Below, piece after piece: positions 1 through 64,000 of a stretch of 64,000 nt of DNA (positions within the stretch are counted from its first letter, which is position 1; each line of letters starts with the position of its first letter). The notes under the pieces are model-generated. The model was not told the origin of the DNA, searched no databases, and saw nothing but the letters and a program-made list of their open reading frames with translations. Source of the DNA: Oligoflexales bacterium (GTDB taxonomy: Bacteria > Bdellovibrionota_B > Oligoflexia > Oligoflexales > RGVZ01); NCBI GenBank assembly GCA_947494335.1, contig CANLUT010000002.1:496001-560000 (forward strand). The letters are read 5' to 3'. A program made the translations under genes and the position numbers.

Positions 1-103
1 TAAAGTCAGCGTGTTAGCTAGAATGAATCTAGGAATTAGTGTTGTCTGGTGGATAACATTTTTTGGTGTCCATTTATCGCTCTCTATAGAGAGGAAATCT
101 TAA
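1..103 (+). CDS. C-terminal end of an upstream membrane protein (5' truncated)
   Basis: From base 2 one frame stays open to a TAA at 101-103 and encodes about 33 residues. The peptide is hydrophobic, with a VVWWITFFGVHL stretch followed by a basic IERKS tail, which looks like the last membrane helix and cytoplasmic tail of an integral membrane protein. The stop lies 4 bases before the next ATG, and the ribosome binding site of the next gene (GAGAGGAAA) overlaps these last codons, as expected inside an operon. Given the sugar-nucleotide genes downstream it could be a polysaccharide export or polymerase protein. That is inference, and the fragment is too short to name. Confidence 0.45.
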   Translation, partial: KVSVLARMNLGISVVWWITFFGVHLSLSIERKS

Positions 104-107
104 AATT

Positions 108-1394
108 ATGGCAAATCCTACGATAGCAATTGTTGGGCTAGGTTATGTTGGTTTACCAGTAGCCGTGGCTTTCGGTAAGTCGCAGAAGACAATCGGGTTT
201 GATATTTCATCTCATCGAATTGGTGAGCTGAAAGGTGGTCATGACAGCACTCTTGAGGTTGAGGCTGGCGAGCTCAAAGAAGCTAAACATCTTCACTATA
301 CAGCAGATCCAAATGATCTGCGCGAAGCCGATGTATTGATTGTATGTGTTCCAACTCCTGTGGACTCAGCCAATAAGCCTGATTTTACCCCGCTGATTAA
401 AGCATCGGAAAGCGTTGGAAAATATTTAAAGTCTGGTGCTGTGGTCGTGTATGAATCAACAGTTTATCCCGGAGCAACCGAGGAGATTTGTGTCCCTGTA
501 TTAGAGCGGGTTTCTGGAAAGACTTGGAAAAAAGACTTTTACATTGGCTATTCTCCAGAGCGCATCAATCCAGGCGATAAGCAGCACACCCTAACAACGG
601 TGAAAAAAGTAGTAGCTGGCGATTCTCCAGAGACGCTGAAGAAATTAAGTAAACTTTATGGCTCGATCATTAAAGCAGGCATTCACGAAGCAGAATCGAT
701 CAAAGTCGCTGAGGCCGCGAAAATTATTGAAAACACTCAGCGCGATATCAATATTGCTCTGATCAATGAATGCTCGATGATCTTCAAGCGGATGGGTGTT
801 GACACTCAGGCTGTACTGGATGCTGCTGGGACAAAATGGAATTTCTTAAATTTCAGACCAGGTCTTGTTGGAGGCCACTGCATTGGTGTGGATCCCTATT
901 ACTTAACTCACAAAGCAGAAATGCTTGGGCACCATGCCAGAGTTATCCTTGCTGGTAGGGCTATTAATGACGGTATGGGCAAATTTATCGCCGAACAAAC
1001 GGTGAAAACTATGCTTCATAATGGAATCCAGGTGCGCGGAGCAAAGGTTGTCGTGATGGGTTTGACCTTCAAAGAGGACGTTCCTGATTTACGAAACTCA
1101 AAAGTTATAGATGTGATCCGCGAGCTTCAGGAGTATGGAATCGATTGTCTCATCAACGATCCAATGGCAAATCCTGAAGAGGCAAAAGAGGAATATGGAG
1201 TCCAACTTTTAGAGTGGAAAGCTATTCCGAAATGTCAGGCGGTTGTTGCTGCGGTCGGGCACCAGCAATACAGAGAAAACGGATTGAGAATGATCTCTGA
1301 AAAGCTCGATAAGGGCGGCTGTTTGATTGACGTGAAATCAATGTATGACCGACAAAAAGTTACTGATCTTGGGCTAGCGCATTGGCGGCTTTGA
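108..1394 (+). CDS. tviB: UDP-N-acetylglucosamine/galactosamine 6-dehydrogenase (TviB/WbpO type)
   Basis: This is a cytoplasmic NAD-dependent enzyme of the UDP-glucose/GDP-mannose dehydrogenase family. It oxidises C6 of a UDP-N-acetylhexosamine to the uronic acid in two steps. The N-terminal Rossmann motif GLGYVGLP lies at residues 10-17. The central domain carries the catalytic cysteine in GGHCIGVDPYY (Cys258), and the C-terminal domain has GLTFKEDVPDLRNS. The length of 428 residues is normal. Overall sequence resembles the Vi-antigen/WbpO branch more than the UDP-glucose branch. The start is supported by AGAGGAAA about 10 bases upstream. The next gene, a WbpP/TviC-type epimerase, follows after 3 bases, which supports the N-acetylhexosaminuronic acid assignment. 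Exact substrate (GlcNAc or GalNAc) cannot be read from sequence. Confidence 0.9.
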   Translation: MANPTIAIVGLGYVGLPVAVAFGKSQKTIGFDISSHRIGELKGGHDSTLEVEAGELKEAKHLHYTADPNDLREADVLIVCVPTPVDSANKPDFTPLIKASESVGKYLKSGAVVVYESTVYPGATEEICVPVLERVSGKTWKKDFYIGYSPERINPGDKQHTLTTVKKVVAGDSPETLKKLSKLYGSIIKAGIHEAESIKVAEAAKIIENTQRDINIALINECSMIFKRMGVDTQAVLDAAGTKWNFLNFRPGLVGGHCIGVDPYYLTHKAEMLGHHARVILAGRAINDGMGKFIAEQTVKTMLHNGIQVRGAKVVVMGLTFKEDVPDLRNSKVIDVIRELQEYGIDCLINDPMANPEEAKEEYGVQLLEWKAIPKCQAVVAAVGHQQYRENGLRMISEKLDKGGCLIDVKSMYDRQKVTDLGLAHWRL

Positions 1395-1397
1395 TCG

Positions 1398-2435
1398 ATG
1401 AAAGATACATTTTCTGCAGCTTCTTACCTCGAGGGTAAAGATCAAAAATGGTTAGTCACTGGTGCTGCCGGCTTTATTGGTAGCCATCTGACTCAGGCAT
1501 TGCTCGAAGCTAACCAGCGAGTCGTTGCGGTCGATAATTTTTTGACTGGGAAGCCTGAAAATATTGAAGATGTGAAGCGACGCGTTGGTGCTTTGGCATC
1601 TAAGAAACTAGAGTTCCATGAATTAGATATCAGAGACCAAGCTGCGATGAGTCGCATAACCAAAGGCGTCGACTTTGTATTACATCAGGCTGCGCTAGGT
1701 AGCGTACCACGTTCGATCAAAGATCCGATGACGTCGCATGATGTAAATGTAAATGGTTTTTTGTCGGTTTTAGAGGCTGCTCGAGCAGCTAAGGTTAAGC
1801 GCTTTGTCTATGCGTCTTCGAGCTCGGTGTATGGCGATCATCCAGTGCTTCCCAAGGTGGAAGAGCAAATCGGAAATCCACTCTCGCCCTACGCTGCCAC
1901 AAAGAGAACCAACGAAATTTATGCCCGAGCCTATGCTTCTGCCTATCAGATGACTTTGGTTGGGCTTCGGTATTTCAATGTGTTTGGTCCTCGCCAAGAT
2001 CCGGATGGTCAATACGCGGCGGTGATACCTCGCTGGGTAAAAGGAGTTTTAACGAATTCTGAGGTGGCTATTTTTGGTGATGGAGAAACGTCACGAGATT
2101 TCTGCTACATTAAGAACGTAGTACAGGCCAATTTAAAGGCGGCTATCGATCCTGGTGTTGAAGCGGGGCATGCGATTGAATTGAATGTGGCCGCGCACAA
2201 GCAGACGACTCTGAATGAACTTTACAATGCAATTCGAGATGGTTTGTCAGCTAAGTCTGGTAACGCTAGAATTCGAGATCATGTCCCTGTCTATAAGGAC
2301 TTTCGCCCTGGAGATATCAGGCATTCATTAGCTGACATTGAAAAGGCTAGAAAGCTCATCGCATACCAGCCAACTCACTCCGTCCAAGAAGGGCTTTCGG
2401 AGTCTTTGGACTGGTATATTGAGTCTTCCAGATGA
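1398..2435 (+). CDS. tviC: UDP-N-acetylglucosamine 4-epimerase (TviC/WbpP type)
   Basis: This is an extended short-chain dehydrogenase that interconverts UDP-GlcNAc and UDP-GalNAc, or the matching uronic acids, through a 4-keto intermediate. The NAD-binding GAAGFIGSH motif is at residues 22-30, and the SSSSVYG strand precedes the catalytic YAATK pair (Tyr165, Lys169). Residues near NVFGPRQDP and FGDGETSRDFCYI are typical of the WbpP/TviC group. It is 345 residues, the usual length, and starts 3 bases after the dehydrogenase stop, so the two are almost certainly translated from one message. Together they would make UDP-N-acetylgalactosaminuronic acid for a surface polysaccharide. Confidence 0.88.
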   Translation: MKDTFSAASYLEGKDQKWLVTGAAGFIGSHLTQALLEANQRVVAVDNFLTGKPENIEDVKRRVGALASKKLEFHELDIRDQAAMSRITKGVDFVLHQAALGSVPRSIKDPMTSHDVNVNGFLSVLEAARAAKVKRFVYASSSSVYGDHPVLPKVEEQIGNPLSPYAATKRTNEIYARAYASAYQMTLVGLRYFNVFGPRQDPDGQYAAVIPRWVKGVLTNSEVAIFGDGETSRDFCYIKNVVQANLKAAIDPGVEAGHAIELNVAAHKQTTLNELYNAIRDGLSAKSGNARIRDHVPVYKDFRPGDIRHSLADIEKARKLIAYQPTHSVQEGLSESLDWYIESSR

Positions 2436-2457
2436 AGACTTTTTCGGATGGTGATAC

Positions 2458-4368
2458 ATGTGCGGAATAACAGGTGTATGGTTCCGCGGCGGCGAAAAAG
2501 ATGTTTCATCTGCATTGCGGCTGATGAATCAGGTCATTATTCATAGGGGACCTGATGCCGGCGGAATTTGGGTGTCACCAGAACAGACTGGTCTTGGCTT
2601 TGGACATCGCCGTTTGAGTATTCTGGATCTCTCTCCAGAAGGAGCTCAGCCAAAAGCGTCCCAATCGGGCAACTTTGTGATCACGTTTAATGGCGAGATT
2701 TATAACTTTAAGGAGTTGCGTAGTGACCTCGAGTCCCGCGGAGTTCGCTTCCGTGGCCACTCTGATACCGAGGTTTTGTTAGCCGGCTTTGAGGCTTGGG
2801 GAATTCAAAAAACTGTCGAGCGTGCGGTGGGAATGTTTGCATTTGGTGTCTGGGATGTGCAAAAGCGCACGCTGACACTTGCTCGAGACCGTATTGGGGA
2901 AAAGCCACTCTACTATGCAAACACACCGGACGGATTTGTTTTTGGATCAGAGTTGAGATCTTTAAAGCAATGTCCCGGCTTCTCATTTTCAGTTAGCCCT
3001 GAGTCGGTAGGATGGTACTTGCGCTATGGTTACGTACCAGCTCCACTTTCGATCTATCAGGGAGTAAAAAAACTCCTGCCTGGAACTATTATTGAAATCA
3101 GGGATGCTGGTCATTTTGTGTCTGAGCCGATTCCTTATTGGAGCGCTATCGACGCATGTCTGCGTGGCGCTCAGTTGCCTTATCCGGGCAGCTTCCAAGA
3201 TGGGGTCAAAGAATTGGACAAACTTCTGACCAGCGTAATTGAAAACCAAATGTTATCCGATGTCCCGCTGGGCGCATTCTTATCAGGAGGCATTGATTCC
3301 TCTATAGTCGTTGCCCTCATGCAGAAAATTTCTCGGCAGCCAGTAAGGACTTTTTCAATTGGCTTTGACGAACAGGGTTATAATGAGGCGCCATACGCTA
3401 AGGCGGTTGCTCATCATTTAGGGACAAATCATACCGAGTTATATATTAAGGGATCAGACGCTCTAGCAGTTGTGCCAATGTTATCGAGAACATTTGATGA
3501 ACCGTTTAGTGATTCTTCACAGATACCAACTTACCTGGTTTCAAAGCTTGCTAAAAGTCAGGTAACGGTTGCTTTGAGCGGCGATGGAGGCGATGAGTCC
3601 TTTGCTGGTTATACGCGCTATCATGTTGCTGACCGTTTGATTCGAAGTTTTGCACGCGTGCCGAAACCAATCGCCAGCCCCCTTGGTGGTTTCATTGAAC
3701 GGAAGTCAAGAATTCTCGCTGCATTATCGGGGCAGCGTCAATCTAAGTGGCTAAAACTTGGTGCTACATTAAAAGCTTCGGGCTGGGAAAAAATTTATGA
3801 CGAAATGCTGGTGACTTGGCCTTCGTCAAGATTCCCGTCGAGTTTAAATATACCGACCGTGTGTGAGCTGCGGGGAATTCAAACTACTTTGAATAAAATA
3901 GCTGTAGAAAATCCAATATTGGCGTCTCAGATCCTGGATCTTCAAACATATTTACCAGATGATATCATGGTAAAAGTTGATCGGTCTGCGATGGCGGTCA
4001 GCTTAGAGTCAAGAGCGCCGTTTCTTGATCATCGCGTGGTCGAATTTGGTGCGTCTCTGCCTATCGAAATGAAAGTTCGGAATGGCCAAGGAAAGGCTAT
4101 AGTTAGAGAGCTATTGTACCAATACGTGCCGCGCACAATGGTTGATAGGCCAAAGATGGGATTTGGAATTCCAATCGGTGATTGGTTAAAAGGACCTCTC
4201 AGAACTTGGTGCGGTGATTTGCTGAATTCTAAAGACTTGCGAAACGATATCGGAGTTGATTGGTCCGACATTCGATCAATTTGGGCCTCGGGCGACGAAA
4301 ATGTGATAGTTAATCAGTATCGTATTTGGAACGCGGTGATTTTAGCAGATTGGCTGAATCACCAATAA
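2458..4368 (+). CDS. Asparagine synthetase-like glutamine amidotransferase (WbpS-like)
   Basis: This is a class II glutamine amidotransferase fused to an AsnB-type synthetase domain, 636 residues. The mature nucleophile is the cysteine of MCGITG at the N-terminus. The glutaminase domain covers about residues 2-210, with HRGPDAGG and the FNGEIYNF block. The synthetase half begins with the ATP pyrophosphatase loop LSGGIDSS near residue 275, followed by LSGDGGDE. In P. aeruginosa O6 an AsnB-like protein (WbpS) accompanies WbpO and WbpP and is thought to amidate the uronic acid carboxyl. The same trio here suggests that role, although free asparagine synthesis remains possible. It starts 22 bases after the epimerase, with only a weak ribosome binding site. 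Confidence 0.82.
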   Translation: MCGITGVWFRGGEKDVSSALRLMNQVIIHRGPDAGGIWVSPEQTGLGFGHRRLSILDLSPEGAQPKASQSGNFVITFNGEIYNFKELRSDLESRGVRFRGHSDTEVLLAGFEAWGIQKTVERAVGMFAFGVWDVQKRTLTLARDRIGEKPLYYANTPDGFVFGSELRSLKQCPGFSFSVSPESVGWYLRYGYVPAPLSIYQGVKKLLPGTIIEIRDAGHFVSEPIPYWSAIDACLRGAQLPYPGSFQDGVKELDKLLTSVIENQMLSDVPLGAFLSGGIDSSIVVALMQKISRQPVRTFSIGFDEQGYNEAPYAKAVAHHLGTNHTELYIKGSDALAVVPMLSRTFDEPFSDSSQIPTYLVSKLAKSQVTVALSGDGGDESFAGYTRYHVADRLIRSFARVPKPIASPLGGFIERKSRILAALSGQRQSKWLKLGATLKASGWEKIYDEMLVTWPSSRFPSSLNIPTVCELRGIQTTLNKIAVENPILASQILDLQTYLPDDIMVKVDRSAMAVSLESRAPFLDHRVVEFGASLPIEMKVRNGQGKAIVRELLYQYVPRTMVDRPKMGFGIPIGDWLKGPLRTWCGDLLNSKDLRNDIGVDWSDIRSIWASGDENVIVNQYRIWNAVILADWLNHQ

Positions 4369-4388
4369 TGTCCCAATCCATCAAAGGC

Positions 4389-5123
4389 TCATATCTTCAT
4401 CTTCTTAAACACCCTCTCCGGGATGTTGCGAATCACCATCATAATCCAGCACCAAAACCACGGTAGATATACCACATCCTTCTTCATTTCTATCGCACTT
4501 ACAATGCCGTGAGCCACTGCTTCAGGCTTGGCCCAAATGGGGCCTTTTTTGTAGTGAGTTGTCATCGGTGTGTCGACAAATCCCAGTTTAAAATCAGTGA
4601 CTGGAATATTCTTGGCAGCAAGACGGTTTCTTAAACCTGATAGGAAGATGCTAAGAGCTCCTTTGGCTGTTCCGTAGATATAATTGCTGGCGCGACCGCG
4701 GTCTCCCGCAACGGAAGTGATGACAGCAATGTGGCCGTGAAGAGCCTTTTCGAAGTCATTGGCAAGCAATGTTAAAAGAGATGCTTGAGATAGGAAGTTT
4801 GAATCGAGAATTTGAAGAGTTTGCTTCCAGGATGCTTCGCCGTCCGATTGGCTTCCTAACGTTCCGTGAGCCATCAACACGAGATCAATTTTACCAAGCG
4901 AGTTTTTGGCGTTAATTATGATCTGTTCATGCTTTGATGTGTCGGTCAGATCTGCAGCCTCTGAAAAGATTTTTGATTTTGCTCGAACCTGGAGGTCTTG
5001 AGTCAGAGCTGTCAATTTGCCTGCGTCTCGTCCCACCAAATAAAGCCCGTGCCCCTGCTCGGCCCAAACTCTGGCAGTGGCTTTTGCGATGGCTGAATTT
5101 GCACCAAAAATAGCGATATTCAT
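4389..5123 (-). CDS. SDR family reductase, DprE2-like (decaprenylphosphoryl-2-keto-pentose reductase)
   Basis: This is a short-chain dehydrogenase of 244 residues. The N-terminal dinucleotide motif is FGANSAIAKA, and the active site is SVAG followed by YIYGTAK (YxxxK). The spacing and the SVAGDRGRASN stretch match mycobacterial DprE2, which reduces the 2-keto intermediate of lipid-linked ribose to arabinose. A hydrophobic patch WFWCWIMMVI near the C-terminus is compatible with membrane association. Its ATG overlaps the TGA of the DprE1-like gene by 4 bases, so the two are translationally coupled. The partner gene supports the function more strongly than this sequence alone, because SDR proteins are numerous and diverse. 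Confidence 0.8.
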   Translation of the reverse strand: MNIAIFGANSAIAKATARVWAEQGHGLYLVGRDAGKLTALTQDLQVRAKSKIFSEAADLTDTSKHEQIIINAKNSLGKIDLVLMAHGTLGSQSDGEASWKQTLQILDSNFLSQASLLTLLANDFEKALHGHIAVITSVAGDRGRASNYIYGTAKGALSIFLSGLRNRLAAKNIPVTDFKLGFVDTPMTTHYKKGPIWAKPEAVAHGIVSAIEMKKDVVYLPWFWCWIMMVIRNIPERVFKKMKI

Positions 5124-6469
5124 TTCCCTGATTCTCCTCTGACCCGGCGCCAGAAAGAACTTGAAAAATCCGGATCAATAAATTTCTTAAAATCGTCTAC
5201 TTGTGGGTAAAAGACTGAAAAACTCTCGGGACTCATCCGCGCGTCTTTTGCAGCGTAGACCGACCCTTTGCATTCTCTAGTGATCTGATCAAGGCGCTCA
5301 AGAAGTTTAAAAAGTTTTGGCCCTTGATTTGGAAAGTCTAAGGCTAATGTGACGCCGTGCTTTGGAAAGCTCATCATCCCAAGACTAGGAATCTCACCGA
5401 AGGTTTTCAGGACGGCCAAAAAGCTTCCCTGACCGGCTCTTGAGATTTCCTCGAGAATTTCCTTAATGGCGGACTCTCCGGCACCTCCTGCAAATGGTAC
5501 GACGCACTGCCACTGCAAAAATCCCCTTTTGCCGTAAATTCGGTTCCAGTGATGTACAGCGTCCAGCGGGTAAAAAAACGGATCATAGTGGACGATATTG
5601 GAGGTTTTGCGACTGAGTTGCTTATTGTAGTAGAGGGCGTTAAAAATCTTTACAGTTAGGCCATTGAGGGCAAAGGATGGTAAATCCATTGGAACTGATT
5701 TTTTGGAAATTTTTGTTTTATTTTTGGCTGGCGCTTGGCTAGCGGTCGCGTGATTTCCTCTGATAAATAATCCTCGGCCAATGCTTGATCCCTTCGCTAG
5801 ACAATCAATCCAGGAAACCGTGTACATAAAGTCTTTGTCAGAGGCCTTGGTCAGGGCGAAGAAATCATTGAGCCCACTTGTCTTGATGACTTCCTGGGCA
5901 ATGAAGGGGCTATCAACGGGTTTTAGTTTTAATTCGATCCATGTAATGAGTCCCGTAAGTCCCAGTCCTCCGATTGTCGCGTAGAAGTAGTCTGGATTTG
6001 AGTCTTTTGAGCAAAGAAGTCTTTCGCCGGTAGAGCGCACCAACTCAAAGCTAATGACATGATGCGAAATATTACCGTCGACATGATGGTTTTTACCATG
6101 AACATCATTAGCCATCGCGCCGCCGAGAGTCACAAATTTCGTACCAGGTGTCACGGGTAGAAAAAATCCACGAGGCACGGAGAAATTCAAAATCTCTTCC
6201 AGGGTGACTCCAGCTTCGGCACGAAGTATTCCGGAGGTTTCATCAAAGGAAATAAAATGATCCAAGTCACGTGTCAGAATTAGATGCCCGTGATTATTCA
6301 GACAGGAGTCACCGTAGCTGCGACCCATGCCGTAAGCCAAAAGTTTACTGTCGGAAGATCTGGGGGGCAGTATGCCCTCGCGACTAGTCATCCTTACAGG
6401 GCTTTGTTGCTCGGCCTTTGGGAAGCGACCCCAGCTTTGATAGTGAGAATTTTCATCAGTTCTAGGCAT
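5120..6469 (-). CDS. FAD-dependent oxidase, DprE1-like (decaprenylphosphoryl-ribose 2-oxidase)
   Basis: This VAO/PCMH-type flavoprotein would oxidise C2 of polyprenyl-phospho-ribose, the first half of epimerisation to arabinose. GMGRSYGDSCLNN near the N-terminus, PGTKFVTLGGAMANDVHGKNHH (shown in two adjoining motifs, PGTKFVTLGG and DVHGKNHH) and the C-terminal AAKDARMSPE match M. tuberculosis DprE1 along its length. The cysteine attacked by benzothiazinones in DprE1 (Cys387) aligns with alanine here, in GVTLALDFP. I chose the ATG at 6469, with GAGG 11 bases upstream. A TTG at 6499 would add 10 residues and overlap the upstream gene by 13 bases. Length is about 449 residues, as in the family. 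Confidence 0.87.
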   Translation of the reverse strand: MPRTDENSHYQSWGRFPKAEQQSPVRMTSREGILPPRSSDSKLLAYGMGRSYGDSCLNNHGHLILTRDLDHFISFDETSGILRAEAGVTLEEILNFSVPRGFFLPVTPGTKFVTLGGAMANDVHGKNHHVDGNISHHVISFELVRSTGERLLCSKDSNPDYFYATIGGLGLTGLITWIELKLKPVDSPFIAQEVIKTSGLNDFFALTKASDKDFMYTVSWIDCLAKGSSIGRGLFIRGNHATASQAPAKNKTKISKKSVPMDLPSFALNGLTVKIFNALYYNKQLSRKTSNIVHYDPFFYPLDAVHHWNRIYGKRGFLQWQCVVPFAGGAGESAIKEILEEISRAGQGSFLAVLKTFGEIPSLGMMSFPKHGVTLALDFPNQGPKLFKLLERLDQITRECKGSVYAAKDARMSPESFSVFYPQVDDFKKFIDPDFSSSFWRRVRGESGK

Positions 6470-6486
6470 GCCGTTTTTAGCCTCAA

Positions 6487-7902
6487 TTAGGTGGCCCAAG
6501 AAATTACAAGTAGGAAAAACACAGCGACGGCAATACTGACTTTATCTTTAACAGCGAATACTACCGGATCATCATCGACTTGGCCGCGGTGCGTTAGCAG
6601 CCAAACTCTCCCTGTCCAAAACAGAAGAATAGGCGCAATCATCCAAAGCCTTGTCGGATTAGTATAAAGGACCTGAATGTCAGGACTCGCAAAGTAAAGT
6701 GCAAGGATCAAAATCGATAGGAGAGAACAGGTGATACCCATGATCAGAACTGGAGCCTTGTCCTCAGCTGTGTAGCCTCTCCCGTGGAGGGCACTGTTGT
6801 TGCGACTGACCATGCGTAGAAGTTCGGTGTAGCGTTTGACCATGGCAAGACCAAGGAAGAAAAAGGTGCTAAAGCTCAGGAGCCATTGAGAGATCGCAAT
6901 GTCAGTGGCCGCAGAGCCGGCCATAAGTCGCATGGTGTAAAACGACGCCAGAGTGACAACGTCGAGCATGATGGCTTCCTTAAGCCGAACGCTGTAGATG
7001 ACGTTTGCTGAAAAATAGAGTGCAATGACGGCGACGAATGACCATCCAAGCGTACTTGCAACACCAAAGCTAGCCAAGCCAAGAACGGGTGCCAGGAAAA
7101 ATCCGGTTTTTAGGGGCAATCGTCCTGAAGCAAAGGGACGCTCTTTTTTGGTGGGATGCTTGCGGTCGTTTTCGACATCAAGCATGTCATTCATGACGTA
7201 CACCATGGACGCAATGAGTGAGAAACTAATCATCGCTAGAATAGTGCTAAAAACGAGATCGAAGTTTTTGACCTGGTGCGCAGCGATCAGTGGAACTGCG
7301 ATCAGTAAGTTTTTGATCCATTGGTTGACGCGAAGCTGTTTTTTAATGAGTCGAGGTAAATCTGGCTGGTCTTGGATGACCTCACACTGATTACCAATTG
7401 ATTTAACTTTGCTTGATGTTGAGTTACTTGGATTGACTAAAACGGCATGCGTTGATTTTCGCCAGATGGGAAGGTCAGCCGAAGAATCACCAATATACTC
7501 AAATGATCCTGGGTAGCGTGACTCGATCCAGGCAAGTTTGTTTTTGCCCTTAAGATTTAAGTTTTCTGTTGAGCCGTCAGCCTCATCAAAGCACTGACAG
7601 TGTCTTGAAACAGCGGATACCAGATCACGATTGGACGCAGAGAGCAAAATAGTTTTAGCGCCTGATTGTCTGCGAGCTTTTACCAGTCTTAGGATGTCAT
7701 CGCGGTAGGGTAGGAGTGCTGGATCTAGCTGAATGTGTTGAGCTAACGTGGCTTTTGCGTGTGCTTTGCCTTTGAGAAACCAGCCGGGAAGTTTAAGGAC
7801 AAGCCAAGGTTTCGTGCGGATGAGTTTCAGCACGGACTCATAGAGAAGATCTGTTCGAATGAGGGTGTCGTCCAAATCACAGATTACAACAGGTGCGGCC
7901 AC
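6487..7902 (-). CDS. HAD phosphatase-UbiA prenyltransferase fusion (polyprenyl-phosphate phosphoribosyltransferase)
   Basis: This is a two-domain protein of 471 residues. The N-terminal HAD phosphatase (about 1-185) has DLDDT at residues 9-13, a SAS strand, and GDSSADLP for metal binding. The membrane-embedded UbiA domain (about 190-471) has the polar motif NDMLDVENDR near residue 236, then YSVRLKEAIMLD and several hydrophobic helices. In mycobacteria the UbiA enzyme Rv3806c moves phosphoribose from PRPP to decaprenyl phosphate, and a separate phosphatase removes the 5'-phosphate. Here both steps may be fused. The start is GTG with GAGG 7 bases upstream. The two DprE-like genes follow directly, so the three form an operon. 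Confidence 0.85.
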   Translation of the reverse strand: MAAPVVICDLDDTLIRTDLLYESVLKLIRTKPWLVLKLPGWFLKGKAHAKATLAQHIQLDPALLPYRDDILRLVKARRQSGAKTILLSASNRDLVSAVSRHCQCFDEADGSTENLNLKGKNKLAWIESRYPGSFEYIGDSSADLPIWRKSTHAVLVNPSNSTSSKVKSIGNQCEVIQDQPDLPRLIKKQLRVNQWIKNLLIAVPLIAAHQVKNFDLVFSTILAMISFSLIASMVYVMNDMLDVENDRKHPTKKERPFASGRLPLKTGFFLAPVLGLASFGVASTLGWSFVAVIALYFSANVIYSVRLKEAIMLDVVTLASFYTMRLMAGSAATDIAISQWLLSFSTFFFLGLAMVKRYTELLRMVSRNNSALHGRGYTAEDKAPVLIMGITCSLLSILILALYFASPDIQVLYTNPTRLWMIAPILLFWTGRVWLLTHRGQVDDDPVVFAVKDKVSIAVAVFFLLVISWAT

Positions 7903-8229
7903 AGAGGTTCCTCAATTATTTCAGTGGATTCAAGGCATAGCTTAACCCTAAGTTATCGGAATCGTTATATGAAAAACGTAATTTAATGAACTGAGGTCCG
8001 ACATCAATCTCTAACAGTCTAAATTCTTTGCGTTTTAGTACCCAATGCCAGCCCGCTCTGCGTCAACCAAGCCCTTACCGGCCATAAAATTATTTTATTA
8101 AAAACATAAAATCTTGCCATTTATTTAAAACGTGGTAAATGAGCCTTCCCTTGGCCCTCTTCCCCCGGGCCAAAGCAAAATTCCAGACATCTCTGCCCCC
8201 TCAACTCCTTCCGTAGGACCACTCTTGCC
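7903..8229. other. Divergent intergenic region with a GC hairpin
   Basis: These 327 bases separate the start of the HAD-UbiA gene (-) from the kinase gene (+), so promoters for both directions should lie here. The middle (about 8080-8140) is very AT-rich. TTGGCCC at 8151-8157 pairs with GGGCCAA at 8167-8173 around a C-rich 9-base loop, in what would be the kinase leader. No T run follows, so it is not a typical terminator. No convincing short gene was seen. Confidence 0.5.
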
Positions 8230-9822
8230 ATGCCGCTTGGACACCCGCCCTTGAAACGAAAACTCTTCATTACTGCCCCACTCATTGCCGTCTTGTTTTC
8301 CATCATCACGGCCGTGGTCAGTCTTAAACTTAACCTTTTGAAAGACGCCGAAACTTTGCGCGAAGAGTTTTATCGCCAAAACTCCACACTGATGGCGCGT
8401 GGTGACGTCGCTGGACTTAGGCGTAACCTCGAGGCAATGGCTGTGACCTATCATCTAGTCTGTGTGGAAGGCCAAACCAAACACATCGTGTTTTTTAAAC
8501 GAGCTAAAAGCTCGTGCCGCGAAGGTCTCATTTCTAAAACGATCCTCATAACCTCGGCTAAAAATCCTGGCCTAAAAATTTCAGCCACCATGATGATCAG
8601 GCGAAGTCACCTGGTGCTAGCCGCCGGCTTGATCGCTGTGCAGATTGTGCTGTTAATTTTGTTAAGTCACGTATCAAGGCTTTTACAAGCAGAGGTCCTA
8701 GAGCATGAAATTGATAAGTCTAGAGCCTTTGCAGCCTTAACGACCATGCTGGCCCACGACGTCAGACGCCCCTTAGCGGTCACCAAGATGGCTGTCGACA
8801 TGTTAAAAATAGTCACCAGCATGCCTGCCCTGAAACGTATGATCAAAAAAATTATTCCAGAAATCGACCGTGCCTCCGCTGGGGTGGAAGGACTGATTCT
8901 TGATGTCATGGAACTTGGACGCGGCTCTGAGCAAAACTTTTACCGCTCGCGAGTGGATGTTAAACATCTCTTAAAAGATAGCCTCGATCACGTGCTCACT
9001 TACAAATCGAAATCAAATCTTTCTATAGAGATCAAACAAAACCAAAGTCTAAGCGTCCACGGCAACGAATTTCGCCTAAAACGAGTCATATCTAATCTCA
9101 TTGAAAACGCTCTCGACGCCGCAGCCCCTGCTGGTCTTGTGATGATTGAAGCCTCTGAAGAAAATTCGCTCGTATCGATTCGTATCAGCAACACCCATAG
9201 CTACATCCCGCGCGCAGAACGCGAAAAGGTCTTTGAGCTGTTTTACACCAAAGGAAAAGCCGAGGGCACTGGTCTTGGACTAGCGATTGCTAAGAAAATT
9301 ATTGCGGCTCACCAAGGTAAAGTTCGCTGCCGCTCAAGACGAGGCGAGGCCTACCCAGATGGCTGGACAGAATTTGAGGTTACTCTTCCCGTCTATGATG
9401 ATTTCATGGCGGGAGAGGCTTTAAGTCCGAGTGCCCTTGATCAAAAGTCAGGACTTATTGCCATGATTGATGACAGTGTCATAACGACTGAGGCTTGGAG
9501 TAGGTCCCTACGCGAGGATGTGACCGTCGAGGTGTATTCATCACCAGAGGAATTTTTCCAGGTGATTAACACCATGCCAGAAAAGCTTTCTAGTTTTGAT
9601 CTCGTCCTGACTGATTATTATTTTGAAGACTCTAGATATAACGGCGAGCATGTGGCGTCTTTTGTCTATGATAAAGGCTACGATGTGCCGGTTGTTTTGA
9701 CCTCATGCATGATTTCAGATCACAAGGTGGCGCAAACCTTTGATGCCGTGATTGATAAACAGCCTACGAGCTATCATAGCTTAGTCCGAAAACTGGAATC
9801 TTTTTCAGGGACTCACGATTAG
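8230..9822 (+). CDS. Hybrid sensor histidine kinase with C-terminal receiver domain
   Basis: This inner-membrane two-component kinase has 530 residues. A first membrane helix (about 12-32), a short periplasmic segment and a second helix (about 125-147) make up the sensor. The dimerisation domain carries the phospho-acceptor in LAHDVRRPL (His176). The ATPase domain has the N box NLIENALDAA, FYTKGKAEGTGLGLAI for the F/G2 boxes and a C-terminal sheet. A receiver domain follows from about residue 412, with DD in MIDDSV, the phospho-acceptor in LTDYYF (Asp462) and the conserved lysine in VIDKQPTS. No separate regulator sits beside it. The input signal is unknown. TAGGA lies about 10 bases before the ATG. 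Confidence 0.9.
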   Translation: MPLGHPPLKRKLFITAPLIAVLFSIITAVVSLKLNLLKDAETLREEFYRQNSTLMARGDVAGLRRNLEAMAVTYHLVCVEGQTKHIVFFKRAKSSCREGLISKTILITSAKNPGLKISATMMIRRSHLVLAAGLIAVQIVLLILLSHVSRLLQAEVLEHEIDKSRAFAALTTMLAHDVRRPLAVTKMAVDMLKIVTSMPALKRMIKKIIPEIDRASAGVEGLILDVMELGRGSEQNFYRSRVDVKHLLKDSLDHVLTYKSKSNLSIEIKQNQSLSVHGNEFRLKRVISNLIENALDAAAPAGLVMIEASEENSLVSIRISNTHSYIPRAEREKVFELFYTKGKAEGTGLGLAIAKKIIAAHQGKVRCRSRRGEAYPDGWTEFEVTLPVYDDFMAGEALSPSALDQKSGLIAMIDDSVITTEAWSRSLREDVTVEVYSSPEEFFQVINTMPEKLSSFDLVLTDYYFEDSRYNGEHVASFVYDKGYDVPVVLTSCMISDHKVAQTFDAVIDKQPTSYHSLVRKLESFSGTHD

Positions 9823-9948
9823 CGTCTACTCATTTGTGGTCTATCCTCAGGCGAATGACCAAGAAAAAGTTGGATTTCAACTTGCAGCTAATCTAATTGG
9901 TGCAGAAGGTCTTTGTTACTGAATCTAAGGGATAAATGATCTGATCGC

Positions 9949-9974
9949 ACATCAGTGCTGTATAGCACTGATGT
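9949..9974. terminator. Hairpin between convergent genes
   Basis: ACATCAGTGCT (9949-9959) and AGCACTGATGT (9964-9974) form a perfect 11-bp stem with a GTAT loop, between the kinase stop and the stop of the giant lipoprotein gene on the other strand. Neither strand has a T run after it. It may end transcription from both sides, or protect 3' ends, rather than act as a classical intrinsic terminator. Confidence 0.5.
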
Positions 9975-9987
9975 CATTCCTATTAGG

Positions 9988-12900
9988 TTAATAGCCCACA
10001 CTATCCCAGGTGATTTTGATTTTTTGTGGAGTCGTCCCATTAACTATACGCACGTAGTTAAAGCTGGCCGCATTATTTGAAGAAGTTGCAACCGAGTCAC
10101 AGGCGCTCCCTATAAGCGAATTGTTGGTGGCATCGGCATAAAATTGAGTTTGGCCGTAGTTCACTGAGTAGCCGTAACTTCCGTTAATTGGGCCCTGAGC
10201 CTGAATCCAATTGGCATTTCTGTCGTATACATAAGCGGTAAACGACCCAGTACCGCCGCCGGTGGTTTCTCTGGTAAAAGTTAAACTATCTTCAACTGCT
10301 GAACAGCCCGTGTAGTTGATCTTGAACCACCTGACCTCGTTAGCTTCAAATGCATAACTAACAATATTCGAGTAGGTTATATTACTACTGCCATTCATAA
10401 GACTTAATGTTCCGCTATAGACAGTCGCACTCGCGGAATAGTCGAAATTGGTAGTCTCAATATTGTTTGGAAGGACACATCGGACCGTACGAAGATTTCC
10501 TCGATTTAGTCCGGCATTACTTGTCCCTGACCAAGTCCAATAAAATCCGTGGGCGATAAATCCTGATGTGTTGTAGTTATTAAAGGCTGAGGACGTGTGG
10601 CTAAAGGACGAGGTGCCTGTAAAACTCGGCACGCCATTTGAGCTGCCTGCCCAGATGGGGTCAGAGGAAAGCCCATCGCCAATGGGTAGACCGATGCCGG
10701 TGTACCCAGATGCAATAGTCGTAGGTTTATTCATGGTTGTTTCATACATCGTGGGTAGTCTCATCCCCTTATCAGCACAGGTCTTTATATTTCCTTCGTA
10801 ATAAGAAGATTCGGAAGGAACAGCTGACGCACCACTTCCCCAACTCCATAAATTGTCTTCCCATCTTGTACCAGTATCCCTATCAACTGATTGATCAGGA
10901 TTACCCCCATCGTAGTACAAGCACCGTCCGGTCGCAGTCATGAGACTAGTGCCTATAAACACATTTGACGGGCAAACTCGCCCAGAAATATTACTCCCTG
11001 TAGTGAAGTCTGTTGAAGTAAACGCTCGTCCGGCTCTTGTGAGCTGTTTTTGCCAACCATTTGCTGCGATGCCAGAGGAGTTCAATATCCTCGTGCCACC
11101 TTTTTCTTTCCAGATTTTAAAACCAGACGTGCCGTTAGCAAATTGAAGAGTTAACGTCGAACCAGATGGACCCTGCCGCTCGGTTCCAATCGCAAGATCT
11201 TGAGCAAAATTAGGGCTTGATCCTTCAAGGTAACAGTCACCGGCACAAGCGGTCGCAAGATATGTGTATCCTGAAGTAAGAGTGATTGTTTGCCCATCAG
11301 TGTTGGTCACTACGACGTTTTGGGCTCCTGCCGATCCAGCAGGAGTTATTGCGGTTATAGATGTTGAAGAAACAAGATTCACAGACGTAGCGGCACCTCC
11401 GCCGATGGTTACTAGGACGCCTGACCGGAATCCTGTGCCGGTGATGGTCACAGTCGTCCCGCCACCCAACGGACCAGAATTCGGGGAAATGTTCGTAACT
11501 GTTGGTGCTGCGAATGTGTATGGGATAGAGCTAACTTCGTTTGACATGGCGCCCTCAATTCCACTCTTAACGGCGGCTAGCTTATAGTAGTATGTTGCTC
11601 CTCCGGTGAGCGGAGAGTGAGTGTAAGCACTTGAGACGTTCGATATTTTTGTAGATGCTGTTGTCACTCCCGCAGAGGTTGACCAATAGAGGTTGTAAGC
11701 AGTGGCTCCGTTTACGGAGCTCCAGCTAAGCCCGAGGGATGTTGTATATCGAGAGGGCGTCGACAAAGTCGGCGCTGCAGGTGGTGTCACCACTTGAATA
11801 GCCAGACTTCCAGATGCAGACCAATTTCCTGCAGTGTCTCGCTCTTGTACGTAGAGCGTATGCGGTCCTTCGGCAAGAGCGTATCCAGGCGTAAATGATG
11901 TACTGGTGGTCTCTGTGGCGTCCGTTGTGAGATTTGTGCTGTTTAATTTATAACGATAGGTCCCGTTGCCGCCGTTGCCGCCACTGCTCCAAGACCAGGT
12001 GGGAGTAGTGTTGGAGGTGGGTGTAGTTCCAGTGATGATTGGGGAGCTGGGGGCAATATCATCATGCGTGTAGCTACCAATCAAGGTACATGAGTAGTTT
12101 CCTACAGCATCAGTGGCCTTGGCATAAATCGAAGTCGGTCTATTAGCTGCCAATACAATGCTGGTTAGCGTGTTACTGTTTGCCGCCATCTCTGCACTCG
12201 CCGAGATTTCTCCAGTCAGACAGCCAGCATCGCTATAAAGCATGGCGGTTCCGGCCTCATTTGACGTAAATGAAACCGAAGGTGTTTGACTAGTTCCGGG
12301 GCTACTTGTTGTCACAGAAAGAGATGTCAAGACCGGTGCGCTGGAATCAATGACATACTCTGCCGAGGTTACATCGGAATTAGTATAATTAGTTTTTGTT
12401 GCCAACGCTTTAATGGTCATATTGCTAGAGACACTGATAGCCGACGAATACACCTCAGATGATATCGTCGGCGGCAAGCCGTCGGTTGTGTAGTAAATTG
12501 TTGCTCCAGCGGTTGTTGTCGTCAATGTCACGCTAATGCCGGCTGCGTAAGTGCCAGGAGTTCTGCTTGCGACGGGTGTTGCGACAATCGGACTGCTTTT
12601 TGCGTAGACTTCAATATAGTCAGACCTTGTTGCAAGTTGCGACCCGGTCATGCCGCTGCGGCATGCGTAACCATTTCCATAAGTAATGGTTCCGTTACGG
12701 ATCACGGAGCAGTAGTCGTTGTCTGCGCCATTTATAATTGGCTGGTTGAAAGGTGCAAAATACGTGTTTGCAGAGAGATTGTATGGAGATCCTTGGATGC
12801 TAATAGCAGCGTTCGTTGAGCCGTCTGACGCACCATTCCACATGTTATTAGCGCCCGCGCCAAACTTAAGACATGCGTTGGAGTTTGTTGTTGCAATAAC

Positions 12901-15486
12901 GAAACCGGTGCCATTCCCCCAATTACATGTCCGAGCCGTCGAACCTCCGACATAATTATTTAATCGCTGAGAGTTCCCGTTGAAATCACTTACGGGGTTT
13001 AAGGCCGTTGCGTTGACAATGGCGCCCCAATTGGTAAAGCCCTGGCGGTCATTGCCCAAGATGTATTTATTGGCACCTACCGAGCCTATTGTCTGAGCTG
13101 AAAGGTATTCGGCTGTCGTCGGTATGTTTGCTGCAACATTACTGTTGTCGGCGAATGTTCTGACTACCAATGTCCATCCGCCACCTGAGTAACTCATGTT
13201 GCAATATTGGTTTTCAGCGGCCAGAGGACCTGTTCCATCTGGGTCAATCAAGTACACGCCGCTTAGCCGCGAGCTGCCAGCGGCATATATTTCAGCGCAT
13301 GACTGGCCTTCGGCAGAAAGTGAACTTCCTGTCACTGAAGCTCGGTGGCTAACACATTCCGATTCCCAGGCTGCATTTCTAAACTTCGCATAGACCGTTC
13401 CTGTTCCGTCGCCAGCGTTCGTAAGAATCCACACTTTAGTCGACTGTAAAGCCTCCCAAACACCTCCCGATGCGCAGCCTGACGTGTTTGTGACGTACAT
13501 TTCGGTCGAAGATGGTGCATATAGGCTAAGCGTTGCGCTAGTACCTGAGTTTGACGAAATAATGATGCTAGCAGGGCCGCTGACAGGGGATGCAATATAG
13601 GTAAATCCGCTGGTGAGAGTTCCCGTCTGTCCATCGGGGTTGGTCACCACGACGTTACGTGCACCAACTGATCCCGCTGGTGTTGTTGCAGTTAGCGAAG
13701 TGCTTGAGACAAAACTGACCCCGGTTGCACTGGCGCCACCAATGGTAACGCTTGCCCCTGATACAAAACCGGTTCCTGTAATGGTGACCGCCGTTCCGCC
13801 GTATTCTGCGCCAGCATTAGCCGTAATGCTCGTTACGGTTGGTGCCATGGTTAATGGTGATGCGCTGACTTCATTTGATAGAGTACCGACGATACCATTT
13901 TTCACGGCGGCGACTTTATAGTAATAGGTGGTGCCGGCTATCAAAGGAGTGTGTGTGTAGGTGGATGTTACGTTTGTTATAGTCGATGATGATGTCGTAA
14001 CACCTGTCGTGGTTGACCAATAGAGATTATAGGATGTGGCTCCCGAAACGTTGCTCCAAGAGATCCCCAGAGATGTCACAAGCCTGGTCGGCGACAATAA
14101 GATCGGAGCCGCTGGAGGCGTCGCCACTTGGATCACAAAGCTGCCAGATGCTGACCAATTTCCAGCGTCGTCGCGTTCCTGCACATATAGGGTGTGTGTC
14201 GCCTCCGAAAGAGCTGAGCTAGGCGTAAACGAAAGGCTTGTTGTTTCTGTAGCCCCGGTTGAAAGATCTGAGCTATTAAGTTTATAGCGATAGGTTCCGT
14301 TACCACCGCCGCCACTTATCCAAGACCAGGTGGGAGTGGCATTACTGGTAGGAGTAACGCCTGTGACAGATGGAGCTGTGGGCGCAATATTATCGTGAAT
14401 GATTGTGTCATTCACACATACCGCGTTTCCAGCCGTATCTTTAAATTTGACGTAAACAGTGGCTGTGCTGTTTATTTGAATCAGCGTCCAAGATTTTGAC
14501 GTACCGTAAGGTTCCCAATCGCCACCCGATGCACATCCTGCACTATTTGTGACATACATTTGATCCGCATCGACGGCACCAAGTGTCAGTGTTACAGCCT
14601 GCGTTGTTGTGTAAGTGGCTGATCCATTAATGGCAATACTTGGAGATGCAGGTGGGGTGGTGTCTGCCGCTAACGTTGTAAAGTTCGCAGAACCGACGAG
14701 CGTCTCATTTCCAGCTTCGTCCTGTGCGACGACCGCCGCATGGTAGAGAGATTGCGCGCTTAGATTATCCACGACGTATGAGGTGACTCCCGAGACTTTT
14801 CCTGGCTGTGGATTACCATAGCGGCGCACCGCATCTAAAGAGTTCAAAAGATCTGTCTTTGATAGATAAACGAAGTAAGAGAGATTTCCCTCGAGTGTGA
14901 CGTTATCACCAGCCTTGGACCAGGAGATGACGGCGGATTTTGATGTTTCCCCGGCGACTGTCACTGATTGCGTCGAAACCTGTGGCCCTGTTGTGTCGAC
15001 CGCTATCGGATCGAGTGCATAAGTTTTTCGAGTAAGACCCTCTCCCACGTATGCGATACAGGCTTTGTAGCGCCCCTCTTTGAGTTCTCGTAGCTGTCCA
15101 ACGGTTGGATTTAATCCGGTAATGGCATTTGGTGAATCACATGGCTCAAGTTCTTTCACGATTGTAACGCCGCGCATGAGTGGCTCAATTTTTTCTGACA
15201 TCTTGAGAAGCTTTGGTTCATCAACAAGATTCCAAAGTCTTGCCGCAAGACTGGTCTCAGACATGTTTTGTTTCAGAACAAGTTTGTCAGTCACAAGATC
15301 CGAGTTGTACACCACAAGTCCTGTAGGATCTTTTACACACCTGCCAGATTCAGCGCACTTGGCTGCGACAGCTTCTTTGTTGGTCTTGACCTCGACAGTG
15401 CTGGCTATTTGCTCGCATGCAGATAAAGTCATAGCGAGCAGAATGATCTGCCAGGTTGATATGACCTGTACTAAAGCCAACTTCAC
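9988..15486 (-). CDS. Giant multidomain lipoprotein with fibrinogen-like, IPT/TIG and DUF1566-like domains
   Basis: This is a surface or envelope protein of 1832 residues. The signal peptide ends in lipobox LSAC (Cys24). Fibronectin-III/Ig-like modules fill much of residues 180-630. IPT/TIG domains (VTITGTGF motif) end two long repeats at 368-632 and 1145-1411. A fibrinogen-C-like domain lies at about 726-957, with GVYLIDPDG and GGGWTLVVRTF. A chitobiase-C-like module at about 965-1045 contains ATIYYTTDG. A DUF1566/Lcl-like domain near 1430-1690 has CADKGMRLPT and ends in VRCVLP. The tail is unrecognised. The GTG start has AGGGGGA 5 bases upstream. Adhesion to carbohydrate or a partner cell is a reasonable guess, not shown by the sequence. 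Confidence 0.85.
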   Translation of the reverse strand: MKLALVQVISTWQIILLAMTLSACEQIASTVEVKTNKEAVAAKCAESGRCVKDPTGLVVYNSDLVTDKLVLKQNMSETSLAARLWNLVDEPKLLKMSEKIEPLMRGVTIVKELEPCDSPNAITGLNPTVGQLRELKEGRYKACIAYVGEGLTRKTYALDPIAVDTTGPQVSTQSVTVAGETSKSAVISWSKAGDNVTLEGNLSYFVYLSKTDLLNSLDAVRRYGNPQPGKVSGVTSYVVDNLSAQSLYHAAVVAQDEAGNETLVGSANFTTLAADTTPPASPSIAINGSATYTTTQAVTLTLGAVDADQMYVTNSAGCASGGDWEPYGTSKSWTLIQINSTATVYVKFKDTAGNAVCVNDTIIHDNIAPTAPSVTGVTPTSNATPTWSWISGGGGNGTYRYKLNSSDLSTGATETTSLSFTPSSALSEATHTLYVQERDDAGNWSASGSFVIQVATPPAAPILLSPTRLVTSLGISWSNVSGATSYNLYWSTTTGVTTSSSTITNVTSTYTHTPLIAGTTYYYKVAAVKNGIVGTLSNEVSASPLTMAPTVTSITANAGAEYGGTAVTITGTGFVSGASVTIGGASATGVSFVSSTSLTATTPAGSVGARNVVVTNPDGQTGTLTSGFTYIASPVSGPASIIISSNSGTSATLSLYAPSSTEMYVTNTSGCASGGVWEALQSTKVWILTNAGDGTGTVYAKFRNAAWESECVSHRASVTGSSLSAEGQSCAEIYAAGSSRLSGVYLIDPDGTGPLAAENQYCNMSYSGGGWTLVVRTFADNSNVAANIPTTAEYLSAQTIGSVGANKYILGNDRQGFTNWGAIVNATALNPVSDFNGNSQRLNNYVGGSTARTCNWGNGTGFVIATTNSNACLKFGAGANNMWNGASDGSTNAAISIQGSPYNLSANTYFAPFNQPIINGADNDYCSVIRNGTITYGNGYACRSGMTGSQLATRSDYIEVYAKSSPIVATPVASRTPGTYAAGISVTLTTTTAGATIYYTTDGLPPTISSEVYSSAISVSSNMTIKALATKTNYTNSDVTSAEYVIDSSAPVLTSLSVTTSSPGTSQTPSVSFTSNEAGTAMLYSDAGCLTGEISASAEMAANSNTLTSIVLAANRPTSIYAKATDAVGNYSCTLIGSYTHDDIAPSSPIITGTTPTSNTTPTWSWSSGGNGGNGTYRYKLNSTNLTTDATETTSTSFTPGYALAEGPHTLYVQERDTAGNWSASGSLAIQVVTPPAAPTLSTPSRYTTSLGLSWSSVNGATAYNLYWSTSAGVTTASTKISNVSSAYTHSPLTGGATYYYKLAAVKSGIEGAMSNEVSSIPYTFAAPTVTNISPNSGPLGGGTTVTITGTGFRSGVLVTIGGGAATSVNLVSSTSITAITPAGSAGAQNVVVTNTDGQTITLTSGYTYLATACAGDCYLEGSSPNFAQDLAIGTERQGPSGSTLTLQFANGTSGFKIWKEKGGTRILNSSGIAANGWQKQLTRAGRAFTSTDFTTGSNISGRVCPSNVFIGTSLMTATGRCLYYDGGNPDQSVDRDTGTRWEDNLWSWGSGASAVPSESSYYEGNIKTCADKGMRLPTMYETTMNKPTTIASGYTGIGLPIGDGLSSDPIWAGSSNGVPSFTGTSSFSHTSSAFNNYNTSGFIAHGFYWTWSGTSNAGLNRGNLRTVRCVLPNNIETTNFDYSASATVYSGTLSLMNGSSNITYSNIVSYAFEANEVRWFKINYTGCSAVEDSLTFTRETTGGGTGSFTAYVYDRNANWIQAQGPINGSYGYSVNYGQTQFYADATNNSLIGSACDSVATSSNNAASFNYVRIVNGTTPQKIKITWDSVGY
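11254..12054 (-). repeat. Internal protein repeat, copy 2 (Ig-like/FnIII/IPT block)
   Basis: Residues 1145-1411 of the giant lipoprotein repeat the order of copy 1 at 13591-14385. Each has an Ig-like module with a PTWSW core, YVQERD.AGNWSASGS, an FnIII module with YNLYWST, and an IPT domain ending in LTSG.TY. Protein similarity is high across about 265 residues, while the DNA has diverged clearly, so the duplication is not recent. Confidence 0.8.
13591..14385 (-). repeat. Internal protein repeat, copy 1 (Ig-like/FnIII/IPT block)
   Basis: Residues 368-632 of the giant lipoprotein. The block matches copy 2 module by module, and the fibrinogen-like and chitobiase-C-like domains sit between the two copies. 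Each copy is preceded by a shorter Ig-like unit containing a disulfide-type pair of cysteines (MYVTN..GCASGG in the first, LYSDAGCLTGE in the second). Confidence 0.8.
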
Positions 15487-15769
15487 GGGGATCCCCCTAT
15501 ATAGTAGAGGGATCGGACGATAGATGGGTGAACTTTAGAGACTCGACTAGACTGTTTCGATCGTAATAAAAGCAAACTAAATTAGCTGGTTATATGATTC
15601 TGGGCTTGGTTCGTAGAGCAAAATGCGTAGGTGAGCTGACGGCGTTATCTCTCTTCCAGGTTTTGGCAACTGAGGCTAGCGTAAGATCTCAATGCCGCAC
15701 AAAAAATTTTCTGCCGGATGGTGTTGCTCGTTAAACTAAATTTAGGGTGTATCTAGTTTGTATATTTTA

Positions 15770-16738
15770 TCACTTCCAAAACTGCCACCAAGATTTACTT
15801 GATTCGTTATATGTATCTACTCTCGCTTTCAACTCATTGAAGGAGAGATTATAGATCCGAACCAACCGTCCAACGACCGTCAGCTGATCATCTTTTGTCT
15901 GATATTCAAGAACCCGTTTGTAATCACCCTCATCTCCACGTAGGTCCCAACCCATCTGCTCATATCGTTCAGCAGCCTCGAAGTCACCATTGCTCATAGC
16001 TTGTATCCATGCGTTACGGATAGAAATCGCTTCTCCAACGAGCCTGATCGCAGAGTTCTCAATGGGTAAGAGATCTAACTTCTGCTTACTCCACTGGTAA
16101 ACCTCATCAGGAGACTTCCCAGCAAGAACCTGTGCGTATTTATCAAAATCTACAGTTTCTTTGTAGGCAACGCGTGCAGTGATATTTTTTAGTATGTCTT
16201 TATCTCGAAAAAATTCGCCTGAAAGGATGGCCGCGTAAACATCTGCGGCGACTGATGCCACGTTAATACATGTGCGCTCAAGATCAAAACCGTTGTCAGC
16301 TAACTCGTAGACACAAAAAATAGGTGTGTTATCGCGAAGAAACTTACTTAAGCTAACGTTTTCCTTAAACTTAGTATCGGCAAGAATATTTGAGATAAAT
16401 CTCAGTTCCTCTCCAGCCCTTTCAGCGTCCAGATGAAAATCAATATTTAACCCTTGCTCGTCATTAAATTGTTGAAGCTTTGCAAGATAGTCCCTGAGAC
16501 CTTCTTTAATAGCTTCGCCCTCTTGGCCCGAGGCCTCTAGAGCCTCAATCGTTTTCTTTATATCACCGCCATTTTTTGCATAGAGATCTGCAAAAAACTG
16601 CGCCATTCCATTAGCGACAGGATCTGTATTCTCAGCAGAAGCCTCGGTAACAACCCGCTTGCCGTAGCTGTAATGTGGTTTAGCCGTTTTACATGCTCCG
16701 CAGAATGCTGCGATCAATATGAAACTAATATTTCTCAT
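15770..16738 (-). CDS. Predicted lipoprotein of unknown function
   Basis: I do not recognise this protein. It has 322 residues and begins with a short hydrophobic signal ending in FCGAC, so it is probably lipidated at Cys16. The rest is soluble, charged and mostly helical in character, with acidic stretches around residues 55-110 and an aromatic C-terminus (SKSWWQFWK). No catalytic motif is visible. It lies in a run of minus-strand lipoprotein genes (9988-19968), about 280 bases upstream of the giant lipoprotein and with its own likely promoter. Envelope location is inferred from the lipobox only. Confidence 0.75.
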   Translation of the reverse strand: MRNISFILIAAFCGACKTAKPHYSYGKRVVTEASAENTDPVANGMAQFFADLYAKNGGDIKKTIEALEASGQEGEAIKEGLRDYLAKLQQFNDEQGLNIDFHLDAERAGEELRFISNILADTKFKENVSLSKFLRDNTPIFCVYELADNGFDLERTCINVASVAADVYAAILSGEFFRDKDILKNITARVAYKETVDFDKYAQVLAGKSPDEVYQWSKQKLDLLPIENSAIRLVGEAISIRNAWIQAMSNGDFEAAERYEQMGWDLRGDEGDYKRVLEYQTKDDQLTVVGRLVRIYNLSFNELKARVDTYNESSKSWWQFWK

Positions 16739-16821
16739 GCGAGTCCCCGATTTTTACGATTTTATTTAATTATTTTAGTCCTTTCAACGTGGCTATGCAA
16801 TCTATCCTCGGAGTAAGAATA

Positions 16822-17124
16822 TCAAGGAAGTACGCAACGGAATTGATAAGGTCCGTAGTCCGTGTCGTCATAGTTGTCTGATGATTCTAAAAAAATATTC
16901 CATAACTAATAGTTTGTGAAAGCAGATGTGTGGGCGGATGCAGTCCAAGCAACGTTGTAAGAAGATCCTGTGGGGAAAGGCACTCCGGTACCGCCAAATG
17001 TCGGATCGGCGTTCGTTGGCATGCCTGTTGAGGGAGTCGGAACCATCGTCTTGTAGAGTGTCGGTAAACGTAGGCCCTTGTCTAGACCAGATCGAGGCTG
17101 GGAAAAAATTTGCTCGCTTGAAAA
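16822..17124 (-). pseudogene. Decayed fragment of a DUF1566/Lcl-like domain
   Basis: On the minus strand, one frame from 17124 to a TGA at 16822-16824 encodes a fragment matching the C-terminal DUF1566-like domain of the giant lipoprotein. LDKGLRLPTLYKT matches ADKGMRLPTMYET. AHTSAFTNY matches SHTSSAFNNY. FRCVLP before the stop matches VRCVLP. The frame is broken by one in-frame TAG at 16906-16908, directly after FTNY, and there is no start codon or ribosome binding site at its 5' end. The fragment starts in frame immediately after the tandem stops (TGA TAA) of the propeller-like lipoprotein. I read it as the 3' remnant of a once longer gene. Sequencing error at the TAG would not rescue the missing start. 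Confidence 0.65.
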
Positions 17125-17127
17125 TTA

Positions 17128-18483
17128 TCAATTCAATGTGACAATTGCGATTGGGGATACGGCTAAACTGGAGTCAGATAAGACATTTGAGGTGATCGAT
17201 AATTTTCCCAGCGCATTGGCATTATCAGTCAAGCGGACTCCTACAAACGATATGTCCCCATTACTGCTGACGGACATCGACTTAATGAAAAACTGGCTTG
17301 GTGGCAACACCGTGGTCACCACATTGGTGGTCGTGTCAAAGACTTCGATTCCGCTTTTCTTGCCGTCGCTGGTTGTACCCAAGATGACAAGACCCCCGCT
17401 AAATGCTTGAAGATCTGTTTTTACTGGAAACGCTGAATCCAACGCGTAATGACTAATACTTCCACTACTTGTTGGATACTCCATCAGCACAGAGTTACCT
17501 GGAAAGGAGGGGTTTCCTGGATTGAAAGAATTCAGACCGAAAATTCGAGGACCCTGATAGACGATGTTAGTACAATTTGCCCCGAGTACCCCCGTACCCA
17601 CGTTCTCCGTATAAAGAGTCCTTGAAGTAAACGTCCCGTCAGTATTTCGCGCCATCAGGATGTAACTGAATTTCGTCGACGATTGGTCAAGATACACATA
17701 ATAAAAATTGGATCCTGAGTCCCCGTTGCCCGAGAAAGAGCATGAAATGTGATTAATCTGATCACTCCCGGGTATTGTGTAGGTTTGGCCGTTTGAGCTA
17801 AAGATCTTTGTGGTGACTCCAGCTCCACCGCTCTGCGTATTGATTGTCACCATAATGTCATTGCTTGCATTAACAATTGGAACGGAAGCATCGCCGAGAC
17901 TAGCGTGTGTGAATACCGATGTCTCCAGTGGATTTTCAGGGTTGCTCAAGTCAACTTTGTTTAGTCCCCCATCTCCCAAGACCATGAAGAGCATATCGCC
18001 TGATGGATTTACTTTTACTTGAGATTTGTAGACGTAGACGTTGCAGACATTGTTGGCATCACAGCGGGGAGATGATGAAATACATGCTAGTTTACCATCA
18101 GATTTTCTTACTCCAACCAGCACACATTGTTTTGAATTCCCTAGTCCATTGATGGGCTGATAGAGCCCATCATACTGAAAAAAGACATATCGAGGTGAAT
18201 TGAACATCAGACTTGTAGATGCCGGATTGTCACTTGCCCCAGAGACCGCTTCAGCGATTTTTGTCGTGCTAATGTTGCCAGACTGATCAACGGCATAAAC
18301 ACTGTTGGCGGGAGCGGTCAAGGCGGCGCTTTTCGATAGTCCTCCAGGAGCAAGTATGAGTTGGCTCACTCCTGTCAGGTTTAGCGCTGTACCAGAACCA
18401 CCAGAATTACCTCCAGACTTGCCGCAGGTTAAAACCGTTAGTCCTGAAGCTGCTAAAAGCATAGTAAGCAGTATTTTTTCCAT
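17128..18483 (-). CDS. Predicted lipoprotein, possibly beta-propeller
   Basis: This is a secreted protein of 451 residues with no firm family assignment. I start it at the ATG at 18483, because that gives a clean signal peptide (MEKILLTMLLAASGLTVLTC) with probable lipidation at Cys20. A longer reading from 18546 would put 21 charged residues in front. A Gly/Ser-rich linker follows the cysteine. The body contains repeated short strands with turns such as SGDMLFMVLGDGG and GGLVILGTTSDG, spaced as in propeller-like proteins, but no blade motif is clear enough to name. A decayed domain fragment follows directly in the same frame. Confidence 0.75.
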   Translation of the reverse strand: MEKILLTMLLAASGLTVLTCGKSGGNSGGSGTALNLTGVSQLILAPGGLSKSAALTAPANSVYAVDQSGNISTTKIAEAVSGASDNPASTSLMFNSPRYVFFQYDGLYQPINGLGNSKQCVLVGVRKSDGKLACISSSPRCDANNVCNVYVYKSQVKVNPSGDMLFMVLGDGGLNKVDLSNPENPLETSVFTHASLGDASVPIVNASNDIMVTINTQSGGAGVTTKIFSSNGQTYTIPGSDQINHISCSFSGNGDSGSNFYYVYLDQSSTKFSYILMARNTDGTFTSRTLYTENVGTGVLGANCTNIVYQGPRIFGLNSFNPGNPSFPGNSVLMEYPTSSGSISHYALDSAFPVKTDLQAFSGGLVILGTTSDGKKSGIEVFDTTTNVVTTVLPPSQFFIKSMSVSSNGDISFVGVRLTDNANALGKLSITSNVLSDSSLAVSPIAIVTLN

Positions 18484-18569
18484 TGGAAGTACCCTATATT
18501 GTGATTTTTTACGCTCTGGAAAACATTCTATTTTTTTTTGCTGCATCAGGCAAAGAACAAAAGTTATAT

Positions 18570-18600
18570 AACCGTCCGACTCCCTTTAGAGCCGACGGTT
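18570..18600 (-). terminator. Hairpin downstream of the heme-motif lipoprotein
   Basis: Read on the minus strand, AACCGTC pairs with GACGGTT, and inside it GGCTC pairs imperfectly with GAGTC around a TAAAGG loop. The hairpin lies about 100 bases past the stop of the gene at 18697-19968. The following sequence is AT-rich without a clean T run, so terminator function is plausible but not certain. Confidence 0.45.
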
Positions 18601-18696
18601 TTGCGAACTAAGGTTGCCTGAGAAATTGATTTCTTACGTTGCCTTATCTTTATTAATCAGACGACTTGGTCACTAGGAGCTGGATGTCGTTAGTGC

Positions 18697-19968
18697 CTAG
18701 TCTTTGCTTACTGAGACAAGAGCATCCTTAATCTCTGGAAACAGCTTAGGCGCTGTCGAGCTTTTGTTAAATATGGGGTCAAATTTGAAAGACAGCGAGC
18801 CAATTTTTCCGATGAATTGTTCGGCGATAATGACACCGGAAAATGATCCAGAGTTCTTAGAGTAGACAACCGGTGCCGAGGCAGCAATTTTTGCATAGTT
18901 TGCACTCGAAGCTTTGCCAACGACCTCTCCCACAATGAGTGCATCTGCTAGAATCTGTAGGTTAACTTGTGCCGCGCTGCCGATGCTAAAACTTTGATTT
19001 TGGTTGACCTGGTGAGTGATCCGACTAGTAATTGCATCTGCTGGTATATCAAAACCAACAAAAACAGGACTAAGTAGTTGAAGGTTAGCCGCATCAGCGG
19101 GCCCCGATACCGTCAACGCTCCAGCGACGAAGATGGATCTTGTGCTATAGATGCGGCAGCCTTTTTGGGTCGTGATCGTCGTATTGTCTTTAATTAGGAT
19201 AGGTCCATCAAAAACAATGGCTCCCTCACAAGACACAGCGGCTTGTGATTTAAATCCGGATGTCTTTGATCCAGAAATTCCAGTAATAGTTCCAGCGCCA
19301 ACTGCTGCAAAGCCTTGGGACGTAAGCTTATCCGACTCTTTTACTGCAATCTCCTTAACTTTGGCAGCTGATGAGGTTGGGTTTATCTCGACAGTTTTGC
19401 GAGTGACAAACTTCTGAGACCCTGCTCCCCATTCTATTTTGCTTTCAACACATTCGCTTAATTTATCCTTTAAGGATGCCTCGACGATTGGTCCTTGGTA
19501 GATGAGATTCAAGTTTGGATTTTGGCAGTTATCGCCAACAACTTTGCGCATAGAGGTGTTACCTTCAGGAATGATGAAGTTACCTGAAATAGTTGTTTTC
19601 TTTGTTGCGTTTGTCAGACCGTGCAATTTCAAATGAATCATTTGTGAAAAAGTTTGCGCTGCACTTGCTGCTCCGGTTTTATTTGCAAAGTCAGAAATAA
19701 CGGAAGAATCGACTCTGGCGTGACAAAGTGCACACGAAATGCTTCTCACGGCAAAAACGGCTTCATGTTCGACCACGTTCATGTGTGAATCACCGTCATC
19801 GTCTGTCAAGTCAGGATTATCAATTTGAGTCGGTTTACATTTGACCGTTTTGCTTGGGATACAGGGGCCTGGAGGTTTTCTGGTAGCGCCAGCACCGGAA
19901 AACGTGTCCTCTGAGCAGCTTTGAAGTGCAACTGCGCTGGCGATGAGGACGATAAAGCCTAGTCTCAT
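18697..19968 (-). CDS. Predicted lipoprotein with a single heme c motif
   Basis: This 423-residue protein has a signal peptide ending in LQSC (Cys18). An early segment, DLTDDDGDSHMN, could bind calcium. CALCH (Cys79, Cys82, His83) is a CxxCH heme c attachment site, so the protein may be a periplasmic or outer-surface cytochrome. From about residue 240 the chain turns strand-rich and glycine/serine-rich (AIVFDGPILI, IFVAGALTVSG, SGVIIAEQFIGKIG), like a beta-helix or bactofilin-like fold. I cannot name the family. The start has GGGGG close upstream. A lone CxxCH can arise by chance, so heme binding is an inference. Confidence 0.75.
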   Translation of the reverse strand: MRLGFIVLIASAVALQSCSEDTFSGAGATRKPPGPCIPSKTVKCKPTQIDNPDLTDDDGDSHMNVVEHEAVFAVRSISCALCHARVDSSVISDFANKTGAASAAQTFSQMIHLKLHGLTNATKKTTISGNFIIPEGNTSMRKVVGDNCQNPNLNLIYQGPIVEASLKDKLSECVESKIEWGAGSQKFVTRKTVEINPTSSAAKVKEIAVKESDKLTSQGFAAVGAGTITGISGSKTSGFKSQAAVSCEGAIVFDGPILIKDNTTITTQKGCRIYSTRSIFVAGALTVSGPADAANLQLLSPVFVGFDIPADAITSRITHQVNQNQSFSIGSAAQVNLQILADALIVGEVVGKASSANYAKIAASAPVVYSKNSGSFSGVIIAEQFIGKIGSLSFKFDPIFNKSSTAPKLFPEIKDALVSVSKD

Positions 19969-20106
19969 ATGACCCCCGAAATGTATTGACCAAAGGGAAG
20001 ATCGGAAAGGTGTGGGAAAAGATTGATCTATGCTTTTAAGTCAAAGTAATTAATGCGCTAAATGCATCCAATTAAAATCACAGAAGCCATCAATTATGCG
20101 ACGGAA

Positions 20107-20541
20107 TTACCAGTGGTATTCCCCATCACAGCCTAAGCCCGGCAAGCGGTATAGCAGCCAACCGTTGATCTTTTTACTAAAGCACATCCAAGCCGTACCA
20201 TCAGGAAGATCGTCACGAAATATCCGCTCGAGATCCTGTCTTAGTCTTGAGATGGCCTTTTCCACGTTGTTTTGACGACGAAGGTAGGGCTCGGTGATTA
20301 GTCTTAAGCCCTTTGGCTTTAACTTAAAATAGTCGTCAATTAGCTCTCGCTGATAGTCCTCTTTACGCAGGTGGCCATATGGATGCCTAGCCATAATCTG
20401 TAGAACTTGTTGTCTGATAGATCCGTCTTCGGGCAGAAATCGCTTGCTGCCCAGGATGATCATGCCGCTTGCGTCAATGCGTAGGGGCTTCACTGCGGCT
20501 GAATCCGCTAAGATTGCTGAGCTAGATGTTGCACGTTCCAT
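20107..20541 (-). CDS. Solitary winged-helix-like protein A (unknown family)
   Basis: About 144 residues, starting at the ATG at 20541 with AGG 8 bases upstream (a GTG at 20550 is the alternative). The chain reads as strands (GMIILGSKRFL), a helix, a second helix (KEDYQRELIDDYF), then a basic amphipathic helix with AISRLRQDLERIF, and a C-terminal hairpin with W and LPGLGCDGEY. That order resembles the OmpR/PhoB-type DNA-binding domain without a receiver. It is homologous to proteins B and C just upstream. DNA binding is inferred from this pattern, and no target is known. Confidence 0.7.
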   Translation of the reverse strand: MERATSSSAILADSAAVKPLRIDASGMIILGSKRFLPEDGSIRQQVLQIMARHPYGHLRKEDYQRELIDDYFKLKPKGLRLITEPYLRRQNNVEKAISRLRQDLERIFRDDLPDGTAWMCFSKKINGWLLYRLPGLGCDGEYHW

Positions 20542-20648
20542 GGTTTTCACCTCGTTAGTCGCATCTCATGTCAAAGCTGTTTTATCGACATATGCCAGAT
20601 CTTTTCGAAAACCCGTTGTCCAAAATTGCGGATCATAGCCTGGCAGAA

Positions 20649-20686
20649 CTCCCACCCAAGCAATGTGATTCATTGCAGGGTGGGAG
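20649..20686. other. Strong two-step hairpin in the A-B intergenic region
   Basis: CTCCCACCC (20649-20657) pairs with GGGTGGGAG (20678-20686), and inside it GCAATG (20660-20665) pairs with CATTGC (20671-20676) around a TGATT loop. Only 2 bases on one side and 1 on the other break the stem. No T run follows on either strand. It lies about 110 bases upstream of gene A, so it could be an mRNA leader structure, an operator or a processing site. The rest of the 317-base gap 20542-20858 holds nothing I can identify. Confidence 0.6.
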
Positions 20687-20858
20687 CCTCCAAAACAAGT
20701 GTGTCGTCCTTTTGGCAACCAATGATGGAAAGGCAGAGCGGGCGGGACAGAGAAACGGGGCTCGAAGAGTTGGTTGAACCTGAGCATTAATACATATGAG
20801 CTAAGAAGGCTTGCGGTGGGGGGTCACCCGGATGGACACACTGAAAGTGGACTAACGA

Positions 20859-21272
20859 TTAAATAGCCATCGACTGATCAATCGGGGCCCTTTGAAATAA
20901 GATCCAGCCACCAAGTTTTTCATTCCAAGGTAGCCAGATAAACCCCGGAGGTGCAATGTCAGAGAAAAATCTCTCCAGTGCAATACGGACTCTAGATATG
21001 GTTTTAACGGCCGTGCGATAGCGCACTGTGGTTCTCCTGAGAGATACTTCAGGCTGTTCGCAAAAGAGATCTTCATAAATAGCCGTGAGCAACTCCTCTC
21101 GAAGCAGGATCCCCGACTTCCGCTCTGCTAAAGATTTTAAGAGTTTGTACTGCCGCGACGATGATCGCACTTCGAATATCCGTTCTGCCGCGTAGACGCT
21201 TCCGTTGTCCGTTATGACAGGCTTAAAATTATCCTCAACAAGTACTTGCCAAGAGACGGTACTTTGATTCAT
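20859..21272 (-). CDS. Solitary winged-helix-like protein B (unknown family)
   Basis: About 137 residues from the ATG at 21272, which has AGAGG 7 bases upstream. A TTG at 21287 is less likely. It shares with A and C the order of N-terminal strands, a helical core, a basic helix (KTISRVRIALERFF) and a hairpin containing PPGFIWLP and GGWILF. The SLRRTTVRYRTAV stretch before the basic helix looks like the loop and recognition helix region of OmpR-type domains. Gene C ends 11 bases upstream of this start, and C's stop is within the ribosome binding region, so C and B are probably one operon. Confidence 0.7.
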   Translation of the reverse strand: MNQSTVSWQVLVEDNFKPVITDNGSVYAAERIFEVRSSSRQYKLLKSLAERKSGILLREELLTAIYEDLFCEQPEVSLRRTTVRYRTAVKTISRVRIALERFFSDIAPPGFIWLPWNEKLGGWILFQRAPIDQSMAI

Positions 21273-21283
21273 GTGGCATCCTC

Positions 21284-21712
21284 TCAATACGTCAAGCCGT
21301 CAGCACCTGCTGCCGGCATCTTAAATAAGACCCATTGGGATTTGGCACGGTCATAGTGAAACCATGAAAGCCCATCGGGCGTGGTTCCGTGAAACGCGTC
21401 GTGAAACTCTTCACGAATTCTGCTCATCATTCGGACCATGGCTGAATGTCTGGATGCCCGTGCGCGTGGGCTGATGGCTTTGGGAACACCTTCTTCCTGA
21501 TCTAAAACACTCATGAGATCAGAGGTGGTCATTGAGGGTTTTGATGCAGCAAAAAAAGCACGAATGACCCGGTAAGCGCGACCTTTCCTGGAGAGGCTAT
21601 GGCGCTTTCCGTTAACAATCACGTTCATGCCGGCAAGTTCAACTCTTGGGATGACTGAGATGGGCGTAAATTTTTGTGGACACTGGATCTGTACGGTTTG
21701 GCTTGATGTCAT
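21284..21712 (-). CDS. Solitary winged-helix-like protein C (unknown family)
   Basis: About 142 residues from the ATG at 21712. AAAGGGGGAA lies just upstream, and a start at 21778 would add 22 residues without a good site. The core has the strand GMNVIVNGKRHSL, a helical bundle, a basic helix (MVRMMSRIREEFHDAF) and a C-terminal hairpin (PDGLSWFHYD, WVLFKMPAAGADG). The ending closely matches protein A (G.G.DG.Y). It appears to be the first gene of a two-gene operon with B. Function is unknown beyond probable DNA binding. Confidence 0.7.
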   Translation of the reverse strand: MTSSQTVQIQCPQKFTPISVIPRVELAGMNVIVNGKRHSLSRKGRAYRVIRAFFAASKPSMTTSDLMSVLDQEEGVPKAISPRARASRHSAMVRMMSRIREEFHDAFHGTTPDGLSWFHYDRAKSQWVLFKMPAAGADGLTY

Positions 21713-21907
21713 GTGTTCCCCCTTTAGGACCGAAAAAATGTTGCGCGCTTTCTTATGACTGGCTTTGACATTGGTCAATCCGTCAGGGGGTGACTACATG
21801 AGTTGTAAGATCGGCACGCAAACAATGAGATTAGGTTTTTTCGTGAGGCGGACTTGAAAATATTTTTCGATGAAGTCAGGGGCTGACCTAAACAAAGTCT
21901 AGTCGTG

Positions 21908-22843
21908 TCAGCCTTGGTATTCCATAAGTCCGCGAATGGCAGCCCGACCCATGTTCAAAATCGCTTCGTCGGCATTTCCGCCGATATGGGGCGTAAAGTA
22001 AAAGCCTTTTTCCACCGTGAACTCAGTTGAATTTAGTGGTTCTACTGGAAATACATCTGATGCGTAGCCGCCAAGTTGGTGAGTATTTACGGCACGAGTT
22101 ACGTCTTCAAAGTTAATAATACTTCCTCGCGCCGTGTTGATCACGAGCGCCGAGGGTTTTGATTTGCTAATTTCTTTTTGGCTAAACATGTTCTTCGTTG
22201 TTAGTCCGCCGGGTACGTGAAACGAGATGATGTCAGCTGTTTTTAAAAGCTCTTCATAGCTTACTTGAGTTGCTTGATGGTGTGCGCATTCGCGAGATTT
22301 ATCCAAAATGTCGTGGACAAGAATTTTACAAGAAAATGGTTGAAGTAATTCAGCTAGATCTGTTCCGATGTGGCCAAATCCTACGATGCCAACGGTCTTT
22401 CCCGAGAGCTGAAAACCTCCATTTTTGGTCCACTCGCCGTGTTGCATGCGGTTGATGCTGCGAAAAATATTGCGTTGATGTCCGAGCATAAATCCAAGAC
22501 TAAGCTCGGAGACACTGCGCTTGTTGACGCCGCCTTCCCATCCAAAATGAATGCCTTTTGATTTTAATGCCGCAATATCAACATTGTCTTTGCCGACTCC
22601 GTATTTGCCGATGGCCTTAAGATGGGTGAGCTTTTCCACAACTGCAGCTGTTAGAGGATCTGTGCCGATGATGGCCGCATCTGCGTTGTTTTGGCTTAGA
22701 AACTTTAAAAGCTCAGCCTCATCAAAGCGCTTGCCGTCGCTATTGAGGATAATTTTTTCAGCCAACTGCTCAGTTTCTTTCACCAACACCGGATGTTTTG
22801 AAAATGATGGTGAGGGAATCACGAGACATCGAAACTTCTTCAC
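21908..22843 (-). CDS. D-isomer-specific 2-hydroxyacid dehydrogenase
   Basis: This is a cytoplasmic NAD(P)-dependent dehydrogenase of 311 residues, related to phosphoglycerate dehydrogenase but without a C-terminal ACT domain. The nucleotide-binding motif is VGFGHIGTDLAE. The active site is complete: Arg in INTARGSIIN, Glu in DVFPVEP and His in FTPHIGGNADEA. A catalytic-domain motif GKYGVGKDNVD is also present. The GTG start overlaps the stop of the basic protein upstream by 4 bases, so the two are co-translated. Substrate cannot be deduced. Serine biosynthesis is possible but equally other 2-hydroxyacids. Confidence 0.88.
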   Translation of the reverse strand: MKKFRCLVIPSPSFSKHPVLVKETEQLAEKIILNSDGKRFDEAELLKFLSQNNADAAIIGTDPLTAAVVEKLTHLKAIGKYGVGKDNVDIAALKSKGIHFGWEGGVNKRSVSELSLGFMLGHQRNIFRSINRMQHGEWTKNGGFQLSGKTVGIVGFGHIGTDLAELLQPFSCKILVHDILDKSRECAHHQATQVSYEELLKTADIISFHVPGGLTTKNMFSQKEISKSKPSALVINTARGSIINFEDVTRAVNTHQLGGYASDVFPVEPLNSTEFTVEKGFYFTPHIGGNADEAILNMGRAAIRGLMEYQG

Positions 22844-23250
22844 GGTTGGTCGATCCTTCCGCCTTTGATGAGTGTTAGCTTTGGAGCACTCACTGCGCGA
22901 CCTTCAGCATGACTTGGGTCGAGATTTGAGGCGCGACCGAGCATCGTTGTTAGCTCCTCATCACGCTCTTGTTGACGGCGCTCGCGGGTGATTTTATGAG
23001 CCTCAGAGAGAGCTTTCTTTTCGCCTTTCTTTGCAGCTTTGAGTGCCGCAGATTTTTCTCTGCGTTTGGCGGCGAGCTTTTCTTTTTGAACTTTCAGACG
23101 CTCTTGGACTTCGGGCTTTGCCATATAAGCTTTACGTGCAGCCTTAGCCCGTTCCTTTTGCTTTTCACGGTAAGCCTGCTGTCTAAGGGCCATTTGCTCG
23201 GCACGGCTGAGCTTCGCATCATTTGGATTTTTGTCGTCTTGAGGGGGCAT
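22840..23250 (-). CDS. Small basic coiled-coil protein, unknown
   Basis: About 136 residues, very rich in Lys, Arg, Ala, Glu and Gln from residue 15 to 95 (such as YREKQKERAKAARKA), which predicts one long charged helix or coiled coil. The C-terminus is less charged and ends in TLIKGGRIDQP. I start it at the ATG at 23250, with AGGA upstream, rather than the TTG at 23286, which has no ribosome binding site. It precedes and overlaps the 2-hydroxyacid dehydrogenase gene. Nucleic-acid or ribosome association would suit the composition, but no family is recognised. Confidence 0.65.
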   Translation of the reverse strand: MPPQDDKNPNDAKLSRAEQMALRQQAYREKQKERAKAARKAYMAKPEVQERLKVQKEKLAAKRREKSAALKAAKKGEKKALSEAHKITRERRQQERDEELTTMLGRASNLDPSHAEGRAVSAPKLTLIKGGRIDQP

Positions 23251-23412
23251 CGGCTTAAATGTCCTGTCAGGGTCAGAATATTGCAAAACTGGTCTGATTT
23301 TATTTGTCTTAGGCCAGAATTTCCACCATTAAACATCATCTTTTGGATGACTCCAAATACGGGCGTGATATGGTTTCCCTAGCAAATAAACCTCATGGAG
23401 ACTTAAGTCAAA

Positions 23413-25221
23413 ATGCTCACCCATCTTTCGATCCAAGGTCTTGCCATCATCGAACGTCTAACGATTGATTTTACGACTGGCTTCAATGTCATCACCGGTG
23501 AAACCGGGGCAGGGAAGTCTATTTTGATTAAAGCATTGAGTCTGCTTTTAGGTGGGAAAGCTAGTCATGACTGTGTCAGACGAGGATCAGACCATGCTGC
23601 CGTGACCGGTAAGTTTCTGATTAAGACCGGACACCCTGCCTTGGAGCTATTAAAGGCTTGGGGCGTGACCTGGGATCTTGACCGCGGTCAAGCCGTCGTC
23701 CACATTAAACGGGTCATCACCCAAAAAGGGCGCTCATCAGCTTGGGTAAACGAGCTTCCCGTGACGACAGGATCACTCAAAGATCTAGCCTCGACGTTGA
23801 TCGATGTGTTTGGACAGCACGATAGCCACCGGTTACTCGACCACCATCATCATACGACGTGCCTTGACCAGTTTGTTGAGCCAAAGAGCCTAGCAAAAGA
23901 CTTTCATGATGCTTATGCCAAAGCTTCTGAAACCTTGCAAAAGCTTAGACAGTTTGTCGATGAGGCAACGGGCAAGGGCCGAGACTTAGATTATCTTTCG
24001 TTTAGACTCACGGAGCTGAGCGAATTTAAGCCTGACCCACAAGACTTTACAGATGTGAAATCCCTCACAGAAAGAGCAAAACTTGCTGCTGGAGTGGCGG
24101 CCGCTCTTCGGAAGGCTCAAGGCCTGATGGATGATGACTCGGGAGATTCCGTGGCGCGGAGGCTTCGCGAAGTTTCTAGGGCCCTTGGCGCCGCAAAATC
24201 AAGTGATCTTGACGATCTTGCCGGGCTTGCCGCCAAAATCGCTGGTGACATTGATGATCTGAGTTTTTCCTTAGGCCGCGCTGCCGGAAAACTGGAGCTG
24301 TCGGAAGATGACATTGATCAGGCTGAGTCAAGAATTGCTGGTTATCAGTCCCTATTTAGAAAACATAGCGTACAGACCTTAGATGATCTCATGACGTCTT
24401 GGTCTGAACTACGTGAGCAGGTTTCTGCCCTTGAAAACGCGGCAGGACACGTAGCTAGTTTACTCTCAAAGCTTTCTGGGGATGTTACGCTTGTCGTAAA
24501 AACCAGCCAAAAGCTTGCAACTGCGCGTCGCAAAGCTTCAGCAGTGGTTACGAGCCGAGTCGAAAAAGAGCTTTCTGACCTAGCTATGCCGTCAGCAAAG
24601 TTTTCTGTTGAGTTTTCTGAAGCCTCGCGCACCATCCCGGCTCTCGACTTGCTTCCATTTGGTGAGGAGGCTGTGGCCCATTGGAGTGATGTGTTAGATG
24701 AGTGGATCTCGGTGTCGGAGTCGGGATCCGAGAGGGCCGAGTTTTATCTAGCTGCCAACAAAGGCGAGCCAAGTCTGCCCTTGTCTAAGGTGGCTTCGGG
24801 CGGTGAAGTTAGCCGCATTATGCTTGCTCTTAAGAAGGCTTTGGTCGTCGGAGCAGAAACTTGTGTTTTAGTCTTTGATGAAATTGATACGGGAATTTCT
24901 GGGCGCGTGGCTGACATTGTCGGCCAAAAGATCGCTGAACTTGCCGGATTTTGTCAGATCATATGTATCAGTCATTTGCCGCAGGTCGCAGCCTATGCTG
25001 ACCGTCATTATATCGTCAAAAAGATCGAGGGTAAGGATCGTACCGAGTCTACGATCACCCAGCTTTCAAAAACCGAGCGCCTTGAGGAAATTGCAAGGCT
25101 TTTATCCGGTGATAAGGTGACCAAAGCATCTCTTGATCACGCTAAAAGTCTTGTGACGGAAGCCCATGGCCGTGGAGAAGCTCGCCGCAAGAAGTTGCAG
25201 ACTGAGGTCGTAACTCCATGA
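23413..25221 (+). CDS. recN: DNA repair protein RecN
   Basis: This is an SMC-like ATPase acting in double-strand break repair. GETGAGKS (residues 29-36) is the Walker A loop, near the canonical N-terminal IQGLAII start. A long coiled-coil middle (about 150-400) follows, then the ABC-type signature KVASGGEVSRIMLAL and the Walker B VLVFDEIDTGISG. The C-terminal CISHLPQVAAYAD is typical of RecN. At 602 residues it is somewhat longer than the E. coli protein. The stop overlaps the esterase start by 4 bases (ATGA). No clear SOS box was found in the 126 bases upstream. Confidence 0.95.
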   Translation: MLTHLSIQGLAIIERLTIDFTTGFNVITGETGAGKSILIKALSLLLGGKASHDCVRRGSDHAAVTGKFLIKTGHPALELLKAWGVTWDLDRGQAVVHIKRVITQKGRSSAWVNELPVTTGSLKDLASTLIDVFGQHDSHRLLDHHHHTTCLDQFVEPKSLAKDFHDAYAKASETLQKLRQFVDEATGKGRDLDYLSFRLTELSEFKPDPQDFTDVKSLTERAKLAAGVAAALRKAQGLMDDDSGDSVARRLREVSRALGAAKSSDLDDLAGLAAKIAGDIDDLSFSLGRAAGKLELSEDDIDQAESRIAGYQSLFRKHSVQTLDDLMTSWSELREQVSALENAAGHVASLLSKLSGDVTLVVKTSQKLATARRKASAVVTSRVEKELSDLAMPSAKFSVEFSEASRTIPALDLLPFGEEAVAHWSDVLDEWISVSESGSERAEFYLAANKGEPSLPLSKVASGGEVSRIMLALKKALVVGAETCVLVFDEIDTGISGRVADIVGQKIAELAGFCQIICISHLPQVAAYADRHYIVKKIEGKDRTESTITQLSKTERLEEIARLLSGDKVTKASLDHAKSLVTEAHGRGEARRKKLQTEVVTP

Positions 25222-25919
25222 GTCTTCAGCGAACTGTGATTGATCAGATGGAGTGCTTGACCCTGACAAGGCCAAGCGCCAAGAAAACTGTGATCATGCT
25301 CCACGGATTTGGCGCGGACATGAATGACTTAGGTCCTCTGCACAGTTATCTTGATCCGTCGGGACGCTATAACTGGATTTTTCCAAACGGTATTCGCGAA
25401 GTGCCCATTGGCCCGCACATGACAGGTCGCGCGTGGTTTCCGATTCGTATGGCAGATATCGAAGCTGCAGCCATGCGCGGTGAGGTTGTCGATTTTTCAG
25501 ATGTTTTTCCTGATGGGATGGAAGAGGCTGAGCGGCGCCTAAAGTCTTTGATCGCACATCTTCGGCTTGAAGCCTCAGATCTGATTCTTGGAGGTTTCAG
25601 TCAGGGAGCCATGATGACCTGCCAGGTGGCTCTGACACTTCCGAAAGATATTTGTGGAATGATTTTATTTAGTGCGACGTGTATCAATCGTCAGCGATGG
25701 GAGGAGCTAGCCCCCTCGCATAAGGCGATTCCTTTCATTCAAAGTCATGGCAAAGATGACCCAATTCTAGGTTTTAAGCAGGCTGAAAGGCTTCACGGAT
25801 TATTGACCAAGGCCGGTCTTAACGGCCGCTTCATTCCATTTAACGGCTTTCACGAAATTCCAATGCCCGTTATTCGCGAGGCAGCCCTTTTCCTCGACAA
25901 TTTAGTCTCACCAAAATGA
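25218..25919 (+). CDS. Phospholipase/carboxylesterase family hydrolase
   Basis: This is an alpha/beta hydrolase of 233 residues in the acyl-protein thioesterase/carboxylesterase group. The nucleophile elbow is GGFSQGAM (Ser128), the acid is the first or second Asp of HGKDDPIL, and the histidine is in NGFHEIP. MLHGFGADMNDL forms the oxyanion loop. No signal peptide is present, so it is cytoplasmic. It is translationally coupled to recN, which looks like shared transcription rather than shared function. The physiological ester is unknown. Confidence 0.88.
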   Translation: MSLQRTVIDQMECLTLTRPSAKKTVIMLHGFGADMNDLGPLHSYLDPSGRYNWIFPNGIREVPIGPHMTGRAWFPIRMADIEAAAMRGEVVDFSDVFPDGMEEAERRLKSLIAHLRLEASDLILGGFSQGAMMTCQVALTLPKDICGMILFSATCINRQRWEELAPSHKAIPFIQSHGKDDPILGFKQAERLHGLLTKAGLNGRFIPFNGFHEIPMPVIREAALFLDNLVSPK

Positions 25920-25929
25920 TTGCGGTCCC

Positions 25930-25957
25930 GGCCTTCTCAGTTTTCTCTGAGAAGGCC
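25930..25957. terminator. Hairpin after the esterase gene
   Basis: GGCCTTCTCAG (25930-25940) pairs perfectly with CTGAGAAGGCC (25947-25957) across a TTTTCT loop, 10 bases after the esterase stop and between convergent genes. A T run is missing on both strands, so termination may depend on other factors. The rest of 25958-26137 shows no credible gene. Confidence 0.55.
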
Positions 25958-26137
25958 AGTAACCAAATTCTGGGGGGAGTGGGGGGCTTCGACACAAGAA
26001 CCAACGAGAGAGGGGATAAAACAACCCGAAGTGAGTGATTATTTCCTGTTGGCACAGAAAGTCATCACCCCGGGGGGAGAGAAAAATTTTGATCTAGAAA
26101 CAATCGTCGTCATGGCGGCACGCTGCCAGATCGTCGA

Positions 26138-29100
26138 TTAACTGCAACCCGTTGTCGTTCCACAGGAGTTACACTTCAAACAGCTTCCGTTACGGACCAG
26201 CGTCAAAGCACCACACTCAGGACAAGGGTCACCCTCATATCCTTTTGCACGCGCCTCGGCACGAGCATTGTAACGCTCATAGATGGTGTCATCGAATACT
26301 GCAGACGTAGCCACGGTGGTCACGGTTTTGGTCGTTCCACCAGAAACATCAAAACCAATCGTGTTTTGCTGCATCATCATCGGAGCTGTTTCTTCGATGG
26401 TGGATGTCCCTACGGCCTTCGACTTTGTTCTGCGAGAGCCTTGGACATCTTCCGGGGTGACGTGAGCCAGATCGTTACGTCCGATGTAGGCAATTGCCAA
26501 GTCACGGAAGATAAAGTCGATGATCGACGTCGCACGCTTGATGTTGTCATGTCCTTGGACCATGCCGTTTGGCTCAAAGCGCGAGAACGTAAAGACGTCC
26601 ACGTACTCTTCAAGTGGCACTCCGTACTGAAGGCCAAGGCTGACTGCTACAGCAAAGCAGTTCATCATCGAGCGCAGCAAGGTTCCCTCTTTGTTGATAT
26701 CAAGGAAGATCTCGCCTAGTTGGCCATCTTCATACTCGCCCGTGCGCAGATAGATGCTGTGGCCGTCGATTTTAACCTTTTGCGTGTAGCCTGCGCGACG
26801 GCTTGGAAGCGATCTGCGAGTTCTCACGTATTCAGTAATGACCTTGGTTGTGATCTCACGAACCTTCTCAACTGGCGTGTCTACGGACTCTGAAGCTTCA
26901 ATCCACGCAGCCGCTGTGGCGTTGAGTGGCTGACTGAGTTTGCTGCCATCGCGGTAAAGCGCATTTGCCTTAAGCATGAGTTTCCAGCTCTTTGTGTAGG
27001 CTTCAGCAACGTCACCCATAGTGGCTTCATAGGGCAGGTTGATAGTCTTAGAGATCGCACCCGAAATGAATGGCTGAGCTGCAGCCATCATCACAATGTG
27101 ACCTTCTGCCGAGATGAAGCGTTGACCCTTGCGTCCACACTTGTTGGCACAGTCAAACACTGGAAGATGCTCTTCCTTCAAGTGCGGAGCGCCTTCAAGC
27201 ATCATCGATCCGGTCACATACTCGTTAGCTGCTTCAACTTGCTCGCGTGTAAAACCAATTGCCTTCAGCAGATTGAAATCAGCCTTATCGAGGTCGTCCT
27301 TGTTTAGACCTAGCGTATTGACGCAGAAGTCTTCACCGACGCTATATTTGTTGAATGCAAACGAAATATCAAAGGTCTGAGGAAGATCTTTTTCAATTGC
27401 CATCAAGATCTCGTCTGTAAACCCTTTGGCCTTCAGGCTTTCCATGTTTACATGCGGAGCACCCTTCAGAGTGCCATAACCAAGACAGTAGCCAATCATC
27501 TCGTCAATTTGCTTCTTGGTGTAACCAAGTTTTTCCAAAGCAAAAGGAATCGACTGATTGATAATCTTGAAGTAACCGCCACCGGCGAGCTTCTTGAACT
27601 TCACAAGACTAAAGTCTGGTTCAATGCCCGTGGTATCGCAGTCCATGAGAAGACCGATCGTTCCCGTTGGGGCAATGACGGAGACCTGTGCGTTACGGTA
27701 GCCATGCTTTAGTCCAAGCTCTAGAGCGTCATCCCAAGCTTTGTGAGCAGCTTTGAGAAGATCTTTTGGCGTGGTCTTTTGATTGATTGCCAGTGGCGTG
27801 ATCGTAAGACCTTCGTAACCTTTCTCACTGAATGCCGCCTTGCGGTGGTTACGAATCACGCGCAGCATGTGCTCCTTGTTGGCCTCATAACGTGGGAATG
27901 CTCCAAGTTCACCAGCCATTTCAGCAGACGTCTTATAAGATACGCCTGTCATGATGGCAGAGATCGCTCCGGTGATATCCACCGCTTGAGGAGATCCATA
28001 CGGAATACCCATGCGCATGAGCATCGCGCCGATGTTGGCGTAACCAATTCCGAGTGTTCGGAAATCCCAGCTACGCTGCGCGATTTCTTTGGATGGGAAC
28101 TGCGCCATCTGTACGGAGATATCAAGGATCATCGTCCAGATGCGGCAACCATGTTCAAAGGCTTCAATGTCAAAGCCATTCTTTGAGTCATAAAACTTAA
28201 GAAGGTTAAGACTTGCCAGGTTACATGCTGTGTCATCAAGGAACATGTACTCGGAGCATGGGTTGGATGCGTTGATGCGGCCGTCTTCTGGGCAGGTGTG
28301 CCACTCGTTGATGGTCGTATCAAACTGCACGCCAGGGTCCGCACACTGCCAAGCTGCGTGAACGATATCGTTCCAAAGCTTTTTAGCTTTGATGGTCTTG
28401 TGGGTTTTGCCATCGATGCGACGCTTAAGGTCCCAGTTCTGGTCTGTTTCCACAGCCTTCATGAAGTTGTTGGGGATGCGAACCGAGTTATTGGAGTTCT
28501 GACCAGCAACGGTCAGATAGGCCTTGCTCGTCCAATCAGTATTATAGGTTTCAAACTCGATATCATTAATACCTTGCTTTGAGAGCTCCACAATACGCTG
28601 AATATAGCTGACAGGAACCTGCTCGCGACGTGCCGCTTGCATAGCCTTTAGAAGGGCGTTGTTCTTACTTGGATCAAAGCGGTCTTCGGACTCGCCGTAG
28701 GCCTTAATCGTTGCAAGGATGGCTTTGAGATTTTTCTCAATCACAATTGAGCCACAAACAAGGCTTGCCACCTTCTGCTCTTCAACGACCTTCCAGTTAA
28801 CGAATTCTTCGATATCTGGGTGATCAAGATCAAGGCAGACCATTTTGGCAGCGCGGCGAGTAGTCCCACCAGATTTGATAGCGCCGGCAGCCCGGTCACC
28901 AATCTTAAGGAAGCTCATAAGGCCTGAGCTCTTACCGCCTCCCGACAGGGATTCGCCTTCGCCGCGGATGTGAGAGAAGTTTGTGCCTGTACCGGAGCCA
29001 TACTTAAAGAGACGGGCTTCGCGAGTCCAGAGATCCATTATACCGCCCTCATTGACGAGGTCGTCTTTTACTGCCTGGATGAAGCAAGCATGAGGCTGAG

Positions 29101-29584
29101 GACGCTCGTAGGCGTTCTTTGACTTCTGGAGTACGCCTGACTTTGGATCTACATAGTAGTGGCCCTGGCTTGAGCCTTTTAGGCCATAAGCATAGTAGAG
29201 GCCTGTGTTAAACCACTGAGGGCTATTGGGGGCACACATCTGGTGGGCCAACATATAGCAGGTCTCGTCGTAAAAGACGGCTGCGTCTTCTTCTGTGTTG
29301 AAATACCCAAAGCGACGGGCCCAGTCAGTCCAGCAGCCTGCTAGGCGGTGGAAGACTTCGCGGGAGTCTGTCTCGGCTCCGATTTTGGGGATCCCGGCCT
29401 TACGAAGATATTTCTGAGCCATGATGTCGGTGGCGACTTGGCTCCAGAAGTCCGGAACAGTGACTTTTAGTGAAGATGAAGCTTTGCTCCCGTCAGAGTT
29501 TTTCAGTTCAGACGTGCGATCCTCAAAGCGGATGCCTTCGTATGGTTGACCGGGAGTTTTAACAAAGCGTCGTTCGAATCTCAT
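26138..29584 (-). CDS. nrdJ: Vitamin B12-dependent (class II) ribonucleotide reductase
   Basis: This cytoplasmic enzyme reduces ribonucleotides to deoxyribonucleotides using adenosylcobalamin, so it works with or without oxygen. It has 1148 residues. The catalytic barrel contains [19 protein letters not shown], and the phosphate-binding [21 protein letters not shown] follows further on (shown as VIAPTGTIG and CDTTGIEP). A large insertion region and an N-terminal domain precede it. The C-terminus is a zinc ribbon with CPEC and CLKC pairs plus a terminal CGTTTGC, likely the cysteine pair that re-reduces the active site. No NrdA/NrdB-type genes are in the window. Two NrdR boxes about 195-240 bases upstream point to repression by NrdR. 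Confidence 0.95.
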
Positions 29585-29777
29585 GACCTATCCCTTCCTT
29601 GGTTGTCCCCACCAATGCTCGCATTCCAGGTGAACTTCAAGTCTTTTTAAATTTGGCAAAAAAAGACCTGTAGTCACGTAGTTAGCGTCACTTAGAGTGG
29701 TTCGTAATTCATGTTTTTTAACGTTGCTCTCTACAAAAAAGAATACGAATCCTGTGAAACGGTGTCAAGAGGCGGAC

Positions 29778-29793
29778 ACACAATATATTGTGT
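29778..29793 (-). promoter_or_regulatory. NrdR box 1 upstream of nrdJ
   Basis: ACACAATATATTGTGT is a perfect 16-bp palindrome and matches the published NrdR consensus (acaCwAtATaTwGtgt). Its centre lies 32 bp from that of box 2, three helical turns, which is the usual arrangement for NrdR pairs controlling ribonucleotide reductase genes. Confidence 0.85.
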
Positions 29794-29809
29794 CAACACG
29801 ATACCCACA

Positions 29810-29825
29810 GCACTACATATTGTGT
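29810..29825 (-). promoter_or_regulatory. NrdR box 2 upstream of nrdJ
   Basis: GCACTACATATTGTGT keeps the right half-site exactly and differs from the consensus in the left half at two positions. A 16-bp gap separates it from box 1. One strong and one weaker site is common for NrdR operators. Confidence 0.75.
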
Positions 29826-29916
29826 TGGCATGTGATTGAGAAATTTCCCTAAACCCTCATCTCAACAAGAAAAATGATTCTTTTTTTTCACCTTTACCTA
29901 ATATTTTGAAAACGAG

Positions 29917-29961
29917 TTATCCACAGGGTCAAAAAACACCCCTGTGGAATGATGTGGATAG
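29917..29961. promoter_or_regulatory. DnaA-box pair with an internal inverted repeat
   Basis: TTATCCACA at 29917-29925 is a perfect DnaA box. TGTGGATAG at 29953-29961 is an inverted box with one mismatch. Between them CCACAGGG (29921-29928) and CCCTGTGG (29940-29947) form an 8-bp inverted repeat. DnaA regulates nrd genes in E. coli, so control of nrdJ is one reading. Two boxes alone do not define an origin. Confidence 0.55.
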
Positions 29962-30431
29962 AAAATTGACGCACCAAAAGGCTTGTACACGTTGTGGCAC
30001 AAGGTTTTTGCATAAAAAATAATCTTAATTTTGCTCGTTTCGCGCTGACCTGGGCGCAGAGATACAAAATTCAGATCAATTTTCGAAAAATTTCAAAACG
30101 CAAATCGTTTTTTGACTTTGTATCATCGCAAGATGCACGTCAGATTTTTGCAAACATTCATACATTTACCGACGCAAAAGTTTTCAAGCTGCAACGCGTC
30201 CAAAAAAATTTCAATTATTATCAACCCAAAAAAAATAGGTTTTTTCTCGAGAAAAATAGACTTTTTGATGATGTAAAAGATTTCTGAATTTCCGCAGTGC
30301 TGTTTTTATTTGCGTATGACTGAGACTTCGTCAAGAAGTGGCATTAGCAAATTGGTCAAAGAAATTTTTTGCTCATGCTGGTGGTTTGTGTGTATAAGCA
30401 AGGTCTCTCTTTTTGATGTTGAGGTGAAGAC

Positions 30432-31094
30432 ATGAAGCGTTTGAGCAGAGCCATTGTGCTGGGACTATTGGGACTAAGTTTTTTCTCTGGATGCGCCACT
30501 TTATTTTCTAAGAAAAGTGACTCTATCAAAATTGAGACAGATCCGGCCGGCGCTGAGGTTTCGATTGAAGGACGAAAGTTAGGAGTCACCCCGCTAACAA
30601 TTGACGTTGAGCGCGATACCTTTCGTCAGAAGTATCTGACCATCAAAAAGAAGGGTTATGAGACGAAAAGAATATTTTTGGAGAAAACGATCGATCGGAC
30701 CGCATTTTTTAATCTCGGATTTATCACGACTGCCCTTGGCGTAACATCTTGGGGCATTGATGTGCTCTCGGGAGCCATGTTTGAGTATAGCCCTGGCTAT
30801 TACTCTATTGACCTTGAATCGTCAGAAGAGACAACCCGCATAAAGCGCTCTCCCGAGGAGACTGGTCGCTGGATCGAGCGTCAGCGTTTAGTCGTTGCCA
30901 GCTTTGAAAATCTTAAAAATGACATCGTATCCGGCGGCGGTGAATGGCTGTCGGCCTATGTTGCCCTTCGCGTCGAAGGCGTTAAGACATCCTCACAGTC
31001 TCTCATGAATAGCATTCAAAAGCACAGTGCTCGCCTCATCGAGGCTAAAACTCCTGCACAGCTTTTTAGGCGTCTTGAGAACCTGTCAGTCTAA
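30432..31094 (+). CDS. PEGA-domain lipoprotein
   Basis: This 220-residue protein has a lipobox FSGC (Cys21), so it is anchored in the envelope. Right after the anchor comes a PEGA domain (about residues 33-75): IETDPAGAEVSIEG, KLGVTPLTIDV and the closing LTIKKKGYE. PEGA domains are found in surface and cell-wall-associated proteins. A hydrophobic stretch follows at about 95-115 (FFNLGFITTALGVTSWGIDVL), which could lie in a membrane. The C-terminal 90 residues are helical and not recognised. GAGGTGAAGAC precedes the ATG. Function is unknown. Confidence 0.85.
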   Translation: MKRLSRAIVLGLLGLSFFSGCATLFSKKSDSIKIETDPAGAEVSIEGRKLGVTPLTIDVERDTFRQKYLTIKKKGYETKRIFLEKTIDRTAFFNLGFITTALGVTSWGIDVLSGAMFEYSPGYYSIDLESSEETTRIKRSPEETGRWIERQRLVVASFENLKNDIVSGGGEWLSAYVALRVEGVKTSSQSLMNSIQKHSARLIEAKTPAQLFRRLENLSV

Positions 31095-31129
31095 AGCTGT
31101 CTAGAGGTCCTGAGTGCTCATCGATCAAA

Positions 31130-32140
31130 TCATGGTCTAAATATCACGAAAGCCGTAGGTTGGTCGGCCCCAGAGCGACAGCTAATGCCGACGACCGTGT
31201 CTCCTAGGCGTCTGCGCATGTCTTGAAACAATACTTCGCGAGCTGCCCTGCAAGCCTCCATGGTGTCGAAGGTTATGCCTGTTGTGTCATAGGACAGCTG
31301 ACTTCTAGTTTCTGTGATTAAAAAGGTTTTGTGATAGTCGCTTTGTCTAAACTGGCAGCCATGTCCCACTACTGGCATGCCGGCTCGAAGGGCTGCCGCC
31401 TTCAGCTCATCGGCTTCAAATCCGCAGTCACGCTCACTGCGCGTGGTTAGGAACTCATATTTGTTTATACTAACGCGTTTTTTTGCCAACAAGGCAATAC
31501 CAACGCGCGCAAAGCTTATATTGTCTATACGGTAAACGGCATCAACAACCATCGTGTCTGGTCGGCTGGAAAAATACTGCTTGATTTCTGTCGTCAGCGC
31601 TTCAGGGTTAGTTGACATCCCGTCTGATAGCATGCGGTCAATATACTGGTAGGTCATGTTTCCAATGCCAACAGCCTCAATGGCTACGTGCCACGGATGT
31701 GTACTGGAATTTGCAGCTTCATCTTCCGTGCAGTAAACAAGAAACGGATTAAGCCCAGTTGCCGCTTTGAATACTTGGACAACACCCGGCTTGCGAGTTT
31801 CACACTCAGTCTCAGTTTTTATATAGCCACGTCCTGCAATGTCGTCGTTCACTGAGCGGCCACGCGTCGTGTTGAACTCAACGGGTCGACTTGTTTCCAC
31901 ATAGTTAAGTGTCAGGACTGATCCACTCGATCTGCTACTGCATTCGGTTGATAACAGTTCAACATTCGCAGCCTCCATAAATGCTCGACTTATTTCTGGC
32001 TTCAAGCTCTCACAATGACCGTAAGATTTGGGTATCAGACCGGTAGTATAATGACCGATAGAGTCAGTCTGCATTGAATGGGCGTGGGATGCCGCTAAAA
32101 GAGTAAAAGCACATGACAAGACTGGTGCGGTGATTTTCAT
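31130..32140 (-). CDS. Secreted protein with four cysteine-pair repeats
   Basis: This 336-residue protein has a cleavable-type signal peptide (first 20-22 residues, ending ASHAHS). I do not recognise a family. The mature chain contains four similar units in which a helix is bracketed by two cysteines 23-24 residues apart: Cys43/67, Cys113/137, Cys239/262 and Cys297/321. Each unit is preceded by a short T-rich strand (TETEC, TTRSERDC, FDTMEAC). The spacing suggests four disulfide-stapled helix units in the periplasm or outside the cell. It is convergent with the PEGA lipoprotein gene. GAGGAG lies upstream of the start. Confidence 0.78.
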   Translation of the reverse strand: MKITAPVLSCAFTLLAASHAHSMQTDSIGHYTTGLIPKSYGHCESLKPEISRAFMEAANVELLSTECSSRSSGSVLTLNYVETSRPVEFNTTRGRSVNDDIAGRGYIKTETECETRKPGVVQVFKAATGLNPFLVYCTEDEAANSSTHPWHVAIEAVGIGNMTYQYIDRMLSDGMSTNPEALTTEIKQYFSSRPDTMVVDAVYRIDNISFARVGIALLAKKRVSINKYEFLTTRSERDCGFEADELKAAALRAGMPVVGHGCQFRQSDYHKTFLITETRSQLSYDTTGITFDTMEACRAAREVLFQDMRRRLGDTVVGISCRSGADQPTAFVIFRP

Positions 32141-32311
32141 AGATGATAGAACTCCTCGAAAAAAATTCGTGTGTAAAGAAATGCCAAGAGAAATTAAATC
32201 ACAGTAAATTTTTTTTGCTATCTATTGTTTTTTTAGTGAATAGGTTTTAAAAGTTTTCGATCCGCTAGTCGTCTTGGTGGATATGTTGCTAACAAGCCGG
32301 GAGATTAAAGA

Positions 32312-33223
32312 TTGTCAGTTTTCAAAAGACTCCATCGGATCCTCAAGCTTGTTGTCACTCTAAGTGTAGGCCTGTGTTTTTCCTTGCAGGTCCTCGCAGA
32401 TCAGCTTGTGCTGTACACAACTCCATCTCCTTACGGCATCAACTGGCACACTCCGCACACGCTGATTCGAAGTGTTCTGCGCAATCATTCCTCAGGTCAG
32501 CCACACGAAATAGGACACGTGGCAGTTGGGCTTTATTGCTCTGATCGTGGCCTTTCAGGCAATCCCGATTTGCTAACTGGCATGACGAGCGCCGTTGACA
32601 ACTCTCAGGAGCTTCTTCTTCGCCAAGGATATGGTTTGGGTATTCTCTTTCACAACTTTGCAGGTCGAGTAAACACCTGGGATGAGGTGATAACCGATAT
32701 CAACCGTGGTGTTCAAAGTGGCCGCATGTCATTTATGGCTTTTGATATTTCAAGGGCAACTTGCCAACGGCTAATGAACTATGAGACGGAGTTTCGTGAA
32801 CGGGGATACGAGCAAAGCTACGGTCTTGCTAATCGCCCCCTCTACGGTGAAGGGGCTGGCTGTAGTGCCTTTGGTGTTAGTTTCCTTGAAGTCGCTGGAG
32901 TCGATACGAATTTGTTCTTTGCTGACTGGGGGCGAAGTCTAAGAGTTCCGACAAGACTTGTGGGTGGACCGCTGACTGGTTACTTTGTTCCCCTTGCTCG
33001 ACTTATCTTAAATCCATTATCAATGTGGGCGTTTAATCGGGAGTCGTGGTTCCCGTTAAGCTTCTGGGACCCTGATAGGATGCACACGTATGTTCACCAA
33101 GTTAATGCGGGTTCAAGGGCGATGCCGTTTACCGGTGAAATACTCAGTTGGGGCAACGCCAGAGGTCTACGCATGAATCTTCTTGGCGTTCCGACACCGG
33201 CTGGTCCAATTTTTAGACAGTAA
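32312..33223 (+). CDS. Secreted protein, possibly NlpC/P60-like (permuted)
   Basis: This is a 303-residue exported protein with a signal peptide ending in VLA near residue 29. It starts at a TTG with GGGAG 7 bases upstream, since no ATG gives the signal peptide. GHVAVGLY (His69) and, later, GAGCSAFGVSFLEVAG (Cys184) resemble the His-before-Cys order of circularly permuted papain-like NlpC/P60 enzymes, which act on peptidoglycan or lipids. The match is only to short motifs, so the enzyme class is a weak inference. It is convergent with the lipoprotein gene that ends 6 bases away. Confidence 0.75.
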   Translation: MSVFKRLHRILKLVVTLSVGLCFSLQVLADQLVLYTTPSPYGINWHTPHTLIRSVLRNHSSGQPHEIGHVAVGLYCSDRGLSGNPDLLTGMTSAVDNSQELLLRQGYGLGILFHNFAGRVNTWDEVITDINRGVQSGRMSFMAFDISRATCQRLMNYETEFRERGYEQSYGLANRPLYGEGAGCSAFGVSFLEVAGVDTNLFFADWGRSLRVPTRLVGGPLTGYFVPLARLILNPLSMWAFNRESWFPLSFWDPDRMHTYVHQVNAGSRAMPFTGEILSWGNARGLRMNLLGVPTPAGPIFRQ

Positions 33224-33229
33224 TTTAAC

Positions 33230-34708
33230 TTATTGTTTTGAGGAATCTTCGTGGGCGCCTGAGAAGATCGCCATCTTTTTTTCAGTCAGATAGGTTTGTA
33301 CCTCAAGCTTAGTTCTCTGACCGTGAGTAATGTAGACACCGTGGGTATTTTTCCTACGTCCACCATCTGATGTAGTAAACGTATACTGAGCCAAGCGATA
33401 GTAACCGGCGACAAGGGGCATCGTTGTTGGCTTATCAAGCACCATGTCAAGACTGGCTCCCGCTAACCCTCCGCCGTTTGGCTCAACGCGCATTAAGTCA
33501 GTGAGGACCCCTGGTTTAAATGAAGGCGTAGGAATCACCTCAAGAAATCCAACTTTCACTTTTAGGTCGTCCCCAGCACTAAGTTTTAACTTGATGTTGC
33601 GTGATCCTTCGATTCCCAGATCAACGTCTTTTTCCAGAAATAATATCGGACTATCACTTTGTGATTCTGCGAAGTGATAGTTCTTGTCTTTGGCGAACAG
33701 ACGAACTTTTCGTGATCCGAGGCAGGCCCAGTCGTTATCATCACAGCCGAGATCCACGGTCACGTTTCGAGCGTGAATCTTCAAGGTCTCTCCCTCTTCA
33801 ATGTCATAATTTGTCGCACGAAGAGAGGATGCGAGTCTCACGTCAATACTGCCTGGAAGCACTGGATAGGGGGTGTTAAGATCCATAAAATGTTCGCCGT
33901 TAATCTCAGCAAACAGTGGTGCTCCACTGACTTTTTCTGCACGCTCAAGATCAGCATGTTTACTTGTTTCAATGACCAGTGTTCCCGGCTCAACCACACG
34001 GGCTTCACCTTCTCTTAAGTCTACAGTCATTTCGGTTCCGTTAAGTTGCAAATCGTAAGAACCAGAAAGAACATAAAGACGTGACCCTGGGTTTTGGCTT
34101 TCAGTGTACGGATTGATATCGCCAACGGGGGAGACGAAAAACACGTCTGCTGCATCAGGGGTAGCTTTAGCCACAGAGATTGATGAAAGCACGTGACTGA
34201 CCACGCGACTTTCCTTGGTTTCAGCTGGTGAAAGCTCAAGACGAAGTGGAATCATTCCAACTAAGAGATCTCGTGTTCCCGCAAGCACAGCGAGGGAAAA
34301 GTGATTTTGAAGATTTTGACGAGTATGAGTGCGCTCTGATCGCGTGCACTGCACCGAAAACTTGTCTTGGTCGGTTGGTGGCTGCAGCGGGACAAAGTTA
34401 ACGGCGTGAGCTGTCAGCGTAACCTCTGAACTTGGATAGATGTTAACGACCTCGCTGCTACAATCAGCAAGGACCATGTAACTTCCAGGAGGAAGTAGAA
34501 CCTTTTCGTTAAATTTAGCGGTGGTCTCAGAGACAAATTGCAGTGGTTGCTCGCCGGCAATTTTATAAATCTCGTAGCTACCTTGACCAACAAAGTTGAC
34601 CTGGAGTCCGCCTCTTGACGACGAACCTCGCTGGCATGACATTAAAGCTGCCGACAAAACTGTCGGCACGAGTAATTTAAATACCAGCGATTTTGAGACA
34701 TGTGTCAT
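33230..34708 (-). CDS. Predicted lipoprotein of unknown function
   Basis: This 492-residue protein has a signal peptide with lipobox LMSC (Cys25) and a short Ser/Arg/Gly linker. The rest is strand-rich with alternating hydrophobic and charged residues (SYMVLADCSSEVVNIYPSSEV region, cysteine pair CDDNDWAC), consistent with several beta-sandwich domains. Repeated LPPGSYMVLAD, LSGSYDLQLNG and VAGYYRLAQYTF segments hint at related PEGA-like or Ig-like units. No catalytic motif was found. AGGCGG lies about 9 bases before the ATG. Confidence 0.75.
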   Translation of the reverse strand: MTHVSKSLVFKLLVPTVLSAALMSCQRGSSSRGGLQVNFVGQGSYEIYKIAGEQPLQFVSETTAKFNEKVLLPPGSYMVLADCSSEVVNIYPSSEVTLTAHAVNFVPLQPPTDQDKFSVQCTRSERTHTRQNLQNHFSLAVLAGTRDLLVGMIPLRLELSPAETKESRVVSHVLSSISVAKATPDAADVFFVSPVGDINPYTESQNPGSRLYVLSGSYDLQLNGTEMTVDLREGEARVVEPGTLVIETSKHADLERAEKVSGAPLFAEINGEHFMDLNTPYPVLPGSIDVRLASSLRATNYDIEEGETLKIHARNVTVDLGCDDNDWACLGSRKVRLFAKDKNYHFAESQSDSPILFLEKDVDLGIEGSRNIKLKLSAGDDLKVKVGFLEVIPTPSFKPGVLTDLMRVEPNGGGLAGASLDMVLDKPTTMPLVAGYYRLAQYTFTTSDGGRRKNTHGVYITHGQRTKLEVQTYLTEKKMAIFSGAHEDSSKQ

Positions 34709-34879
34709 CGGATGTCCGCCTTGTTTTGCTCATCGTACTCAAGAGGTCAGCCATCAGCTAGCTCGATTTTGCGTCAATATAAGGATGGTTAAAAGACTGG
34801 GTCGTCCAACCGCCATTTTTGAAATTAGATTAGTAATTACAGATATTTAAACACTAAGGATGGCTTGCTAAATAGGACT

Positions 34880-35680
34880 TTAGAACACAAATTGAGCAGC
34901 GCCGCCGAGGTTGATCACCGTAAAACCAATGGCCTGCAGTCGAATAAATGGTCCAACTTTTAGTTTATTGGTCATGAGGCTCCAGTCGGCCCCGCTACTG
35001 ACGGCTAAGCTCAAGGAGCCTTTTTTGACGTCACTTGATTCGGGAGCGCCATCTTGGGCTTTGGCGTAAGGGAGGAGATAACCGAGTTCCGCGCCCGCTT
35101 TGACACTCAGATTGGCACCAGCGCGCAAAGGAAGCAAATAGTCAGCTCCCGCGAAGATGCCGTGAAGGGTTACATCATAGTCACGATTTCCTGTGTTCCA
35201 AACACCCGTTAATGGCGCGTAGCGAAGCGTTGCGGCCAGCGGATGATCGTCAGTATTTGCGGTTTTCCAGCGAAAAAACATATCCGTTGCACCAATGCCA
35301 ATCCATGTTCCTTTTGATGGCTTTACTACAGACCAGCCTAAGGCTGTGCCTACGGATAGCCTGTTTTCAACTGTCTTGCTCGCACCACTTCTAGCCTTTG
35401 GTTTTGCTGCAACTTTCTCCGTTGGCGGTGCTTCTTGAGCTTGTTCCGACTCTTCCTGGTCGTCTGCCGTTTGCTTTGCTGGTTTTGATGCTCCTGCAGG
35501 CTTAGCGGTTGCGGGTGCGACCTGCTTTGGAGTCTCAGCTTTTGGTGTCGAAGGGGTTGTTACCTTGTTGGTGGCTGGAGCGGGCTCTGGTTTTTTTGAA
35601 AGCTCATCCAAGCCGGCGGCAAACAGCTGTCCCGACGCTAGCAGGCTGATGAAAAAAGTTGCAATCACTGATGTTTGCAT
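34880..35680 (-). CDS. Predicted outer-membrane beta-barrel protein with Pro/Ala/Lys linker
   Basis: About 266 residues from the ATG at 35680, which has AAGGA 9 bases upstream (a GTG sits two codons earlier). The signal peptide ends in LFAAG. Residues about 30-105 are a low-complexity Pro/Ala/Lys/Thr/Glu linker, likely disordered in the periplasm and perhaps interacting with peptidoglycan. The last 160 residues alternate hydrophobic and polar as in a transmembrane barrel and end in AAQFVF, with the terminal Phe typical of BAM-assembled proteins. It is probably co-transcribed with the upstream barrel gene, 31 bases away. Confidence 0.75.
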   Translation of the reverse strand: MQTSVIATFFISLLASGQLFAAGLDELSKKPEPAPATNKVTTPSTPKAETPKQVAPATAKPAGASKPAKQTADDQEESEQAQEAPPTEKVAAKPKARSGASKTVENRLSVGTALGWSVVKPSKGTWIGIGATDMFFRWKTANTDDHPLAATLRYAPLTGVWNTGNRDYDVTLHGIFAGADYLLPLRAGANLSVKAGAELGYLLPYAKAQDGAPESSDVKKGSLSLAVSSGADWSLMTNKLKVGPFIRLQAIGFTVINLGGAAQFVF

Positions 35681-35711
35681 AGTCACACGTCCTTGTGATT
35701 GTTCAAGACAA

Positions 35712-36833
35712 TTAGAGAATGAGTTTAAGCTGAGCCATGTAGCGACGGTCGGCGGCAGATTCGCTCTCGCCAGCCACTGTTCCGAGCTGCTCGGTGTAAG
35801 TTACAAACCGTAAAATCAACAGCCACAGGTCAAGTTGCAGTCCACCGCTCACGCTACCCTGATGAAGACCAGCCTGAACCTTTAGAGCCTTTGACAGACC
35901 CCACTCGGCACCAAAATTAACCTTTTTTGAGAAGTGAATCGGTTGATTTACAGCATGCACGTCCATGCTCGTTAAAACGTAGTAGGAGCCTGTCTTAATT
36001 GGCTTAAAGCTAATTCCCGTATTAAGGGAAGGCTCTCGTGGCTTTGGTGCTCCAAATTTAAGTTCTCCCATACTCGATGCCTTATACGGTGTCCCGCCGA
36101 TGTCGGTCACACTCATTCCAAAGGTCGGCTCTCCCACTGTTACAGGAGTAAAGAGCATGCCAAGGTCCACGCCAAATCCCGTACCGCCAACGAAGTAGTC
36201 TTTTAGTTGATTGCCACTTGAAGATGTCTGACTTTTAGAGAATGCATTGATATCGGCTAAGCTAAACTCTCGTTCAACACCCTGTTTGTAAACGCCTTTA
36301 ATAGTGGCACCGATGCTGAGGCGATCCTCCAAAAAATTCTTGGCAAAGGCAATTGGGACAATCGCATTTGCGCCAGCGTCCAGATCAGCAGAAATTGTGC
36401 TGCGGTGAATCACCATGCTGCCGCCAATATCAAGTCCAATACCAAGACCAAATCCCGGTAAAATAAAATGTGGGGTGGCACCAAGATTGACCCATTGCGG
36501 TTTCCCCGTCATGGTTTCAAAAACACTCAACGTCGCATCAACACTGCTGGAGTTCGAGGACGCAAGGTTGGTGAAGTCATTGATAGTCTTGAGTGTTGTG
36601 GCGGAAACACCGAGGCGGGGGTTAAATACTTCTAGGCTCCAACTATCGAGGCGCGCCAAGCCAGCAGGATTATAGAATAGTGCGTTGTAATCGTCAGCAA
36701 CGGCAACATAGGCATTGCCCATGGCAAGAGGTCTTAACCCATAATGAGTCCACTTCAATTCACCAGCAGCACTGATATTTGGCATTGATGCTGTACCAAA
36801 CGTAAGTGCCATTAAAATTTTTTTGAAATACAT
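35712..36833 (-). CDS. Outer-membrane beta-barrel protein (FadL/PorV-like family)
   Basis: This 373-residue exported protein has a signal peptide ending near ISAAG. The N-terminus carries LRPLAMGNAYVAVADDYNALFYNPAGLA (seen as LRPLAMGNAYVAVADD and ALFYNPAGLA), the hallmark of the FadL/OMPP1/PorV-like and UPF0164-like barrels, which place a plug segment at the start. Amphipathic strands follow to the end. Family members transport hydrophobic compounds or act as secretion or surface-anchoring components, and the sequence does not decide between these. The divergent TetR gene starts about 150 bases away. Confidence 0.8.
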   Translation of the reverse strand: MYFKKILMALTFGTASMPNISAAGELKWTHYGLRPLAMGNAYVAVADDYNALFYNPAGLARLDSWSLEVFNPRLGVSATTLKTINDFTNLASSNSSSVDATLSVFETMTGKPQWVNLGATPHFILPGFGLGIGLDIGGSMVIHRSTISADLDAGANAIVPIAFAKNFLEDRLSIGATIKGVYKQGVEREFSLADINAFSKSQTSSSGNQLKDYFVGGTGFGVDLGMLFTPVTVGEPTFGMSVTDIGGTPYKASSMGELKFGAPKPREPSLNTGISFKPIKTGSYYVLTSMDVHAVNQPIHFSKKVNFGAEWGLSKALKVQAGLHQGSVSGGLQLDLWLLILRFVTYTEQLGTVAGESESAADRRYMAQLKLIL

Positions 36834-36986
36834 AGTTAAACCTGACCTCGCGTTGATGGTCTAAGAGGAAACGCATTTATGATCGCGTATCCTAATATGC
36901 TACCAAGGTCTTCCTGAGGTTGAAAGTCCCCCCCCTAGGGTGCTACCATCTTATTGAGATTAATGGATAAAATGGGGTGTTTGATC

Positions 36987-37580
36987 ATGTCCAAGCACGA
37001 CGTAGCAGCGGAACGAAAAGAGCAAATCGTAAGAGCAACGGTCGAGTGCATCACAAAGCATGGATACCATAATTTTTCGATGCAGGATGTGGCGCGCACA
37101 GCCGGTGTCAGCAAAGGCATCATTCATTATTATTTTTTGAATAAAGATGAACTGATGATGTGCGTTTTGGATAAAGTTGCCGGCGATATCGAACGTGTTT
37201 TGGGCGAAGAGATGAGCTCCATCTCTGATCCATGGCGTCGATTGGAGATCTTTATTGAGGTTTGTTTCGACATAGTTCGCAACACCAAAGAATACTACCA
37301 GGTCAACATGGACTTCTGGACTCAGATCAATCAGAAAGAAGAGATCAGGAAAGTCATCGCAGCGCATTACGCCAAATTCCGCGAAGCGGCGGCCAAGGTT
37401 ATTCAAGATGGCGTCGACAAAAATGCATTTCGCAAAGTTGATGCAAGTGCTTATGCGTCCTTCGTTATTGCTGTTATCGACGGTCTAAGCTTACAGTGGC
37501 TGTTTGACGGTAAGGTTTTTGACTACTCGCAGATGTCCAAGAAAGCATCCTCTCTGATTCTGAACGGTTTAAAATCCTGA
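36987..37580 (+). CDS. TetR/AcrR family transcriptional regulator
   Basis: This is a DNA-binding repressor of about 197 residues. The N-terminal helix-turn-helix covers FSMQDVARTAGVSKGIIHYYF, seen as FSMQDVARTAGVSK plus GIIHYYFLNKDEL, and the ligand-binding domain follows. I start at MSKHDVAAERKEQIV (ATG at 36987), the usual TetR N-terminus. Three earlier in-frame starts (36954, 36963, 36972) would add up to 11 residues. It lies 10 bases ahead of the TPR gene and at the head of the operon with the thiolase- and FadJ-like genes. Several TetR regulators of this type respond to acyl-CoA, so autoregulation by a fatty-acid signal is a reasonable inference. Confidence 0.88.
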   Translation: MSKHDVAAERKEQIVRATVECITKHGYHNFSMQDVARTAGVSKGIIHYYFLNKDELMMCVLDKVAGDIERVLGEEMSSISDPWRRLEIFIEVCFDIVRNTKEYYQVNMDFWTQINQKEEIRKVIAAHYAKFREAAAKVIQDGVDKNAFRKVDASAYASFVIAVIDGLSLQWLFDGKVFDYSQMSKKASSLILNGLKS

Positions 37581-37590
37581 GGTCGTACTC

Positions 37591-38691
37591 ATGACAAGTC
37601 AGGTTGAATTGATGCCAATCGATCAGGCCTTAGGCCTGGCCGCAAATCCCCGTCAGATTGATTCAGCCGATTATTTACGGGTTCTGGATTCCTTGGAAGC
37701 TCACGAGTGTTGGACCTTGTTCTTTGATTTAGTTCGCGCCAGCATCAAATCCGATCCAAAGGGATCCATTGATAATTTTGTTCGTCTCATCAAGGTGGAC
37801 ATCCTTTATTTGGAGGACGTCAAAGCGGCATCGCAGACGAGTCGAGAGCTGATCCAGTCAAAGAAAATGTCGTTTTCAGATTTCAGAATTCAGGTTCTGG
37901 ACAAGGTTCTTGAGTCTGAAGACTACAAGACCGAGGGCGAACTTCTTACGGGAAGCTGGGAAGTTTTTTCCAAGCGAGAGGATCAGATTGCCGCAGTTGA
38001 AAGACTTTGTTTCATTTTTGAAAAGAAGGCTCACAACGAAAGTTTGCTTCACCAGTTCTACGAACGTTTGCGTAAGATGCAGCCTGATAACGCCAAGGCC
38101 CTTCGTTACTTCAGAAATCTATACTCGCAGTCGCAGGAGTGGTCTGCGGTTATTGATGTTTTAAAGAGACTTCTTTCCTCTGCTAAACATAAGCAAGAGG
38201 TATTTCGCTACGCACAAGAGCTTGCGGCGGTTTATCTGTATCAGCTGGGCGATTGCAGGGAAGCCATTCGCTACATCGAAGAATATTGTGCGGGAAGTAC
38301 GCTTGACACATCGACCATTCACTTTGAAGCGTACTATCGCTTGGGAGATCTTGATGGTTGCCTTAAAGTTTTGAGATCTGCACTGCTCGTGGTTGAAGAC
38401 CCCGAAACAAGGTCAATCGTCCATTTTCGTATTGGAACCATTTACGAGCAGCTTAATCAAACCCAGATAGCTTACGAAAACTATCAAAAGACTCTTGAGC
38501 TCAATGACAACTTTTTTGAAGCCATCGAAGGTCTTATCAGCTGTGCGATTAAACTCAAAAATTGGGTAACGGTGCGCGACTGGCTGATTGTTCTCAGTGA
38601 GAAGACACGTTCGCCTGATTTGGTTGGTCAACTGCGAGCAGGTATCCAGCGGCTTGACGAGGGAATGGCTCATGCAACTGCAGCCCGCTGA
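37591..38691 (+). CDS. TPR-repeat protein
   Basis: This is a soluble protein of 366 residues with no signal peptide. From about residue 150 it is built of tetratricopeptide-type helix pairs, such as AKALRYFRNLYSQSQEWSAVIDVL and GTIYEQLNQTQIAYENYQKTLELN (each seen as two shorter blocks), ending with a pair around NFFEAIEGLISCAIKLKNW. It likely serves as a scaffold. It begins 10 bases after the TetR stop and overlaps the thiolase-like gene by 20 bases, so it belongs to that operon. The N-terminal 140 residues are helical and not recognised. Confidence 0.82.
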   Translation: MTSQVELMPIDQALGLAANPRQIDSADYLRVLDSLEAHECWTLFFDLVRASIKSDPKGSIDNFVRLIKVDILYLEDVKAASQTSRELIQSKKMSFSDFRIQVLDKVLESEDYKTEGELLTGSWEVFSKREDQIAAVERLCFIFEKKAHNESLLHQFYERLRKMQPDNAKALRYFRNLYSQSQEWSAVIDVLKRLLSSAKHKQEVFRYAQELAAVYLYQLGDCREAIRYIEEYCAGSTLDTSTIHFEAYYRLGDLDGCLKVLRSALLVVEDPETRSIVHFRIGTIYEQLNQTQIAYENYQKTLELNDNFFEAIEGLISCAIKLKNWVTVRDWLIVLSEKTRSPDLVGQLRAGIQRLDEGMAHATAAR

Positions 38692-39628
38692 GGCACTTTG
38701 TTTGCCTCTTCAGATAGGTCGTATCGATCTTGTATCTATGCCATCGGATTATTTGCCCCGGAGAATAGATTGGGGCAAATGGCTTGATTGCGTGAACATG
38801 GGTGCGATGGTGATGGGCGACCGGCTGGGCGCGTCTCCGAGAATTAGCGTTTCTCCAGATCATCAAGATGCAAAAGATAATTTGGCTTTGGCCTATTTTC
38901 AGGGCCAAGGCACGCTTGAACAAATTGACCCAGTGACTATTTTTTCTGATGTTACAGATGGTACAAGGTTTATTTTCGTGGGTTCTTGGTCCACTGCGGT
39001 TCCAACCTGGTTCACGAGTGCGCAGTCGATCTTTGCCGCGCAGTATGCATCGCTAATCTCTGACTTTATAGCTCGTCAGTTTCTGCTCTGGGGTCGAACG
39101 GCAGACCGACTTGAGAAAGAGGGCTCATTTCTGGTGACGGACGATCTTGGCCGTCTTTCAGGCTTGTCGTCAATCGGTCGCAGTTGGCGTAATCGTGCTA
39201 TGCGCAGTAGCGTCATGGGAGAGCCACGGTCGGCGTCCTGGCTTGCGGCAATAGTTGACGTCCCAATGGCGCGCTCAGCAAGTGCGGTTGACATGAGGCT
39301 TCATCGTCTGAATGTCATTGAACCGGAGGTGTGGTGCGGTTCGCCAAAGCTTGATGTGGAGATTTCGAGCGCGATGCGCGCTGATGAAGGCTGCCCTGAG
39401 ATTTGGATCTCGGCCCCCAGTGTTGGAGTCGCGTTGTGGATTGCAGAACAGCAATATCCGTTAAATACCGTCTTATCCAAGCTTCATGTTCCGGGAGCAA
39501 TACTTGGCTGGCATCCCGTCAGAGATTTGCTGGCGTTTCTTTCGCGTGCCAAAGACGGAAGTATGTTCTACATGGTGGATCGACAATGTCGGCTGCAAGT
39601 TTTGAAAAAAGATGGTGGGGTACTCTAA
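38672..39628 (+). CDS. Degenerate thiolase-like protein lacking the N-terminal half
   Basis: This is a 318-residue protein that I read as a decayed thiolase (FadA/FadI type). MGDRLGASPRISVSPDHQDA (residues 48-67) follows the thiolase pattern MGxTAE...ISRExQDA. DPVTIFSD comes next. Near the end, VPGAILGWHP (273-282) matches NxxGGAIALGHP with the histidine kept but GHP changed to WHP, and a late cysteine (306) sits where the second catalytic Cys lies. The N-terminal region with the nucleophilic Cys is absent, against about 390-440 residues in active enzymes. The start is ATG at 38672, with AGGG upstream. The assignment rests on pattern matching, so it is moderately sure. Confidence 0.6.
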   Translation: MQLQPAEALCLPLQIGRIDLVSMPSDYLPRRIDWGKWLDCVNMGAMVMGDRLGASPRISVSPDHQDAKDNLALAYFQGQGTLEQIDPVTIFSDVTDGTRFIFVGSWSTAVPTWFTSAQSIFAAQYASLISDFIARQFLLWGRTADRLEKEGSFLVTDDLGRLSGLSSIGRSWRNRAMRSSVMGEPRSASWLAAIVDVPMARSASAVDMRLHRLNVIEPEVWCGSPKLDVEISSAMRADEGCPEIWISAPSVGVALWIAEQQYPLNTVLSKLHVPGAILGWHPVRDLLAFLSRAKDGSMFYMVDRQCRLQVLKKDGGVL

Positions 39629-41497
39629 ATGCAGGACACCATCTCAATTGAAATCGATTGGAACGGGTCTCTTTATGACCCGGCATCTTCAGAATTTGTT
39701 GCGCGGCTTGAGTCAAAATTGGAATCAGCAAATTCGAATACGATCATTTTACTCAGATCAAAAGATGCATGTCATGACTATCACCGGGATTGGCTTGATA
39801 GCATTACATCGAAGCTTTACTGGGAAGATTTAGTCGCCCACTTTCAAAGAGTGCATTTGCTTTTCTTGGGAATTTGTCTGTCAAAGGCCAAATGGTATTT
39901 TATTTCGAGTCACGACTGCCTTGGTTCGTGGTGGGACTTGGCTCTCGCATGTCAGGGGCGAGTTTGGGCAAATCCCTATGCAAAAGTCGGCTTTCCGGAA
40001 GTCTATATTGATATGCTTCCACCGCTCGCAAATGGTGCGCTCCGTCGTTTTGATGCCTATAAGTCTTTGGACGATGTGCGAAAAAATGCGATCTTACACT
40101 CCAAGGATGCATTCACATTAGGATTGATATCTCTGGTTTTACAAGGGCAAAACTGGGCTGACGCCAAAGGGATAGAATCACTTTATGCGTGGATCAAAAA
40201 AAGCCAGACCATCAATAACCTCAGGTCAACAACACGACGGGAGTTGATAGAGGAGACGCCTGATTTGTTGGGTGTTGTCGAGGACCGTTCAACATTGTCT
40301 TTGCGACGAAAACAGATCGCACTCAGTCACTTGGAGACTGGACACAACGCTTTGAGAGAACGCAATATCGGAGCCAGAGCTCTTACAATGAGTCAGATTC
40401 GTGCGGGCTGCGCAGCAAGAGTCTTGTTTGAGGATTATCGCTCATGGCTTTCAAGACGTATATCACGTTACGAAATTGGTTCAAAAGACAGATGGTGGAC
40501 GGCATCTGTGGGCTCAGGTACTTTGGCGGTAGACTTAAGTCGCGGTATCCCCCCGCAGTCAGTCATTTACACGTTACTTGCGCGAAAGATTCGACTATTA
40601 TTGATGGCTCCATCCGAAGAACAGCTTCGAGAATATCTGGAAACCATTCTTAGTCGATCACAAAAAGTCGGTCTTTCCAGAAAAGACCTTCTTACTTCGT
40701 GGCGCGGACGTCTCGACTGGTTTGTGGGTCATGCGAATTCAGTCTCCTCTCTATGGTTGGCTTGCTCGGTTAATGATTTCCTGGAGTTTGGAGTGGGATC
40801 AACGCGCTTGATGACACGTTACCGGCTTTCGGGCAATTTTGGACAAGCAAATCTCGGATGGTGTGAGGCGATTGAGCATTTAGAACCAGCTCAGGAAGCA
40901 TCAGAAAACACTGTTACTTATGCAAACGAATTGGCAGATATTCTGACAAATGGTGTCCTCAGGCAGCAGGGATGGAAACATCCCATTCCTTTGTCAGTGG
41001 CGTTACGCTTTGCGTTGTTAGCTGAAATGGTTGTCTTGTCGGAGACTGGAGCATGGCCTGATGTCGTTGAGCAGTGTAAGTTGCTGGCAAATGCTGGATG
41101 GGGTTTTGCGGGCGATGTACCGCAGTGGGATAGTTTACTTCGCCATTTTGGCAAATCACCCAGTGTCGAGGCGGCCCTTAAAGACCTAGGTTTGCACGAC
41201 TCTCAGTCTTTAAAGGTATCCTCAATTGCCGAGCTTCGGCAGCGTGCTCCAAAGACGGGGCAGGTCAGTAGATTTGAAATTAGCGCGGCCCGGCTCTCAA
41301 GACACTTTGAGGCTTTTGCTGTTCAGGTCGGCGAGAGGATATTGAGCCTCGGCATTGTCGAGGGCACATCTATGGCCGATCTGTATGTGACATTAGCTTG
41401 GGGCTATCCCGGAAAGTCCCTGGTTCCCTCGGAGTTGGTCGGAGCCATGGGGGATGGACGAATTGCTCACTGGCTCGGGCGCGACATCCGGCGCTAA
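39629..41497 (+). CDS. Degenerate FadJ/FadB-like multifunctional protein
   Basis: This 622-residue protein keeps the fatty-acid oxidation alpha-subunit order. A crotonase-like domain (1-190) has SHDCLGSWWDLALACQGR and GFPEVYIDMLPP: the usual GGGxE is GSWWD (99-103), while Glu124 of the PE motif remains. A Rossmann-like region near 291-380 has GSGTLA where the NAD loop GxGxMG should be. Two C-terminal 3-hydroxyacyl-CoA-dehydrogenase-like domains follow (about 448-508, with NAGWGFAGDVPQWD, and 548-622). The catalytic His block HFFxPV is not recognisable. It starts at the base after the thiolase-like stop. A non-catalytic or changed role is the best reading. Confidence 0.65.
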   Translation: MQDTISIEIDWNGSLYDPASSEFVARLESKLESANSNTIILLRSKDACHDYHRDWLDSITSKLYWEDLVAHFQRVHLLFLGICLSKAKWYFISSHDCLGSWWDLALACQGRVWANPYAKVGFPEVYIDMLPPLANGALRRFDAYKSLDDVRKNAILHSKDAFTLGLISLVLQGQNWADAKGIESLYAWIKKSQTINNLRSTTRRELIEETPDLLGVVEDRSTLSLRRKQIALSHLETGHNALRERNIGARALTMSQIRAGCAARVLFEDYRSWLSRRISRYEIGSKDRWWTASVGSGTLAVDLSRGIPPQSVIYTLLARKIRLLLMAPSEEQLREYLETILSRSQKVGLSRKDLLTSWRGRLDWFVGHANSVSSLWLACSVNDFLEFGVGSTRLMTRYRLSGNFGQANLGWCEAIEHLEPAQEASENTVTYANELADILTNGVLRQQGWKHPIPLSVALRFALLAEMVVLSETGAWPDVVEQCKLLANAGWGFAGDVPQWDSLLRHFGKSPSVEAALKDLGLHDSQSLKVSSIAELRQRAPKTGQVSRFEISAARLSRHFEAFAVQVGERILSLGIVEGTSMADLYVTLAWGYPGKSLVPSELVGAMGDGRIAHWLGRDIRR

Positions 41498-41540
41498 AGT
41501 CGCCCCGTGTCGAATGCACCACGACTGCAACTTGGGGGCC

Positions 41541-41566
41541 TGTGTACACATGGTGACATGTGCACA
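41541..41566. other. Inverted repeat between the FadJ-like gene and lpxC
   Basis: CACATG (41547-41552) pairs with CATGTG (41557-41562) around GTGA. After one mismatch, GTGT-side bases 41543-41545 pair with 41564-41566. It sits 44 bases past the FadJ-like stop without a T run, so it is either a weak terminator or an operator. The remaining stretch to lpxC is strongly AT-rich and should hold the lpxC promoter. Confidence 0.4.
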
Positions 41567-41717
41567 ACGGCAGGAAATATATGAAAAATAATATAATAAA
41601 ATCAATTACTTAAAATAAAATCTAAAGTTTTCTAAATTGGCCTGGTTTTTGCAGTTGACTAGATATGGTCAAGCCGATAGTCGGTGAAAACCGTTTCGAA
41701 GGAAGCTTTGAGAGTCC

Positions 41718-42635
41718 ATGGTAGCCCAGAAGCAACATACCGTAGCCCGCCGCATAGAAGTCAGTGGCATTGCCCTGCACTCCGGTAAAGTTGTAAGGCT
41801 TGAGATTCTACCTGCCGCAATCAACACGGGCATCGTCTTTAAAAGAGTAGACCTTCCTGGGATGCCCTCAGTTCTCGCTCACGTCAGCAACATCAGATCT
41901 ACGGACCTCAACACAACCATTGCTCATGGCGAGGCGAAAGTTTCGACTATTGAACACTTGATGGCCGCATTTGCAGGTCTTGGAATTGATAATGCCCTTG
42001 TAAAGATCGACGGACCAGAAGTGCCCGTTATGGATGGAAGCGCTGCTCCGTTTGTTGACCGTATTCTTGCCGCCGGTATCTCTTCCCAAGACGCTCTTCG
42101 TCGCTACTTCGTAGTTCGTGAAGCATTTGAATTTCAGATGGGAGACAAGTGGATCCGCGTAGAGCCCGCTGATGTGACCCGTTTTGAGATGGAAATCGAT
42201 TTTCAATCGAAGGTCATTGGCCGTCAATCCTTTGGATTTGATATGGATCGTGAGTCGTTCCTTGAAGTTTCTGGTAGCAGAACCTTCTGTCACGTCAACG
42301 ATGTAAATGCCATGCGTAAAGCCGGTCTGGCATTGGGCGGATCCTTGGATAATGCTGTTGTCGTTTCCGATGACGAAGTTTTGAATCCTGAAGGGCTACG
42401 TCATGATGATGAATTCGTGCGTCACAAGCTTTTGGACTGCGTTGGAGATTTAAGTCTCCTTGGTGCTCCGATTGTTGGACGAGTTGTGGCTTACAAATCT
42501 GGGCATGGCCTACATGCTTCATTCATGAAGGCTGTTTGGGCGCATCGCCATGAATTGCTTGCAGTGGTTGAAGATTTGGGCGTTCGTCGTGGAACTGGCA
42601 AACGTGCTGCGGCAGTTGCCGGTGCTATTGCGTAA
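41718..42635 (+). CDS. lpxC: UDP-3-O-acyl-N-acetylglucosamine deacetylase
   Basis: This zinc enzyme catalyses the committed step of lipid A synthesis and shows that the organism makes an outer membrane with lipid A. The length of 305 residues is typical. Zinc ligands are visible: His80 in TIEHLMAAF, and His236 and Asp240 in RHKLLDCVGD. The catalytic His263 is in SGHGLHASF. Other family motifs are GIALHSG and GPEVPVMDGSA. A strong intrinsic terminator follows at 42664-42694. It lies alone rather than in the cell-division cluster where lpxC is often found. Confidence 0.96.
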   Translation: MVAQKQHTVARRIEVSGIALHSGKVVRLEILPAAINTGIVFKRVDLPGMPSVLAHVSNIRSTDLNTTIAHGEAKVSTIEHLMAAFAGLGIDNALVKIDGPEVPVMDGSAAPFVDRILAAGISSQDALRRYFVVREAFEFQMGDKWIRVEPADVTRFEMEIDFQSKVIGRQSFGFDMDRESFLEVSGSRTFCHVNDVNAMRKAGLALGGSLDNAVVVSDDEVLNPEGLRHDDEFVRHKLLDCVGDLSLLGAPIVGRVVAYKSGHGLHASFMKAVWAHRHELLAVVEDLGVRRGTGKRAAAVAGAIA

Positions 42636-43650
42636 GCCCTAACCCCTGACTTTGATATCTTGTAACGCTGATCGTTTTGTCGATCAGCGTTTTTGCTGCG
42701 TCATACCAACAGAGGTCATTCATTATTTTGAGCAGTCTTGGTAGCTTGCTCATCACATGGCTGAAATTGACGTTTTGACCAAGCTCCAGGCTATCTACAA
42801 AAGATAAACCCCAGTCTTTCCTTGTAAGTTTAAATGCGACGTCCATGCCCAAAGAGAACGCCTCGAAATCCGAGGGTTCATTTGTAAGGTGCTTGTTGAG
42901 CTGCTGGAATGTGCGTTCAGCAAAATCTGGTCTGGTGCCGGAACTATCAAGGATAGCCATCGCAGCAAGGCACTCAATCTCAATGTTTGTGCCCAGAATC
43001 TTGCGGCACTCGTCGATCACACGCATGGCCTCACTCGGGATATTGAGTACAAGATAGCCCTTAATCATCTGAACTCGAGGAAGTGGATCACACGCGTCCA
43101 TTTTACAGGCGACCTTTAGTGCATCGATAGCTTCGTGAGGCTTTCCGGATTCAAGAAGTGCCTGGCCCAGGAGTGTATAAATAGGCACAAATGGCTCTGG
43201 AGTTTTCTCGCATTCTGCAATACAGACGGAAAGTTTTTCATCGTTAAATGCTGTCCAAGCAGATAAAAATCTAAAACCGGCAAGTTCTGAGAGATCGGCG
43301 ACTTTTTGCAATGCTGTGAATGCCCGCGCTCCCTCGCCGTTTAAAATAGCAGCCTCAGCTAGCGGTGTGTATAGGTCCGTCAGAGAACAGCCCAGGGAGT
43401 TAATCATCTCATCAGTTCGAAGAATGTGTTCAAGCATTGAAACGTTTGATTCGACTAATAAGTTAACCGCGTCTGTCCATAGTCGGCAGCGAAAAGTATC
43501 ATTTGTGCGTAATGAGCGCACAAGGCTCCAGATGTGAAATATTTCAGGGTTAGCAATCGTTGGCTGCTTATTGAGCGAGGAAAACCACTTGCTAAGCTCT
43601 GGCATGCGCTCGAGAGCCTCATGAGTTCTTTTTGATGCTGGTGATTCCAT
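42625..43650 (-). CDS. TPR-like helical repeat protein
   Basis: A soluble protein of 341 residues from the ATG at 43650, with AGGA 7 bases upstream (a start at 43680 would add 10 residues). Helical pairs such as PIYTLLGQALLESGKPHEAI and LVLNIPSEAMRVIDEC fit TPR-like repeats. Its C-terminal codons run through the lpxC terminator and overlap the lpxC coding end by 11 bases on the other strand. No enzymatic motif was seen, and its role is unknown. Confidence 0.75.
   Translation of the reverse strand: MESPASKRTHEALERMPELSKWFSSLNKQPTIANPEIFHIWSLVRSLRTNDTFRCRLWTDAVNLLVESNVSMLEHILRTDEMINSLGCSLTDLYTPLAEAAILNGEGARAFTALQKVADLSELAGFRFLSAWTAFNDEKLSVCIAECEKTPEPFVPIYTLLGQALLESGKPHEAIDALKVACKMDACDPLPRVQMIKGYLVLNIPSEAMRVIDECRKILGTNIEIECLAAMAILDSSGTRPDFAERTFQQLNKHLTNEPSDFEAFSLGMDVAFKLTRKDWGLSFVDSLELGQNVNFSHVMSKLPRLLKIMNDLCWYDAAKTLIDKTISVTRYQSQGLGLTQ
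42664..42694 (+). terminator. Intrinsic terminator of lpxC
   Basis: AACGCTGATCG (42664-42674) and CGATCAGCGTT (42681-42691) form a perfect 11-bp stem with loop TTTTGT, followed by T residues to 42694. It starts 29 bases after the lpxC stop. The same bases encode residues near the C-terminus of the convergent TPR-like protein. Confidence 0.85.
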
Positions 43651-43734
43651 GGCAAGTCCTTGGCAGTCATTACGCAGCATACATCATAGCATGTTTTGAA
43701 AATTTTTCCTGACGTGTGCCACAAGGAAACTTCA

Positions 43735-45165
43735 GTGGCTGACATTAAACCTTCGGCTGTAATGGTTCCTCGCGTGAGGTGTCATATGCTCGGAGCTATC
43801 TCTTTGGGATCTTTGTGGGGATCTTGTCTGGGGCATTTTTTTCAAGTGCAGCCGAATCATTTTACTATTCTGCAAGTGTTGATAATCACACTGATGGCTT
43901 TGCTCGTTTTTGTTTTGACAAAACTTCATAAGACATCAGGTTACGTCAGCAGCCTTCTATTGGCGGGGCTTGCCCTAGTGTCTTTTGCTTGGGCTGCCAT
44001 TCACAATCCAGAGCCTATAAAACGTAATGGAGACGATTTGCAGGTGTTCTGGTCAATGGGTTGTGCAGACTCTGAACAAGACATTCTGGTTGGAGATCAC
44101 AGGCAAGTATACTTGGCCCGAGGTGCCGCCATGGTGGGAGATCTTGTTGAACTCTCCAGCAATAAATTTAGAGCAAAGTTTTTCAAAGTTAATACGACAG
44201 GTCGTAGAGCGCAGGTAAGCATATTATGTGAAATGTTTGCGGCGTTCCGGGCAACTATTTCTGAGTCTTTGAATGCATTTCCAGCGGATATCAGGGGTTG
44301 GCTGAGTGGCTTTGCGCTCGGTAGAAGTCTCGATGTTGATAAGAGTCTGGTAGAAGCATTTCGCAATGTTGGCCTGTTGCACGTCCTCGTTCTAAGCGGT
44401 GGCCATCTCTCGGTGGTTGCGGGAATGTTACTTTTGGTGTTGCGTGGTCCGTTTTTGGTTTTTTATTTCTTACGCTGTCTGACTATTACTCGGTGGATTT
44501 ATGTATGGAACCTGACGGCTTTCGTAGCTGTTTTAATTCTTTTTAGCTTTTGCGCTGTCGTTGGTTTTGCGCAATCAGTCCAACGCGCTTTTTTGAACTT
44601 TTTTGTTTTGCATGTTGTCGGAATGATTGGTTTGGCTCAGGATACAAAAGCCAAGATAAAGCTGACATTTTGTCTACAGGCGCTGATTTTTCCGGTCAAC
44701 TTGCTGTCGCTCAGTCTTTTTCTTTCTTGGTCCGGCTCCCTTTTGCTGCACGCATTTTATGAATCAACCTACTTAAAGTCAGCCGCAGGAACTTTCGAGC
44801 AAGTCGTAAAGATCCAATTAATCTTTACAGCGATATCGTTACTTTTTTTTGGACAGGTTGGAATAATGAGTCCGTTGGCAAATCTATTCGCGTTACCCAT
44901 TCTGGCGGTGCTGCTTCCATTGGATCTTATTGCGATCTTCTTTCATCCTCCATGGATTTACGAATGGTTCATAAAACTGAATCGCATGGTGATGGATGGA
45001 GTGCGTTTCCTCGACTATTATCAGTCAACAATGTGGGTGGGACAAGTTAGGATCCCCCAAAGCATGACGATCAATGCAGCTGGGGGACGACTGACGATTG
45101 TCAGCCTTCTGACGGCGTTTTTCATGCTTTCAGGGCTTCGGCAGCAAGAGACAGAGTCGAATTGA
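43735..45165 (+). CDS. ComEC/Rec2-type DNA uptake channel protein
   Basis: An integral inner-membrane protein of 476 residues with about ten membrane helices. The competence domain is clear: FRNVGLLHVLVLSGGHLSVVAGM (seen as NVGLLHVL and SGGHLSV), FAQSVQRAFLN, and SPLANLFALPILAVLLPLDL. In transforming bacteria ComEC carries single-stranded DNA across the inner membrane. The C-terminal metallo-beta-lactamase domain found in many homologues is absent, and the N-terminal soluble domain is short. I start it at the GTG at 43735, with AGGA 7 bases upstream, not the TTG at 43696. No other competence genes are near. Confidence 0.82.
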   Translation: MADIKPSAVMVPRVRCHMLGAISLGSLWGSCLGHFFQVQPNHFTILQVLIITLMALLVFVLTKLHKTSGYVSSLLLAGLALVSFAWAAIHNPEPIKRNGDDLQVFWSMGCADSEQDILVGDHRQVYLARGAAMVGDLVELSSNKFRAKFFKVNTTGRRAQVSILCEMFAAFRATISESLNAFPADIRGWLSGFALGRSLDVDKSLVEAFRNVGLLHVLVLSGGHLSVVAGMLLLVLRGPFLVFYFLRCLTITRWIYVWNLTAFVAVLILFSFCAVVGFAQSVQRAFLNFFVLHVVGMIGLAQDTKAKIKLTFCLQALIFPVNLLSLSLFLSWSGSLLLHAFYESTYLKSAAGTFEQVVKIQLIFTAISLLFFGQVGIMSPLANLFALPILAVLLPLDLIAIFFHPPWIYEWFIKLNRMVMDGVRFLDYYQSTMWVGQVRIPQSMTINAAGGRLTIVSLLTAFFMLSGLRQQETESN

Positions 45166-45190
45166 AAGTGTTTCCACGAATCAAATTGAC

Positions 45191-46297
45191 TTAGACCTTG
45201 CCTCCAGCGGCTTGTGGCGTCACGAGGTGAGTTTGTCGCTTCCGTTCCTCGAGCTTGATCATTGCGATGTAGGCGCTTAGTCCGCTGACTACTGCAAAGA
45301 ATAGTGCTACCAATAAGAACATGGACGACCAGATCGCGCCGATGATGAAAAAGACAAACGCCGCTACGCCTGTCAAGATGGCATTAATTTGAACCTTGTC
45401 GCGGTGTATGAGGCCAAGCTCTCCTTTGATAATTCCGCCGCGGACGCCCTCAAGAACAACGTGTTTTTCAACGGGGCGATAAAAGTGTCTTAGAAAGCTT
45501 GTGGGTCTGTAGGCGTAGGTCGCATGCCAAAAAGGAACGTGAACCAACTGAACGCCTGCGATATCGACTTCATGACGGCAGTCCAATAAATAGTCGCAGT
45601 GAAGGTTTGCTAAGTTATAGTGATACCATTCAACATGGGTTTTTGTGCGACGCAGTGCTTCCTGCTCATCAACCTGACAGCCTAATATTGGCAGGCCGTT
45701 GGAGTATTTGAATTCGAAGTATTCGCGGTTGTCGAAAAACGATTTCTCTCCCTCGGCCGCAGGTGTGATGCGTCCTCGCGAGCAGGTTGAGTCCACTGGA
45801 AATCCATCCCACGTGACATTGACCGGCTCTTTTGGTTCATGAAGGCGCGCCAAACCCCAGTTTTCGCAGATGTTGCCGCGCGCATTGATGGCCCAACGGT
45901 AGGTTCGTCGGAAGTTTCCTGATTCCGTTACATAATCAGAGCCTAATTTTGCATCAGTAGCTCGCTTAGTCCGCTGAGCAAGGCCCTTCCAGGCCGTGTG
46001 GGCCTCAAGGGATACGATCCAAAGGGGGATATTTTCGCCTTTTATATCGAGAACGATGAATTCCTTGTCGGCCACGCCTGGCTTGTGATGCAGCCGCCTG
46101 AGCCACTCTTGAACGTGCTCTTTGACGCGTACCTTGTCGAAAGTATTGGGAATAATGTAGTGGTCGGTGAAGAGGTCTTTGCGTCCTGACTCGGCGTCAA
46201 ACTTGAAAGAGGCAGAGCAGAAGGTGCAGCTCAGGACATAGTCGCGAAAATTATACTGCGATGGGGATCCACACGCTGGACAGGTTAACTCATGCAT
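45191..46297 (-). CDS. Zinc-ribbon membrane protein, unknown
   Basis: 368 residues. An N-terminal zinc ribbon has CPAC (Cys6, Cys9) and CTFC about 15 residues later. A long soluble middle follows, rich in Trp, His and Arg. Two closely spaced hydrophobic helices (about 300-345, AILTGVAAFVFFIIGAIW and FLLVALFFAVVSGLSAYI) sit near the C-terminus, so the ribbon domain is probably cytoplasmic and membrane-tethered. GGAGGA lies 7 bases before the ATG. I do not recognise the family. It is divergent from dnaK, but no functional link is apparent. Confidence 0.75.
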   Translation of the reverse strand: MHELTCPACGSPSQYNFRDYVLSCTFCSASFKFDAESGRKDLFTDHYIIPNTFDKVRVKEHVQEWLRRLHHKPGVADKEFIVLDIKGENIPLWIVSLEAHTAWKGLAQRTKRATDAKLGSDYVTESGNFRRTYRWAINARGNICENWGLARLHEPKEPVNVTWDGFPVDSTCSRGRITPAAEGEKSFFDNREYFEFKYSNGLPILGCQVDEQEALRRTKTHVEWYHYNLANLHCDYLLDCRHEVDIAGVQLVHVPFWHATYAYRPTSFLRHFYRPVEKHVVLEGVRGGIIKGELGLIHRDKVQINAILTGVAAFVFFIIGAIWSSMFLLVALFFAVVSGLSAYIAMIKLEERKRQTHLVTPQAAGGKV

Positions 46298-46348
46298 GGC
46301 AGATTCCTCCTTTCGAATATTTTATCACAACTTCCGCCCATAGCGGGC

Positions 46349-46376
46349 TTGACAGGCTAGAGGTTGATCTTAAGTT
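46349..46376 (+). promoter_or_regulatory. Candidate dnaK promoter
   Basis: TTGACA at 46349-46354 and TAAGTT at 46371-46376 are separated by 16 bases, about 90 bases before the dnaK start. The -35 is consensus and the -10 imperfect. I saw no CIRCE element or obvious heat-shock sigma site between the divergent genes. Confidence 0.45.
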
Positions 46377-46465
46377 GGGATAAAAGGCCGAGATAACCTG
46401 TCAGGCGGGGAGTCTGGGTTTTAAACTAAAACACAAAATATCCTTTAGATTTTAGGGAGTTAATT

Positions 46466-48370
46466 ATGGGAAAGATTATCGGAATCGACTTGGGAACGAC
46501 CAACTCCGTAGTGGCAGTTATGGAAAGCGGTCAGCCAAAGGTTATCGCCAATGCCGAAGGCCATCGAACGACCCCTTCCGTGGTCGCTTATACAAAAGAT
46601 GGAGAGGTTTTGGTTGGTGCTGCGGCGCGCCGTCAGGCAGTCACAAATCCACTTAAGACCGTTTATTCGGCGAAGCGTTTCATTGGATGTACTTACAATG
46701 AACGTAAAACTGAAGGCGACAAGATGCCTTATAAGGTTACTGGCGGTAAGAATAACCTCGCCGTATTTCAACTAGACGGTAAGGACATCACCCCAGCAGA
46801 AATCTCTGCAAAAGTTTTAGGAAAGCTGAAGCAAGCTGCAGAAGATTATTTGGGTGAGACTGTAACTGAGGCGGTGATCACAGTACCTGCTTACTTCAAT
46901 GATAGCCAACGTCAAGCTACCAAAGATGCAGGCCGTATTGCCGGTCTAGATGTAAAGCGTATCGTTAACGAGCCAACAGCAGCTGCTCTTGCATACGGCT
47001 TGGACAAGAAAACCAATGAGAAGATTGCCGTTTACGACTTCGGTGGTGGTACGTTTGACGTATCAATTCTAGAAGTTGGTGACGGAGTTGTAGAAGTTCT
47101 TGCTACAAATGGTGATACCCACCTTGGTGGTGACAACGTGGACGAAGTTCTGATCGATTGGTTGACAGCAACCTTCAAGTCAGAAAGCGGTATCGATATC
47201 AGCAAAGATCCGATGGCTATGCAGCGTCTGAAAGAGGCGGCTGAGAAGGCGAAGATCGAGCTTTCATCTGCGCAGCAGACAGATATCAATCTTCCGTTCT
47301 TGACGGCTGATCAAACCGGTCCAAAGCATTTAAACGTAAGTTTGACTCGTTCCAAGTTTGAACAAATGATCACAAATATTGTTGAGAAAACATTGACACC
47401 TTGCCGTCAGGCAATGAAAGATGCTGGCTTGACCAACAATGACATCAACGAAGTTCTTCTTGTCGGTGGTTCGACTCGTATTCCTTTGGTTCAGCAGAAG
47501 GTTAAAGAGTTCTTCAATAAAGAGCCAAACAAGTCTGTGAACCCAGATGAAGTTGTTGCGGTCGGAGCAGCTGTTCAAGCGGGCGTTCTCGCAGGTGACG
47601 TGAAAGACGTCCTTCTTCTTGACGTGACGCCTCTGTCTTTGGGTATTGAAACATTGGGTGGCGTTTCCACACGTTTGATCGAGCGCAATACGACAATCCC
47701 AGCGCGTAAGAGCCAGGTCTTCTCAACAGCTGCTGATAATCAGACATCTGTAGAAGTTCATGTTCTCCAGGGCGAGCGTGAGATGGCGCGTGATAACAAG
47801 TCACTTGGTCGCTTTAGCCTCGTGGATCTTCCTCCAGCTCCTCGTGGAGTTCCGCAAATCGAGGTGACGTTTGATATCGACTCTAACGGTATCTTGAACG
47901 TCTCCGCAAAAGATGTGGGAACCGGCAAAGAGCAGAGGATTACAATCCAGGCTGGTACTCGTATGAGTGAAGACGAAATTAAGCGCATGGTAAAAGATGC
48001 TGAAGTCCACGCGGAAGACGATAAGAAACGTCGCCAGACTGTAGAAGCAAAAAACCAGCTTGATAGCCTCGTGTTCCAGGCTGAAAAGATGATCAAAGAC
48101 AATGCTGACAAAGTTCCAGCAGATCTTAAGACCGATATTGAGTCTGCAGTGTCTGAAGCTAAGACTAAGCTTGACTCTGACGACTACGATACACTGGTCA
48201 AAGCTCGCGAAAACCTGGAAAGCCGCGTTCATAAACTTGCAGAAAACATCTACAAGACAGCCGGAGCTACGGCTGGTGACGCAGGCCAAGGCGGTCAAAC
48301 CGCGGGCCAGCAAGCTGGCGGCAAAGACAATGTCGTTGACGCTGAGTATGAGGACGGCGGTAGCCGCTAA
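46466..48370 (+). CDS. dnaK: Chaperone protein DnaK (Hsp70)
   Basis: This cytoplasmic ATP-dependent chaperone folds and protects proteins. It has 634 residues. The N-terminal [15 protein letters not shown] is the phosphate-1 motif, and [15 protein letters not shown] and [11 protein letters not shown] complete the nucleotide-binding domain. [11 protein letters not shown] marks the start of the substrate-binding domain, and the C-terminus ends in [10 protein letters not shown] like other bacterial DnaK proteins. AGGGAG lies 7 bases upstream. GrpE and DnaJ genes do not follow, so it is transcribed alone or with the next small gene. Confidence 0.98.
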
Positions 48371-48394
48371 GTTCTGATAGACCAGAAAGGTCTC

Positions 48395-48862
48395 TTGGTT
48401 TTGACGAACGATGTATACCAAAGTTGGCTGACTGATCGGGGTCTTGAATCCCCCGGCAGTCAGCCCTTTGAATTACTAGGCTCAAAGTGGGAGCAGTCTT
48501 CAGAGTGCTTGATCCTTGCCAGTGCGCAGACGGAAGACTCGGCGTCAACTCTAGAAGCCGTCAAAAAGCTAGCAGAAGCGTTATCACAGCCAAATAAGCC
48601 AGTGTCTTGGTTTGTACTTAAGTCAGACCAGTCAGAGCTAGACTTGAAGTTGTTTAAATCTATGCTCCCAGGCCTCAGTCGCGTCATAAGTCTTTCGGAG
48701 AACTGCACTGACGTGCATGGTCAGCAGTTTCTACGTGATGTAAAAATTATTGCTGGACAAAAAATCGGAGTATTCGTGGGTCCTACGATGAACTTGATGA
48801 GTTCAGACCCAGAGATTAAACGACGTTTTTGGAATGAAGTTCGTGTTTGGCTTCATGACTGA
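48395..48862 (+). CDS. Small protein downstream of dnaK, unknown
   Basis: About 155 residues, acidic and soluble, with no signal peptide. Motifs are not recognisable. The alternating strands and helices (SWFVLKSD, SRVISLSE, KIGVFVGPTMNLM) suggest a compact alpha/beta fold. It begins 24 bases after dnaK, so it is likely on the same message. The start is uncertain: TTG at 48395 or at 48401, with AGG shortly upstream of both, and no ATG early in the frame. Function unknown. Confidence 0.6.
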   Translation: MVLTNDVYQSWLTDRGLESPGSQPFELLGSKWEQSSECLILASAQTEDSASTLEAVKKLAEALSQPNKPVSWFVLKSDQSELDLKLFKSMLPGLSRVISLSENCTDVHGQQFLRDVKIIAGQKIGVFVGPTMNLMSSDPEIKRRFWNEVRVWLHD

Positions 48863-48878
48863 AAATTAGCAAAACAAA

Positions 48879-50285
48879 TCATTTCCTTCCGATACACCAT
48901 TGCGATTTATCCGGAACTTTTGAAACATTTCTAACCGCATGGTACAGGCTCTCTGTGTAAACTGAACGCTGCATGCTTGCGGTTAGTGCGTTGAGTGCGG
49001 TGGAAACGTTGACCTGATCTCCGGTTACGACAACAACTTTGCCCTCGGCTTTTACTTGAAAGTTGAAGTTCTGATTGCTGGATCTAGGGCTTTCAATGAA
49101 TCTGCTGTGGTTACTAAATACTCCCAGTACATCGACATTGATATTATGGAAATTGGCGACGGCAACCCACGACGCCTTGATGTCATAGTTTACATTTGTT
49201 GTATCTCCACGCTCGACTAGTCCACCAAGTGCGGCGTTGCTAATATCTGACGAGTTTGTGAGGTACTCTGCCTGACAGTGCCACTCATCTACTAGATCAG
49301 TGTTCCTTTCAGAATTCAGAATTTGCTCAATCTCAGGCTGTATCTCAGCAAAAATGGGCCCTATAAAGTTACGCTTATTTTCTTCGGAATTTGGTTCTAA
49401 ATTTAGCGTTGAGCGTAGTGTTTTTGCACGATCTTGGGCTGCGAGCTTCGACTCCGAAGACTTTAGTTGGCTGAGCTTTGTTAATAATTCGCCTCCCTGA
49501 TTTCTAGTCAGTTGTCTTAGAGAGCTGCGGACCGATCCAACGGGATTTGCCAATATCCACACGAAGGGAGTTTTTTTTCCAGCGAACAGATCAATGGCCG
49601 TTTGCTTGATCGAGTAAGTTCGTTCAAATATGTCGCCAGCGTCCCACATCTGCCTTAACTCAATAAACGAATACCATCCGTAGGTTTTTGAGATGACTCC
49701 CTTGACCGGTAGTCCGATTGTAAGCGTCGACCCATGGAGCGCGATTTTTCTTCCCTGAGTGATTGTAATTGGGCATAGCTCTACATCTTTAATTGCGAAT
49801 GGGCCTGGGTCTTGACCGTCTACATCCAAATGGTATTGAGCTAAAAACTCAGCCACATTTTCAATCTGCTTCCTGATTGGTTCAACCTGGTTATTCCAGA
49901 AATTTTCGGCTTCAACCGGATTTGAGTCGCTGCTAAAGCACGTTCCACCTGACTTTGGTGCGATACTATATACTGACATCGGAAGAGACTTTTGAATGCC
50001 CCGTCGCCTAAGCTTTTCAGACACTTGATTTGAGATGTCATCGTAATCGGTGGTTTGAGAGAGCAGTTGACGCGCGTATTCATCGAGAAAACAAAGATTT
50101 TTACTCGTTAAGTTTGTGATGTTCTGACATTTTTTCAATGCCATTTCAGAGGCTTTTGCTTGGGAGTACTGAGCCCGATTCAGTTTTGCTTCGTTTACTT
50201 GGCGTGGTTTGCAGGAATTTAATGCAGAGATAGTTGCCACTACTCCAAAAATCGAAATTAGGTGGGCTTTTAGATGTTGGCTCAT
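48879..50285 (-). CDS. Predicted lipoprotein of unknown function
   Basis: 468 residues from the ATG at 50285, with GGGGA 8 bases upstream. The signal peptide ends in ALNSC (Cys25). The mature protein is mixed helix and strand with no recognised domain. A 60-residue stretch around YSQAKASEMALKKC and a second around LLTKLSQLKSSESKLAAQD are helical. It is the last gene of a minus-strand group with the receiver-TPR gene, 15 bases upstream, so it may be an envelope partner of that regulator. This is inferred from proximity only. Confidence 0.72.
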   Translation of the reverse strand: MSQHLKAHLISIFGVVATISALNSCKPRQVNEAKLNRAQYSQAKASEMALKKCQNITNLTSKNLCFLDEYARQLLSQTTDYDDISNQVSEKLRRRGIQKSLPMSVYSIAPKSGGTCFSSDSNPVEAENFWNNQVEPIRKQIENVAEFLAQYHLDVDGQDPGPFAIKDVELCPITITQGRKIALHGSTLTIGLPVKGVISKTYGWYSFIELRQMWDAGDIFERTYSIKQTAIDLFAGKKTPFVWILANPVGSVRSSLRQLTRNQGGELLTKLSQLKSSESKLAAQDRAKTLRSTLNLEPNSEENKRNFIGPIFAEIQPEIEQILNSERNTDLVDEWHCQAEYLTNSSDISNAALGGLVERGDTTNVNYDIKASWVAVANFHNINVDVLGVFSNHSRFIESPRSSNQNFNFQVKAEGKVVVVTGDQVNVSTALNALTASMQRSVYTESLYHAVRNVSKVPDKSQWCIGRK

Positions 50286-50300
50286 TTTGCTTATCCCCAA

Positions 50301-51824
50301 TCAACTAGATTTTTTTAAGCCGTGACCAGTCCGCCTATTGTTGACTCCGGGCATCATGGAGCGGATGTCCTCTCTTAAAACTTTTGGCGGCATATTTCCG
50401 CCAGCTTGTAAGGCGAGCTCAAGTGTTGTGATTGCCTGGGCAAAGTAGCCGAGGCGCTTCATTGATTCTGCCAGTTTAGCCAATACTTTTTGACGATCTT
50501 TGGGGCTAGCAAGTGCTCGGTGTAAAACCATATAGGCGTCCAGAGGTCTGGCGGCACTGAGCACTGTTTCCGCATAGGCGAGAATATTGGCTTCACTGCC
50601 GTCCATGTCTACAACTTGCTTCATGAGTTCGCACGCTTCGTCGACGCGTCCGTCTTCAACGAGTAATTTTGATTTCCCTTTAAGTAAGACTAAATTCTTA
50701 GGATCCCTGGCAAGACCTTCATCGATGACCTTTAAGGCCCCTTCCATGTCATCATTACTGGCGTGAATCTCTGACAAGACGACTCTCGCATCAAAACGAG
50801 CCGGATTTTTATTGATCTCATCAAGTATTTCAAAAATGGCGCCTTTTTGATTTTTATCCTGCTCGTAGACCGAAATCATGAGTCGAAGAGCTTTTGTCAG
50901 AGAGGGGTACTGCCGTCTGGCGCGACGATAATAGTAGAGAGCTTTTTCGCTATTCCCGAGTTTCTGAAATGCTCTTCCAGATCCTAATATCGCCTCTTTG
51001 TCTTTTGGGTTTTCTAGTAGTGCTGCCTTGAAGTGTTTAATCGCCTCTTCATACTGACCATCGCTCATTAGCAAATTTGCGACAAGGTTTTGACGTTCAA
51101 CCTGTCTTGGATTTAATTCCAGCTCGTGACGCATGGCATCAATCGCCGATCTCGGGTCATTTCGATGCAAATGAATATCTGCCAGAGCAGCAAAGTTTTT
51201 ATTGTAGGCCGGATGTTCTTTAGATGATTCTTCGAGGATTTTGACAGCTTCAACAGGCTCGCCAAGTGTGCTGAGCATAAGTGCTTTACTGAATTTTGCC
51301 CTTGGGCTTTTTGGATCAAGACGTGTGGCCGCTTCATAAAGCTTCAGTGCGTCAAGGTGGTTGCCTTGCAAGGCAAGTTTGTCACCTTCGCGAAGAAGTT
51401 TGAGAAGAGGTGTGGGCGAATAGTATTTTAATAGAACTCCGGAAACCTTTTTTTCGATATCTGAGATTTGAAACGGCTTCAGAACATAGTCGTCTGCTCC
51501 AAGGTCAGCAGCTTTAACGATGTCCTCCTTCGTTGCTTCACCGGATACAATGATGACTGGAATATCCGCTCCGATATCTTTCGTTCGTACCCTCTTTAGA
51601 ATCGTAAATCCGTCTACTTTTCTCATGAAAATGTCGGATATAATAAGATCAACTGGCGATTTGCTAAGGGTTTTCAGGGCTTCACCGCCGTCAATGCACT
51701 CGATGATTGTCTCAAAGCCCATTCCGGAAAGAATTCTTCGCAAAGCTTTCCGCATTGGATCATGATCGTCGATGATCATGACGCGCATAGTCTTAGCGTT
51801 GTAGGGAAGATCTGGTTTGGTCAC
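50301..51824 (-). CDS. Response regulator receiver fused to TPR repeats
   Basis: 507 residues, cytoplasmic. The receiver domain has the acidic pair in IIDDHD (residues 18-20), the phospho-acceptor in ISDIF (Asp64), a Ser in VSGEA and Lys116 in LKPF. From about residue 145 it is a chain of about ten TPR units, including LKLYEAATRLDPKSPRAKF and KHFKAALLENPKDKEAIL. There is no DNA-binding or enzymatic output domain, so the output is probably protein-protein contact controlled by phosphorylation. The start is GTG at 51824, with ATG at 51788 as an alternative. No kinase gene is adjacent. Confidence 0.88.
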   Translation of the reverse strand: MTKPDLPYNAKTMRVMIIDDHDPMRKALRRILSGMGFETIIECIDGGEALKTLSKSPVDLIISDIFMRKVDGFTILKRVRTKDIGADIPVIIVSGEATKEDIVKAADLGADDYVLKPFQISDIEKKVSGVLLKYYSPTPLLKLLREGDKLALQGNHLDALKLYEAATRLDPKSPRAKFSKALMLSTLGEPVEAVKILEESSKEHPAYNKNFAALADIHLHRNDPRSAIDAMRHELELNPRQVERQNLVANLLMSDGQYEEAIKHFKAALLENPKDKEAILGSGRAFQKLGNSEKALYYYRRARRQYPSLTKALRLMISVYEQDKNQKGAIFEILDEINKNPARFDARVVLSEIHASNDDMEGALKVIDEGLARDPKNLVLLKGKSKLLVEDGRVDEACELMKQVVDMDGSEANILAYAETVLSAARPLDAYMVLHRALASPKDRQKVLAKLAESMKRLGYFAQAITTLELALQAGGNMPPKVLREDIRSMMPGVNNRRTGHGLKKSS

Positions 51825-51925
51825 GATTTGTCTTCTTCTTTCCGACCGTTACTAATGGAGAGGTATCGGCTAAAAATCGTGACATTTAACGAAGGAGCAC
51901 TTTGTACGGCAATCTGCTCAGTGAG

Positions 51926-52651
51926 CTATATTCCCGGAAGCTTTGCCTGTTTGGCAGTTCTTTGCGCAAAACTCAAGTAGGCCTGAGCAAGTCCTGCGGT
52001 GTTATCTAGATTGCGTGAGGTCTCCCAGGATCGAATAGCCTGCTCTTTGCGATCCATTTTCCAAAGACAGACGCCGAGCCAAAGGTGTGCCTCAGCTTCA
52101 TCTGGGAACAGCCGCACGGCGTCTTGAAACTCATAGAGTGCTCGGTCCATTTGATTAGTTCGAAAGTATACTTGTCCGAGAGAAATCTTTACGTCAGGCA
52201 TTCGCTCATAGAGAGACAGGGCGCGTTTGTACTCATTAATCGCATCATGAGGCAAATTATTTTGAGCATATAAATGACCGCATTCGGCGTGATGATTTGC
52301 AAGACGTCCGAGTACAAGTTCAGGCTGTTTCTTGTGGGTTGGCGTACTGGCGAGAATTTCACTAAAGACGGTTTTCGCATCGTCGTAACGCCCTAGATCA
52401 CAAAAAGTCGCCGAAAGATTAAGACCAGCTTCAACAAAGTTTGGATTTATTTTGAGAGCCTTCGTGAATTGCACGATGGCATCAGCAAACTTAGATTGCT
52501 TGTGATAGGTCACGCCCAACAGGTTGTGAAGATTAGCCAGTGATCCGAATTCGTCGATGGTCGACAGGAGTATCTTCTCAGCGGCTTCAAAGCGGCTCAC
52601 CGAGTGGTAAATGCGTACTTTGTTCTGTATCTCTGTTAAGTCATATCGCAT
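51926..52651 (-). CDS. TPR-repeat protein
   Basis: 241 residues of TPR units from end to end, for example LGVTYHKQSKFADAIVQFTK and LGQVYFRTNQMDRALYEFQD. It has no signal peptide, so it is cytoplasmic. The gene lies 36 bases after RNase Y on the same strand and about 100 bases ahead of the receiver-TPR gene. A role as a scaffold alongside either protein is possible but not shown. Confidence 0.85.
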   Translation of the reverse strand: MRYDLTEIQNKVRIYHSVSRFEAAEKILLSTIDEFGSLANLHNLLGVTYHKQSKFADAIVQFTKALKINPNFVEAGLNLSATFCDLGRYDDAKTVFSEILASTPTHKKQPELVLGRLANHHAECGHLYAQNNLPHDAINEYKRALSLYERMPDVKISLGQVYFRTNQMDRALYEFQDAVRLFPDEAEAHLWLGVCLWKMDRKEQAIRSWETSRNLDNTAGLAQAYLSFAQRTAKQAKLPGI

Positions 52652-52686
52652 GTGACATCCCTGTCAATCGAGTGAAAACAGTCGTG

Positions 52687-54264
52687 TTATGCCACCGTGC
52701 TTGATTCGAATCTTCGGGTGATCATAACCTTGATCTGTCCTGGGAATGCAACGTCGGTTTCCAGCTTTCGTGCAATCGCCGCGGTCAATATTTGAAGTTC
52801 CTCTTCCTTGACTCGTCTGTTATTGACCTCGATGTGGATTTCGCGGCCACCGTTCATGATGGCTGATTTTGTAATACCTTGGAATCCGCGGACCACATCG
52901 TCTATATCACGAAGTCGGTCTTGGTACCCCTCTTCGAGATTCACCCGTGCCCCAGGGCGAGCTCCAGATAGTGTGTCTGCAGTTTTCAATACATAGGAAA
53001 GCGGAGTTTCCAGAACGAGGTCGTTGTGATGGCTCATAACTGTGTCGCATATCAGCCTGTTTTCTCCAAAGCGGTCAGCGTAATCTCCGCTGATGACGGC
53101 GTGACTGCCCTCAATGCGGTAGTCTAAAACTTTACCTATATCGTGGAGCAGGCCGCAGCGTTTAGCCAATGTCGGATCAACGCCAACTTCTTCTGCGACT
53201 AGACCAGCTAGCACAGCCACCTCAAAAGAGTGCAAAAATTGATTTTGGCGATAAGACGTCCGCCAGTTGAGGTAGCCGATGAGCTTTTGTATTTCAAGGT
53301 GGATGCCGTCCAAGCGAAGTTCCATGGTTGCCTGGCGTCCCATCTTGAGAGCCTGTTGATCAAGCATGGCACGGTGTCTTTGGTAAAACTCAGCAATCTT
53401 AGGCCATGATGAGTGGGGGCTGAGCTTTACAATTTCAGTTAAAGCTAGGCGCGCTGATTCCCGCTCAACGCCCATGCCGCCAGCAAGCTTGATAATGGCG
53501 GGAGATTCCGGGTCACGGGCTGCATGAAATTCGGCTTCGATCCCAGCAAGTTCTTTGACGCGAGCAAGAAGGCCCTGGGAGTCTTCCGCAAGAGCGTCCC
53601 AAACGCGTTTATCTTCGACTTCAACGGCATTGGTCATTTTAGGCCATGGGAACTCAGGAGTGTAGCGAGCCATGGAGCGGCTTAGAAATCTCGCCGCAAC
53701 TCGTTTTGCACCGGAGTTAAGCTCTTCTGTAAAAAGCTTCAGTAGTTTTTGCGTCTCAAGTTGACGCTGCTCCACCATCCCATCGGTCAGGCCTTTGAGA
53801 ATTTGTTTACTATCTGAGCGACTTACTTTTTCAAGCTCTTCACGGAGATTTTCTTGAGCTTCGTCCAGGCTTTTCTTTTTGGTTTCGTAGGTTGTCCGGG
53901 CAAATGACACATGTTGTTCAATCTGTCCAACCTCGTGTTCTAACTTTTGGACGCGGCTGGTTACGGGCTGTATTTGACCTTCAAGGATATTTAAATTTTC
54001 TTCATTGAGTTTAAGGTCTTCTTGACGGTCAGCCAGCGTTTCATCGAGCTCTTCAAGTAACATCTGGTTTTTTGCCTGATTGGTGCTGCGCGCTTCATTT
54101 AAAATAAAATCAGCTTGCTTACGTGCTTCGGCTAAAACTTCAGCTTTCTGTGTTTGGTGACTTGCCGAAAGACGGCTTGGCAGCACACGAACTATAAAAA
54201 CAAAAAACAAATAACCACCGATCACTGAACCCGTAAAAATCATTAAATATTCATACGCAGACAT
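52687..54264 (-). CDS. rny: Ribonuclease Y
   Basis: This is a membrane-anchored endoribonuclease that initiates mRNA decay, with 525 residues. A single N-terminal membrane helix (about 5-27) is followed by a long coiled coil (about 35-170). A KH-like RNA-binding region is seen around AIIKLAGGMGVERESARLAL. The HD domain has the metal-binding HSFEVAVLAG and LLHDIGK near residue 371, and VMSHHND. The ATG at 54264 has GGAGA upstream and is preferred to the TTG at 54276. Gram-negative bacteria often use RNase E instead, so RNase Y here is notable but known in this part of the tree. Confidence 0.92.
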   Translation of the reverse strand: MSAYEYLMIFTGSVIGGYLFFVFIVRVLPSRLSASHQTQKAEVLAEARKQADFILNEARSTNQAKNQMLLEELDETLADRQEDLKLNEENLNILEGQIQPVTSRVQKLEHEVGQIEQHVSFARTTYETKKKSLDEAQENLREELEKVSRSDSKQILKGLTDGMVEQRQLETQKLLKLFTEELNSGAKRVAARFLSRSMARYTPEFPWPKMTNAVEVEDKRVWDALAEDSQGLLARVKELAGIEAEFHAARDPESPAIIKLAGGMGVERESARLALTEIVKLSPHSSWPKIAEFYQRHRAMLDQQALKMGRQATMELRLDGIHLEIQKLIGYLNWRTSYRQNQFLHSFEVAVLAGLVAEEVGVDPTLAKRCGLLHDIGKVLDYRIEGSHAVISGDYADRFGENRLICDTVMSHHNDLVLETPLSYVLKTADTLSGARPGARVNLEEGYQDRLRDIDDVVRGFQGITKSAIMNGGREIHIEVNNRRVKEEELQILTAAIARKLETDVAFPGQIKVMITRRFESSTVA

Positions 54265-54332
54265 GGCGTTCTCCAAGCATCCTAAAGTGTGGGAAGAGCG
54301 TTCAAATGGTGAGAGCTCAACCCAAGTGTTTC

Positions 54333-54349
54333 TGGTGTCGACGACACCA
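54333..54349. promoter_or_regulatory. Perfect 17-bp palindrome, candidate operator
   Basis: TGGTGTCG and CGACACCA flank a single A. The site lies between the divergent RNase Y and inositol-monophosphatase-family genes. A one-base centre rules out an RNA hairpin, so a dimeric regulator is more likely. TTATAAAAC follows 3 bases later and could be part of a -10. No regulator can be named. Confidence 0.5.
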
Positions 54350-54556
54350 CCTTATAAAACTTTAAACCATAGTCAATACGAGGGGAAGTTGCAAATACTC
54401 GCATTTGCTAGCTTTGTTCCATTTAATCCACTCTCGGACAGATCAGCATATTAAATTGAGGAGTTAGCCTGAAATGCCTTACACTATTGAGAAAATTATT
54501 GGTCGTTTGGCTGCCCATGGCCCGCAACGACTTGCCCTGAAAGGATTTGAAGCCCC

Positions 54557-55378
54557 ATGACAGACATAAAAAACTTTATCTCCGAAACATTGGAGCTGGC
54601 TGGGGCTGAGTTAATCAAGCGATTTGGCTCCCCCAACAATGTGCGCCAGAAAAAGGATACTAGTCTTGTGACCGACGCCGATCTGGCCTCAGAGAAGATC
54701 ATCTTGGAGCGAATCGCCAAGTATTTTCCTGGTGATGCCATCATTAGCGAGGAATCAGGTCATCTGAAGGTCAGTCGCACGGCTGGGCAAAAGGTGTGGA
54801 TTGTGGATCCCTTAGATGGAACAACCAACTTCGCCAACGGTTATCCATTTTTTAGTGTTTCCATTGGATACGGAGAGTTCCAACCTGATGGATTTTTAAA
54901 GGTATTGGCTGGTGGCGTTGGCGATTCGGTACGAGCCAAGAAATACTTGGCAACTCTCGGCGGTGGCGCTGAGTGCAATGGTCGACCTCTTCAGGTGCAA
55001 AAACCCAGGCCTATTGCTCAGTGTTTTTTGGTTACAGGGTTTTATTACACGGTTGGAAAAGATCTCGACCGGGAAGTTGAGCGGTTTCGCCGGGTCGCAC
55101 AAAGTTGCCAATCAATTCGGAGAGATGGCTCGGCAGCATTGGATCTTGCCTTGGTGTCTGAAGGCATCTTTGACGCATTCTGGGAGCGGGGCCTTGCGGT
55201 CTGGGATGTGGCTGCTGGGAGTCTTTTGGTCTCCGAGGCGGGCGGTCAGGTCGCCAATTACCCGGCAGAAGCTTCCTCTTTAGTGCCTAGCAAACAGACA
55301 GTACCTTATAGTATAGAGGGTGATGGAATTATTGCAGGTAGCGGTGCTGTTGTGTCTGAGCTAGCAAAGCTCATTTAG
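54557..55378 (+). CDS. Inositol monophosphatase family protein
   Basis: A cytoplasmic metal-dependent phosphatase of 273 residues. Metal ligands are in EESG and DPLDGTTNFANG (about residues 83-94), and the C-terminal WDVAAGSLLVSEAGGQV is the second family signature. Substrates in this family include inositol-1-phosphate, fructose-1,6-bisphosphate, PAP and histidinol phosphate, and the sequence alone does not choose among them. The start has only a weak ribosome binding site (GAAGCCCC upstream). It is followed by a secreted-protein gene on the same strand. Confidence 0.9.
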   Translation: MTDIKNFISETLELAGAELIKRFGSPNNVRQKKDTSLVTDADLASEKIILERIAKYFPGDAIISEESGHLKVSRTAGQKVWIVDPLDGTTNFANGYPFFSVSIGYGEFQPDGFLKVLAGGVGDSVRAKKYLATLGGGAECNGRPLQVQKPRPIAQCFLVTGFYYTVGKDLDREVERFRRVAQSCQSIRRDGSAALDLALVSEGIFDAFWERGLAVWDVAAGSLLVSEAGGQVANYPAEASSLVPSKQTVPYSIEGDGIIAGSGAVVSELAKLI

Positions 55379-55420
55379 GCGAAGGCAGCCATTTTGAATG
55401 TTTCTGGAGGAATGCACGTG

Positions 55421-56143
55421 ATGAAGTTGTTGGCAAGCATGATGATTTTTACATCGTTAATTGACGGTGCGTTTGCGGCCAACCTCATTGAACGTGATGG
55501 ACGTTACGAAGTGAATTGGACAACCGGTAAAGTCCGTTTTTACGGCGTTGGAAAGTTAGAGTCTGGCGAGACTAATTATCGTTCGGCCGAGCAGCGCGCG
55601 TGGGCTGACGGTCTTCGCACCGCCGAAAAAGATCTGCCAAAAGTCATGGCAGAGCGACTGGGAACAAGCGAGAGCGCGACGGTTGAAAAGCTATCCAAAA
55701 TGTCTGCAGCGACGACTTCCGTGACAACAACTTATTTTGGTGATGAGCGCGTGAAGGTGCTTCTTGAAGCTCCGATGCATAAAGTAACGGAACAGTTGTC
55801 GGCTAATGCGGCAGGATCCGTGGCGACAGACGTCGCTCCTGAGTCGGTTGTGATTCAGCTCCCAAAGGGCACGATGCCCACGGCCTTCGTCAAAGTTGTA
55901 GATGAACAGGGTAGAGAGCTCGTCAGTGCAGGCGGTCTTGCCCGGGCTGTTCAAAATGGACGCCCCATGAACAGGTGGTTTAAGTCCAAGGTTGATGGGG
56001 ATTCATCCGTTAATCCTAATAATTCAAGGGTTATATCTGCTGAGGCGACTCAGCGCGGCGTCATCAAAGTTCAGTCCAACGACTGGAAGCCGTCCTATGC
56101 TGCGGCGCTGGCTGCAGGCACAGCCGCATTTGTCGTTCAATAA
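55421..56143 (+). CDS. Secreted protein resembling LPP20/FlgT-like envelope proteins
   Basis: About 240 residues with a signal peptide ending in GAFA. After it comes VNWTTGKVRFYGVGKL followed by AEQRAWADGLRTAEKDLP, a pattern seen in LPP20-like and flagellar FlgT-like periplasmic proteins (strand, then an Ala-rich helix beginning with AExxA). The resemblance is motif-level only. The ATG at 55421 is preferred, with GGAGG about 10 bases upstream and a GTG codon directly before it. It lies 42 bases after the inositol-phosphatase gene. Confidence 0.72.
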   Translation: MKLLASMMIFTSLIDGAFAANLIERDGRYEVNWTTGKVRFYGVGKLESGETNYRSAEQRAWADGLRTAEKDLPKVMAERLGTSESATVEKLSKMSAATTSVTTTYFGDERVKVLLEAPMHKVTEQLSANAAGSVATDVAPESVVIQLPKGTMPTAFVKVVDEQGRELVSAGGLARAVQNGRPMNRWFKSKVDGDSSVNPNNSRVISAEATQRGVIKVQSNDWKPSYAAALAAGTAAFVVQ

Positions 56144-56310
56144 GTTTAGTCAGCCCCCCTCTGAAAGCCTTGGGGGCCTTGACCTATCAGTTTCAAAAAA
56201 CTAAAGAACTTCTTGCGCCTTAGGGGTCAAAGTGATACACCATCGGTTCACTTTCACCAGGGTGGCCCCCGTCATTTTGGTGGTTTTCATTAATGATTTG
56301 AGGTGGTTGA

Positions 56311-56508
56311 ATGCCAAAGATCAAGACCAAACGCGCAGCCGCTAAGCGCTTCACAGTGCTCTCTAGCGGAAAGGTCAAGCGCAGTCACGCAAACAAGCGT
56401 CACATCCTCACGAAGAAGGATCGCGGTCGTAAGAACAAGCTCAAAAAGGGCGGTTACGTCGATGATTCCAATCTAGGATTAGTGATGCGCTGTCTTCCTA
56501 ACGGATAA
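56311..56508 (+). CDS. rpmI: 50S ribosomal protein L35
   Basis: 65 residues of the highly basic L35 family: [14 protein letters not shown] at the start, [11 protein letters not shown] in the centre and the tail [12 protein letters not shown]. It binds 23S rRNA. It starts a two-gene operon with rplT 11 bases later. GAGGTGG precedes the ATG. infC, often the first gene of this operon, is absent, and the 160-base upstream gap holds GC-rich repeats (CCCCCC and GGGGG arms near 56154-56176) that could belong to a leader structure. Confidence 0.97.
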
Positions 56509-56519
56509 GGGTAGGTATC

Positions 56520-56882
56520 ATGGCTCGTGTAAAACGTGGTTTTAAAGCAAGACGTAGAAGGAAGAAACTCCTTGGTTTAGCCAAGGGCTTCCGCGGTACG
56601 CGTAAGAGCAACATCAAGACGGCAGTCCATGTAGTCCGCCGCGCTCTCCGCTACTCGTATCGTGATCGTCGCGTACGTAAACGTGAGTTTAGAAAACTTT
56701 GGATCGTCCGTATCAACGCTGCAACCCGTGCTGAAGGACTCAAGTATAGTGAGTTCGTCAACGGTCTTAAGAAGCGTGGAATCACGGTTGATCGCAGTGT
56801 TCTTTCGAACCTCGCCATCACTGACAAAGCAGCGTTCTCCGCTCTTGTCGCTGAAGCGAAAGCAGGACTTGGCCGCAAGTAA
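56520..56882 (+). CDS. rplT: 50S ribosomal protein L20
   Basis: 120 residues, basic, and needed for early assembly of the large subunit. Clear family features are [32 protein letters not shown] and [15 protein letters not shown]. It lies 11 bases after rpmI and is followed by a strong terminator, so the transcription unit is rpmI-rplT. In other bacteria L20 represses its own operon by binding its leader. Whether that occurs here is not visible. Confidence 0.97.
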
Positions 56883-56918
56883 TTGCTGCCACCTGTGACG
56901 GTAACGACGCAAAACATG

Positions 56919-56956
56919 AAATCCCACTGGTAGAAAATACCAGTGGGATTTTTGTT
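56919..56956 (+). terminator. Intrinsic terminator of rpmI-rplT
   Basis: AAATCCCACTGGTA (56919-56932) pairs perfectly with TACCAGTGGGATTT (56938-56951) around a GAAAA loop, followed by TTGTTT. It starts 37 bases after the rplT stop, and its A run upstream may also end transcription from the opposite strand. Confidence 0.92.
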
Positions 56957-56997
56957 TCAGTTTGACTCTCGAAGTTGCAAAACTCGCAGGCTTGGCT

Positions 56998-57639
56998 CTA
57001 CGTCATGACGTTTGCAAAACTGGTCACGCGGTATACAGCTTTTTTTATTTGATCATCCGACGCATTTTGCTGAATTGCGGCTTCCATAACGACATAAGTT
57101 TCAGGATCATTGTCTTTTAGCCAACTTAGTGCGGTTTTAGCGCCAAGATACCAATGGGACCGAAATTTAAAATAATCCGGAAGCATGCTGTACTGCAGTT
57201 CTAGCCTTCGATATAAGCTTTCGGCTGTTAAGACTCCACCCGAACAGACTCTAGCAATCATCTTAAGATACCACTCGACCATGGCCTTGATTTCATAATC
57301 AGGTAACATTTTAGGTCCAGTCCTGTACAGTTTTTCTACCTTTTCCATTAATATCTGACCCTGGCGATCTTTCTCTTTTAGAATAATACCGCCGTGGATT
57401 CTAAGCATGGATTCATCTAATTGTTCAAGATCAGCTTCTGGATAGATAAACACGTCTCGTCGCAGTCCATTTATGAAGCGATTATCTCGATTTCGCTCAC
57501 CAGTGGCCTTAACAGCGATAATGTCGTAGTCGCTAGCCGTGGAGAAATCATCACGAGCTCTGGATCCATATAAAATGGCTGTATGGCACTGGTGATTTTC
57601 TTCAAGATCTTTGAGAATGCTTATTAAGCTTTGATCCAT
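56998..57639 (-). CDS. Nucleotidyltransferase (MNT/pol-beta superfamily)
   Basis: About 213 residues. GSRARDDFSTASDYDI (Gly25 to Ile40) contains the GS motif and the two metal-binding aspartates (Asp37, Asp39) of nucleotidyltransferases. The C-terminal part is helical with WYLKMIARV. I start at the ATG at 57639, because family members begin about 20-25 residues before the GS motif and this leaves room for divergent promoters. An ATG at 57750 would add 37 residues. No HEPN partner follows, so a toxin-antitoxin role is not supported. Confidence 0.82.
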   Translation of the reverse strand: MDQSLISILKDLEENHQCHTAILYGSRARDDFSTASDYDIIAVKATGERNRDNRFINGLRRDVFIYPEADLEQLDESMLRIHGGIILKEKDRQGQILMEKVEKLYRTGPKMLPDYEIKAMVEWYLKMIARVCSGGVLTAESLYRRLELQYSMLPDYFKFRSHWYLGAKTALSWLKDNDPETYVVMEAAIQQNASDDQIKKAVYRVTSFANVMT

Positions 57640-57780
57640 AGTCGAGCCGCCAGTCTGTATCGTGGGGAAGTCGTTTGCTCCTGTTGAAACAAAAGATGTA
57701 ACATTTTTTAAACATTCGGTAACGTCAATCTGTTTGAAATACTGATCCATCAGTTTCTTGTTTTTTGCGGGAGGATGTCG

Positions 57781-59082
57781 ATGACTCTGGTTGATCTGAA
57801 TAATTTTGCCAGCCAAATTGCGCGACTTGAAAAAGCTAATCGTGCGGTTTCAGGACAAACAAATTTACTCTCTCCACGTCATTCTCATCAGCATCCTGTG
57901 CATGTGCTCTATGGTGGTGCCCACCTTTTCTCGGAGAAAACCTTTGCGAAGGTCAATCTTCTAGCTAAGGAGGCGTTTCAATTTGCGGCCCCAAATTCTG
58001 AGTCGCTAAATCAGCTGATCGGCGCGAATTGGTCGCCAGAATTTTCACAAAATGTTTTCAATCGGCTAAGTCTAAAAATGGAGCGAGAGCCTCTGGAAGA
58101 CTACCGAATTGATTTTGAAGATGGCTACGGCGCCCGCTCCGACGAGGAAGAGGATGCGCATGCCGTGTCCGCTGCAAAAACACTCGCCGATCTCGCTCAA
58201 AAAAATCATACACCGAAGTCTATAGGCTTTCGCATAAAGCCTTTGTCGGTGACCGGCATGAAGCGCTCACTAAAGACCCTTGCGCTATTTGTGCAGACTT
58301 TCCTGGATACAGGGGGAAAAAACTCTACCCTGAAACATCTTGTCGTGACGCTACCCAAAGTCACCAACGCGGAACAGGTTGCAACTCTTTGTGAAATTCT
58401 TGATGGCTTTGAAAGCACCTACCACCTGCATCCTGGATACTTTGCTGTAGAAATCCTCATTGAATCTCCAGAAGCGTTCCTCTCTGCAGATGGCACAATC
58501 CCCTTGCCGACTTTTCTTTTAGCTGCCCGTGGACGATGCCGCAGTATTCACTTTGGTGTTTATGATTTTACGTCTTCCATGGGGATTGGAAGTGCAGGTC
58601 AAGCCATTGACCATATGGCCGCTGACTTTGCGAGAATGTGGATGCAGGTTTTGTCCGGGCTGGCGCCTGGCCTCGGCGTGAGTGACGGCATTATTAACCG
58701 GCTACCTCTTTTACCAAAGCACTCGACCCCTGAAGCTATCGAGGCATTTCGTGAGACGTGGCGATACAACTATCAGCAAATGACTCGAAGCCTGATGAAT
58801 GGCTTTTACCAAGCTTGGGATCTTCATCCTTCACAGCTTCATATTCGGCATGCAGCAAACTATGCATTTGTGCTTTCGGAATTTGAAAGTGCGGTTAGCC
58901 GCCTTAAGACGTTTGTGGAAAAATCCTCGCGTGCCAGTCACGTGGGGGGCATGTTTGACGACCGCGCCAGTGTCTTAGGTCTGATCAATTTCTTTGAGCG
59001 TGCTGTGTCGTCTGGAGTTATTCAGATTCAGGACTTATTAGATCGCGGCGTAGATTTAAGCGATGTGCGTCAGACGATTTAA
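57781..59082 (+). CDS. HpcH/HpaI or CitE-like lyase (DUF6986-like)
   Basis: This is a 433-residue cytoplasmic enzyme of the phosphoenolpyruvate-binding lyase fold. IDFEDGYGA holds the metal-binding acidic residues, FRIKPL supplies the usual arginine region, VEILIESPEAF is the family ExxIES motif, and HFGVYDFTSSMGI follows near the active site. This matches the malyl-CoA/citrate lyase-like group. It is longer than typical CitE (about 290 residues). The ATG at 57781 has GGGAGG 6 bases upstream and is better placed than the ATG at 57775. The substrate is not determined. Confidence 0.8.
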   Translation: MTLVDLNNFASQIARLEKANRAVSGQTNLLSPRHSHQHPVHVLYGGAHLFSEKTFAKVNLLAKEAFQFAAPNSESLNQLIGANWSPEFSQNVFNRLSLKMEREPLEDYRIDFEDGYGARSDEEEDAHAVSAAKTLADLAQKNHTPKSIGFRIKPLSVTGMKRSLKTLALFVQTFLDTGGKNSTLKHLVVTLPKVTNAEQVATLCEILDGFESTYHLHPGYFAVEILIESPEAFLSADGTIPLPTFLLAARGRCRSIHFGVYDFTSSMGIGSAGQAIDHMAADFARMWMQVLSGLAPGLGVSDGIINRLPLLPKHSTPEAIEAFRETWRYNYQQMTRSLMNGFYQAWDLHPSQLHIRHAANYAFVLSEFESAVSRLKTFVEKSSRASHVGGMFDDRASVLGLINFFERAVSSGVIQIQDLLDRGVDLSDVRQTI

Positions 59083-59100
59083 CAAAACTGACCTCCTGGT

Positions 59101-59112
59101 AACGTTAACGTT
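59101..59112. promoter_or_regulatory. AACGTTAACGTT palindrome upstream of the export operon
   Basis: A perfect 12-bp palindrome, followed within 3 bases by the second self-complementary stretch TTAAATTTAA. It lies about 105 bases before the TolC-like start and after the CitE-like stop. It may be the operator or part of the promoter of the export operon. No regulator gene is next to it. Confidence 0.4.
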
Positions 59113-59218
59113 AAATTTAAATCCATCATAATTTTAATGAATTCCTCATCGGCATATTGCTAAATTGACTCTCAGATACTCCTGATAGTTCATTCGTTTT
59201 TGATGCCGGAGGTTTCGC

Positions 59219-60547
59219 TTGAGTGCCAATACTCTCTCTTTGCGCGAGAAACGAATAATTTTACGGTCAAGTGTTGGTGCAATTTTGCTTGTTCTACTGA
59301 GCGCAAAGATGGCTTTTGCAGTCACCTTAAAAGAAGCGTGCCTAGAGTCTTTAACTCACTCAAATATATTAAAATCTTCGAAGGAAATGGTTGTCAGCGC
59401 GCAGTCGCGGGTAAAATCTATCGGTGCTGAACGCTGGCCATCCATTAATTTAACCTCAGATATTGGAGTCACGACACCGCGGCCTGAGGCAGAGGAGAGA
59501 GTCAAGGATCAATGGCACAATTCCGCCGGTTTAGAATTGACGTGGAACATTTGGGATGGTGGAAGGCACACCTCTAACGAACTACTTGAAAAACTCGCGT
59601 TAACCAAATCCGAGCATCAAGCCGTCTTGAGTGCAAATGAGGTCATCCAGAAGACCGCAGAGGCCTATTTTGGGCTTCATAAGGCTTTAGTTGCGAAGCG
59701 TAATCACGAAGAAAAAATAAAACTCCTAAAAAGACAAAAGAGTAATATTGAGGAAAAAGTAAAAAATGGTCTCGCTGCAGAGACGGGCCTCATGGAAATC
59801 GAGGGCCGCATTCAACAAAGTGAAGCTATTGGCCTTGGTCTGACTAGAAAGCTCAAATCTGCGCAGGCAGACTTAGCTAATGTCATTGGGATTGATGTGG
59901 TTCAAGGTGTTCGGGTTTCCGATCTAAATGAATTAGCAGTGTCTGAATTAAAGACTCCCCCAAAAATGGTCTGGGATGATACGCCGACCGCTAAAATGAT
60001 AGCTCTAGAGGATCAAAGCGATCAGTTAAAGCTTCGACAGTTGGAGTCAAAGCATGGGCCACAAATAGATTTTACAAGTAATTTTAGTGCGGGTGTTCGT
60101 GACGTCGGAGTTGTCGAGGAACATAAACCAGGCGATATTTTCCGCCAATCGTCCGTTGGTCTTTCTCTCAAATATAATTTATTTGACGGGGGTCAACGTC
60201 GCCACGAGAAATCAGCATTGGTGTTTGCTCAAAAAGCTCAAAATTTAGAACGAGATCAAAAAAAGCGGGAGCAACGCGCGATTTTTGATGCTCTGTATCA
60301 GGATCTGAGTTCATTTTCTGCGCAAAGTGTTGCGGATCGCAAGCTGCTTGAAATGGAAAAAAAACGATTTGAAATTGTAGAACGTGAATATCGTCGTGGG
60401 GCACAAAGTTACCTAGACTTGGTTGCGGCTTTGGACGCACTTTCGCTAGCACAGCAGGCTGTGGATGATGATTTAATTGAAGAACAGCTAGGCCTTATTC
60501 GTTTACACAGTATGGCGGGGAGTATTTATGGTGCGATTTTTGAATAA
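59219..60547 (+). CDS. TolC-family outer-membrane efflux protein
   Basis: 442 residues, exported (signal peptide ending MAFA). The family layout is visible: two similar halves, each with a long helical region for the periplasmic tunnel. LTWNIWDGGRHTSNELLEKLALTKSE and LKYNLFDGGQRRHEKSALVFAQKAQN mark the two beta/alpha junctions (quoted from two places, NIWDGG and NLFDGG). The start is TTG with GGAGG 6-7 bases upstream. It overlaps the adaptor gene by 20 bases. Together with that gene and the MacB-like protein it forms a three-part export system. The exported compound is unknown. Confidence 0.9.
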   Translation: MSANTLSLREKRIILRSSVGAILLVLLSAKMAFAVTLKEACLESLTHSNILKSSKEMVVSAQSRVKSIGAERWPSINLTSDIGVTTPRPEAEERVKDQWHNSAGLELTWNIWDGGRHTSNELLEKLALTKSEHQAVLSANEVIQKTAEAYFGLHKALVAKRNHEEKIKLLKRQKSNIEEKVKNGLAAETGLMEIEGRIQQSEAIGLGLTRKLKSAQADLANVIGIDVVQGVRVSDLNELAVSELKTPPKMVWDDTPTAKMIALEDQSDQLKLRQLESKHGPQIDFTSNFSAGVRDVGVVEEHKPGDIFRQSSVGLSLKYNLFDGGQRRHEKSALVFAQKAQNLERDQKKREQRAIFDALYQDLSSFSAQSVADRKLLEMEKKRFEIVEREYRRGAQSYLDLVAALDALSLAQQAVDDDLIEEQLGLIRLHSMAGSIYGAIFE

Positions 60548-61385
60548 AAAGTCATTAATAGTTCTCGGTTTGCTCGTCTTTTTTGTGGGTTGTGATGACA
60601 AGGAAAAAGATTCTTCTACTCTCCGGCAAACAATAGTGGCGCAAAGCGATATAACGCAAGCCGTGACTGTGTCGGGTGTCTTAACGCCAAAGCGTCGTTT
60701 AGTGGTGTATCCAACCTTTGATGGATATATTCGGAGAATATTTGTTCAAATGGGGCAATGGGTGAAGTCAGGAGATCCTCTTGTTCAGGTTTCATCATCG
60801 CCAAATGCAAATGAAACCGCCTACCCACAGCGCGCGCAGTTTTCTGGTCGGGTGGTCGACGTTCTACGGCAAGAGGGAGAGTGGGTCGAGAAGGTAAAAG
60901 ACAACCCAATTCTTGTCGTCGATGATCCGAGTATTTTTATTGTTGAGTGCGCGGTTCCTGAGATGGATATTGCAAAATATAAAGTCGGACTAGAGGCTAA
61001 AATTAGTCCGCTGGCTCTGCAAAATCGACATTTTGAGGGAAAGGTTATTTCCGTTGCCGAGGCTGCTAAGCTCAAGGATGCTAATCGCTGGAGTTCGTCT
61101 GCAGTCGAGTTTAATGTCAAAGTTCAGGTGGTTAATCCCGATGAAACACTCAAGTCCGGCATGACGGCGTCGGTACAGATAATTTTCGCTTCAGCAAAAG
61201 GTGTTCCTAGTCTTCCCCACGACTATGTGAGTATTAAAGACGGCAAAGCAGTTGTGCAAACCGTCAATGGTGAATCGAAAGACGTTCAGCTAGGGATTAG
61301 TGATGATAAGGCGATTGAAATAAAGTCCGGAGTCGCGATTGGCGAAAAAATTCGTCAAGTCGACTTCTATTCTGAAAAAATCTAG
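60528..61385 (+). CDS. Periplasmic adaptor lipoprotein lacking the alpha-hairpin
   Basis: 285 residues. The N-terminus ends in lipobox FVGC (Cys22). VSGVLTPKRRLVVYPTFDGYI opens the lipoyl domain (seen as VSGVLTPKRR and VYPTFDGYI), and FSGRVVDVLRQEGEWV is the second half of that domain. The two halves are separated only by a short linker (SSSPNANETAYPQRAQ) instead of the long coiled-coil hairpin used by MacA and AcrA to touch TolC. The beta-barrel and membrane-proximal domains follow. This is shorter than MacA (371 residues). A comparable hairpin-less adaptor is known from spirochete BesA. Confidence 0.85.
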   Translation: MVRFLNKKSLIVLGLLVFFVGCDDKEKDSSTLRQTIVAQSDITQAVTVSGVLTPKRRLVVYPTFDGYIRRIFVQMGQWVKSGDPLVQVSSSPNANETAYPQRAQFSGRVVDVLRQEGEWVEKVKDNPILVVDDPSIFIVECAVPEMDIAKYKVGLEAKISPLALQNRHFEGKVISVAEAAKLKDANRWSSSAVEFNVKVQVVNPDETLKSGMTASVQIIFASAKGVPSLPHDYVSIKDGKAVVQTVNGESKDVQLGISDDKAIEIKSGVAIGEKIRQVDFYSEKI

Positions 61386-61387
61386 AC

Positions 61388-63382
61388 ATGATTCAAGCCA
61401 AAAATATCACATTTTCGTACTCGGCTGTAAGCGAGCCTATTTTGCGAGGCGTTAGTCTCCAAATCGAGCGCGGAGAAATGGTTGCCATTACTGGTCCAAG
61501 TGGCTCTGGCAAGAGCACGCTTTTCTACATCTTAGGTGGATTGCTCTCTCCGACGGATGGACGTCTGAGTATCGCTGGCCAAGACATCTACGGAATGAGT
61601 AACGAGCGACTGGCCTCTTTTCGAAATCATAATATTGGCTTCGTGTTTCAGCATTTTCATCTTTTGCCGAGAGCGCCAGTGCTGGAAAATATTTTGTTAC
61701 CTTCTGTATATTCAAAGAAGCTGCATAAATCATTGACCACATCGGCCAAAGACCTGGCCTCGCGGCTAGGTCTTGGCGAGCGACTTGACCATCGGCCTGA
61801 TCAGCTATCTGGCGGTCAGCAGCAGCGGGTGGCAGTGGCGCGTGCTTTACTATTTGATCCAGACATTCTCCTGTGCGATGAACCAACTGGAAATCTTGAT
61901 ACCAAAAATGCCCGGGAGGTCATCACACTTTTAGAGGAGCTTAACGGCCAAGGGAAGACTGTCGTCATTATTACTCACGATCAAAAAATTGCAGCTGCCT
62001 GTAGCCGGCAAATAGAAATACAAGATGGTCGGGTTGTTTCTGACTCTCGCAAAGATGCTGAAAGACTTCGTTTACATGATGTCTCAGAAAATTTGCCTAG
62101 ATCAGCGGACGAAGAGTCTGGATTTTTCTCTTGGCGGCAGTCTGCCCGTCCTGGCTTTGATAACATTCGCCGTAATAAGTTTAAAAGTTTACTCACCATG
62201 GTTGGTGTTGCCATTGGAACAGCCGCGCTAGTCGCGGTTATGACTTTAGGAGAATTTGCCAAGACAAGGATATTGGAAGGTTACGAATCCTTAGGCGTTA
62301 ACCGCATCGACGGCGGTGTTTATCGGAGGTTCGGTTCGAGCTCGGAGGCAGCTGCAAACTTATTTCGTGGGTTGACTTGGGAGGGTGATTTAAAGCCTCT
62401 GACGAGCGTATTTCCTCAGATCCGTTATTTAACACCAATTTCCAATTTTTATTTAGATAAAATTAGCTTTGGCGGACAATCTAAAAGTTTGGATAACAGC
62501 CGAGTCGTAGGGGTAAATGAACAATATCTGCCGATGTCTGGATTTGCTGTCGCTGATGGCAGGAGCCTTTCTGCCATTGATGTGAAAGAACAGCGCCGAA
62601 GCTGTGTTGTTGGCGCCCGTGTCGCGAAGATACTTCTGCCAAAACCGGATATGACTTTAGTTGGTCAGACCATAGGGATCATGAATTCGGACAAATCGGT
62701 GCTGTGTAATGTGGTTGGTGTCTTAGCGCCCATTCGAAGTAATCAAGAGTGGAACAACCCTGACACAACAATCTATGCGCCGGTTGATTTTGTACAAAGT
62801 ATAAGTTGGAATTCTTATGTGCATGGTTTTGCGGTGGCCGCAAAAAAAGTTGAAGATGTCGAACCTCTCACAATCGCTCTCAAAAATTACTTTTTGCATA
62901 AATATGGTCAAGGGGTTGAAGTCTGGATTAATAATGACTCAAAACTATTAGCTCAGATGAACCGATTTCTTGGTCTTTTTTCGGTTTTGCTGATATCGGT
63001 AGCTGGGATTTCATTGCTGGTTGGCGGAGTTGGTATCTACAATATGATGGCTGTATCAGTTTCAGAACGCCTACGGGAAATAGGCTTGAGAAAGGCGATC
63101 GGGGCCGGCGATAAAGCAATCCGCTCAATGGTTTTATTTGAGTCAGGATTACTGTGTAGTCTCGCTGGAGTCGCTGGTGTTTTAATTGGAGTTGGAGGAT
63201 GTGGACTTGTTATGTACTTGGTGAGCCAGGTCATGCCGAAGGTCCAATTTGAATGGCTGTTTAATCCGTTCAGTATTTTGATTTCGATGTCGCTTTGTGT
63301 TCTGACCGGCGTGTTAAGTGGACTTCTTCCTGCTCGTAAAGCAGAGAAGATGCAGATCATCCAGGCGATGCGCGTGGAGTGA
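61388..63382 (+). CDS. MacB-like ABC transporter (ATPase-permease fusion)
   Basis: 664 residues, inner membrane. The N-terminal ATPase has GPSGSGKS (Walker A, 36-43), LSGGQQQRVAVARAL (signature) and LLCDEPTGNLD (Walker B). After a linker, a membrane helix (about 260-285, LLTMVGVAIGTAALVAVM) leads to a large periplasmic domain of about 230 residues. Three helices near the C-terminus include GISLLVGGVGIYNMMAVSVSERLREIGLRKAIG (seen in two pieces), the FtsX-like permease signature. It begins 2 bases after the adaptor stop. MacB proteins export from the periplasm, so the substrate may be a lipoprotein, peptide or drug. Confidence 0.92.
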   Translation: MIQAKNITFSYSAVSEPILRGVSLQIERGEMVAITGPSGSGKSTLFYILGGLLSPTDGRLSIAGQDIYGMSNERLASFRNHNIGFVFQHFHLLPRAPVLENILLPSVYSKKLHKSLTTSAKDLASRLGLGERLDHRPDQLSGGQQQRVAVARALLFDPDILLCDEPTGNLDTKNAREVITLLEELNGQGKTVVIITHDQKIAAACSRQIEIQDGRVVSDSRKDAERLRLHDVSENLPRSADEESGFFSWRQSARPGFDNIRRNKFKSLLTMVGVAIGTAALVAVMTLGEFAKTRILEGYESLGVNRIDGGVYRRFGSSSEAAANLFRGLTWEGDLKPLTSVFPQIRYLTPISNFYLDKISFGGQSKSLDNSRVVGVNEQYLPMSGFAVADGRSLSAIDVKEQRRSCVVGARVAKILLPKPDMTLVGQTIGIMNSDKSVLCNVVGVLAPIRSNQEWNNPDTTIYAPVDFVQSISWNSYVHGFAVAAKKVEDVEPLTIALKNYFLHKYGQGVEVWINNDSKLLAQMNRFLGLFSVLLISVAGISLLVGGVGIYNMMAVSVSERLREIGLRKAIGAGDKAIRSMVLFESGLLCSLAGVAGVLIGVGGCGLVMYLVSQVMPKVQFEWLFNPFSILISMSLCVLTGVLSGLLPARKAEKMQIIQAMRVE

Positions 63383-63420
63383 GAAAATAGTTCTGAATAA
63401 AAAATTGGATTCGCTCTCAA

Positions 63421-63505
63421 TGGTGGGGACGGAGAGACTTGAACTCTCACACCTTACGGCACTGGCTTCTAAGACCAGCGTGTCTACCAATTTCACCACG
63501 TCCCC
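63421..63505 (-). tRNA. tRNA-Leu (anticodon UAG)
   Basis: On the minus strand the acceptor stem GGGGACG pairs with CGTCCCC and the gene ends with an encoded CCA. The anticodon loop CTTAGAA gives anticodon TAG (codon CUA). The TTC loop is GTTCAAG, and a long variable arm of class II type is present, as in leucine tRNAs. It is 85 bases including CCA, convergent with the MacB-like gene and separated from its stop by 38 bases. Confidence 0.95.
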
Positions 63506-63551
63506 AAAAGAATCCGAGGGACGCAGGTATCACATTTTAGGGCGCTAGCCG

Positions 63552-64000
63552 TCAACCGGTTTTTACGGCTACCCGAACTTCAATGGCGCCTAATCGTACG
63601 GTATCGTTTGGTTTTAAGGGGTGCATGCCCCGGATTTTCGAGCCATTGAGGAAGGTTCCATTGGTCGACCCCTGGTCTTCGATAAAGACCTCGCCGTGGT
63701 CGTTTAACTTGATCAAAACGTGCTTACGGCTGATTTCGACGTCACTTTCAAAGCGCCCGAAATTTGTGGCGCGGCCGAGGTATACTTGCCGCTGCGGTAA
63801 TTCTATCGTTTCTCCAGAGCCATCAGAGTACTTAATGGACAGCTTCATGGAATAGCTCTGTTTCTTGCGGACCTCGTCTTCAATGAGGGTATCGACCAAG
63901 CTACTCTTTCCAGGCTCAGCATTTTGATTGGTTTTAAAAATGGTATTTATGTGACGAACCTTCGCATCCTCTTCGAGGGCAAACTTGAAGGTCGTCTTGC
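63552..64000 (-). CDS. FHA-domain protein (5' end outside window)
   Basis: The reading frame is open from the window edge to a TGA at 63552-63554, about 149 residues, so the start lies beyond the window. The C-terminal 100 residues are a forkhead-associated domain that binds phosphothreonine: GRATNFGR, SRKHVLI and GSTNGTFLNG carry the key Arg, Ser, His and Asn residues. The upstream part is basic and hydrophilic, without signal peptide. Such proteins work with Ser/Thr kinases, but none is in view. An internal TTG at 63899 is probably not the true start, as the frame continues. Confidence 0.88.
   Translation of the reverse strand, partial: KTTFKFALEEDAKVRHINTIFKTNQNAEPGKSSLVDTLIEDEVRKKQSYSMKLSIKYSDGSGETIELPQRQVYLGRATNFGRFESDVEISRKHVLIKLNDHGEVFIEDQGSTNGTFLNGSKIRGMHPLKPNDTVRLGAIEVRVAVKTG

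Follow-up and report, generated by a model that had tools for sequence, protein, structure and literature searches.

Gene content and organisation of the locus

The window analysed here, a stretch of 64,000 nucleotides from an Oligoflexales assembly of 3.34 Mb in 8 contigs, carries a genuine four-gene operon in which all frames are intact, encoding a TetR-family regulator, a TPR-repeat protein, a putative thiolase-fold protein (THL) and a degenerate FadJ homologue (FadJL) (Table 1). The TetR and TPR genes are separated by 10 bp, the TPR and THL genes overlap by 20 bp with the THL ATG lying inside the end of the TPR gene, and the THL stop codon (TAA, 39626-39628) abuts the ATG of FadJL with zero gap, so that the spacing is operon-like across all four genes. 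These positions and spacings bear out the coordinates, gene order, intact frames and tight coupling given in the original prediction. The THL start was set by the TPR overlap, which is conserved in relatives, and not at 38588, where a longer open frame opens with TTG. An LpxC gene lies 220 bp downstream of FadJL.

Table 1. Features of the operon, with positions in the window
Feature	Position	Strand	Basis
Possible sigma70 promoter, TTGAAA-18-TACCAT, TG before the -10 element	36920..36949	+	Consensus scan only
TetR-family regulator (BetI/FadR-like)	36987..37580	+	Pfam
TPR-repeat protein, 366 aa	37591..38691	+	Pfam TPR families
THL, putative thiolase-fold protein without conserved catalytic Cys or His, 318 aa	38672..39628	+	AlphaFold2 and Foldseek
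GWHP motif of THL, residues 279-282	39506..39517	+	Best-conserved motif in the C-terminal part of the family
FadJL, degenerate FadJ (trifunctional enzyme alpha) homologue, 622 aa	39629..41497	+	hhalign, AlphaFold2, Foldseek
Retained crotonase core of FadJL, DCLGSWWDLALAC...GFPE, residues 95-125, acids Asp103 and Glu124	39911..40003	+	Conservation, residue counts
Lost NAD-binding Gly-rich loop of FadJL, residues 298-310, Pro-Pro segment instead	40520..40558	+	Merged alignment
HAD C-terminal helical region of FadJL, residues 451-622, kept as structure; preceding His-Glu segment deleted	40979..41494	+	hhalign and model

The consensus scan that yielded the possible promoter gave no more matches than were found in shuffled sequences. 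A TTGAAA...TGNTANCAT stretch similar to that of the window also lies upstream of the TetR gene in the nearest relative (L128). The relatives named here are MAGs of Oligoflexales (Bdellovibrionota), the nearest being filed as Pseudobacteriovorax antillogorgiicola. On the minus strand (33230-36833), three genes (373, 268 and 492 aa) diverge from the TetR gene and are syntenic with it in most of the order; the first of them gave weak matches to TraF_2 and to FadL/TodX outer-membrane proteins. No operator palindrome shared between TetR and the divergent gene was detected above the level of shuffled sequences.

Profile matches agree with the prediction of a TetR-led operon with a TPR gene. The regulator, of the BetI/FadR type, matched Pfam TetR_N (1.1e-14) and TetR_C_6 (1.7e-15), and the second protein matched Pfam TPR families (down to 2e-7). 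The former scored below the NCBIfam equivalog cut-offs for BetI (98.9 of 201.3 bits) and FadR (83.5 of 200 bits), and by these profile scores it is assignable to the TetR family only, not to the FadR or BetI equivalog. It shares 61-95% identity with its orthologues, with a mean column identity of 66%. TetR is far more conserved (67% median) than the rest of the operon, its ligand-domain stretch EYYQVNMDFWTQINQ included, and it also occurs without the other operon genes. TPR orthologues are found across the class, in 44 of 58 genomes, a wider distribution than that of FadJL. Some genomes without the THL-FadJL pair still have the TetR and TPR genes, so the regulator is independent of the pair. 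In one member of the genus, the TPR gene is split into two frames (L032:2820-3729), by either a frameshift or an assembly error.

FadJL is a full-length relative of FadJ

As a single sequence, FadJL gave no Pfam match and a very weak FadJ match near residues 96-170, and it scored 16 bits against the NCBIfam FadJ equivalog, whose cut-off is 968 bits; among its relatives, Pfam ECH_1 was matched at below 0.01 in 11 of 28. Profile-profile comparison with FadJ from the same genomes using hhalign returned probabilities of 97.7-98.2% (E = 1.3e-12 and 4.5e-14), against 0.1-0.2% for unrelated control families. The alignment runs from end to end, placing FadJL columns 4-621 on FadJ 21-701 and covering the crotonase N-domain and the N and C domains of HAD. 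When the FadJL profile was searched against PDB sequences, the best match was E. coli FadJ, the alpha subunit of the anaerobic trifunctional enzyme (4.6e-14). The AlphaFold2 model (pLDDT 84) had 6ysv_A as its top Foldseek match (E = 2.7e-14), and all 50 matches listed were alpha subunits of trifunctional or multifunctional enzymes. FadJL is a relative of FadJ along its full length; the proposal of a FadJ-like protein with full domain order is thus upheld by both profile search and predicted structure.

The dehydrogenase site of FadJL is lost and the hydratase core is retained

Active sites were surveyed by aligning 28 FadJL proteins together with 16 FadJ proteins, using the catalytic residues described for TFE (in MtTFE, hydratase Glu119/Glu141 and dehydrogenase His462; PMC11301753) and MFE1 (PMC10988713). 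The GxGxxG NAD loop of the dehydrogenase is absent in all 28 FadJL proteins, mostly with a Pro-Pro stretch in its place, and the catalytic His/Glu segment is deleted or unrelated in every one of them, as the original prediction had it for the NAD loop and catalytic His block of the window's protein.

The crotonase core is the best-conserved segment of FadJL, with a mean pairwise identity of 38% versus 16-24% elsewhere. At the first hydratase position (Glu115 in FadJ numbering), Glu is present in 22 of the 28 proteins and Asp in 6, the window having Asp103. At the second position (Glu137), 20 proteins have Glu, 4 have Ala and 2 have Asp, with Gln and Gly in one protein each; the window has Glu124. 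Acids stand at both positions in 22 proteins, 14 of which have the Glu/Glu combination, and the GAD oxyanion segment is not conserved. A natural E-to-A substitution at the second catalytic Glu, seen in the sister genus, occurs in four relatives and matches the rat MFE1 E123A variant, which bound enoyl-CoA and did not hydrate it (PMC10988713). Judged from these residues, the hydratase pocket of FadJL is not clearly dead and may still be catalytic.

THL is predicted to adopt a thiolase fold

Searches with Pfam, NCBIfam, profile-profile comparison and PDB profiles identified no sequence-level relative of THL, nor did subgroup profiles used in place of the diverse alignment, and the protein could not be aligned to FadI by sequence. 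A CrtC lipocalin match of one THL member (E = 0.007) was taken as chance. The template-free AlphaFold2 model (pLDDT 77, pTM 0.82) gave 55 Foldseek matches at E<=0.001 (E = 1.6e-5; probability 1.0 for most; rmsd mostly 7-10 A); among the 50 listed, 48 were thiolases or trifunctional-enzyme beta chains and the other 2 were thiolase-superfamily synthases. The homology to thiolases depends on this moderate model, with a TM of only ~0.5. On structural and positional grounds only, THL looks like a thiolase-fold protein, which means that the earlier label "thiolase-like" finds support in the predicted structure and none in sequence profiles. No Pfam family covers either THL or FadJL.

THL has 318 aa, versus 440 aa in FadI. 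It seems to retain the N-terminal half of the thiolase fold and lacks the nucleophilic Cys together with a large part of the loop domain; the suggested loss of the N-terminal nucleophile region therefore applies to the Cys and not to the N-terminal half as a whole. In the alignment of 27 sequences, no Cys or His column is conserved that would correspond to the two catalytic Cys or to the GHP His. The GWHP motif (G in 21, W in 17 and P in 20 of the 27 sequences, His in only 8) is a possible remnant of the thiolase GHP loop, as suggested by the order of the elements. The description "conserved but dead enzymes" is too strong for the hydratase half of FadJL.

Distribution, divergence and origin of the pair

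A search of 43 Oligoflexales genomes identified FadJL in at least 33; 15 other genomes of the class yielded no convincing FadJL. The one match outside Oligoflexales is limited to the hydratase region of a 714-aa frame and is consistent with an ordinary FadJ. A TetR scan of genome contigs identified 46 loci, most of which keep TetR-TPR-THL-FadJL; gene order and length are retained across the order, and this conservation of the operon is not due to chance. The THL-FadJL pair was lost at L142, L155, L157 and L161 and has shrunk at L158, which lacks TPR and THL, and at L168, where FadJL has only 326 aa; L160 and L167 are also among the loci in which the pair is lost or truncated.

Silvanigrellales-type loci have either TetR-TPR followed by an unrelated protein of 436-452 aa (L164:2522-3832, L165:9806-11161 and L173:9833-11191) or no TPR gene. 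The motifs YYEHSFG and PLHGWDF are conserved in this protein, and no Pfam match was obtained for the two copies tested. In many relatives' operons, FadJL is followed by a pyrF-like gene and then by LpxC. Such a gene (orotidine-5'-phosphate decarboxylase) separates FadJL, or TPR, from the next conserved gene at L033, L036, L039, L043, L045, L142 and L160; it was recognised by eye from the OMP decarboxylase motif DAKRGDISSTM, with one copy confirmed by Pfam. The window has no pyrF-like gene at that place, and a genus member (L129) has an EamA transporter gene instead.

In the closest genus pair, dN/dS was 0.09 for THL and 0.11 for FadJL, versus 0.02-0.04 for TetR and LpxC; only this pair was used because synonymous sites were near saturation in most pairs. 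Across nine matched genomes, median identity was 67% for TetR, 32% for TPR, 15% for THL and 20% for FadJL, with 64% for genuine FadI and 54% for genuine FadJ. Within the genus, purifying selection acts on the pair, at a constraint much weaker than that on the parent enzymes. Together with the order-wide synteny, the dN/dS values support the claim that the pair has been maintained. Partial correlations of evolutionary distance, from which species relatedness was not fully removed, were 0.47 between FadJL and TPR and 0.36 between FadJL and THL, and are suggestive only of co-evolution among the three proteins.

The same genome encodes an ordinary pair of FadI (440 aa) and FadJ (711 aa) elsewhere (L108), and the degenerate pair is therefore an extra copy. 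The genome also has a second HAD/thiolase pair with another domain order (L174); this pair (G000:C5) is an unlikely source, as the dehydrogenase precedes the hydratase in its alpha protein (L174-L181). No catalytically intact ancestor was found among the relatives' copies of the locus: even the longest (685 aa at L158; 683 aa at L189, where a 405-aa protein stands at the THL position) matched neither FadJ nor thiolase domains in Pfam. Given that no intact copy was found at the locus, the dehydrogenase and thiolase sites would most simply have been lost before the order diversified.

Comparison with known systems

THL-FadJL resembles the anaerobic trifunctional enzyme FadI-FadJ (alpha2beta2; E. 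coli 6ysv) in its beta-then-alpha gene order, the full-length homology of the alpha subunit and the predicted thiolase fold of the beta subunit. In contrast to that enzyme, the pair lacks the NAD loop and catalytic His/Glu of HAD as well as conserved thiolase Cys/His, THL is shorter and not sequence-alignable to FadI, and the operon is led by TetR-TPR. A thiolase fold with a changed catalytic set and a partner protein is also seen in the Ltp2/Sal steroid aldolases and TbSLP (PMC12329534), although the partner of Sal is a DUF35 domain rather than a FadJ-like protein, and THL has no conserved catalytic residue set. Rat MFE1 E123A (PMC10988713) is likewise a crotonase-HAD polypeptide with a disabled, enoyl-CoA-binding hydratase, paralleling the natural E-to-A change in the sister genus; unlike FadJL, it was made in the laboratory and its HAD half is active. 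The open-access literature searched yielded no account of a pair like THL-FadJL, with subscription journals largely outside that search, and to this extent the view that it had not been described holds.

Possible function of the THL-FadJL pair

THL and FadJL look like a degenerate alpha/beta pair of the trifunctional enzyme, and the proposed thiolase/FadJ pair, conserved in an operon with TetR and TPR, is supported as a largely non-catalytic one. Since two of the three active sites have been lost while the genes themselves are maintained, the pair probably binds acyl-CoA or performs one partial reaction rather than oxidising fat. The best supported reading, to which we give slightly less than even confidence, sees the two proteins as an alpha/beta complex that does not oxidise but retains an acyl-CoA pocket of the crotonase type. 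Under this reading, they would be an old degenerate second copy of the trifunctional enzyme of fatty-acid oxidation, present across Oligoflexales. THL and FadJL would still associate as an alpha/beta complex, and the FadJL pocket would still bind enoyl- or 3-hydroxyacyl-CoA. Instead of oxidising, the complex would serve lipid metabolism by binding acyl-CoA, by regulation or as a scaffold, possibly via the TPR protein, and would work beside the genuine FadIJ of the same genome. Acyl-CoA sensing by the putative complex is plausible. A more specific proposal, which we regard as tentative and rather unlikely, is an order-wide pseudo-trifunctional enzyme, a heteromeric complex in which a dead thiolase joins a dead dehydrogenase whose fused crotonase pocket is live or ligand-binding, and which would serve, with TPR and the conserved TetR, as an acyl-CoA sensor or scaffold controlling lipid metabolism.

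FadJL could alternatively still be an enzyme, a crotonase-type hydratase, isomerase or related lyase of single activity, with the dead HAD half and the thiolase as structural parts. An acid at the first catalytic position in all 28 proteins and at both positions in most, the conservation of the crotonase core, the ECH_1 matches and the precedent of active thiolase-fold proteins with altered catalytic residues, such as the steroid aldolase Sal (PMC12329534), all favour this possibility, but the window's genus has Asp for the first Glu and the sister genus has Ala for the second, the GAD oxyanion segment is unconserved, and without HAD and thiolase activities the product would be left to other enzymes; on balance, we consider it a possible though less probable explanation. 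The pair might also be a functionless relic that is eroding under weak constraint while the operon around it stays conserved. Its very fast divergence and its loss or truncation at eight loci also fit weak constraint, whereas every full-length copy has intact frames, dN/dS is ~0.1 in the closest pair and a frame of ~620 aa has stayed in position in many families of the order; we consider decay unlikely. That THL is no thiolase derivative at all, leaving FadJL as the sole degenerate enzyme, would explain the failure of all THL sequence searches; the almost exclusive matching of its template-free model to thiolases and its position directly upstream of FadJL, as fadI is of fadJ, render this improbable. 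Least credible is inhibition or tuning of the genuine FadIJ through mixed alpha/beta complexes with dominant-negative subunits, for although FadIJ is present in the same genome and both subunit types are mimicked, FadJL and THL are so highly diverged that cross-binding surfaces are doubtful.

The locus is of interest in that most catalysis appears to have gone from both subunits of one metabolic complex, while their genes have remained neighbours throughout an order. Should the pair bind acyl-CoA, it would represent a bacterial acyl-CoA sensor or scaffold made out of the very enzyme of oxidation, and a clear example in which to study how an enzyme complex is turned to another use. For annotation, genes of this kind, for which a weak hydratase match is the sole clue, should not be assigned to beta-oxidation enzymes.

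In one relative that lacks the TPR gene (L153:11505-13348), THL-FadJL is followed by etfB/etfA-like genes, EtfA being identified by Pfam and EtfB by eye; these electron-transfer flavoprotein genes provide a contextual link of the pair to fatty-acid oxidation.
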